This document shows, piece by piece, positions 1-31,009 of a stretch of 31,009 nucleotides of DNA. Position 1 is the stretch's first letter; every line of letters begins with the position of its first letter. Source of the stretch: a virus. The stretch covers positions 1-31,009 of IMG/VR virus record IMGVR_UViG_3300033153_003975, one strand, 5' to 3'. The position numbers and the translations under genes are program-made. Below the pieces are notes generated by a model that saw only the letters and a program-made list of their open reading frames with translations, was not told where the DNA came from and searched no databases.

Positions 1-496
1 CGACCCGCTGTTCAAGGCCTTGCAACTCAAGGTCTTGGAGATCATGGATGGGGTACAGTTCGACGACATCAGAGACTACGCCAAGAAACAACTTGTTCTG
101 ATGGGATTCAAGGAGCCGGAGACGGACGAAGAGAAGGCGATGCTTGAACAGGCGCAGAGCCAGCCGAAAGAGCCCGACGCGGCCATGGTCCTGGCACAGG
201 CCGAGATGGTCAAAGGCGAAGCAGCCAAAGAGAAAAACCAGATTGAGGTGATGAAGGTTCAGGCAGGAGCACAAAACGAGCAGATCAAACGGCAGATTGA
301 TGAGTTCAAAGCCGCGACAGACCGAATGCAAGCACAGATTGACGCGCAGGAAGCAGGCGCAACGATCAATTACAAGCGTGTCGATGCGATGGGCAAGGAG
401 TTGGACAACGCGGCGAAAATTCAAGAGCTTCGAATGCCAGCGGTGAGCATGGCTGATATGTCGGATGAGGATTTGTTTAGGCAGATGGCAGGATGA
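1..496 (+). CDS. Portal protein, 3' end (P22 gp1-like)
   Basis: The frame is open to the left edge (it already reads DPLFKALQLKVL from base 2), so this is the C-terminal part of a longer gene. The visible 165 residues are charged and mostly helical, rich in Glu, Gln, Lys and Ala (for example QAEMVKGEAAKEKNQIEVMK), as in the long C-terminal helical barrel of P22-type portals. The portal is the dodecameric ring at the head vertex through which DNA is packaged and ejected. The call rests on this helical tail plus position: scaffold and coat follow on the same strand, as in P22. The core portal domain lies outside the window, so another head protein cannot be excluded. Confidence 0.7.
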   Translation, partial: DPLFKALQLKVLEIMDGVQFDDIRDYAKKQLVLMGFKEPETDEEKAMLEQAQSQPKEPDAAMVLAQAEMVKGEAAKEKNQIEVMKVQAGAQNEQIKRQIDEFKAATDRMQAQIDAQEAGATINYKRVDAMGKELDNAAKIQELRMPAVSMADMSDEDLFRQMAG

Positions 497-500
497 AGAG

Positions 501-530
501 AAGCCCTGTAGGTGATACCGGGCTTTTTGT
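501..530 (+). terminator. Rho-independent terminator after portal
   Basis: AGCCC (502-506) pairs with GGGCT (520-524) and is followed by TTTTT then GTTA. It lies just after the portal stop codon, so it would end or reduce + strand transcription before the minus-strand island. Confidence 0.65.
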
Positions 531-727
531 TACAGGTTTAATTCTTTAATCTCAGCCATCATCCTCGCCAAGCAATGCTGACACAAATATATTTCAGGAG
601 CCCCGCCAAAACTATCGGCGCTTACGTTGCCTTTTATTCTAACCACCAATGTATCGTCCTCGCACACAGAACAATACGCGTCATCGTCATCGCCTGTAAT
701 CTCGTTGGCTATTGGTCTTTTGTTCAT
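530..727 (-). CDS. Small Cys-pair protein, possible zinc binder
   Basis: A 65-residue protein with CSVC near residue 19 and CQHC near residue 48, spaced like a treble-clef or zinc-ribbon knuckle, preceded by an acidic GDDDD stretch. I chose ATG at 727 because its A is shared with the stop codon of the upstream small membrane gene (TGATG), which implies coupled translation, and GGGGGTGTG just upstream is a plausible ribosome site. An in-frame ATG at 745 would add six residues inside the neighbour. Function unknown. Cytoplasmic by composition. Confidence 0.6.
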   Translation of the reverse strand: MNKRPIANEITGDDDDAYCSVCEDDTLVVRIKGNVSADSFGGAPEIYLCQHCLARMMAEIKELNL

Positions 728-882
728 CACACCCCCAGTAACCATGCCAAACCGTACACGGCCGCATTTATCACAAGGCTAAACGCAATAACCCATGCCG
801 CCGCTTTGACCCCATCTACCTTCCAAACTAAACAGAAAAAAACAATGTAAATAATTGGGAAAAAAAGATCTGCTTTATCCAC
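727..882 (-). CDS. Small two-helix membrane protein (51 aa)
   Basis: A GTG-started frame of 51 codons. It encodes a hydrophobic segment (LFFPIIYIVFFCLVW), a short charged turn (KVDGVK) and a second hydrophobic segment (AAAWVIAFSLVINAAVYG), so a two-helix inner-membrane hairpin is likely. GGGAGG lies four bases upstream of the start and the stop overlaps the next ATG as TGATG. Size and topology fit a class II holin, but they also fit superinfection-exclusion or other accessory membrane proteins, and no lysis gene is adjacent. A second GTG directly upstream (885) is an alternative start. Confidence 0.6.
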   Translation of the reverse strand: MDKADLFFPIIYIVFFCLVWKVDGVKAAAWVIAFSLVINAAVYGLAWLLGV

Positions 883-923
883 CACACCTCCCACACCCCG
901 GAGAGATCCGGGGCTTTTTGTTA
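883..923. terminator. CCCCGG hairpin: + terminator and minus-strand leader element (copy A)
   Basis: CCCCGG (896-901), loop AGAGAT, CCGGGG (908-913), then CTTTTTGTTA on the + strand: a good + strand terminator. Read on the minus strand it is TAACAAAAAG, hairpin, then TGTGGGAGGTGTG ahead of the 51-aa gene, matching three other intergenic leaders in the window. The last bases (CTTTTTGTTA) repeat those of the terminator at 501-530. Confidence 0.65.
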
Positions 924-1406
924 TTAATCTACAATATAATATTCACCATCTGAACTTGTCCCAATGAAATCACCAGGGCATACAACACATCCACCTTCTG
1001 GGTTATCAATAAACCCGTGGAAGTGCATTGTGTTCCCACATTTTTTGCACACATCTTCTCCGTCACATTCAGGTGTGCGATAATACCGCACTACTTTTCC
1101 CTCTAATAGCTCACCTTTAAATTCTCCTTCTTCGAATGTTCCGGTGCCATCACATGGATGGTCACCGTTTTTAAACCATTGCGTGATCTCTACGAACCTT
1201 CCCTTTTCAGCGTCGTTAAGTTTTATAACGATAGGGTGGATATTCTCTCCTCCATTATCAGGCTCGCAAGAATCATCAACCCATATCATTGTTGTAATAT
1301 TTTTCTCTTCCATGGCTATCTCCTTTTTGTGTTTTATAAGTGGGACGTGCAGTACGAAAAAACAGAGCGCAAAACACATCATCAACGCCAAGATAAAACT
1401 TTTCAC
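924..1406 (-). CDS. Cys-rich protein with N-terminal membrane/signal segment and a second start
   Basis: The long form (160 aa) starts at GTG 1406, six bases after GGAGG, and opens with KSFILALMMCFALCFFVLHV, a signal-anchor or signal peptide. An in-frame ATG at 1313 has its own ribosome site (AAAAAGGAGATAGCC) and would give a soluble 129-aa form starting MEEKN. The soluble part has CEPD, then CDGEDVCKKCGN and CVVCPGD near the C terminus, arranged like a zinc-binding module. No family recognised. Which start is used in vivo is unclear; both may be. It follows the 1446-1655 gene across a hairpin leader. Confidence 0.6.
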   Translation of the reverse strand: MKSFILALMMCFALCFFVLHVPLIKHKKEIAMEEKNITTMIWVDDSCEPDNGGENIHPIVIKLNDAEKGRFVEITQWFKNGDHPCDGTGTFEEGEFKGELLEGKVVRYYRTPECDGEDVCKKCGNTMHFHGFIDNPEGGCVVCPGDFIGTSSDGEYYIVD

Positions 1407-1448
1407 ACACACCCTCCTATCCCCTCGCAGCTGGAGGGGTTGTTGTTA
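1407..1448 (-). promoter_or_regulatory. Intergenic hairpin leader element (copy B)
   Basis: Starts at the stop codon of the 1446-1655 gene: TAACAACAA, then CCCCTC, loop CAGCTGC, GAGGGG, then ATAGGAGGGTGT directly before the GTG start at 1406. The layout is the same as the elements at 883-923, 29480-29515 and 30508-30548. Confidence 0.5.
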
Positions 1449-1655
1449 TGCTTCGTTCCATGCGTTAACAGCGTCTTCTATGTCGTCACCATAATATAAG
1501 AGAGTGTCTCCAAGTTTTACCCTAAATAATGGAGCCCCCAACCCTACCGTAAATATAAGACGGCCACCTCTGCATGGAGATGTCGCGTAAACCATCCACG
1601 CATCTCTTATGAACTCAACTACTTCGCTACTTTCTATTAAAGTTTTCGCCTTCAT
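1446..1655 (-). CDS. Small unknown protein (69 aa)
   Basis: Starts at ATG 1655 (MKAKTLIES), whose A is the last base of the upstream stop codon (TGATG). GGAGGGGGATTG supplies the ribosome site from within the upstream gene. The product looks like a compact alpha/beta domain: helix EVVEFIRDAW, strands RLIFTVGL and FRVKLGD, helix DIEDAVNAWNEA. I do not recognise a family. Its place among coupled small accessory genes suggests a non-essential early or host-interaction role, which is inference only. Confidence 0.6.
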   Translation of the reverse strand: MKAKTLIESSEVVEFIRDAWMVYATSPCRGGRLIFTVGLGAPLFRVKLGDTLLYYGDDIEDAVNAWNEA

Positions 1656-1791
1656 CAATCCCCCTCCACAATCACAACCTCATCCCCGATCCCGTACTTC
1701 GCCTTGATCCCCTCCCATGGCTCCACCTGACACCACCTCCGTACCCATAATAATATACTAAGAAATATTGTTGGGTAGGCTTATCGTCCAT
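1655..1791 (-). CDS. Small unknown gene, apparently split between two frames
   Basis: Two overlapping frames fill this stretch. Frame A starts at ATG 1791 (TGATG overlap with the upstream stop, ribosome site GGGGGAG) and reads MDDKPTQQYFLVYYYGYGGG before becoming Arg/Ser/Gly-rich and stopping near 1672. Frame B, shifted by -1, reads QVEPWEGIKAKYGIGDEVV and then IVEGD to the stop at 1655-1657. Together they make one sensible protein of about 45 residues. Frame B alone could start at GTG 1726 after GGAGG. I see no classical slippery heptamer, so a frameshift mutation, a sequencing indel or two mini-genes are all possible. Confidence 0.4.
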
Positions 1792-1967
1792 CACTCCCCC
1801 TTAAACTCTCTAAACGCCCATGAAACCCAAAAAGAGCCTACTACGCCGGTCAATCCGACAACCCATGATAGCCACCCTTCGTTATCCGCAATCCAGTTAA
1901 TTCCGGTCAATAACACTGCCCCGCAACTCATATGAAAAAATCTTTCCATGAATGGAACTTTAATCAT
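1791..1967 (-). CDS. Small membrane protein (58 aa)
   Basis: A 58-codon frame with stop/start overlaps at both ends: ATG 1967 shares its A with the upstream stop (TGATG) and its own stop overlaps ATG 1791 in the same way. It encodes MIKVPFMERFFHM, a first hydrophobic stretch around SCGAVLLTGINWI, then WLSWVVGLTGVVGSFWVSW, and ends with charged REFKGE. One to two membrane helices are likely. GAGGGGGAG gives the ribosome site. Function unknown; the size would suit a holin-like or exclusion protein. Confidence 0.6.
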   Translation of the reverse strand: MIKVPFMERFFHMSCGAVLLTGINWIADNEGWLSWVVGLTGVVGSFWVSWAFREFKGE

Positions 1968-2335
1968 CACTCCCCCTCTATCGCTTTAGGTTTTGGCAAA
2001 TTTAACGCTTTTCCGGCCCTGTATATCCGCCTCTTGATGTCTCCGCACTCTCCTTTTATCCTCTTTTTCTCATCGAGAAGTTTTGCAAGTGCCATCTCTT
2101 CTGGATTATATTCATCCTGAGAGCTTGAAACAGCTTCAACCCATCCTTTCCATTCTGCGTTGTATGCCTCGCACCAACCTTCGTCCCCGTCTACCCCGAA
2201 CCATTCGTATCTAAATCTGCTTAGGTCTATCTCCTTCATGCTTGTGGCTTCAGATATATTTATTTTGATAAGCCTCAACGCTTCACGGTTCTTGTAATAA
2301 TCTATGAGCAGTCCGGCGGCTTTGGACTCTGTCAC
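1967..2335 (-). CDS. Unknown protein with C-terminal coiled-coil character (122 aa)
   Basis: Starts with GTG at 2335, overlapping the rha stop codon (GTGA). The N-terminal part (LLIDYYKNREALRLIKINI) looks like the helical, phage-encoded proteins often found beside replication or packaging genes. The middle contains FRYEWFGVDGDEGW and the C-terminal half is charged (ALAKLLDEKKRIKGECGDIK), suggesting a helical hairpin. No enzymatic motif is visible and I do not recognise the family. It is co-transcribed with rha, so it may take part in the same conditional control, which is inference. Confidence 0.6.
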   Translation of the reverse strand: MTESKAAGLLIDYYKNREALRLIKINISEATSMKEIDLSRFRYEWFGVDGDEGWCEAYNAEWKGWVEAVSSSQDEYNPEEMALAKLLDEKKRIKGECGDIKRRIYRAGKALNLPKPKAIEGE

Positions 2336-3045
2336 TTTGTCACCCCTATCTCTTTTGATTTTGAGTTTGGCACACCAGACGTCCCAATGAGCTTCACCAG
2401 CTTCTCAACTGACTTCTTGGCCTCCTTGTATATCTCCTTGTAATGGACCCCTTCGGCCATGCAATCTCGAAGCGTCTTAGCTACAAGCTGGTCACACGTT
2501 GATAGGGTTGCTAGTTGCTGCCCATCCAACATATCCCGGACATTTTTAAACTTGCTCTCGAGGATGAACAGAGCCTTGTTCTCCATTTTCGAGATGTTCA
2601 TATAATACATCCCGGCGCTCTTGCTGCCTTGGCTCTCTGCATACTTCACGAACTCTTTGATGATATCTGTCTCTTCAACTCTCGAGATCTTCCCGGATTG
2701 ACGTTGTTCAACCCAGTCAGAGCTTTGTTGACGATTCTTTATCTCGAGAAGGGCGTTTTTCATCTTTACGAAATCAGAAGCTATCCTCTCTTTGAAATTA
2801 ACCACCCTCTCAGAGTTTCGCATCAATGAGCAGACAAAGACTGTTTGTTCTTCATTCAGCCATGCGAGTCTTGTTGGTCGCCCTCCTGACTTTTCCGTTT
2901 CAAACGTAAAAGCCCCAAGTCTGATAAATCTTTCTTCGTACCTGTCGATAAGCTCCAATATGGAGCGGTGTTGGATTTCCATGCCTTCGGCTATCACGAG
3001 AGTCGAGGCTCTTGGTGCGTTGTTCACTAATTCCACGAATGTCAT
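2332..3045 (-). CDS. rha: Rha family phage regulatory protein
   Basis: The N-terminal 95 residues match the Rha family (Phage_pRha): VIAEGMEIQHRSILELIDRY, then GRPTRLAWLNEEQ, then LMRNSERVVNFKERIASDF. Rha proteins are phage regulators linked to conditional growth in hosts lacking integration host factor. The C-terminal 140 residues are helical and specific to this phage, where an antirepressor or KilA-C-like domain is often attached. I chose ATG 3045 because AAAGGAG lies six bases upstream; the frame stays open to 3276 but that part has no good start and covers the promoter region. A sigma70-like promoter lies at 3070-3098. Total length 237 residues. First gene of the minus-strand island. Confidence 0.85.
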   Translation of the reverse strand: MTFVELVNNAPRASTLVIAEGMEIQHRSILELIDRYEERFIRLGAFTFETEKSGGRPTRLAWLNEEQTVFVCSLMRNSERVVNFKERIASDFVKMKNALLEIKNRQQSSDWVEQRQSGKISRVEETDIIKEFVKYAESQGSKSAGMYYMNISKMENKALFILESKFKNVRDMLDGQQLATLSTCDQLVAKTLRDCMAEGVHYKEIYKEAKKSVEKLVKLIGTSGVPNSKSKEIGVTK

Positions 3046-3069
3046 GCTATCTCCTTTTGTTGTATTTAC

Positions 3070-3098
3070 ACTATAAGCATAAATACGCACTAAGCCAA
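3070..3098 (-). promoter_or_regulatory. Promoter for the rha operon
   Basis: On the minus strand TTGGCT and TATAGT are separated by exactly 17 bases. Transcription would start near 3063, giving an 18-base leader that carries the AAAGGAG ribosome site. An odd palindrome ACATTTAAAATGT (3110-3122) lies just upstream of the -35 box. Confidence 0.55.
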
Positions 3099-3206
3099 CA
3101 CATACTTCCACATTTAAAATGTCAAAACTCTGGAATCTCACTGCCGATAAATTGGCGAGTGAGGTTTCTGCATCTCCAGTTGCATTAACCCCAAAACCCC
3201 CACCAT

Positions 3207-3273
3207 TTGACAACCCATAACAAAAGTTATACCATATAACAAAAGTTATACCTGCTGTATCAAGGTTGATACA
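3207..3273. promoter_or_regulatory. Operator-like repeat cluster between rha and the exonuclease
   Basis: Two identical 17-base copies of ATAACAAAAGTTATACC (3217-3233 and 3236-3252), 19 bases apart, each with the dyad ATAAC-N4-GTTAT. They are followed by a perfect palindrome TGTATCAA-GG-TTGATACA (3256-3273). A consensus TTGACA (3207-3212) on the + strand abuts the first copy, although no good -10 box follows at 17 bases. The cluster sits between divergent genes, so it is probably a regulator-binding region. Confidence 0.55.
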
Positions 3274-3321
3274 CATATACCATCACGCGAAAACCATGCC
3301 GATAGGTAAAAAAAGGATAGG

Positions 3322-3906
3322 ATGAACCTTTATTTTGATACCGAATTCACAGGGCTTCACAAGAACACAACGCTTGTATCGATAGGGATTATCGACGAGG
3401 ACGGAAGAACATTCTATGCCGAGCTTGGCGACTATGACCACAGGCAGGTTGATGATTGGATCGAAGAGAACGTCATCAGCAACCTCAGATTCCACAAAAA
3501 AGACGGGAAGGGTTGGTGCAATTGCGGAACGCTCGATGCCGGTGAGCCAAACTCAACAACAGAGGTTTACGGCAATCATGAATTTGTGGCAGAGGCGTTG
3601 AGGGATTGGCTCCGTGATTACGAAGATCATGACGAACAAGTCCAGATGGTTTCTGACGTGAGTCATTATGACTTCGTTCTGTTCGTCGATCTCTTCGGCA
3701 CCGCCTTTGACCTCCCGGCCAACATCAACCCAGCATGCCACGACATCAACCAAGATATTGCCAAGTTTATGGGCATCTCTGGAAAAGACGCGTTTGACGC
3801 ATCACGCGAAGTTCTTGCAGGACTCGACGCAGGCGAAGGGGCTAAGCATAACTCCCTGTGGGACGCGAAAGTCATTAAGGCTATTTACGATTTATTTTCA
3901 AAATAA
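3322..3906 (+). CDS. DEDDh 3'-5' exonuclease, Rv2179c/RNase T-like
   Basis: A 194-residue protein with the DnaQ-fold signature: DTEFTG (D6, E8) at the start, SHYDFVLFVD around D117, and H176-N-S-L-W-D181 near the end, completing a DEDDh site that binds two metal ions. The early strand order (MNLYFDTEF, TLVSIGIID) and length fit the 3'-5' exoribonuclease Rv2179c-like family, which is found in many phages. It would trim single-stranded RNA or DNA ends. AAGGATAGG precedes the ATG. It sits alone between portal and scaffold and is flanked by 12-base repeats (AAACCATGCCGA), which suggests an acquired gene. Confidence 0.8.
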   Translation: MNLYFDTEFTGLHKNTTLVSIGIIDEDGRTFYAELGDYDHRQVDDWIEENVISNLRFHKKDGKGWCNCGTLDAGEPNSTTEVYGNHEFVAEALRDWLRDYEDHDEQVQMVSDVSHYDFVLFVDLFGTAFDLPANINPACHDINQDIAKFMGISGKDAFDASREVLAGLDAGEGAKHNSLWDAKVIKAIYDLFSK

Positions 3907-3996
3907 CCACCGCACCACCCGCCACCTGGCGGATAAGCCATAAACTGCGATAAACCATGCCGACAAAGCAAACGCTGAAGGCACAAGGAGAAGCAA

Positions 3997-4956
3997 GTGG
4001 ATCCCATCGAACAAGAAAAAAACACCGACAACGCCGAAGCACAGGCAGAAGGTGAAGGCGAAGAGCTTGAGACAGAAGACGGAGAAGCCACCCTGGAAGA
4101 ATGGCAGAAAGACGGGACAGAAGAAGACGATCCCGGTGAAACCAGCGAAGAGGAAGACGGCGACAATCCCAAACCTGAAAAGAGCCTCAAAGCCAAGAAG
4201 AAGCTGCAACGGAAGCTCAAGGAAGCCGACGAAGAGAAAGAAGCGTTACGGGCAGAAAATGAGCGACTGAAAGCGGCACAAGCAACCCCGGCAGCTAAAC
4301 CGACCGGGAAACCATCGCGGCCCAAGGAACTCGACTTCGACACCGATGAAGAGTATGAAGCCGCACAAGACCAGTACGACAACGATATTTTTGACTGGAG
4401 ACAGTCGGAAAGATCGACGAAAAAAACAGCGACAAAAGCGCAGGAGAGCCAAGCCGAAAGCATCCGAACAGGTGTTGACGGTCATTTCGAACGAGCTGAA
4501 AAGCTCCTTGAAGAAAGCGGTATCTCCCCTGAAAAATATAGCGCCTCAAATGTTGCGGTTCGTTCCGCTATCGACTCCATCGCTCCAGGGAAAGGTGACT
4601 TTATCACTGACTACCTGATTTCAGAGCTTGGTGAAGGATCCGAGAAGGTGTTCTATCATCTCGGAGTCAACGCAGCGGCACGGGCGGAGCTTACAACCCT
4701 GTTGGCCAAAGACCCAAGCGGGGTTAAGGCCGCAATCTTTTTGGGGCAAAAAAAAGAACAGCTCACAAATCCAAAGCGACCCAAGTCGAACGCAAGGCCC
4801 CCAGCTTCGAACGTCAAAGGTGACGCCCCGACGAGTGCAAAGGGTGGAGCCATGAAACGGGCATATGACAAGGCGGTGAAGTCCGGCAGCGGACAGTCCA
4901 TGTACAATGCCAAAAAAGAAGCGAAGGCCGCAGGCGTCGACGTGTCGAAATGGTAA
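3997..4956 (+). CDS. Scaffolding protein (P22 gp8-like)
   Basis: A 319-residue protein directly before the coat gene, the P22 order. The first 70 residues are very acidic (EGEGEELETEDGEATLEE), followed by a coiled coil (KKKLQRKLKEADEEKEALRA) and a middle helical region. The C terminus is basic and helical (MKRAYDKAVKSGSGQ, NAKKEAKAAGVDVSKW), as in the gp8 helix-turn-helix that binds coat subunits. Scaffold directs procapsid assembly and then leaves. The start is GTG 3997, ten bases after AAGGAG begins; no better ATG is available. Length is close to the 303 residues of P22 gp8. Confidence 0.8.
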   Translation: MDPIEQEKNTDNAEAQAEGEGEELETEDGEATLEEWQKDGTEEDDPGETSEEEDGDNPKPEKSLKAKKKLQRKLKEADEEKEALRAENERLKAAQATPAAKPTGKPSRPKELDFDTDEEYEAAQDQYDNDIFDWRQSERSTKKTATKAQESQAESIRTGVDGHFERAEKLLEESGISPEKYSASNVAVRSAIDSIAPGKGDFITDYLISELGEGSEKVFYHLGVNAAARAELTTLLAKDPSGVKAAIFLGQKKEQLTNPKRPKSNARPPASNVKGDAPTSAKGGAMKRAYDKAVKSGSGQSMYNAKKEAKAAGVDVSKW

Positions 4957-4969
4957 AGGATAAATAACC

Positions 4970-6250
4970 ATGGCAACTACAGGTAAAATTGCACAGGTGA
5001 TGTTCGAGTCCGCCAAAGACACTTACGAATCACAGAACCAGCTTCTTCCTCTCTGTACCTTCAACGAGCCGGACCCCGAGAAGCAGCAGAACAGCAACAA
5101 CGTTGTGTGGTATCCGGTTCAGCAGCACGCCCCCATCATCGATGGCTGGGACTTGACCGGGGAAGAGACAGATATCATCGAGGAGACGTACCCGGTTATC
5201 CTGGGCGTCCCCACCAACGATTTTGTCTCTCAGCGTGCCGACGACCTTCGAGATAAGCGATTCTGGGAGCGCCGAGGCGAGCAGTCCGGCAGGCGCCAGG
5301 CTTCCAACCTCAACCAAAAGATTGCCGAGGCCATCAGGACACAGGGTTCCCTGTACTATCGTTCCAATGCGGCCAGCGGGTACGACTTCATTGCCGAAGC
5401 CCAGGCCCTCATGAACGAGCGTCAGTCTTACACCACCATGCGCAACTTCGTTCTCAACGACCGGGACACCCTGAAATTCTCCAAGGACCTCGCGTCGCGT
5501 GAAACCATCAAGGGCAGACCGGCTGACACATGGCTTTCCGGTCAGATCGGATCCAACGTGGCTGAGTTCGACATTTTCACCGGTTCGTACCTGCCCAACA
5601 TTACAGGCGGGGCAGATCCCGCGACCACCGTTACAGGCGATCAGTCTTTCAAGCCTGAAGGCGGTTCCGCTGATTCCGCAACCGGCATCGTGACGAACGT
5701 CGATTACCGGAGCGCAACAATCGTCGTCGCTGCGTCTGCTTCTTATGCCATCGGGGACAAGGTAACGTTCTCGAACACCGCCGTGCCCGTCGAAGCCCTT
5801 GGCCTTGACGACAAGACCGTAACCGGTGAGGCCATGACGTTCACCATCGTTGCCAAGCCCTCCGGTACAAGCATCACGGTTTATCCCAAGCCCATCGCCG
5901 CCGATGACCCTGCGCTCTCAACCCTGGAGAAAGCTTACGCCAACATCAACACGCAGATTCTCGACACTGCGACTGTTGACCGCCTCAACACCGACGCCTC
6001 CAAAAAGTCCAACCTTTTTTGGGACAAGTCGGCGGTTGAGGTTACTGGCGGAACCATCCCCGCTGAACTCTTCGCCCAGTACGACGGGATGAAGGTCATC
6101 ACTGACACCATGGCAAACGGCCTCCAGCTCTACATGATCTATGACGGCGACATTGCAACTATGACCTTCCGCTACCGTATCTTTACGTGGTGGGGGATCA
6201 CCGTGTGCAACCCGGCAAACGCTGGCGTCGCTGTAACGTTCGCAGCCTAA
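4970..6250 (+). CDS. Major capsid (coat) protein, P22 gp5-like
   Basis: At 426 residues it is close to P22 gp5 (430). Shared landmarks include VVWYPVQQHAP then GWDLTG (residues 59-64), NDF-x5-ADDLRD near residues 83-95, QSFKPEGG, an insertion-domain stretch (ATIVVAASASYAIGDKVTFS), then YANINTQILDTATVD and a C-terminal FRYRIFTWWGI. It forms the HK97-fold shell. It follows the scaffold gene by 13 bases with AAAGGATAAATAACC before the ATG. A UUCG-loop hairpin lies shortly after the stop. This is the strongest anchor for the P22-like assignment. Confidence 0.95.
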   Translation: MATTGKIAQVMFESAKDTYESQNQLLPLCTFNEPDPEKQQNSNNVVWYPVQQHAPIIDGWDLTGEETDIIEETYPVILGVPTNDFVSQRADDLRDKRFWERRGEQSGRRQASNLNQKIAEAIRTQGSLYYRSNAASGYDFIAEAQALMNERQSYTTMRNFVLNDRDTLKFSKDLASRETIKGRPADTWLSGQIGSNVAEFDIFTGSYLPNITGGADPATTVTGDQSFKPEGGSADSATGIVTNVDYRSATIVVAASASYAIGDKVTFSNTAVPVEALGLDDKTVTGEAMTFTIVAKPSGTSITVYPKPIAADDPALSTLEKAYANINTQILDTATVDRLNTDASKKSNLFWDKSAVEVTGGTIPAELFAQYDGMKVITDTMANGLQLYMIYDGDIATMTFRYRIFTWWGITVCNPANAGVAVTFAA

Positions 6251-6257
6251 CCAAATG

Positions 6258-6276
6258 GCGGGGCCTTCGGGCCTCG
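6258..6276 (+). other. UUCG-loop intergenic hairpin after the coat gene
   Basis: GGGGCC (6260-6265) and GGCCTC (6270-6275) close a TTCG tetraloop, one G-T pair included. No T tract follows, so it is more likely an mRNA-stabilising or processing hairpin, or a weak attenuator, than a full terminator. Confidence 0.5.
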
Positions 6277-6298
6277 TCTTATGATAAGGAGATACACC

Positions 6299-6670
6299 AT
6301 GGCGAAATGCACGAAGTTTGAACTTTATCATCATGACCTGTTGCACGATTACCCCGAAAGCGCAGTGGTTGCCGTTGCCGCTGACGCATTGGTCATCCCC
6401 ACAATCGGGCCATACATCGAAAAAACCACCGGAGTAGACGCCGAGGCGTTGACCCTTGCGGACGGGCTCCCGGGACAAGGCTTGATCATCAACCTCACAA
6501 CCGATGGCGGCGGTACCGGAACATTGACCCCCGCAACCTCGACAGGGTTTGCAACCATTGTCTTTGCAGACGCGGGAGACCAGGCCGTCCTCTTGTATGT
6601 CGACGACACGGTGGGATGGATCATCATGGGGCTGTCTGGTGTTGCTGGACCTCCCGCCATCACTGTCTAA
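6299..6670 (+). CDS. Small head protein, possible capsid decoration protein
   Basis: A 123-residue protein starting at ATG 6299 with AAGGAG seven bases upstream. It follows the coat gene, where many P22-like and related phages carry a decoration or head-associated protein. The sequence is Gly/Thr/Ala-rich with alternating beta character (GLIINLTTDGGGTGTLTPA, FATIVFADAGDQAVLLYVDD, VGWIIMGLSGVAG), consistent with a compact beta-sandwich virion protein. I see no enzymatic motif. The role is inferred mainly from position and composition. Confidence 0.65.
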   Translation: MAKCTKFELYHHDLLHDYPESAVVAVAADALVIPTIGPYIEKTTGVDAEALTLADGLPGQGLIINLTTDGGGTGTLTPATSTGFATIVFADAGDQAVLLYVDDTVGWIIMGLSGVAGPPAITV

Positions 6671-6682
6671 CCCATTGAATTG

Positions 6683-6703
6683 TGGCGGGCCATGTGCCCG
6701 CCA
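6683..6703 (+). other. Intergenic hairpin TGGCGGGC/GCCCGCCA
   Basis: A perfect 8-bp stem with loop CATGT lies between the small head gene and the next gene and ends one base before the TAAGGAG ribosome site. There is no T tract. Together with the UUCG hairpin at 6258-6276 it brackets the small head gene. Confidence 0.5.
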
Positions 6704-6715
6704 TAAGGAGTGAAT

Positions 6716-7015
6716 ATGGCAGTATCATTGTATAGGCAAGGCACAACCCACACAATCCGTGGGACTCTTTGCGAGATGGGCAGGTTTTTGCCGGATGAGG
6801 TTCATGCCCAACTAAAAAACGGATGGTCAAAGTCCCCGGAAGGCGCATATGCCCCGCAAGCCGAAGAGAAACCAGAGGCCAAGGAAATTGAAGCCGAGCC
6901 AGTACCAAGCCTTGACGGCATGAGCAACAAGGATATCCGGGCAGCCGCAAAAGAGGCCGGAATCGAATCATGGGAGACAACGAGAATCCAAACCCTTAAA
7001 GCGGAGCTTAGCTAA
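6716..7015 (+). CDS. Small protein with C-terminal HeH/LEM-like motif
   Basis: Starts at ATG 6716, five bases after AAGGAG. The N-terminal 45 residues (VSLYRQGTTHTIRGTLCEMG) form a small conserved-looking domain. A flexible Glu/Pro/Ala linker (EEKPEAKEIEAEPVP) follows, and the last 30 residues (MSNKDIRAAAKEAGIE, IQTLKAELS) look like the helix-extended-helix (SAP/LEM/Rho-N-like) motif seen at the ends of small phage structural proteins. Located between the head protein and gp4, a place where P22-like phages often carry a small gene. It stops one base before the gp4-like ATG region. Function unknown. Confidence 0.55.
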   Translation: MAVSLYRQGTTHTIRGTLCEMGRFLPDEVHAQLKNGWSKSPEGAYAPQAEEKPEAKEIEAEPVPSLDGMSNKDIRAAAKEAGIESWETTRIQTLKAELS

Positions 7016-7752
7016 TGGCAACCGGAGATCTGAAGGCCGATATTATCATAGGTGCCTACTCGAAGATGCGTATCAGTGGCCTGACGGTTTCCGCTACCCC
7101 TGAAGATACGTCGCTTGCTCTGGAGCGCCTGGAGGATATGGCCGCTGAATTTGATGGCCGGAACATCATCACGGCATACAACTTCGAGGACGACCCGGAC
7201 ACCGGCAGCACCCACAATCTTGACCGCAAATTTTGGGACGCCTTCAAGTCAAACTTGGCCGTGCGACTCTTTCCAGATTTCGGTAAAGGAATGCAGCCGG
7301 ATCCGGTTCTGATGTCACAGGCACAGCAGGGCTTTTCTTTCCTGTCTGCCTCCACCGCGCCGCGCCGCCAAACGCAATACCCGTCGAGGATGCCAAGAGG
7401 CAGCGGGTCAACCCGGCTTAACCGATGGAACAGGTTTTTCCAGCCAGTTGACGAGGCCCCACTTTCAAGTGCATCCGTCAAAATGGTTGTCGGAGATATT
7501 GAAGATTTTACCGAACACTTTGATTCATGGTTGAAAGACGTTGAAGATGTCGCTTCATACACAATCGAGGCTGGAAGCGGGCTGACAATCGTTTCTGATT
7601 CGCTCGAAACTCCCGACGTTCTTTACCGGATCCAGGCCGACGGAACTACGTCAGGAGCAAGTATTCAGGTCAAGATCGTAGCAACGACCGACACAGGCCG
7701 GGTAACCACCCGCGTCATAAATTTTGAAGTCAACGAATCCGCAGAGGTATAA
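7015..7752 (+). CDS. Head completion/tail accessory factor, P22 gp4-like with C-terminal extension
   Basis: The first 145 residues align with P22 gp4: LERLEDMAAEFDGRNIITAY, LAVRLFPDFGKG, and the hallmark YPSRMPRGSG (residues 122-131; P22 has YPSRMPTGSG). gp4 forms the dodecameric ring below the portal to which gp10 and the tailspikes attach. This protein is 245 residues against 166 in P22; the extra 100 residues (VKMVVGDIEDFTEHFDSW, GRVTTRVINFEV) look like a separate beta-rich domain. The ATG overlaps the preceding stop. The function call is firm; the role of the extension is unknown. Confidence 0.85.
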   Translation: MATGDLKADIIIGAYSKMRISGLTVSATPEDTSLALERLEDMAAEFDGRNIITAYNFEDDPDTGSTHNLDRKFWDAFKSNLAVRLFPDFGKGMQPDPVLMSQAQQGFSFLSASTAPRRQTQYPSRMPRGSGSTRLNRWNRFFQPVDEAPLSSASVKMVVGDIEDFTEHFDSWLKDVEDVASYTIEAGSGLTIVSDSLETPDVLYRIQADGTTSGASIQVKIVATTDTGRVTTRVINFEVNESAEV

Positions 7753-9162
7753 ATGCCAGAGGCGCAAATCCCCATAATGAAGGGTGACAAGATCGGGATT
7801 GAAACCGATTACAGAGACGCCTTGCCGGTCAATATGTATGCCGTCAAACGTAATATCCTCGGCGCTCCCGGCTACATGCTTTGTTATCCTGGCCTGACAG
7901 CGTTTAGGGACGGTGTGGGCATCGACCGAGGGGCAAATTACAACGAGCGTTTCGCGGACCAGTATAGAGTATCGGGAGAGAAGCTGATTTCCGTGGGAAC
8001 CGGTGGCACCGTGGCTGAACTCGGCAGCGTCCCCGGCACGAAACAGGCCGCAATGCCCTACAGCTTCAACACTCAAGCCGTGATTGCTGACGGCGATATG
8101 TTCCTATACAGCCCATCGAGTGGATTCAACCAAGTGACCGACCCAGACCTTGGCGAACCAATCGACGGGGTATGGGTTGACGGGTATTATTTCCTGACAG
8201 ATGGAGAATACCTTTACCATACAGACATCACCGATGAAACAAGCATCGACCCATTGAAGTTCGCAACCGCTGAATTTATGCCAGATCCTTCGCTTGGAGT
8301 TGCAAAGACCCAGGACAATAAGGTGATGGTATTTGGCCGGTACTCCCTGGAATACTTCGTTGACATCGCCTCTGACAACTTTGCGTTTAAACGAGTCGAA
8401 ACCAGGGCCCAGAAAATCGGCATCGTTGCAACTCACGCAAAGTGCGAAGTCGGCGGGAACTTTTATATCACTGGCGGGCGCAAGAACGATTCTGTCTCTG
8501 TCCACATTATCGGCATCGGCTCGTCCGAAAAGATCTCCACTCGGGAAATTGACAAGGTCATTGCGAAATACACAGAGCCAGAGCTTGCTAACATGAGAAT
8601 GGAGGGCCGAACCGAGAACGATACGGTCTTTATTTTGGTGCATCTCCCGAATGAGACGCTTTGCTTCAATACCACCATCGCCAAAGCCTTCGGCAAAGAA
8701 TCGGCATGGTCAGTTCTCAAGACCGATGTCCAGGGCGACAACACATACCGCGCAATCAATGGCGTATTCGATGCCCGGTCAACGGAATGGGTTTACGGCG
8801 ACAAGATCGATGGACGATTAGGCCTGCTTGATAACGCGGTATCAACCCATTATGATTCCATTGTTGAATGGCTCCTTTACACCCCATTCATCCGCTTCGA
8901 AAAGTTTTCGATTGATGAAATGGAGTTTGAAACAATCCCAGGCCATACCACTACCAATGATGCGACAGTGGCCTTTTCGGTTACAACCGATGGCATTACA
9001 TACGGCAAAGAATGGTGGTCGATGTATGGCGAAGTTCAGGACTATAACAAGCGGTTTATCAAGCGCCGATGCGGGTATATAAGCGATTGGGCCGGGTTTA
9101 AGTTCCGAGGCGCGTCACGGTCACGAATGGCCTTCTCTGGGCTGAAGGTGACTTATGCCTGA
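7753..9162 (+). CDS. Tail plug / DNA stabilization protein, P22 gp10-like
   Basis: At 469 residues it is nearly the length of P22 gp10 (472) and sits directly after the gp4-like gene. Recognisable features include the start MPEAQIPIMKG, DALPVNMYAV, GAPGYMLCYPGLTAF (residues 37-51) and repeated beta-propeller-like strands (GVWVDGYYFLTDGEYLYH, VMVFGRYSLEYF). gp10 forms the hexameric nozzle that holds packaged DNA in the head and to which the tail needle binds. It starts at ATG 7753, next to the gp4 stop codon. Confidence 0.88.
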   Translation: MPEAQIPIMKGDKIGIETDYRDALPVNMYAVKRNILGAPGYMLCYPGLTAFRDGVGIDRGANYNERFADQYRVSGEKLISVGTGGTVAELGSVPGTKQAAMPYSFNTQAVIADGDMFLYSPSSGFNQVTDPDLGEPIDGVWVDGYYFLTDGEYLYHTDITDETSIDPLKFATAEFMPDPSLGVAKTQDNKVMVFGRYSLEYFVDIASDNFAFKRVETRAQKIGIVATHAKCEVGGNFYITGGRKNDSVSVHIIGIGSSEKISTREIDKVIAKYTEPELANMRMEGRTENDTVFILVHLPNETLCFNTTIAKAFGKESAWSVLKTDVQGDNTYRAINGVFDARSTEWVYGDKIDGRLGLLDNAVSTHYDSIVEWLLYTPFIRFEKFSIDEMEFETIPGHTTTNDATVAFSVTTDGITYGKEWWSMYGEVQDYNKRFIKRRCGYISDWAGFKFRGASRSRMAFSGLKVTYA

Positions 9163-9748
9163 TCCCACGACAGAGTCACAGCTCAGGGGCTTGGTGCTCG
9201 GCGCCACAGAGTTGAAGGCTATGACAGATTGGCCTGATGCTCTTGTTGAGGACTATCTAAACCTCCTCGACAACCTCATAACCATATCAAGAATAGTAGA
9301 TGCCGAGACTGACCAGAACATTGAAGACGTTCCAACAGATTTCCAAGATGGGTCCATACCATACGTCAGCAACGGTTTTTTAGTCGAAAACAATGGCCGC
9401 CTCTTCTGGGATTCCGCGAACTTCATCCTGAAGATAACCGGTATTATCCAGAGTCGTGGTAGATATAAGGGCACGGCAAGGCTCACTGTGGCTGATTCCC
9501 CATACATCGTCAAAAGGTCAGACGAGAACATTTTTGCAGACACGGACGGCGGGGCCATCACCTTAAACCTGCCTGCCGGAATTGATGGAGAACAACACAA
9601 AATCACAAACACCGGATTGTCAAACAATGACGTTACCATGGCCCCTGATGGGACAGAACTTCTAAACGGGTTCAATGCAAGCGAAGTCATACGAGATTCA
9701 GAAACTTTCGACCTTGGGTATGGCACAACAGAAGGGTGGTGGGCATGA
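9155..9748 (+). CDS. Virion protein in the tail-needle position
   Basis: A 197-residue protein whose ATG overlaps the end of the gp10-like gene by eight bases. In P22 the next gene is the tail needle gp26. The N-terminal part (DALVEDYLNLLDNLITISRI) could be a trimerising helix, but the remainder is beta-rich and reads like a phage fibre domain: IFADTDGGAITLNLPAG, KITNTGLSNNDVTMAPDG. Position suggests a plug or needle substitute; sequence suggests a fibre-like knob. I treat it as a tail tip or needle-like protein without firm identity. Confidence 0.55.
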   Translation: MPDPTTESQLRGLVLGATELKAMTDWPDALVEDYLNLLDNLITISRIVDAETDQNIEDVPTDFQDGSIPYVSNGFLVENNGRLFWDSANFILKITGIIQSRGRYKGTARLTVADSPYIVKRSDENIFADTDGGAITLNLPAGIDGEQHKITNTGLSNNDVTMAPDGTELLNGFNASEVIRDSETFDLGYGTTEGWWA

Positions 9749-10671
9749 GCAGAATTAGGGATATTGTAATCACCGACAATAGCGGTGGTGAGGTTACGCT
9801 GACGCCCCAAGATAATGTGCCTGTTGAGGTTGTCGACTCGGCAGGCCTCAACCTCGACTTGACAACGCAAAGCAATGTGCCTGTAGCCCTCAAAGACAAA
9901 AACGGCCTTGAACTCGAAATGTTCGCAGACGGCAGTGTTCCGGTGCGGTCTGTGCCACAGTCAACGCCAACCATTATCTTGCCGTTTGTGCTGATTGTAG
10001 GCACCACCACACTCGCGGCAATTGCCGTCGTCAATGATTACACTGTTACCGTCACGTCGGCTGTCGGGATGGTAATAGGTCAGCACATCAGAATCATAGA
10101 TGACACCGCTGATAAGTTTTATTTCGGTGAAATAGCCAATATCGTCGGCACAACAATAACCGTAGATAACCAAATAGATTTTGCGTATGAGTCCGGGGCC
10201 GAGGTAACATTTTCTGACAAAAACCTCAATGTTGACGGGAGCGTAACACCAGCTATTTTTAAGGCCAGAACCGGCAACTTAAGCATCCCATCGACTGTGA
10301 ACATAACACGTATTCTGTTTACGTGCATAGCGGACACCAAGGTTTCCCTCCCCTTGTTTGGCGACTTGCCAAAATTAACAAGAGGCCTTGCCCTGCGAAT
10401 CGTACGGCCTACCTCGCAAAAAAACATATTGAACGTCAAGAGCAACGAAGAAATAGTCAACTTGGCATTTGACTTCACCGTTTTTCAGTCCATAAACCCG
10501 GCGCAGGGCGTTGACGGTTTTTCTACCCGCCTTACGTTCGGCGGAGAGAACAAAATGGGAACCGTCTTACAGATGGCGCAAGATGATAACCTTGAGTTTT
10601 TGGTTCAAGACGACTTGACAGGATTGATAAGCCTCATAGTGACGTTTGAGGGCAACATAGTTCAGGAATAA
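9745..10671 (+). CDS. Beta-rich virion protein of unknown role
   Basis: Starts at ATG 9745, overlapping the previous stop (ATGA). The first 75 residues contain three or four related strands ending in a short NVPV or SVPV motif (DNVPVEVVDSAGL, SNVPVALKDKNGL, GSVPVRSVPQ), a small internal repeat. The rest is beta-rich (TIILPFVLIVGTTTLAAI, LSIPSTVNITRILFTCIAD). The gene lies between tail and ejection genes and is co-translated with them, so it is very likely a particle component. No P22 counterpart is recognised. Confidence 0.5.
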   Translation: MSRIRDIVITDNSGGEVTLTPQDNVPVEVVDSAGLNLDLTTQSNVPVALKDKNGLELEMFADGSVPVRSVPQSTPTIILPFVLIVGTTTLAAIAVVNDYTVTVTSAVGMVIGQHIRIIDDTADKFYFGEIANIVGTTITVDNQIDFAYESGAEVTFSDKNLNVDGSVTPAIFKARTGNLSIPSTVNITRILFTCIADTKVSLPLFGDLPKLTRGLALRIVRPTSQKNILNVKSNEEIVNLAFDFTVFQSINPAQGVDGFSTRLTFGGENKMGTVLQMAQDDNLEFLVQDDLTGLISLIVTFEGNIVQE

Positions 10672-10698
10672 TAAATCAGCATTACACGAGGTAAGCAC

Positions 10699-11424
10699 AT
10701 GGGCTGGTGGTCAAAAGCAAAAAAAGCTGTTACGAAATACAATCCCATTACCGTTGCCACTGATATCGCAACAGGTGGAAAGTTTAGCGAAAAAGTTTTA
10801 GGTGGCGACAGCCTATATGAAGATGTCACAAGCGGGGTAAAAGGCGCTTATGAAGACATAAGCGGCAAGACCGCCGAGGACGCAGCAAAGAGAGCGTCCG
10901 CAACACAAGCCTCGGCAATGCTTGAGCAGCTGGACTACCTGAAAGAAATCAACAAAATGCCGCAGCAGTACAGGGAAGCGGCGCTGAAAGAGATGTCAGA
11001 GCGCACCCAGCCAGGTGGAACACCATCGCAAGCTGAGCGTATCGGCTTGGCGAAAGAGTCCCCATTGTATGCCGAGATAATGGGCAGCAGGAAAGCCGGG
11101 GAGGAAGGCATTCTTCGTGGCGCAGCGGCAACCGGTGGCCTCCGGTCTGGCAATGTCCAAGAAAACCTATACGATTATAATGTTGGCTTGCAAAACACCG
11201 CGCTGACTCAATCTTATAACCAGCAGCAAGCGGAAGAGGATAGGCGGCTGAACGAATTGCGAGGGCTCGCAGGGCTCGACACCGGGACAACCCAGATAGC
11301 ACAAACCATGGGTGATATCGGCGGGGTAAAGGCCGCAGGGATCACAGCAGAGGCACAGGCAAGAACCCAAGGCACAAGCAATATTATGAACCTTGGCCTT
11401 GGCACCGCGAGCCTTTTCATTTAG
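10699..11424 (+). CDS. DNA ejection protein, P22 gp7-like
   Basis: A 241-residue protein (P22 gp7 is 229) heading a run of three ejection genes. The N terminus MGWWSKAKKAVTKYNP is amphipathic; the centre is helical (ASAMLEQLDYLKEINKMPQQ); then comes GILRGAAATGGLRSGNVQEN, a Gly/Arg-rich stretch common in such proteins from tailed phages; and the tail is Ala/Gln-rich and helical. These proteins are packaged in the head and enter the envelope with the DNA to form a channel. The ATG follows GAGGTAAGCAC. Confidence 0.75.
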   Translation: MGWWSKAKKAVTKYNPITVATDIATGGKFSEKVLGGDSLYEDVTSGVKGAYEDISGKTAEDAAKRASATQASAMLEQLDYLKEINKMPQQYREAALKEMSERTQPGGTPSQAERIGLAKESPLYAEIMGSRKAGEEGILRGAAATGGLRSGNVQENLYDYNVGLQNTALTQSYNQQQAEEDRRLNELRGLAGLDTGTTQIAQTMGDIGGVKAAGITAEAQARTQGTSNIMNLGLGTASLFI

Positions 11425-11432
11425 GGGGAACA

Positions 11433-12803
11433 ATGGCGCAAAATCCATATTACGTAGAACCTGCCAACATCATGCCTGGGTTATCGGCTATTTCATCAGC
11501 CTTCAAGAGCAGGGGGGCCAGAGAACTCGAACAATCGAGAGAGCGAAAGGCCACAGAAAAAGAAGAGCAGGCCACAGCAGAACAGAAGGCCATAGAAGAG
11601 AAAGGCGCTCACCTCCTCGAATTCGGAACGCCCACTGAAATCGCATCGTTCATGGTCAAAAACCCCAAAGCCGGGAAAACTCTTGGAGGCGCAATCAAGT
11701 TCAAGAGCGAGGAGACAAAACAGCGACTCCTTGACACTGTCCGTGGAATTTATACCGGACAACTTGACCCTCTTGGCGCATCTATTGAACACGCCGAAGG
11801 ATTGCTGCAAGAGGACGCCGACCCCTCCGACACCATGGAGCTCGCCAAGATTTCGGCACAAGACCCTGGAGCAGGCAAGGAAGAAGCTGGCCGCATTTGG
11901 GCAGGGCTTGACCCGGAGGGGTTCATGAAGGCGCAGCAAGCCATGGGGGACACCGTGGCCGAACCCGGGAAAGAAACAGCCAAAATCCAGCAATGGAACG
12001 AATACAACAGGCTCAAAAAGATCGACCCGGCACAAGCCACCTTGTTCGCCAGCTCAGTAGGGATTGACGAAAGCCCGGACGTTGGGGCCTTCAATTTCAC
12101 CGACGAAGAAAAAGACAGAATGGCTATCGAATACGCCGAAACTGGAAAATTCCCGATGGCCGGTCGAAACAAAGAAATATACAAACTAAACGCCGAGATA
12201 AAAAAGAGGTCCCTTGAACAGCAAAAAGCCAAGGGGATTTCTGACATAACCACCCTTTACAACCGCCTCGATAAAAAAGGGATGCAGAAAGACATTGACG
12301 GACAGCAGGTTAAACTTGGTTCGATGCGTAGCTTTATTGGGAACATTGATAAACAGGCCGCGAAGATTGATGAAGTCGGTAAACGCATGAGCCGGTTCGA
12401 CACCAAGTTTTTAAACATCCCATTAAACAAGGTCATCGATGCTGTCGGTGATGCAGACAGGGCAACGTTCCGGCTCCTGGTTGGTGAACTCTCCGAGGAG
12501 ATTGGCAAGCTCGCATCGGGGGCCACAAACTCCGTTGCGGCACTGTCGGAAGGTGGGCGCGAGAAGTGGGACAAGATCTTTGATACCAACTTAAGCTATA
12601 GCGACATGATGTCACTCGTCAAGGAGTCTAAAGAGATTGCCCACATGCGGGTTGACAGCATGAAAGAGTCACTCAAAACGTCAAGGGCGATTATCAGAAA
12701 GACTCCCCGGTCAAAGGTAGCCGCCCCTCAGTATAACGAAGGCGATACGGCCAACGGCGGCAAGATGATTTTCACAGGCGGCGAGTGGAGGGATAACACC
12801 TAA
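11433..12803 (+). CDS. DNA ejection protein, P22 gp20-like
   Basis: A 456-residue protein (P22 gp20 is 471), second in the ejection cluster. It opens with MAQNPYYVEPANIMPG and a helix rich in Arg, Glu and Gln (RELEQSRERKATEKEEQA), then Gly/Ala-rich helices, and lacks enzymatic motifs. Length, order and composition match gp20, which is delivered into the periplasm at infection. AGGGGGAAC precedes the ATG. It overlaps the start of the next gene by one base (TAATG). Confidence 0.7.
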   Translation: MAQNPYYVEPANIMPGLSAISSAFKSRGARELEQSRERKATEKEEQATAEQKAIEEKGAHLLEFGTPTEIASFMVKNPKAGKTLGGAIKFKSEETKQRLLDTVRGIYTGQLDPLGASIEHAEGLLQEDADPSDTMELAKISAQDPGAGKEEAGRIWAGLDPEGFMKAQQAMGDTVAEPGKETAKIQQWNEYNRLKKIDPAQATLFASSVGIDESPDVGAFNFTDEEKDRMAIEYAETGKFPMAGRNKEIYKLNAEIKKRSLEQQKAKGISDITTLYNRLDKKGMQKDIDGQQVKLGSMRSFIGNIDKQAAKIDEVGKRMSRFDTKFLNIPLNKVIDAVGDADRATFRLLVGELSEEIGKLASGATNSVAALSEGGREKWDKIFDTNLSYSDMMSLVKESKEIAHMRVDSMKESLKTSRAIIRKTPRSKVAAPQYNEGDTANGGKMIFTGGEWRDNT

Positions 12804-15640
12804 TGGCTTCATACGGCGCAGAATTACCAGAGGGGATGGTCCTTGACGAACCGCAAGGACAGCCCAAAACATACGGTGCAGAGTTGCCAGAGGGTATGGT
12901 TCTCGATGCGTCTCCAGTGACCAGTGAGGCACAGGCCGCCGCCCCAATCCCAGGGCAGATAGAGCCCATGCCTACAGCTCAACCCGGAGACATCGACCCC
13001 ACAACCCTCAACCCGAACCAGCTTGCTGCATCCGAGGAGCTTGAAAAACGTGGCCTGTTCAAGCGCTTCGTTTCTGGCGGCGTCCACTATTTGCGCCCAA
13101 CGATTGAGGGCGTGGCATCGACCGGGGCGGCAATAGGAGGGACGATAGTCGGAGCCCCGACAGGACCATTCGCCCCAGCAGTTGGCGCAGTGGCAGCAGC
13201 CGGAGCTTATGCCGGGACCAAACAGGCCCTTGACCGCCTGGAGGAGTGGGCCACCCTGCCCGACGAAGTGAAACAAACACCCCCCATGCAGCAGATGAAG
13301 CAGACCATGGAGGATTTTAGAACGGGCCTTACCTTTGAGTTTGGAGGCCCTGCCGCAATGAAACTCTTGCAACATGCAGGAACCGGTGTGGCATCCGGGT
13401 ACAGAAAGATAAGGGATATCGTCAAAAAGAATGCCCCGGCCCTATCTGAAAGCCAAGTATCAGAACGAGCCGCCGAAATTATCACAGAGCATCGTGGGAA
13501 CATAGAGCAGTACGACGTGAACCTTGCCGAAGCCGAAAAGGTATCCAAAGAGATCCCAGGGTTTGAGCCGACGATTGGGCAGAAGACCGGAGACCCCGGC
13601 CTCATCAAGCTGCAACGCGGGTTAGAGACAAAGCCAGGCATTGCCGCCGAACTTGGAGAAACCCAAAAAGCCGGTAACGTCGAAGCGATCCAGGCGTACC
13701 TGAAAAAGTCATTCCCTGGTGGCGCAACAGTTGACGACGTGCTGATGGAATTGGAAACCCAAGGAGCAACCCTGAAGACCGGAAGAAAAGCCGCCGAGAC
13801 AACAGCCAAGGCCAGCGAATCAGCGATACCCACCGAGGCGCCTCAAGTCACCGGGAAGAGGATCACCGAAACCATAGCCGAGACTCAGGCCCCTCTCAAG
13901 AAAATCGAAAAGGAGTATTGGGACAAGGTGCCGGATTACGAGATGGCCCCGAAAGAAACAGAGGCAGCATTCCGGGAGCTCGCCGCCGAACCTTCGAAGG
14001 CTCAAAAAACGGTGCAGTCATATTTTGACGACTACCAGAAAAGGCCGAAGACCATCAAGGGTTTGCAGACTACCGAGCGAGAACTTAATGATGTGATTTT
14101 TGACCCCAATGCGGACCGAACGGTCAAGAGGGCTTTGCGTCAAGTCAAGACGGCAATCAACAAGGACTTTGCCGAACTTGGAGAAGCCGCAGAACGCGGA
14201 GACTTTGCAACCGTCGAAGGTAAAGTTGTTCACCCCCAGAAGATGCAAGAGGAGTTGGCTCAGATCGAGTCAAAAATCGCAACTGAGGGGACCGTCAAGC
14301 CTCCCGAGCCTGACTACGAACTCATCTATAAAGAGCTCCAAGACGCGAAAGTTCCTGGGATTATGCGACAGAAATCCGAAGGCCTGGAAGGGTGGAATGA
14401 CCGTATTGAGATTCAGCACAAAAAAACATTCAAGCGGCCTATCCCGATGGCCGAAGCTGTTAAGCCACCACACATCGCAACGCTTGAAAAACGAGCCGAG
14501 GCCCTAAAGGAAACCATCGACAAAGCAGAACCAGCCCAAAACGCAGCCATCGCATACGCAAACGCAAAAGCCTTCAGCAAAAGTCAGATCACCGACAAAT
14601 TCAGAAAGGGTGTTGTTGCCGAACTTGAAGCAGAGGGCACATACCAAGCAGGTAAAAAACTCCCCGCCGAGGCAAGACCTAAAAAGCTGATGGACGTGGA
14701 AAGCGCCGACAAGTTTATAAATGCCGTCGGGAAAGACAAAGCCTCCGATATCATGCTTCGCCACTACGGTGACGACATGGCAAGCAAAGTGAGATACGAC
14801 AAAAACGGATTGGTTGAAAGCGCATCGTTGTCAAGATGGCTCGGCAAGAACAAGCGGGTCTTGGAACGCTACGGGATCGAGAAGGACTTCAAGACCGCAG
14901 AGCAGGCCCACAAAACTATGCAATCGGCAAGGATAGCAGAGGTAGAGTTCAACAACTCGATTGCTGCCAAAATGCTAAACTCAGACCCACAGAATGCCAT
15001 CAAAAGAGCTTTCGAGGGGGGCGAGGGTATCAGCGGCCAGAACACCCGGGCAATTATGGAAAACCTTGTCAAGAGAGTTGAAGGAAACCCGGCAGCACGA
15101 AAAGGACTCGAAAACGGCTTCAAGGATTTCATGTATGAGCAGGCGAAGACCACAGCCGAAACGCTTAAAGGTGATTCTACGTTAAGCAAGGCCACCATGG
15201 ACAAGGCAATGCGACGGTTCGCCCCGGCCCAGGCCGTCCTATACAAAGGCCAACCCGACAAGCTCAAAGCCTTGAAAACCGTCCAAAAAGCCCTGTTAAT
15301 CATGAATCGAACGGCAAAGGGCGTAACGGGTGGATCTGATACCGCCGAAAAGGTTGGAGTTGTTGCAAGCGTACTACACTCAATCGCCATGACCCCAGGG
15401 GTAAGTCACACGGTGAAGCTTTCTAAGATCGGGCTTGGGATGCTCAAAAACCTAAACGAGCAGGAAGTCACCGACTTTACGGCAAGGCTTCTTCACGACC
15501 CGGACGCGGCCAAGATCATCAGCAAGGCAGCAGGCAAAAACCCACCCGTCGCAAAGATCAAAACTGAGCTGAAAAATTACATGCAAAGAGCGGCAATTTA
15601 TTCCACAAGATCCGCAGCAGCACAGAAGGAGAACAATTGA
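12803..15640 (+). CDS. Large DNA ejection protein, P22 gp16-like
   Basis: A 945-residue protein, third in the ejection cluster and much longer than P22 gp16 (609). The N terminus has two near-identical copies of YGAELPEGMVLD (residues 4-15 and 24-35). A Gly/Ala-rich hydrophobic region (residues about 98-140, for example GVASTGAAIGGTIVGAP) could insert in a membrane. Long charged helices follow, and the C-terminal third is Lys/Ala-rich. No lytic transglycosylase or other enzyme motif is apparent. Its ATG overlaps the preceding stop (TAATG). It probably acts in DNA transfer across the host envelope. Confidence 0.72.
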   Translation: MASYGAELPEGMVLDEPQGQPKTYGAELPEGMVLDASPVTSEAQAAAPIPGQIEPMPTAQPGDIDPTTLNPNQLAASEELEKRGLFKRFVSGGVHYLRPTIEGVASTGAAIGGTIVGAPTGPFAPAVGAVAAAGAYAGTKQALDRLEEWATLPDEVKQTPPMQQMKQTMEDFRTGLTFEFGGPAAMKLLQHAGTGVASGYRKIRDIVKKNAPALSESQVSERAAEIITEHRGNIEQYDVNLAEAEKVSKEIPGFEPTIGQKTGDPGLIKLQRGLETKPGIAAELGETQKAGNVEAIQAYLKKSFPGGATVDDVLMELETQGATLKTGRKAAETTAKASESAIPTEAPQVTGKRITETIAETQAPLKKIEKEYWDKVPDYEMAPKETEAAFRELAAEPSKAQKTVQSYFDDYQKRPKTIKGLQTTERELNDVIFDPNADRTVKRALRQVKTAINKDFAELGEAAERGDFATVEGKVVHPQKMQEELAQIESKIATEGTVKPPEPDYELIYKELQDAKVPGIMRQKSEGLEGWNDRIEIQHKKTFKRPIPMAEAVKPPHIATLEKRAEALKETIDKAEPAQNAAIAYANAKAFSKSQITDKFRKGVVAELEAEGTYQAGKKLPAEARPKKLMDVESADKFINAVGKDKASDIMLRHYGDDMASKVRYDKNGLVESASLSRWLGKNKRVLERYGIEKDFKTAEQAHKTMQSARIAEVEFNNSIAAKMLNSDPQNAIKRAFEGGEGISGQNTRAIMENLVKRVEGNPAARKGLENGFKDFMYEQAKTTAETLKGDSTLSKATMDKAMRRFAPAQAVLYKGQPDKLKALKTVQKALLIMNRTAKGVTGGSDTAEKVGVVASVLHSIAMTPGVSHTVKLSKIGLGMLKNLNEQEVTDFTARLLHDPDAAKIISKAAGKNPPVAKIKTELKNYMQRAAIYSTRSAAAQKENN
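12809..12910 (+). repeat. Tandem peptide-coding repeat YGAELPEGMVLD x2
   Basis: Two copies of the same dodecapeptide are encoded about 60 bases apart at the start of the large ejection gene. The DNA copies differ mainly at third codon positions, so the protein sequence has been maintained. Confidence 0.7.
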
Positions 15641-17556
15641 TGTTTAAAAAATACTCAAGACTCATAATCACGGCGCTCTTCGTGCTCTTGGTGGCACAGA
15701 GCTCCATTGCCGCAAACCGTGTCGAGCTTTCCACCGGGTACTTCCCGAACCCAGACAAAAGCCGGGCCCTCCCCTTCGCGAAAATTTACGTCGGCATCGT
15801 CGACCTTGACCCTGAGATACTTGCGAACCAAAAACAGATCAGCGTTTTGCAAGAGTCGGGAGCAGAGACACCGGTTCCGCAGCCTCTTCTTACGAACAAG
15901 GGTGGCGTCCCGGTATACAATGGGTCGCCAGTGACCATCCTGGTTGACGGCTCGTATTCGCTCAAGGTTTTGGATAAGGGCGGATCACAGGTCTATTACA
16001 TCCCAAAAAATGCAGAAGCAACGGATGCAAATATAACTGTTGGCACAATCTCAGACTTACGTAACACTGCTGGAGATTTTGAAAACCAAAGCGTACAGGT
16101 TCTCGGCTACTACACCCCAGGGGATGGCGGAGGCGGTCCCCTAAGAATCTGGACAGAAGGCGCTGCGCCTGGAACATATGTCGATAATGGTGGTTCTATT
16201 ATCGAGAACGGTGATGGATCATCAGCATGGGTAACTTCAGACATACATCTAACGGTGAGAGAGTTCGGAGGCGTAGGGGATGGAGTAACAGACGACTATA
16301 ATTCAATTGTAGCATTTTTCGCTTATATCAAAATAGAAGCCGATAAACTAAAAAGCAATATACCGTCAAGCACAGGCCGCGATGTTCTTCTAGTGGCTGA
16401 TATTGGCGGAGTTTACGCGTCTTCAAATCAGATTATTATCGACGATACTGACGGCGTAAATATTGTAGGTGGGTCGATAATCGCTATCGCTGGCGGAAAT
16501 CTAACGAAACAAGAAGCTCTTATAAAAATACAAAGTTGCACAAATACGCACCTAAATATCACGGTACAGTGTGAGTTTCTATCGTCAGGTGTTGAATATT
16601 TTGAATCCGGACTTTTTGACATAAAGACACTTGTAATATACGGATGTGGAAAATCAGAGTTTGGCCTTAGAACTGGTCCGCTTGGGTGGTCATCATCTGG
16701 TAAAATATCTTGTAATGTTTTTGGGTGGCGCACAAATAGTTCAGACTTAAACTTTGGAGACAGAACCGCTGACTTGGTAAACATCAGAAATAATGATGTC
16801 ATGCTGTATGAATCACACATAGCCCATGGATTAAAATGCATTACTCTTGAGGGCGGTGGAATACAAGTATTGGGAAACCATATATGGAATGGGAACCTTG
16901 CTGAGGACCCTTTAGGGAATAGGTCTGTTGGTATAGAGTCGTTGGGTGATAAATCTTCCATAATCTCTGGTAATTACATAGATAACTGTATTTTATATAT
17001 CTCACCAAGACATAAAACAATAAACAATAACTGGTTCCTTTCTGGTTCTGGCACAACAACATTAGACGCTTGTATAGTTCTATTCGCAAACAGTTTGACG
17101 TCCACTGCATTTGATGTGTCGATACAAGGGAATAGGGCCAACGGAAAGTATTCACAATTTATTCTTGAAGATGAGACACCCACAGGAAAGTTTATAAATA
17201 CCAACAGGGTGTTGATTAAAGACAATGTTCTTAGAGTGGTAACTGGAGCTTATGGCATCTTGCGTCAGACTATATCCACCCACAAAGTATTCTTTACGAC
17301 TTCTGACTTGAATGTTGACAATGTTCTTATTGTTCCGATAGATGAATATGTTCTGTTCGCTGGGTCAAATCAAAGGATTTCGGCATCGGCATCATTCCAA
17401 GATCTATCTGGTGTGTCTACTTCAACCCAGAATGTTCTTTGGGCAAGGCACGACCTTGCATTGAAACAAATAGCAATTAAGATGTCTGGTACAGATGGCG
17501 GCGAGATTGTTTTATACCTTGATAATTCTGGAAACTTTTTAGTCCAGAATATTTAA
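15640..17556 (+). CDS. Tailspike with P22-type head-binding domain, pectate-lyase-like helix and signal peptide
   Basis: A 638-residue protein at the end of the late operon, the usual tailspike position. Residues 25-115 match the P22 gp9 head-binding domain (AKIYVGIVDLDPEILANQKQ, VPVYNGSPVTILVDGSYS, GSQVYYIPKN). A linker follows (VLGYYTPGDGGGGPLRIW), then GVGDGVTDD (residues 211-219), the start of a pectate-lyase-like parallel beta-helix that would bind or cut surface polysaccharide. Unusually, residues 1-24 form a typical Sec signal peptide: FKKYSR, LIITALFVLLVAQ, SSIA before ANRV. The start ATG 15640 overlaps the upstream stop (TGATG) and has AAGGAG, so the signal is probably translated. 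From about 16.3 kb the DNA is clearly more AT-rich. Confidence 0.85.
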   Translation: MFKKYSRLIITALFVLLVAQSSIAANRVELSTGYFPNPDKSRALPFAKIYVGIVDLDPEILANQKQISVLQESGAETPVPQPLLTNKGGVPVYNGSPVTILVDGSYSLKVLDKGGSQVYYIPKNAEATDANITVGTISDLRNTAGDFENQSVQVLGYYTPGDGGGGPLRIWTEGAAPGTYVDNGGSIIENGDGSSAWVTSDIHLTVREFGGVGDGVTDDYNSIVAFFAYIKIEADKLKSNIPSSTGRDVLLVADIGGVYASSNQIIIDDTDGVNIVGGSIIAIAGGNLTKQEALIKIQSCTNTHLNITVQCEFLSSGVEYFESGLFDIKTLVIYGCGKSEFGLRTGPLGWSSSGKISCNVFGWRTNSSDLNFGDRTADLVNIRNNDVMLYESHIAHGLKCITLEGGGIQVLGNHIWNGNLAEDPLGNRSVGIESLGDKSSIISGNYIDNCILYISPRHKTINNNWFLSGSGTTTLDACIVLFANSLTSTAFDVSIQGNRANGKYSQFILEDETPTGKFINTNRVLIKDNVLRVVTGAYGILRQTISTHKVFFTTSDLNVDNVLIVPIDEYVLFAGSNQRISASASFQDLSGVSTSTQNVLWARHDLALKQIAIKMSGTDGGEIVLYLDNSGNFLVQNI

Positions 17557-17575
17557 AGAAACGTATATTAAAAAT

Positions 17576-17599
17576 CCCCGGCTTACCCTTAAGCCGGGG
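17576..17599 (-). terminator. Terminator between convergent late and early operons
   Basis: Ten-base stem CCCCGGCTTA/TAAGCCGGGG with a 4-base loop (CCCT). On the minus strand it is followed by ATTTTTAATA, giving a U tract for the early operon. The + strand side lacks a T tract, so late transcripts may be stopped less efficiently. Confidence 0.8.
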
Positions 17600-17605
17600 C
17601 CAAAC

Positions 17606-18298
17606 TCAAACCGCCATCCCAACCCCTTCCGTCACAAACCGCATCCACTCAGACGACCACTTAGCCCCGTTCTCATGCGTGCAAATTGCCCTCACATATT
17701 CAGCAATAGCAACCTGAGATTGCATATTCCAGCACTTTCTATTCACCATCTTTTCCACGTGCCTGATGTATGCCATGGTATCGTTATTGTCTGAGGCCGG
17801 TGCCCACCGCTTGATCACCTGTTCCGGATTTTTCAACCCGTGCTTGTCCCGGTACGTGATCAGGATTTTAGCCATGGCCCGGATGCCATAGACCATCTCG
17901 GTAAACTCTTCAAAATCTGGATCCCAATCACCTTCCGCCTCACCGTCCCACGCATAGTCGGTGTATTGATTTTCACGGATATTCCCAGGGTTGTTGTTGC
18001 GGATGCCCCGCGGCTTGTCTTTCATGTCTTCAACCTCCATCCCCAAATTAACAGCAAGTCTTTTCGTCTTGATCGCTTTCCACTCATCCACTAAATCTGC
18101 GTCAAAAATAATCCTCATCTGCGCAAGCATTATTTCAACGTCAGCCAACTCTTCTTCTACCGTGCTCTTGTCTGTCCTGCACCGGTGCCTTCGGTTGATC
18201 GCGCTCAAAAGCTCGCCCATCTCTTCGATGAGCATTCCAACCTGAGATTCTTCACCCCAAGTGTCAGCGGCTCTTTTGTATACGTCTCCTCCCATCAT
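17606..18298 (-). CDS. MazG-like pyrophosphohydrolase fused to a peptidoglycan-hydrolase-like domain
   Basis: One 230-residue frame holds two unrelated domains. Residues 5-85 look like MazG nucleotide pyrophosphohydrolase: LIEEMGELLSAI (E25, E26, E29) and EEELADVEIM (E50, D53), the metal-binding helices. Residues 92-230 begin PRGIRNNNPGNIR and continue GIRAMAKILITYRDKHGL and VIKRWAPASDNN, the signature of a phage muralytic or virion-associated hydrolase family. An internal ATG at 18025 has GGAGG eight bases upstream, so a free 139-residue hydrolase may also be made. It is the last gene of the early operon and the only endolysin candidate seen here. The start overlaps the RuvC-like stop (ATGA). 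Confidence 0.72.
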   Translation of the reverse strand: MMGGDVYKRAADTWGEESQVGMLIEEMGELLSAINRRHRCRTDKSTVEEELADVEIMLAQMRIIFDADLVDEWKAIKTKRLAVNLGMEVEDMKDKPRGIRNNNPGNIRENQYTDYAWDGEAEGDWDPDFEEFTEMVYGIRAMAKILITYRDKHGLKNPEQVIKRWAPASDNNDTMAYIRHVEKMVNRKCWNMQSQVAIAEYVRAICTHENGAKWSSEWMRFVTEGVGMAV

Positions 18299-18771
18299 GC
18301 CCCCTGTTTGTCAATATACGTTACAGCAAGCGCCCAGCTTTGCCATTCATCATTTGCGATCTTATACCCACCATAAACCGGGTTGTCTTTCTTCTTAGTC
18401 GGCTTCGGCCCGAAACGGTCAATTAGGGCCTGTCTGATGTGGCTGTCTGTTGCGATGTGCCGGTGGCAGATGTGTTTTTTGATTTCTACCCGTGGTATAT
18501 ATTCAGCTTTTACACCTGACGACATTAACCACGCTTGCTCAAATCGACCGCACCAGACACATGTGTCAAATATCTCTTGGCCTACAGTTTGTCCGTACGA
18601 TCTTATTTGCTCGATTACGAGGTCTGATTTTTCAAAGGTAGGCCACGAATGTTGGAGCCTCCACAGCAATCTCTCGTTGTCGTCTTTGGTGGATAAAAGT
18701 ACAGTCTCACCATCCCAAATCACCAAACCGCTTTCCGTGGTACCCGGATCAATCGCTATTACCGTAGTCAC
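18295..18771 (-). CDS. RuvC-like Holliday junction resolvase
   Basis: A 158-residue protein with RNase H-fold nuclease features: VIAIDPGTTESG (D8), DLVIEQIRSYG (E54), and IANDEWQSWALAV (D141) near the C terminus, matching the acidic triad of RuvC-type resolvases of phage and poxvirus type. It would cut branched DNA made during replication and recombination before packaging. I chose GTG 18771 because it overlaps the preceding stop (GTGA) after TGGGGGTGT. It is followed by the MazG fusion with an ATGA overlap. Confidence 0.78.
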   Translation of the reverse strand: MTTVIAIDPGTTESGLVIWDGETVLLSTKDDNERLLWRLQHSWPTFEKSDLVIEQIRSYGQTVGQEIFDTCVWCGRFEQAWLMSSGVKAEYIPRVEIKKHICHRHIATDSHIRQALIDRFGPKPTKKKDNPVYGGYKIANDEWQSWALAVTYIDKQGA

Positions 18772-19078
18772 ACACACCCCCAAGTCCGACCCTCAAGCGC
18801 CATCTTAAGCGTATCAAAACAGCATGTGAGGTCATGGTCTTTTTTGAATTTCATGATGTAGTCTCGTTTAAGTCCAAAACATGATACAATATTTTCGTGG
18901 TTCCGTCCCTTGACATTCCAAGCCATTCCGCAGCCGCCGCAATGGTCCCAAGGCGCAAATACGTCTTGTGGACCATCTCTGTGATGTATTCGAAACCTGC
19001 AGCTTCGGCATCCTCCCGCCAATCGCCAGGGTGATTCCATTGGCGGCTGGAATCAAGCGCGGCATAATCTGGCATCAT
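18768..19078 (-). CDS. HTH-like protein split over two frames (candidate frameshift)
   Basis: Frame 1 starts at ATG 19078 (ATGA overlap with the upstream gene) and reads EAAGFEYITEMVHKTYLRLG, then TIAAAAEWLGMSRDGTT, a helix-turn-helix-like stretch, ending ETTS at 18851. Frame 2 (-1) carries KRDYIMKFKKDHDLTCCF and LKMALEGRTWGCV to the stop at 18768. The upstream neighbour, a single intact frame, has YITEAAEGLYLEYG then GETWGDVV at its end, so both halves resemble one protein. The frames overlap at GACTTAAACGAG; CTTAAAC is close to a slippery heptamer. Otherwise frame 2 could start at ATG 18854, overlapping the frame 1 stop (ATGA). Confidence 0.55.
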
Positions 19079-19494
19079 ACCACATCCCCCCAAGTCTCAC
19101 CCCTCAGCATAGACCTCATGCAATTATTTGAAATATCAACCCCCAAGATAACCTTCAGCGCATCGCAATATCGATGATCAACGCTGACCCCATCCCACAC
19201 AAGCTTAGCCTTCCTGACCATGTCCTCGTTTAGCTTGTATGCGTTTTCACGCCTACCTCCGACCTTTTTCTTGTTTCTCACAATCCCGATATATTGGAGC
19301 ACCCTGGCAAACCCTGGTTGGCTCATCTCCATCATCTTAGCGCCCTTCACGACCCCATACTCAAGATACAAACCTTCAGCTGCTTCGGTGATATATTTAT
19401 ACCCATACTTTTCAGCGAGAGCCTTTTTATCTGCCTTATACGCGAAGGATCTCCCCGCGTCCAACGTAAGATAATCTCGTTCACTTTTCATCAT
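19075..19494 (-). CDS. HTH-like DNA-binding protein
   Basis: A 139-residue protein from ATG 19494 (GGGAGGGG seven bases upstream), overlapping the RMF-like gene by 14 bases. The core (KYGYKYITEAAEGLYLEYG, VVKGAKMMEMSQPGFARVLQ) looks like a helix-turn-helix in which GVVKGAKMMEMSQPGFARVL would be turn and recognition helix. A basic segment (RNKKKVGGRREN) follows and the end reads MRSMLRGETWGDVV. It shares the layout of its downstream neighbour, so the two are probably paralogues. A role in phage gene control is likely but not shown. Confidence 0.6.
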   Translation of the reverse strand: MMKSERDYLTLDAGRSFAYKADKKALAEKYGYKYITEAAEGLYLEYGVVKGAKMMEMSQPGFARVLQYIGIVRNKKKVGGRRENAYKLNEDMVRKAKLVWDGVSVDHRYCDALKVILGVDISNNCMRSMLRGETWGDVV

Positions 19495-19675
19495 CACATC
19501 CCCTCCCATTCTCGCAATAACCGCCCCTGGCAGCTTCCCACCAACCGTCTTCCCACTCTTCACGTTCCATGTCGGATTCCGTGTAAGGGTTTTCACTGTC
19601 CGATTTTCCATTTCTGTTGGCGTCCACTCCTTCCTCGAATGCGGTCATTTTCATATCCTCATCAATCTCCCCCAT
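19481..19675 (-). CDS. Ribosome-modulation-factor-like small protein
   Basis: A 64-residue protein with AFEEGVDANRNGKSDSENPY, then REEWEDGWWEAARGG. The pattern G-x3-A-x2-G, NPY, and R/E-x-W-x2-GW is that of the small RMF-like family, whose founding member dimerises ribosomes in stationary cells; phage versions are common and uncharacterised. The ATG at 19675 overlaps the stop of the PAPS-reductase-like gene (TGATG). The codons upstream of this ATG (HIKKHIGKL) are still in frame and match the N terminus of that upstream gene, a trace of duplication. Confidence 0.55.
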   Translation of the reverse strand: MGEIDEDMKMTAFEEGVDANRNGKSDSENPYTESDMEREEWEDGWWEAARGGYCENGRGCDDEK

Positions 19676-19702
19676 CAACTTGCCGATGTGTTTTTTGATG
19701 TG
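19656..19702. repeat. Direct repeat copy 1 flanking the PAPS-reductase-like gene
   Basis: This copy and the one at 20462-20505 match at 35 of 39 aligned positions plus TCCTC, after a 3-base gap. They share an exact 19-base core, CCCCATCAACTTGCCGATG. All four mismatches are C/T transitions. The copies lie at opposite ends of one gene. Confidence 0.8.
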
Positions 19703-20520
19703 AAAAGCTTTAACTGCCTACTGTCTATAAGTTTCTCATTAGCAAACCTCCTGTCGAGATCTTTAACCGATTCGTAACCTCTAAACCCTTTGTTGTGACC
19801 TGGGATGCTTGCATCCATACTTAGCATCTTGTCCCATATCTCTGGATAATGATCTCTCAATTTCCTCAACTCACCAATCCGTTGAAGCGGGCAACAAAAG
19901 CAAGATACCCTGTCAAACACGTCATAAAGGCCACCCCAATCAAAGCCTTTCAATTTGCAATATCGTATAGCATCGGATTCTGTTACTCCGTACTCAACAA
20001 GAGGGAATCTCCTCTTTTTAGTATTCTTTTGCATCGACTTTGAAACATTTTCATAGCGTCTTGGCTCATCATATGCATAGCCAATGCACTCGACAACATT
20101 GAGAATTGTCTTTGTGTACTTTTTTATCGCGTCAACTTTTTGCCTGGTACACCACCTTCGCATCGGTGACGGCCACCCGTTTCCTATTCTGTGAACTTTA
20201 CCTTTCATGGATCCCTTCCTGGCGATTACCTGGCGTTCATACATCCAATAGTCAAAAGACCTTTCAGGAACCAGACGCACTATTGGAATATCAACCATAG
20301 ACTCAAGCTGATCAAGGTGAACTTGCATTTCTGGAAACTCCCACCCTGTATCAAAAAATACCGCTGAATGTATCTTTTCTCCACGTTCAATCATCATCAA
20401 CAGCATGGCCGTTGAGTCTTTACCCCCAGACAAAGAAACTATTTGATTTTCCACAACCCTCTCCTCAATCTTCCCCATCAACTTGCCGATGCGCTCTTTG
20501 ATGTGCGTCAATTCGCCCAT
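19675..20520 (-). CDS. PAPS-reductase-family protein (ATP pyrophosphatase fold)
   Basis: A 281-residue protein with the PP-motif VSLSGGKDSTAML (SGGKDS at 31-36), HSAVFFDTGWEFPE, RRWCTRQKV (C124) and SCFCCPLQRIGELRKL (C207, C209, C210). This is the adenylating N-type pyrophosphatase fold of PAPS reductases. The three clustered Cys plus C124 may bind Fe-S or zinc, as in DndC-like relatives. Phage members are common but their substrates are mostly unknown; sulfur transfer to nucleic acid or nucleotide is one possibility. ATG 20520 overlaps the helicase stop (TAATG). The 44-47-base direct repeats at both ends suggest it was inserted as a cassette. Confidence 0.8.
   Translation of the reverse strand: MGELTHIKERIGKLMGKIEERVVENQIVSLSGGKDSTAMLLMMIERGEKIHSAVFFDTGWEFPEMQVHLDQLESMVDIPIVRLVPERSFDYWMYERQVIARKGSMKGKVHRIGNGWPSPMRRWCTRQKVDAIKKYTKTILNVVECIGYAYDEPRRYENVSKSMQKNTKKRRFPLVEYGVTESDAIRYCKLKGFDWGGLYDVFDRVSCFCCPLQRIGELRKLRDHYPEIWDKMLSMDASIPGHNKGFRGYESVKDLDRRFANEKLIDSRQLKLFTSKNTSAS
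20462..20505. repeat. Direct repeat copy 2 flanking the PAPS-reductase-like gene
   Basis: Encodes HIKERIGKLMGKIEE at the start of the PAPS-reductase-like protein. Copy 1, read in the RMF-like frame, encodes HIKKHIGKLMGEIDED, so the same peptide N terminus has been duplicated on either side of the gene. Confidence 0.8.
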
Positions 20521-21845
20521 TATAGCTGCATCCTCTTGCTTTCATCGCTCGAAAACCTGAAATACTTACCATCCCAACGAATGCCCTGGATGATTCCAGC
20601 CTGCCCCCTCCTGAGCTTCCTGGCAAACAAAACGGCGTGCGACTCATCCTGCGACATGTTGTAGTGACACGGGAACCATGGAAATAGTACGGCATCCGCA
20701 TCTTGCTCGATAGACCCGGCATCCCTTAAATCAGACATTGTCGGAAACTTTGACCCGGCCCTTGTCTCAATATTCCGGTTCATCTGACACAGAGTTATCA
20801 CCGGCACTTCAAGCTCTTTCGCCATGATCTTTGACAGTCTTGTAATCTCTGCTTTTGAACCTTGGCCCTCCTTGTTCCACCCCTCTATGAGTTGGAGATA
20901 GTCCACAACAATGAAATCAAGCCCAAATTTGGACTTAATCGCCTTGGCTTTGGTCATCATGTCAACCGCGCTTATCTTGGCCGTGTCGTCGATAAAAAGC
21001 GGCATCTGTTTGATTTGCCTTCTGGCTGATTTTAAATCTCTCCAAGCTTGTTCGTGCGCCTCCCTCTCCACGTTGGCAACTCGGTCAAGATGGTATTCAA
21101 GCTGATTCTTAAAAATCATGGCGCTGTCAATGGAGCCAACGTCACATGCAAGCCTTGCTATAAGCTGGTCTGACGGCATTTCGAGAGAGAATACAAGGCC
21201 AGTCTTCCCCATGTTCCCCCAGTTGCGCGCCCAGTTCATAGCCATTGATGTCTTCCCGGACCCTGGCCGTGCCGCGACAACAATCCAATCCCCAGGCATG
21301 AATCCACCAGTAGCCCTGTCCAGGCTTTGGATGCCAGTCATGATACCTGGGTTGATTCCGTTCTTCCGCATCTCGATGAAATTATCAAAGAACGAGTCGG
21401 CAAGTTCCGAAACACATTGGATAGACTTTTCATCATAGACGGAAATGCTCGCATTTGCCTTGTGGATGATCTCTGATGGTTCAGCCCCGGAGAAGCATTG
21501 TTCAAGTCCACTTTGATATGCCCTGGCGATTGAGCGGCGCATTGAGGCTGCTTTGAGCTTATCAACTGAAAATTGAATGTTGCTTGATCCGTAGTTGTCG
21601 GTCATATCTGAAATTACTGATGCCTTAACAATGCCGCCGAGGTCGTGGTAAACGGTCAATATGTCAGCTTCAACTCCAGAGCTGATGAGCTTTGCAATCG
21701 ACTTGTAAACAATAACCCTGTCACCGGTAAACATCGTCTCGCTTGTTTCTGCGGAAAAGAAGGACTCGTTGTCGAATAAGAACGACCCCAACACTCCTTT
21801 TTCAATATCAGTGTATGCCAAATCGTCTAACCTATCTCTTTGCAT
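20520..21845 (-). CDS. dnaB: Replicative DNA helicase, DnaB-like
   Basis: A 441-residue protein with both DnaB domains. The N-terminal part (residues 10-110) is the helical primase-interaction domain; the C-terminal RecA-like motor has Walker A ARPGSGKT (192-199), LVFSLEMPSDQL (H1a region), Walker B FIVVDYLQLIEG, and ITLCQMNRNIETR with SDLRDAGSIEQDAD, all classic DnaB motifs. It unwinds DNA at the phage fork as a hexamer. It lies directly after the O-like initiator and overlaps it, so the initiator probably loads it. The ATG at 21845 lies within the upstream gene with AGGGGGAAC as ribosome site. Confidence 0.95.
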   Translation of the reverse strand: MQRDRLDDLAYTDIEKGVLGSFLFDNESFFSAETSETMFTGDRVIVYKSIAKLISSGVEADILTVYHDLGGIVKASVISDMTDNYGSSNIQFSVDKLKAASMRRSIARAYQSGLEQCFSGAEPSEIIHKANASISVYDEKSIQCVSELADSFFDNFIEMRKNGINPGIMTGIQSLDRATGGFMPGDWIVVAARPGSGKTSMAMNWARNWGNMGKTGLVFSLEMPSDQLIARLACDVGSIDSAMIFKNQLEYHLDRVANVEREAHEQAWRDLKSARRQIKQMPLFIDDTAKISAVDMMTKAKAIKSKFGLDFIVVDYLQLIEGWNKEGQGSKAEITRLSKIMAKELEVPVITLCQMNRNIETRAGSKFPTMSDLRDAGSIEQDADAVLFPWFPCHYNMSQDESHAVLFARKLRRGQAGIIQGIRWDGKYFRFSSDESKRMQL

Positions 21846-22624
21846 CGTTCCCCCTGTGCTGCTTGGCTGAATGACATTTTAGGTTGTGGGGTGCCTTGAG
21901 CCTCATCCTCCCACCGCCTTTCCGTCAACCAACCCTGCGCCATTTTCGGCGTTTTCCCGTCTGCAACCATATCTGGACGGTTCTTGGCCTCGGTTTCAGC
22001 CGCCTTTACAATCAAGGCCACAATGCTTGGCTTGAGTTCCGGCATGGCAAGCCATGAGTCAGCAGCCGGGGCCTTGCCTTTCTTGTAGTCGAACGCAACC
22101 CAAAACTCTTCGAAGGCTTCAAGTCGTTTCCCTGTGAGCTTCTTTTTTTTGGCTGTCAGATAAAACGGTTCGTCGTGCGATTCATCGCACAAAGTCTTTT
22201 CTTCTTCACATGCTTTTAATTCTTTACATGTTTGTTTGTGGTTGATTGTTGGTTGATTGTTGGTTGATTGTTGGTTAGGTGGCTGGTTGTTTGCTGGTTG
22301 GTCTTGCTGATAAATACCCCAATTTACAACCGTAATCACGCTGTATTTGTTGGTTGATTTGATGGTTAGAAAATCAACACTTTCGAGAAGTTTTAAAGAA
22401 GTGCGTATTTTCTGTTCGGAGGTCCTAAGCTCCTGGGTCGCCTTCTTTCTACCGAACACAAATTGACCCGGTTCAAGAATCACAAACTGTTTACCAACAA
22501 CTTGCTTTCTTGATTTATGAGTGGCCCTCAAGAGGCACCACGTCATAAGCTGCCAAGCTTCTGCATTCTGTAGCAACCCAGATTCAAGCGACATGCGCCA
22601 TAGCTTGACATATCCACGGTGCAT
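21827..22624 (-). CDS. Replication initiator / helicase-loading protein, phage O-like
   Basis: A 265-residue protein. The N-terminal 100 residues form a winged-helix-like domain (YVKLWRMSLESGLLQNAEAW, FVFGRKKATQELRTSEQKIR). Next is an Asn/Gln linker (QPANNQPPNQQSTNNQPTI) and a C-terminal domain (EAFEEFWVAFDYKKGKAPA, KMAQGWLTERRWED) typical of DnaT/O-like proteins that recruit DnaB. The linker is encoded by an 11-base tandem array that may be the origin, as in lambda where the origin lies in gene O. ATG 22624 overlaps the preceding stop (TAATG). Followed by dnaB. Confidence 0.75.
   Translation of the reverse strand: MHRGYVKLWRMSLESGLLQNAEAWQLMTWCLLRATHKSRKQVVGKQFVILEPGQFVFGRKKATQELRTSEQKIRTSLKLLESVDFLTIKSTNKYSVITVVNWGIYQQDQPANNQPPNQQSTNNQPTINHKQTCKELKACEEEKTLCDESHDEPFYLTAKKKKLTGKRLEAFEEFWVAFDYKKGKAPAADSWLAMPELKPSIVALIVKAAETEAKNRPDMVADGKTPKMAQGWLTERRWEDEAQGTPQPKMSFSQAAQGERCKEIG
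22231..22297. repeat. 11-base iterons within the initiator gene (candidate replication origin)
   Basis: Three perfect tandem copies of TTGATTGTTGG (22242-22252, 22253-22263, 22264-22274), with degenerate copies on each side (TTTGTTTGTGG before; TTGTTTGCTGG after). Because 11 is not a multiple of 3, each copy is read in a different codon phase, so the repeat is a DNA-level rather than a protein-level pattern. An AT-rich stretch follows (TGATAAATACCCCAATTTAC). Confidence 0.6.
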
Positions 22625-22932
22625 TAGGCTGACGCCTCCTTCTCAATTTTACGCTGTTGGTGTATGCTCCAAATCAAGGCTTTTCTAATACCCATCTGCC
22701 CATGGCATGTATGCCACACTGGTTCGTTCTCAAAGTCTTCTCTGTTTTCTACGCTGTCAGGAGCGAATCCAAATCTCATATTGACAGTTGAAATAAAGCG
22801 TTCCTCAATTGAAATTTCGAATTCTTTCTTGCATTGAGTGATAAACTCTTGCTTTCCAAGCTTCTCGTCTAATGCATATGATCCGTCTGAAAGTACCTGT
22901 ATATTTGAAAATTGATCTTCGAATTTACCCAT
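22624..22932 (-). CDS. Unknown early protein (102 aa)
   Basis: A 102-residue protein overlapping its neighbours at both ends: ATG 22932 shares its A with the upstream stop (TAATG), and its own stop overlaps the O-like gene in the same way. It is charged and mixed alpha/beta (QEFITQCKKEFEISIEERFI, MGIRKALIWSIHQQRKIEKE) with one HTCHGQ motif. No family recognised. Its place between a small HTH protein and the initiator suggests a replication accessory role, as an inference from context. Confidence 0.6.
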   Translation of the reverse strand: MGKFEDQFSNIQVLSDGSYALDEKLGKQEFITQCKKEFEISIEERFISTVNMRFGFAPDSVENREDFENEPVWHTCHGQMGIRKALIWSIHQQRKIEKEASA

Positions 22933-23138
22933 TACTTCGCTCCCTGTGTTGCAGCCAGAAAATCACGCGCTTTCTTCACAGTAGGGTAAGACAGGCCTGT
23001 GCCTACCATGCAAGCCTTTGTAGTCGATTTAGGGCACATCTCGTACCATACTCTTACGCTGTCGATATTATCAGCCTCGATCTTTTTCATCCTGGCCGAT
23101 CTCTGGTCCTCTACCCATTCCATTGAATCTTGTTCCAT
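22932..23138 (-). CDS. Small HTH protein, first gene of the replication operon
   Basis: A 68-residue protein starting at ATG 23138 with AAAGGAGG five bases upstream. The second half (TTKACMVGTGLSYPTVKKAR) reads as a helix-turn-helix, with SYPTVKKARDFL as recognition helix, preceded by a charged N-terminal helix. It is the promoter-proximal gene under the strong promoter at 23163-23191, a common place for a phage regulator or primosome helper. The frame is open further upstream to 23243, but that stretch covers the promoter and a terminator. Confidence 0.65.
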   Translation of the reverse strand: MEQDSMEWVEDQRSARMKKIEADNIDSVRVWYEMCPKSTTKACMVGTGLSYPTVKKARDFLAATQGAK

Positions 23139-23162
23139 CGTTCCTCCTTTGTGGTTTAATGT

Positions 23163-23191
23163 ATAATATAAAAGTTTAATATAAATGTCAA
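23163..23191 (-). promoter_or_regulatory. Strong sigma70-type promoter for the replication operon
   Basis: TTGACA and TATTAT on the minus strand, separated by exactly 17 AT-rich bases. Transcription would start near 23156, about 18 bases before the ATG at 23138. It is the best promoter in the window. Confidence 0.8.
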
Positions 23192-23194
23192 CCG

Positions 23195-23222
23195 CAAATA
23201 AAAACCCATCTTGCGACGGGCT
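23195..23222 (-). terminator. Terminator ending the upstream minus-strand early operon
   Basis: On the minus strand CCCGTC, loop GCAA, GATGGG, then TTTTTATTT. It lies just after the stop of the 23240-23542 gene and directly before the promoter at 23163-23191, so it separates the two minus-strand operons. Confidence 0.75.
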
Positions 23223-23239
23223 TTGGGGTGGGTTATTTG

Positions 23240-23542
23240 TCACATGTATTTTTCGTGCAACTCATCAATTTTCTCATGTTCAAGCCTAAGCCTTTCAAGG
23301 CACTTGTGTGGGGCTTCATACCCACGATTGGAATATTTCGCGTTTAACTTCATAGGATCTGGACCAGTCTGAAACCAGTAGATAATCTGATCATGCATAC
23401 AGTCCTTAGCCTCTCCCTTTGTTGGCCTTTTAAGCATTCTTTCAAGGTCATCAGAATCTTGGTATCCACCCGTCATATCATCAGCCGGACCGACTTTGTA
23501 GAAAAGGTATTCCCAATCTTTTCTAACTTCTTCGTAATTCAT
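23240..23542 (-). CDS. Unknown early protein (100 aa)
   Basis: A 100-residue charged protein (VRKDWEYLFYKVGPADDMTG, CLERLRLEHEKIDELHEKYM at the C terminus) with a likely helical ending. The ATG at 23542 overlaps the HNH gene's stop codon (ATGA). It is the last gene before the terminator at 23195-23222. No family recognised. Because the HNH gene upstream looks mobile, this gene may once have followed the small membrane gene directly. Confidence 0.55.
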   Translation of the reverse strand: MNYEEVRKDWEYLFYKVGPADDMTGGYQDSDDLERMLKRPTKGEAKDCMHDQIIYWFQTGPDPMKLNAKYSNRGYEAPHKCLERLRLEHEKIDELHEKYM

Positions 23543-24138
23543 TCAGCACCCCCCTTACCCGGCATCGGGCTGTCCTGGCAGTCCTGGATCTCGATCATCT
23601 TTTCTGTGGCATAGTGCGTTTTTAAGAAATTATAAGCAGATGAATCTTTGCAGCATATGTAAAATTTGTATTTCTTTTCAGCTTCATTCCTAAGCTTAAC
23701 AGCTTCTATAAAATCGCCTGAGTAGCCAAGGTTTTTGAATTTTCTATCGACTACAATAAATGCCCTCCATTTATTATTTGTGTTGCACCAACAAACACCT
23801 TTTACACCAGACTTATTGTTTTTAGGCTTGCCTCTATTTCTCATATTGCACATTTGCGAAACCTCTCTTAGATTTTCAATTCTGTTATCATCCTTGCACC
23901 TATTGATGTGATCTATGCCGTTTTCTGGCATATAACCTTTCTCATAAAGCCAAGCGAGCCTATGCTCAAGATACCTTTCACCCCTAATTTGTATCCGTCT
24001 ATAACCAGATACCGCTGTGTCACCAGCAACATCTCCAATGTATATCCCTTGCTTTGGGCTTATTTTCCATATGAATGTGCCTGTGATATTGTCGTAATCC
24101 AATATTTTCCGTAGTTCTTTGCGTGTTATTTTAGGCAT
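23539..24138 (-). CDS. HNH endonuclease with AP2 DNA-binding domain
   Basis: A 199-residue protein. Residues 50-100 carry an HNH_3-type nuclease core: YLEHRLAWLYEKGYMP, then GIDHINRCKDDNRIENLREV, with H59, D76/H77 and N89 as probable active-site residues. Residues 107-155 (GVKGVCWCNTNNKWRAFIVV, YSGDFIEAVKLRNEAEKKY) are an AP2-type DNA-binding domain. This pairing is typical of free-standing homing endonucleases in phages. AAAAGGAGGCCCC supplies the ribosome site. It lies in the early operon and overlaps the next gene, so it may be a selfish insertion that keeps transcription intact. Confidence 0.85.
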   Translation of the reverse strand: MPKITRKELRKILDYDNITGTFIWKISPKQGIYIGDVAGDTAVSGYRRIQIRGERYLEHRLAWLYEKGYMPENGIDHINRCKDDNRIENLREVSQMCNMRNRGKPKNNKSGVKGVCWCNTNNKWRAFIVVDRKFKNLGYSGDFIEAVKLRNEAEKKYKFYICCKDSSAYNFLKTHYATEKMIEIQDCQDSPMPGKGGAE

Positions 24139-24153
24139 TGGGGCCTCCTTTTG

Positions 24154-24285
24154 TTATGACATCTTAATTGACGCCAATCCGATTATAAATATAAAACCTC
24201 CTAATACTGGGTGGTCTGTGATGGCGCACATTACTGCGCAAAACAATATCATTGCGATGTACATTAATACTTGGTTGGAACTCAT
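24154..24285 (-). CDS. Tiny membrane protein (43 aa)
   Basis: A 43-codon frame from ATG 24285, whose A ends the upstream stop codon (TGATG); GGAGGGGGATTG gives the ribosome site. It encodes LMYIAMILFCAVMCAI, a short turn with TDHP, and GGFIFIIGLASI, so two short membrane helices are likely. It fills what would otherwise be a gap before the HNH gene. Function unknown; candidates are host-membrane or exclusion functions. Confidence 0.5.
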   Translation of the reverse strand: MSSNQVLMYIAMILFCAVMCAITDHPVLGGFIFIIGLASIKMS

Positions 24286-24743
24286 CAATCCCCCTCCACC
24301 AGCACAACATCAGAAAGGTCATCATGCAGGGCTTGGATTTGGGGCCAGGTTAGGCGGCGTTGTTTGATTTCTCGGATCATTGGAACGTTACCTTTTTCGG
24401 TGTAAAATGGTGAGCCAGTGTTGTCAACCGATACCAAGACAGTCTTATACCAGTCGGAAGGGCCACCGCATGTTACGAGCCCATTATGAGCTTCAACGAT
24501 CTTCCCCACCAGATCATTGGCATCCATCCTGTTCCATGCAAAGTAAACCTTCGCCTCTTCGGTGATTTTTTGGGCTGAGGTGCAGATTAGACACTGTCCT
24601 TTTGATTCTCTCGTACCACCGCATAGCCTGCAAGCCACCTCTCCTACGTGAGGGCCATAGTCCCCTATAACGCATCCATCGCATACTATTTCAGAGGTGC
24701 TCTCAAACACAAACTTCCACCCATTATCAACAATCTCAACCAT
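24285..24743 (-). CDS. Multi-cysteine early protein, likely zinc-binding
   Basis: A 152-residue protein. Its N-terminal third has CDGC, CRLCGGT and CLIC within about 35 residues, a treble set of knuckles that should bind one or two zinc ions. The rest has mixed character (ITEEAKVYFAWNRMDANDLV, WYKTVLVSVDNTG) and the C terminus ends LSDVVLVEGD. The ATG is one base after the upstream stop (TAAATG). The ending and the 18 bases that follow match the join at 1652-1669 in the other island. No family recognised. Confidence 0.6.
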   Translation of the reverse strand: MVEIVDNGWKFVFESTSEIVCDGCVIGDYGPHVGEVACRLCGGTRESKGQCLICTSAQKITEEAKVYFAWNRMDANDLVGKIVEAHNGLVTCGGPSDWYKTVLVSVDNTGSPFYTEKGNVPMIREIKQRRLTWPQIQALHDDLSDVVLVEGD

Positions 24744-24744
24744 T

Positions 24745-24993
24745 TTAAATCTCCCTCCCGCAAATCTCGCATTTATCGTCGTTTGTTACGTGTGAATCGT
24801 CAATGAACCCGCAGTTGTCGCAGTGCCAATGATTTTCCTTGAGTATTTCTATGCAGCGTGGGCATGAGACGGCGTTTAGTGTCCCAGTGCAGTGACACTT
24901 AAACACCTCTTTTCCGCACGATGTCGTAACGTTGAACCCTCGTTCGCAATTTCTGTGATGCATCCATTTCTTATAATTTTTACGCCTCTTCAT
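24745..24993 (-). CDS. Zinc-ribbon-like small protein (82 aa)
   Basis: Starts at ATG 24993, ten bases after AAGGAG; the frame is open further upstream but without a good start. It is rich in paired cysteines: CHCTGT, CPRC, CDNCGF and CEICGRE, giving at least two zinc ribbons, and has a basic N terminus (MKRRKNYKKWMHHRNCERG). Such small basic zinc proteins may bind nucleic acid or host proteins. It overlaps the upstream gene by 14 bases and is followed one base later by the next gene. Confidence 0.6.
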   Translation of the reverse strand: MKRRKNYKKWMHHRNCERGFNVTTSCGKEVFKCHCTGTLNAVSCPRCIEILKENHWHCDNCGFIDDSHVTNDDKCEICGREI

Positions 24994-25216
24994 TTTGCAG
25001 GTTCTCCTTTTCGCAAAAGTCGACAAATTCTTCGAGTTCGGGTTCGGTGAGGTAGCGACCGGTTGCATCGTTGTGGATGCTGCCGTCTGTCTGCACTTCA
25101 AAATCAAGCGCGTCTATCTTGTTACCAATGAAATATCTTAGGCGCTCCCAAACTCCATCGACTCCAACGATTCCAACTGCAGCCCCGATCTTCTCCTGTG
25201 CGCTAATACCTCCCAT
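24980..25216 (-). CDS. Small unknown early protein (78 aa)
   Basis: Starts at ATG 25216, seven bases after AGGAG (CAGGAGATTATCG); it overlaps the end of the upstream gene by 14 bases. The product is acidic: IGAAVGIVGVDGVWERLRYF at the start, then DFEVQTDGSIHNDATGRYLT and a charged C-terminal helix (PELEEFVDFCEKENLQNEEA). I recognise no family. Open frame exists up to 25303 but it overlaps the neighbour without a ribosome site. Confidence 0.55.
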   Translation of the reverse strand: MGGISAQEKIGAAVGIVGVDGVWERLRYFIGNKIDALDFEVQTDGSIHNDATGRYLTEPELEEFVDFCEKENLQNEEA

Positions 25217-25418
25217 CGATAATCTCCTGACAGTTGTACATGTGGCCTGTTTTTGTTTCGATCTGTGCGCAGTATAGCCACATTGGGATTGATCCTCTTT
25301 CATCTGGGTCTGAGCATCTGGGGTTCAACAAGCAATTATCACAAAAGAAATAACCCTTCTTGAACACGTATGACACGTTTGCGATTTCGATTACCATTGT
25401 GGTGGGATGGGTTGTCAT
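25203..25418 (-). CDS. Small Cys-pair early protein (71 aa)
   Basis: ATG 25418 lies two bases after the previous stop codon. The protein has CDNCLLNPRC in its middle and further Cys (WLYC, YNC), a pattern compatible with a zinc knuckle. The N-terminal MVIEIANVSYVFKKGYFF may form strands. The ribosome site is weak (ACGGGGAATAATA), so translation probably depends on the upstream gene. An internal ATG (MVIEIANV) is the alternative start. Function unknown. Confidence 0.5.
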   Translation of the reverse strand: MTTHPTTMVIEIANVSYVFKKGYFFCDNCLLNPRCSDPDERGSIPMWLYCAQIETKTGHMYNCQEIIDGRY

Positions 25419-25420
25419 TA

Positions 25421-25957
25421 TTATTCCCCGTAGATTTCCAGCGCGATGGCCAGCAGATTGTGAATCTCACCGTCTTTAACAAAGAGGTCCATGGTCTTCA
25501 TGCTTCTGTTTTTTGCCTTCAGCTTCATATCTTTGTTGCACCGATATCTGTGTTCCATGTATAGTCGGTCCCTGGATGACATCTCCGGGGCTGGTGCGGA
25601 AAGTCGGGGCACCGTGATGGGTGCCTCGATTTCTGATTTGATGGGGGCCTGGTGGGCTGGGCTGACAATCTCGATTATTTTTTCCATGAAGACTTCCATT
25701 GTTTTCGCAAGCCTGTCAATTTCGGATGGAGCAGATGGAGCATGCCCATTTGCTCCATTTCCATCTCGAAGCTCAATGGCAAGTTCACGGTTCGTGATTG
25801 GTAGCGTCTCTATGAGCCGGAAGGCCTGCTCCTTGTCGAGCATCGTCCTGCCACCTTGACCTGCCGAAGCCTCTGGCATAATCTGTCTGATCCTGGTCCT
25901 TACGATGGACTTGCTACATCCTGTCAACTCTGCAATTTCGGCTACTGTCATTTTCAT
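25421..25957 (-). CDS. HTH regulator-like early protein (178 aa)
   Basis: The N-terminal 50 residues (MTVAEIAELTGCSKSIVRTR, then IRQIMPEASAGQGGRTMLDK) form a helix-turn-helix of the kind in MerR/excisionase-like phage proteins. The middle is a Pro/Ala-rich linker (SAPSEIDRLAKTMEVFMEKI), and the C-terminal third is basic (HRYRCNKDMKLKAKNRSMKT). AGGAG lies eight bases upstream of the ATG, and the start overlaps the stop of the small gene before it (ATGA). Domain layout recalls phage regulators with an oligomerising C terminus. Confidence 0.6.
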   Translation of the reverse strand: MKMTVAEIAELTGCSKSIVRTRIRQIMPEASAGQGGRTMLDKEQAFRLIETLPITNRELAIELRDGNGANGHAPSAPSEIDRLAKTMEVFMEKIIEIVSPAHQAPIKSEIEAPITVPRLSAPAPEMSSRDRLYMEHRYRCNKDMKLKAKNRSMKTMDLFVKDGEIHNLLAIALEIYGE

Positions 25958-26127
25958 TCTGAACTCTCCTGCATCTTCTCAAGTTTGCGGTCAATTTCTG
26001 CAACCATACGGGCTTCATCTTCGTCGTCTATGACCGGCATGGGTATGAACCTTATTCCGGCACCCGCGAATCCCTTGGTAAGCTCGTGCGCCTTCCTGTT
26101 TTGGTCTGGCGTTGCTCGTAGTGTCAT
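25954..26127 (-). CDS. Small DUF1382-like protein (57 aa)
   Basis: A 57-residue frame from ATG 26127 (GGAG eight bases upstream), overlapping genes on both sides by ATGA. The sequence TPDQNRKAHELTKGFAGAGI, then RFIPMPVIDDEDEARMVAEI and a charged C-terminal helix, matches my recollection of the phage DUF1382 family, in which a helix precedes an AGIRFVPVPV-like strand. That family occurs in early regions of lambdoid phages and its function is unknown. Confidence 0.65.
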   Translation of the reverse strand: MTLRATPDQNRKAHELTKGFAGAGIRFIPMPVIDDEDEARMVAEIDRKLEKMQESSE

Positions 26128-26366
26128 CTCGCAATCTCCTCTTCAATTTTGTGGGCGGTTTGGTTTTCGGTGTCGGTGTCGTCGATTCTCATGAGATATG
26201 GTTCCTGATTATGGTTGCATGGCGTCCCAAATGAAGTCATCATATCGGGAGATACCTCCCATCTATTATCATTACCCGAGAAGCCTTTAACTGTCCCAAG
26301 AAACTTTCCGACAGCTACTATTTTGCCGATATTCTCCTCTACGGCGCCACTAATGACTAAGGCCAT
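26124..26366 (-). CDS. Unknown early protein (80 aa)
   Basis: Two starts are possible. ATG 26366 (MALVISGAVEENIGKIVAVG) has GAGGGG three bases upstream; GTG 26390 overlaps the previous stop (GTGA), has AAGGAG eight bases upstream, and would add SRIEEGC. The product has beta-strand character (ALVISGAVEENIGKIVAVG, KGFSGNDNRWEVS) and an acidic end (DDTDTENQTAHKIEEEIAR). It looks like a small SH3-like or KOW-like barrel of the kind in phage early genes, but I cannot assign a family. Confidence 0.55.
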   Translation of the reverse strand: MALVISGAVEENIGKIVAVGKFLGTVKGFSGNDNRWEVSPDMMTSFGTPCNHNQEPYLMRIDDTDTENQTAHKIEEEIAR

Positions 26367-26386
26367 GCACCCCTCTTCGATTCGGC

Positions 26387-26578
26387 TCACTTTTTTGGCT
26401 CCTTGGATTGGGGTTTGTCGGCGTTGCATGTGACGATTCCTTTATCTTCATCAATCGATACAAAGTGCTCGCATTCTTCTACGCACCAACCGTTTGCCAC
26501 CCACAATGATTTGCTATCACGATTAGGGCATCTTGTTTCGCATTGCCCACGTTCTCCAAGACCATATTCAATCTCCAT
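26387..26578 (-). CDS. Small cysteine-rich early protein (63 aa)
   Basis: ATG 26578 shares its A with the upstream stop codon (TGATG). Six cysteines are arranged as C-x3-C (QCETRC), then GWCVEEC and VTC, consistent with a small metal-binding fold. It ends with basic KEPKK. Function unknown; part of a set of Cys-pair mini-proteins in this operon. Confidence 0.5.
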   Translation of the reverse strand: MEIEYGLGERGQCETRCPNRDSKSLWVANGWCVEECEHFVSIDEDKGIVTCNADKPQSKEPKK

Positions 26579-26865
26579 CACTTCGCATCCCTCCTCGCCT
26601 TGTTGTTTTCAGGCTCTTCAAAATCAATCGGCTTTCCATCAATGGTGATTTCTTTTTCCATGTCGAGGACGATCACCCGGTATTTGTTTACGCCATCTAC
26701 GGAGATGTTTTGGGTTGTGTTGATGGGGAATTTTTGTTCCATGACCTGGATAAATTCGCTTGTTACATCTCTTTTTGGGCCGGACCACATGCCATTGCGC
26801 TGGCGTCCGAGATAAATTCTCTCTGTGATAGGTGACATTCCAAGGTGCATTTTGTTATCGTCCAT
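26578..26865 (-). CDS. Small conserved phage protein, DUF7446-like
   Basis: A 95-residue protein with AAAGGAG seven bases upstream of its ATG. The central sequence LGMSPITERIYLGRQRNGMW, then GPKRDVTSEFIQVMEQKF, recalls a small phage family in which SPIT-x2-IY-x-G and dVT mark a two-layer alpha/beta fold. Family naming is from memory and uncertain; function is unknown. It follows the zinc-ribbon gene with the spacer TAACAACAAGCTT, a partial match to the repeated leader motif. Confidence 0.55.
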   Translation of the reverse strand: MDDNKMHLGMSPITERIYLGRQRNGMWSGPKRDVTSEFIQVMEQKFPINTTQNISVDGVNKYRVIVLDMEKEITIDGKPIDFEEPENNKARRDAK

Positions 26866-26892
26866 TATTTCTCTCCTTTTTTAAGCTTGTTG

Positions 26893-27078
26893 TTACATCA
26901 TTATATGTGATGAAAGGACCACGGCGTCTCTTTTGGCCTTGTTATCCTCCCGCACCTTGCGCCAGTAGTCGGTTAGGGGTTTTTGCCAGAATTTAGACCG
27001 GCATTCCGGGCATGTTTTTGGAAGCTTGTTTTCGTCCCTTGGCATCCACTCGGTTTTACATCTTTCGCATTTCAACAA
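26893..27078 (-). CDS. Zinc-ribbon protein, first gene of the early operon
   Basis: A 61-residue protein translated from TTG 27078, eight bases after AGGAG. A second TTG directly follows and could also serve. It opens with CERCKTEWMPRD and continues KTCPECRSKFW: two C-x2-C knuckles of a classic zinc ribbon, followed by a basic helix (DYWRKVREDNKAKRDAVV). Small zinc-ribbon proteins at the head of phage early operons can be regulators that act on RNA polymerase or host repressors, but nothing here proves that. It lies downstream of the leader terminator at 27146-27185. Confidence 0.6.
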   Translation of the reverse strand: MLKCERCKTEWMPRDENKLPKTCPECRSKFWQKPLTDYWRKVREDNKAKRDAVVLSSHIMM

Positions 27079-27145
27079 TTTGTTTTCTCCTGTGTGATCG
27101 TTTGTTTCTATTACATTACATTCACGCAAAACAAAAAGCAAGCAC

Positions 27146-27185
27146 AAAAAAGGCCCGATAACAAAATTAATATATCGGGCCTTTT
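27146..27185. terminator. Bidirectional terminator in the early minus-strand leader
   Basis: GGCCCGATA (27152-27160) pairs with TATCGGGCC (27173-27181) around a 12-base loop. Read on the minus strand TTTTTT follows directly; on the + strand CTTTTC follows. It lies 20-55 bases downstream of the start predicted from the minus promoter at 27211-27239 and upstream of the first early gene, so it looks like an attenuator or antitermination target. Confidence 0.7.
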
Positions 27186-27210
27186 CGGGATGTGTGGGAT
27201 GAATGCAAAG

Positions 27211-27239
27211 ACTATATAGAAACGGGCGCGATGGGTCAA
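27211..27239 (-). promoter_or_regulatory. Early minus-strand promoter
   Basis: TTGACC and TATAGT are separated by exactly 17 bases on the minus strand. Transcription would start near 27204 and run into the terminator at 27146-27185 before reaching the zinc-ribbon gene. Its -35 box faces away from the + promoter at 27257-27286. Confidence 0.65.
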
Positions 27240-27256
27240 GTTTTTTCAAAAAGGGC

Positions 27257-27286
27257 TTGACACACTATGCAGAATATCTGTACATT
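27257..27286 (+). promoter_or_regulatory. Promoter for the repressor-like gene
   Basis: TTGACA (27257-27262) and TACATT (27281-27286) with an 18-base spacer. The predicted start falls at about 27292-27294, at or next to the ATG at 27293, and there is no ribosome site upstream of the ATG, so the transcript may be leaderless, like the cI message from lambda PRM. Confidence 0.5.
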
Positions 27287-27292
27287 CAACCC

Positions 27293-27517
27293 ATGAAAAA
27301 GATTACATCACAAAGACAATTGGCCGAAGCAGTTGGGACTACTCCCAGCAATATCGGGAATCTTATAAAGGGGAGGCAGAACGCGCCATTTGATTTGGCA
27401 AGCAAGATATCGAAAGCGTTAGGGTCAAGAAAAATCATGGCCTGGATGGATTCGACAAGGTGGGAAGAGAGGGCTGTTATTTTGGATAACGCGATTAAAC
27501 GAAATAAGGGGATGTGA
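27293..27517 (+). CDS. Small Cro/CI-type HTH regulator
   Basis: A 74-residue protein consisting mainly of an XRE-type helix-turn-helix: RQLAEAVGTTPSNIGNLIKG (turn and recognition helix) and FDLASKISKALG, followed by a short charged tail. It lacks the C-terminal dimerisation/cleavage domain of a CI repressor and is the size of a Cro or YdaS-like protein. It lies opposite the early minus-strand promoter at 27211-27239, which it probably controls. No ribosome site precedes the ATG. Confidence 0.75.
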   Translation: MKKITSQRQLAEAVGTTPSNIGNLIKGRQNAPFDLASKISKALGSRKIMAWMDSTRWEERAVILDNAIKRNKGM

Positions 27518-27518
27518 G

Positions 27519-27704
27519 ATGAAACAATACAGAAAAGGCGACGTTGTTAAGATCCTACCGTGTAGGCAAACTGGAGGCCGGGAAGAATACGGGCAGGTTT
27601 CGCGGTCAGAGTTTAAGGCGAAGGGCGATGGGAATATGACAATGGTCAGGATTGTTGGGCACAAGAAACCGTTACCGGCGTTTTTGGTGGCACGGCATTA
27701 TTAG
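27519..27704 (+). CDS. Small unknown protein (61 aa)
   Basis: A 61-residue protein starting one base after the regulator's stop codon, with AAGGGGATGTGAG as ribosome site. It is basic with beta character (YRKGDVVKILP, QVSRSEFK, MVRIVGHKKPLPAFLVARHY), giving the impression of a small barrel fold. No family recognised. Its coupling to the regulator suggests an early function. Confidence 0.6.
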   Translation: MKQYRKGDVVKILPCRQTGGREEYGQVSRSEFKAKGDGNMTMVRIVGHKKPLPAFLVARHY

Positions 27705-27718
27705 GGAGGGGGTGGGAT

Positions 27719-28528
27719 ATGGCGATAATCGAAGGCATGTCATTTGAAAAATACAAAGAGATAGATGCGCTAAACAATTCAACGCTCAGCCTTGTATCAA
27801 AATCATTGGGACTCATTGAGTGGAGCAAAAATTGCCCATCGGACGATAAGGAAGATGATGCCGGGGTTTTTGGCAACGCGCTTCATTGTTTAGTGCTAGA
27901 GCCGGACGAATTCGCGTCAAGATACATCGTGGCGCCGAAGTGTGACAGGAGAACAACGGAAGGCAAAAAGATTTATGCCGAGTTCGTTGAAACCAGAGGC
28001 AGCAAGATTCTTTTAGACCAAAAAATCATGAAGCAACTCGATCTTATGAGGGGGTCTGTCATGGCCCACCCGGAAGCAAGAAAGATGATCGAGGCAGCGC
28101 AAAAAGAGGTGACGTTTGTTTGCGAACGCGAAGGGCACCGTACCAAGTCAAGGCATGATCTTTTTATTTCTGGCGCCATGATTTCGGCAGACTTGAAAAG
28201 CATCGACCCAGGCTCAAGGGAATTTCACGAAGCATGGGGGGCAGCGGTAGAGAAACGACGATATGACGTTCAAGAGGCTCACTACAGGGCAGACGTTGAG
28301 CATGAGACAGGAGAGCCACTGAAGGGCTTTTTCTTTATCGCTGTGTCAAAGCGCCAAACTCTTGGGAGATATGAAACTCATGTCATGCGTCTTACAAACG
28401 AGCAGAGAGAACGAGGCGCCAAAGCAAGAAAAAGGGACATTGAAAAATACCTCAAAGGCATGGCATCCGGCAGGCTCCCAGGAATAGAGGTCACAGCTAC
28501 ACCAGCTTACGCAATGAGGGAGGAGTAA
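27719..28528 (+). CDS. PD-(D/E)XK exonuclease, RecE/DUF3799-like
   Basis: A 269-residue protein of the phage exonuclease family related to RecE (DUF3799). FGNALHCLVLEPDEF (with H56) matches motif I (G-x3-H); RTKSRHDLFISGAMISADLK supplies D147, D158 and K160 of the PD-(D/E)XK core; YDVQEAHYRAD is the downstream QxxxY motif. It would degrade one strand from a duplex end to expose single-stranded DNA for recombination. Start ATG 27719 follows GGAGGGGGTGGGAT. It is followed three bases later by a RecA-like ATPase, a likely partner. Confidence 0.85.
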   Translation: MAIIEGMSFEKYKEIDALNNSTLSLVSKSLGLIEWSKNCPSDDKEDDAGVFGNALHCLVLEPDEFASRYIVAPKCDRRTTEGKKIYAEFVETRGSKILLDQKIMKQLDLMRGSVMAHPEARKMIEAAQKEVTFVCEREGHRTKSRHDLFISGAMISADLKSIDPGSREFHEAWGAAVEKRRYDVQEAHYRADVEHETGEPLKGFFFIAVSKRQTLGRYETHVMRLTNEQRERGAKARKRDIEKYLKGMASGRLPGIEVTATPAYAMREE

Positions 28529-28531
28529 CCC

Positions 28532-29482
28532 ATGGGCATTCTAAATATCAGGCAGGCAGAGAGAACAGGGGCAAGGGGTGTGTTCGGGTTCGCAGGGCCC
28601 AGCGGTTCAGGGAAGACTTTGACAGCCCTTTATTTTGCATGGGGGCTTGCCGGGGGCGACGCATCAAAGGTCGGGTTTATTGACACAGAGAACCGTAGAG
28701 GATCACTGTATGCCGATAAGCTTGTTGACAAGAATGGGGAGATTCAAAAGTTCTTGATAGCCGACCTTGTGGCGCCATTCAGCCCACAGCGTTACATCTC
28801 AGCTATTCAGGAATTCCAGGCAGCAGGGGTTGAGGTACTTGTTATTGATTCGGTAACCCATGAATGGGAAGGCACCGGAGGATGCGAGGAAATAGCATCC
28901 GGAGAATCAAAGGCAAGTATCGGATGGATGAAGGCAAAGCAGTCTCACAAGCGCTTTATGAACACGATGCTTCAGTGCGATATGCATATTGTTCCGTGCA
29001 TCAGGGCGAGAGAGAAAACGAGCTTCCAGAACCCTAAAAAGCCAGTGTCTCTTGGGATCTGCCCTATTTGTGAAAAGAACTTTATGTTCGAGATGACGGC
29101 ATCTGTAATGATGGCAGATGAGGGCAGGCGCCAGTATGTCATGAAGTGCCCTGATGATTTAAGGCAGTTTCTTGGGCGCCAGGATGGTTACATTGATCAC
29201 AAGGACGGGTACAGGGTCAGGCAGTGGATAGACGGCGCCTCGCAGCAAGACAAGGCAGTCGAAAGCGCAAGGAACTTCCTCACCATGCACGCAGAAGATG
29301 GGGAAGATGTAGCAAGGGCCAATTGGGAAAACCTGCCAGAACAAGTCAGGTTTGCGCTTGGTGAAGGATTTAAGAACCAGCTCTTTGAATCTGCAGCTGC
29401 TTATTCTGGGATCACAAAATCTCAAAAAGAAGTCCCAAGCGATGAAGAAAGTTTTGCGTACCCAACAACATCAGAAGAATAA
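28532..29482 (+). CDS. RecA-like phage recombination ATPase (Sak4-type or related)
   Basis: A 316-residue P-loop protein: Walker A GPSGSGKT (22-29), a Walker B-like strand EVLVIDSVTHEW (101-112) and a probable sensor in MHIVPCIRAREKTS. A CPICEKNFMFEM segment and a following C-x-D stretch may hold a zinc. RecA-like single-domain ATPases of this kind (AAA_24, Sak4-like) accompany RecE-type exonucleases in phages and promote strand annealing or exchange. The pairing with the exonuclease gene supports this. The role as recombinase rather than another P-loop function is inference. Confidence 0.7.
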   Translation: MGILNIRQAERTGARGVFGFAGPSGSGKTLTALYFAWGLAGGDASKVGFIDTENRRGSLYADKLVDKNGEIQKFLIADLVAPFSPQRYISAIQEFQAAGVEVLVIDSVTHEWEGTGGCEEIASGESKASIGWMKAKQSHKRFMNTMLQCDMHIVPCIRAREKTSFQNPKKPVSLGICPICEKNFMFEMTASVMMADEGRRQYVMKCPDDLRQFLGRQDGYIDHKDGYRVRQWIDGASQQDKAVESARNFLTMHAEDGEDVARANWENLPEQVRFALGEGFKNQLFESAAAYSGITKSQKEVPSDEESFAYPTTSEE

Positions 29483-29515
29483 CAACAGCCCAGGGATGGG
29501 CGAGGAGGGTGTGGC
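29480..29515 (+). promoter_or_regulatory. Intergenic hairpin leader element (copy C)
   Basis: Starts at the ATPase stop codon: TAACAACA, GCCCA, loop GGGA, TGGGC, then GAGGAGGGTGTGGC and ATG. Same architecture as the elements at 883-923, 1407-1448 and 30508-30548. Confidence 0.55.
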
Positions 29516-29872
29516 ATGAGCGTGAAAAGCTTGGCTTTTGGGTTGGGATGTTCATGGGTGGCATTTTTTGTCGGTGCTGCGTTTGCTAATGTTGGGAATA
29601 TTCCAACAGAGCCAACCGAATCACCAGGAGGGATGCCGATAGCATTTTTTTTTATAACTGGAATTCCATTCCTTCTTGGCCTTATGGCTGGCAAGGGGGA
29701 ATACCCAATCCATACCCAATCATCAAAATTGACACCACGATTGGTTGATGTTACGGTTCAAAAAGAAAAAGCCCCAAGAGTTTGCGACTCATGGGGCTTC
29801 AAAACTAAATTTCCTGTCCGGGGAAATGATATGGGTAGAAAGTACCAAAACATTAAAGTGCTGTCAACCTAA
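29516..29872 (+). CDS. Small membrane protein with a poorly supported C-terminal tail
   Basis: A 118-residue protein with GGAGGGTGTGGC before its ATG. The first half has two hydrophobic segments: LAFGLGCSWVAFFVGAAFAN and PIAFFFITGIPFLLGLMAG, separated by a Pro/Glu-rich loop, so a two-helix membrane protein is likely. From about residue 65 the sequence is irregular, and the DNA there carries a minus-strand terminator-like hairpin (29769-29799). The tail may thus be recently added or not conserved. Function unknown; exclusion or lysis-related roles are possible. Confidence 0.55.
   Translation: MSVKSLAFGLGCSWVAFFVGAAFANVGNIPTEPTESPGGMPIAFFFITGIPFLLGLMAGKGEYPIHTQSSKLTPRLVDVTVQKEKAPRVCDSWGFKTKFPVRGNDMGRKYQNIKVLST
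29769..29799 (-). terminator. Minus-strand terminator-like hairpin within the + gene
   Basis: AAGCCCCA pairs with TGGGGCTT, with an inner GAGT/ACTC pairing. On the minus strand TTTTTCTTTTTG follows. No minus-strand gene is known upstream of it, but a minus TTGACA lies at 29862-29867. It may end a short antisense RNA or be a relic. Confidence 0.45.
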
Positions 29873-30211
29873 ATCCCTCCCCGCGCAGTTCTTCCAAGAT
29901 TTAAAAGGCAACCTCCTTGGATCGTAAAACGATTGGTCAACCTCCCAAAATAAAATCTATCGACGTCTGACCCGGACGCTAAACAGCGGAACACACGTAC
30001 CTTGATTTTGCGACTGCGGCATACGGCAGGACGGCAGGTGTCATGAGCCTGATTTAAATTCATCCGCTGATATATCGATAGGACCTTTTGCCCGGCAGGG
30101 ATTTTGGTTGTGATCTGTCCTTTGTGGAGGGAATACCTCCGCGTAAGCCAACGGGGCTAAGGTACGGATATAGGGGTTTTTGCGCGTGATGGATAGAGAA
30201 AAGGAGATGTG
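29873..30211. other. 339-base region without a recognised gene
   Basis: No frame with a credible start, ribosome site and protein-like composition was found on either strand; longer minus frames here lack ribosome sites and look like chance. Visible structure: ATCGT-AAA-ACGAT palindrome near 29930-29942, and a GGAGG-GAATA-CCTCC hairpin (30126-30140). I see no tRNA. A promoter for the next gene may lie here but I could not place it. Confidence 0.5.
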
Positions 30212-30505
30212 ATGAAACGTACAAAAACTCACAGAGGATTTGCTCTTTACGAGTTCGAAGATTTTTATAACGCGAAGTGCAGCATTCAGAAAAGTAGCCT
30301 TGCAGAATACGAAGCAATTTGGATTGGCATTGATGATGCGGATCCTAAAATCATGGCATCAAAGGTTATGGAAAATGGAACCGGGTGGGTAAAATATCCA
30401 ATACCTGAAGACGTATCGCTCAACACAAGGATGCATCTCACAAGGGATCAGGTCATTGAATTATTGCCAATCTTGAATAAATTTGCCGATACCGGTGAAC
30501 TGTAA
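30212..30505 (+). CDS. Conserved small phage protein of unknown function (97 aa)
   Basis: ATG 30212 has AAAAGGAG five bases upstream. The sequence YEFEDFYNAKCSIQKSSLAE, EAIWIGIDD, then TRMHLTRDQVIELLPILNKF, looks like a family of short phage and plasmid proteins with a Y-N/G-x-C-S-I-Q-x-S-S signature and RMHL near the C terminus; these lack an assigned function. Recognition is from memory of the signature. It is followed by the repeated leader element and another unknown gene. Confidence 0.7.
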   Translation: MKRTKTHRGFALYEFEDFYNAKCSIQKSSLAEYEAIWIGIDDADPKIMASKVMENGTGWVKYPIPEDVSLNTRMHLTRDQVIELLPILNKFADTGEL

Positions 30506-30507
30506 AA

Positions 30508-30548
30508 TAACAACAACACCCGCCGATGCGCGGGGATGGGGGTGTGAT
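30508..30548 (+). promoter_or_regulatory. Intergenic hairpin leader element (copy D)
   Basis: Lies after the stop at 30503-30505: TAACAACAACA, CCCGC, loop CGATGC, GCGGG, then GATGGGGGTGTGAT and the TTG start at 30549. Fourth copy of the stop-TAACAA-hairpin-GGAGG/GGGGG-TGTG layout. Confidence 0.5.
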
Positions 30549-30986
30549 TTGGATTCATATGAAATACGTTCAATCAAAGATATTTTCGACAAAGTGCCGA
30601 GTGACAAAGTGGACGAATGCCTTGATGGGCTGAAGGTTCTGCTTCACCAGGGGCATGCATTCAGGGCTGCACATGAGGCGGTGGGCGTAGAGTTTTTTTT
30701 CCCGGAAACCACAACATGGATAGATGATGGCAAGGGTGAGGTTGTAACGAGGCTGTTCAATAAGGAATCTGGTGAGGAGTTGGGGCGCATGGAGTTCAAG
30801 AGGGTGGAGGAGCCCGGCAAGCCTGATTCCTCCGACAAGCGGTGCGGGGCGTGCGAGCATACCCGTGAAGGCTTGGACTCCGACGGATATGTAAATTACC
30901 GTTGCGTTGCTGATAGAGCTAGTGGCATTCATTTGTGTGTTTACCTGGAGAAACCCGGACGCGACAAGTGGGAGGTGGCACGGTGA
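30549..30986 (+). CDS. Unknown protein with C-terminal Cys cluster
   Basis: A 145-residue protein probably starting at TTG 30549 (DSYEIRSIKDIFDKVPSDKV), since GGGGGTGTG lies just upstream; an ATG at 30483 lies inside the preceding gene and lacks support. The first 90 residues are charged and mixed (KVLLHQGHAFRAAHEAVGVE). The C terminus has CGACEHTREG, YRC and HLC, a zinc-knuckle pattern. Function unknown. It ends by overlapping the next start (GTGA). Confidence 0.6.
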   Translation: MDSYEIRSIKDIFDKVPSDKVDECLDGLKVLLHQGHAFRAAHEAVGVEFFFPETTTWIDDGKGEVVTRLFNKESGEELGRMEFKRVEEPGKPDSSDKRCGACEHTREGLDSDGYVNYRCVADRASGIHLCVYLEKPGRDKWEVAR

Positions 30987-31009
30987 ACCTACACACGAAA
31001 CTCAAACTA
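30983..31009 (+). CDS. Start of a further gene, cut by the window end
   Basis: GTG 30983 overlaps the preceding stop (GTGA) and has GGGAGG seven bases upstream. Only NLHTKLKL is visible, so no product can be named. Confidence 0.45.

Follow-up and report, generated by a model that had tools for sequence, protein, structure and literature searches.

It has long been asked how phages add single foreign genes without breaking the tightly packed genes around them, and the question is raised here by the replication region of an IMG/VR virus record of 31,009 bases, referred to in its full length as the window. On the minus strand this region encodes, in order, a DnaD-like loader, a DnaB helicase, a PP-loop enzyme, an RMF-like protein (PF04957 RMF, 33.6 bits against a Pfam cut-off of 27.9, and under the NCBIfam cut-offs), a 178-aa protein and a RuvC-like resolvase. 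The enzyme gene stands between two long direct repeats, and we consider it probable that an SspD-like gene was inserted here between the DnaB and RMF-like genes, duplicating about 45 bp of its target.

Direct repeats at both ends of the enzyme gene

The original prediction placed near-identical long direct repeats with an exact 19-base core at the two ends of the gene, about 0.8 kb apart, and a repeat search of the region recovered them as 45-nt copies on the minus strand (20505–20461 and 19702–19658), equal at 40 of 45 positions (89%), 803 nt apart and sharing CATCGGCAAGTTGATGGGG as the exact 19-base core. They form the only 45-nt direct-repeat family in the region; besides this pair, the window has no 45-base pair equal at 35 or more of 45 positions, and across 20 first-order Markov shuffles of the window the best pair reached 28–29 of 45, against 40 in the real sequence. 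Divergence between the copies is 11% (5/45), and each of the five mismatches changes an amino acid when the copies are read in the HIK frame. A stretch within dnaB but on the other strand, at 21384–21406, equals the repeat at 20 of 23 bases (maximum 18 in 400 shuffled strands), which may be chance.

The upstream copy begins directly after the DnaB stop codon and lengthens the enzyme gene in frame at its N-terminus, whilst the downstream copy supplies the 3′ end of the enzyme gene and, read in a different frame, the region in which the RMF-like gene starts. One candidate ATG of the RMF-like gene, at 19675, shares one base with the TGA stop of the enzyme (Table 1). As had been predicted, the RMF-like frame stays open 5′ of its ATG and resembles the start of the enzyme: it reads HIKKHIGKLMGEIDED, and the enzyme gene, upstream, begins MGELTHIKERIGKLMGKIEE. 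The two closest homologues of the enzyme (76% and 70% identical) begin MTNQIVSLSGG (MTNQIVSLSGGKDS) and finish with KQLKLFA or RQLKLF directly before the stop, in most other homologues the N-terminus lies only a few residues ahead of VSxSGGKDS and the PP-loop, and the homologous core of the window enzyme runs from the GTG at 20454 (MENQIVSLSGG) to QLKLF at 19702. The extra N-terminus of the window enzyme (MGELTHIKERIGKLMGKIEER) and its tail TSKNTSAS therefore appear to derive from the repeats, and the native gene, as delimited by its homologues, is predicted to fit exactly between the two copies. The GAGGAG that ends the upstream copy may be the present ribosome-binding site for the GTG at 20454.

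Table 1 Coordinates of the repeats, genes and junction at the insertion site, in window numbering.
Feature	Position	Strand	Description
Upstream repeat copy	20461..20505	-	Putative original 5′ end of the RMF-like gene that at present extends the enzyme N-terminally, HIKERIGKLMGKIEE; GAGGAG at its 3′ end precedes the GTG at 20454 by a few bases
Downstream repeat copy	19658..19702	-	Last 8 codons and stop of the enzyme (TSKNTSAS, stop) in one frame; HIKKHIGKLMGEIDE in the RMF frame
Putative native body of the inserted gene	19702..20454	-	GTG start, MENQIVSLSGGKDS...RQLKLF; SspD-like/PAPS_reduct-domain PP-loop ATPase
Present whole ORF, 281 aa	19675..20520	-	Native body with the putative repeat-derived ends
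RMF-like gene	19481..19675	-	Candidate ATG starts at 19675, 19654 and 19648
DnaB-stop junction, TATAATGGGCGAATTGACG	20506..20525	-	Holds the ATG at which the extended RMF-like gene, as proposed for the ancestor, would start
DnaB-like replicative helicase	20520..21845	-	Neighbour upstream of the insertion

It had also been claimed that removal of the gene would leave an RMF-like protein with an intact, extended N terminus. Joining the flanks without the enzyme gene did give one open RMF-like frame, MGELTHIKERIGKLMGKIEEDMKMTAFEEGVDANRNGKSDSENPYTESDMEREEWEDGWWEAARGGYCENGRGCDDEK (MGELTHIKERIGKLMGKIEEDMKMTAFEEG...CDDEK), and precise excision by recombination between the copies would be possible in principle. 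The enzyme gene deviates in composition from its surroundings, with a G+C content of 42.3% against 48.6% in the window and a GC3 of 42.8 against 56.1 in DnaB, and its neighbours differ between the window and two loci with related genes (L002 and L003), a pattern that a mobile accessory gene would be expected to produce.

Only the ORF of the PP-loop enzyme lies between the repeats; the insert holds no transposase or recombinase, and none of the inverted pairs from the repeat search brackets it as terminal repeats. These features bear on whether a conventional transposable or homing element delivered the gene, with a target-site duplication as its trace, a history that would account for direct repeats at both ends and might draw on the gene with a weak homing endonuclease match elsewhere in the window (23539–24138, minus strand), which is likely a second mobile gene of the replication region. 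A transposase is nonetheless unlikely, because the insert consists of one ORF, lacks terminal inverted repeats and is flanked by a duplication whose length varies from 13 to 45 bp among loci (see below), and we give an element of this kind almost no credence.

Two further genes near the site have unusual structures. An intact 133-aa protein of L002 (4603–5004) is matched, one part after the other, by two overlapping ORFs at 18768–19093 (minus strand), 90 and 80 aa long; the window gene looks frame-shifted and also has a relative in the adjacent 178-aa gene. At 17606–18298 (minus strand) a single ORF joins an N-terminal MazG pyrophosphohydrolase match to a C-terminal endolysin-type domain, an apparent fusion.

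Identity of the enzyme

The enzyme was originally described as PAPS-reductase-like. It does match PF01507 PAPS_reduct in Pfam (49.6 bits, cut-off 22.5), and PHROG 424 likewise assigns it to the PAPS-reductase type, but the PADLOC model of SspD from the SspABCD DNA phosphorothioation system also matches it (E 3e-29), together with all 18 of its aligned relatives, and it is closer to SspD. True PAPS reductases (CysH) carry the active-site motif ECG[IL]H; this motif is not present in the window enzyme, in which SGGKDS, RRWCTRQK and CFCC are found. To judge from its motifs and profile matches, the name SspD-like PP-loop ATPase would suit the protein better than PAPS reductase. SspD is the equivalent of DndC in the Ssp phosphorothioation system (PMC10853773), and SspD-like ORFs in prophages have been listed earlier (PMC12429752). 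In the SspABCD system SspA, SspB and SspC stand beside SspD, whereas none of the three found a match among the other window proteins scanned, in a record that may be a fragment.

Filled and empty sites

A filled and an empty site were found for a homologous gene in phages of Clostridioides difficile. Clostridioides phage AR1074-1 (L294) carries a related gene with a PF01507 match, 35% identical to the window protein, which is missing from phage pCD5401_3 (L302). In this empty site the flank alignments reach position 1679 from one side and begin at 1657 from the other, a 23-base overlap, and a single AGAAAAAGAAGGGGCGAAAAAATGAA is present; in AR1074-1 the same sequence, slightly diverged, lies on both sides of the gene. 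Since deletion between repeats also yields an empty form, and pCD5401_3 could have arisen in this way, we infer the direction of change in the pair. The PP-loop gene of AR1074-1 (L294 1992–2720) appears to be frame-shifted near its 3′ end, where the continuing frame ends ERQINFFNTEKKGRKNERV.

The C. difficile pair also speaks to a two-step history, in which slippage or unequal recombination first duplicated the start of the RMF-like gene in tandem and a later capture placed the enzyme gene between the copies. Tandem duplications do happen in these phages, and the strongest control ORFs described below include tandem paralogues (L196), but such a history needs two events, the second falling exactly between 45-bp copies, and the pair presents one copy without the gene and two copies with it, and no intermediate, which makes it distinctly unlikely in our view. 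Comparison of two Salmonella Guernseyvirinae loci (L297 and L303) gave a variable slot with no flanking repeats; in Salmonella phage GRNsp27 (L297 1560–2815) this slot lies between structural genes, and it is occupied by a PP-loop gene in some phages and by RusA, a phosphatase or other genes in relatives. Serratia phage Parlo has a repeat with 21 of 24 bases equal, a single copy of which was not seen in its Klebsiella relatives.

For the window phage itself, the predicted gene-less relative with a single repeat copy was not found in any collection searched, and because of this we infer the direction of change at the window site. Relatives by capsid protein comprised 76 other viral contigs, among which there was only a distant DnaB (6 of 43) and no RMF (45 records). 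The window DnaB and the 178-aa neighbour, used as queries, recovered no relatives, neither the degenerate pattern HIKxxIGKLMG nor a match to the extended RMF-like protein was found in IMG/VR, and the 17-base core, which occurs in 29 viral contigs, gave matches that stopped short of the full repeat (31/45 at best). No DnaB match was found in the six records with the closest relatives of the enzyme gene. Replication modules are mosaic on this evidence, which would suit the import of the repeats, the enzyme gene and the RMF-like gene as one unit from another phage, the duplication having arisen elsewhere. However, no candidate donor sharing this arrangement came to light and the upstream copy directly follows the stop codon of DnaB, and we regard such an import as very unlikely.

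Recurrence of flanking repeats at other loci

Repeats flanking related genes were scored at 150 distinct loci with a usable gene, drawn from one initial scan and two profile scans, counting only bases that adjoin the start and the stop. A score of at least 13 was reached at 8 of the 150 loci, compared with 3 of 1500 mismatched upstream/downstream pairs taken across loci (p = 5e-7) and with 16 of 1095 other ORFs of at least 150 aa in the fetched loci (p = 0.005), a set for which the start-codon rule was slightly unlike that of the related genes. Moving the threshold between 11 and 16 gave p-values of 0.0005–0.025 against the other ORFs. Abutting repeats were found at L161 (27/27), L006 (26–38 bp), L019 (17/17), L176 (16/16), L196 (17/18), and L020 and L178 (13/13 each), so that lengths across loci, the window included, are 13, 16, 17, 18, 27, 38 and 45 bp. 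The repeats are strong but locus-specific, their sequences being unrelated between loci and their arrangement alike: the repeated segment is the end of the preceding gene at L006 and the beginning of the following gene at L019, at L178 and, probably, at L268, and at L161 it takes in the stop codon on the upstream side and the ribosome-binding region on the downstream side. Most of the 150 loci have no repeat, a majority that needs age-related decay or other routes of insertion.

The ORFs that reached the threshold in the control set include tandem paralogues (for example at L196), repeated elements and several other accessory genes, among them another PP-loop ATPase (L062) and radical-SAM-like genes at L152 (5607–6483) and L163 (401–1235), which have exact flanking direct repeats of 19 and 20 bases. 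The scar is therefore not exclusive to the SspD-like gene family, and other phage genes have it at a lower rate. Repeats at L010 and L011 were rejected as insertion scars, as they stem partly from an apparent degraded 3′ end of the same PP-loop gene lying upstream of that gene (L010 2124–2278, L011 4889–4948); these remnants have a different history and suggest that an older copy of the gene was replaced or duplicated in place.

Whether the repeat might instead be a functional translation-initiation or regulatory module, copied before both genes and kept by selection regardless of any insertion, can be judged against the same data. Each copy ends in a Shine-Dalgarno-like sequence just ahead of a plausible start and can fold into a weak hairpin (z −1.7 and −2.5), the RNA folding being weakly better than that of shuffles. 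Against this, the window has no further copy of comparable quality, the degenerate motif is missing from IMG/VR, the exact matches to the 17-base core in other contigs stop short of the full repeat, and unrelated sequences occupy the same arrangement at other loci; we hold such a module to be unlikely. T4-type mobile regulatory cassettes reportedly contain PeSL motifs, short repeated sequences beside exchangeable small phage genes, said to be a shared promoter or terminator motif repeated across one genome. Unlike in these cassettes, each locus here has a repeat of its own, apparently taken from its own neighbouring gene.

A proposed route of insertion and its known counterparts

The insertion we favour would have proceeded by the entry of a stand-alone gene for an SspD-like PP-loop ATPase between the DnaB helicase and RMF-like genes, with two joints at staggered target points, so that about 45 bp, made up of the RMF-like start and ribosome-binding region, would be copied to both sides of the insert. 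Neither neighbour would be lost or interrupted, because the upstream copy would extend the enzyme in frame and supply a Shine-Dalgarno-like GAGGAG ahead of its native GTG, and the downstream copy would give the enzyme a stop codon and leave the RMF-like gene a start region. A route by replication template switching or illegitimate recombination, running from the recipient into the donor and rejoining the recipient slightly before the point of departure, would suit duplication lengths that vary and an insert without a recombinase. Staggered joining of the donor may give either a duplication or a deletion, and selection for intact neighbours would favour the duplication.

What had been proposed was a recent insertion that duplicated its target. 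Duplication of the target is well supported: native gene ends coincide with repeat ends, the joined flanks form one open frame, related genes in other phages are bordered in a like manner by unrelated sequences, and the C. difficile pair has a filled and an empty site. The word 'recent' lacks support, as the copies have diverged at 5 of the 45 positions.

A comparison of Helicobacter pylori strains gave the description of insertion with long target duplication, which is linked to restriction-modification genes (PMC1643837), and 'long and variable target duplications' are given for the insertion of such genes (PMC3031569), with Nobusato et al. 2000 and Furuta et al. 2010 as the sources that these papers cite. 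As outlined there, an accessory gene without its own transposase lies between direct target copies of variable length, and a genome related to the first lacks the gene and has a single copy, a situation seen here in the C. difficile phages for a homologous gene; the window shares repeats that abut the insert (40/45), and length varies between insertions. Unlike those cases as outlined, the present ones involve a single SspD-like phage gene and short duplications of 13–45 bp placed on gene starts, stops and ribosome-binding regions. The recurrence around one phage gene family is thus a variant of the known insertion with long, variable target duplication. In bacterial genomes direct repeats flank ca. 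10% of the variable small segments, a microdiversity for which illegitimate recombination was proposed as the main source (PMC2884548); that work, however, concerns bacterial chromosomes, considers deletion between repeats and features no single recurring family of inserted genes. The papers searched contain no phage-specific report of such a scar at accessory genes, which is weak evidence of novelty.

Flanking duplications of this kind offer a concrete and searchable scar, one that fixes the boundaries of an insertion and reveals native starts and stops; for the window enzyme, the gain in annotation is that its extra N- and C-termini are probably target-derived. The scar also suggests a selective reason for its own form, as duplication spares the neighbours and deletion does not. 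More tentatively, it is possible that phage accessory genes commonly enter by one general, recombinase-free route, which would duplicate 13–50 bp of a gene boundary, lend the newcomer a ribosome-binding site or a stop and spare both neighbours; SspD-like genes may then be frequent travellers along this route, and its scars may amount to a genome-wide record of gene gain.
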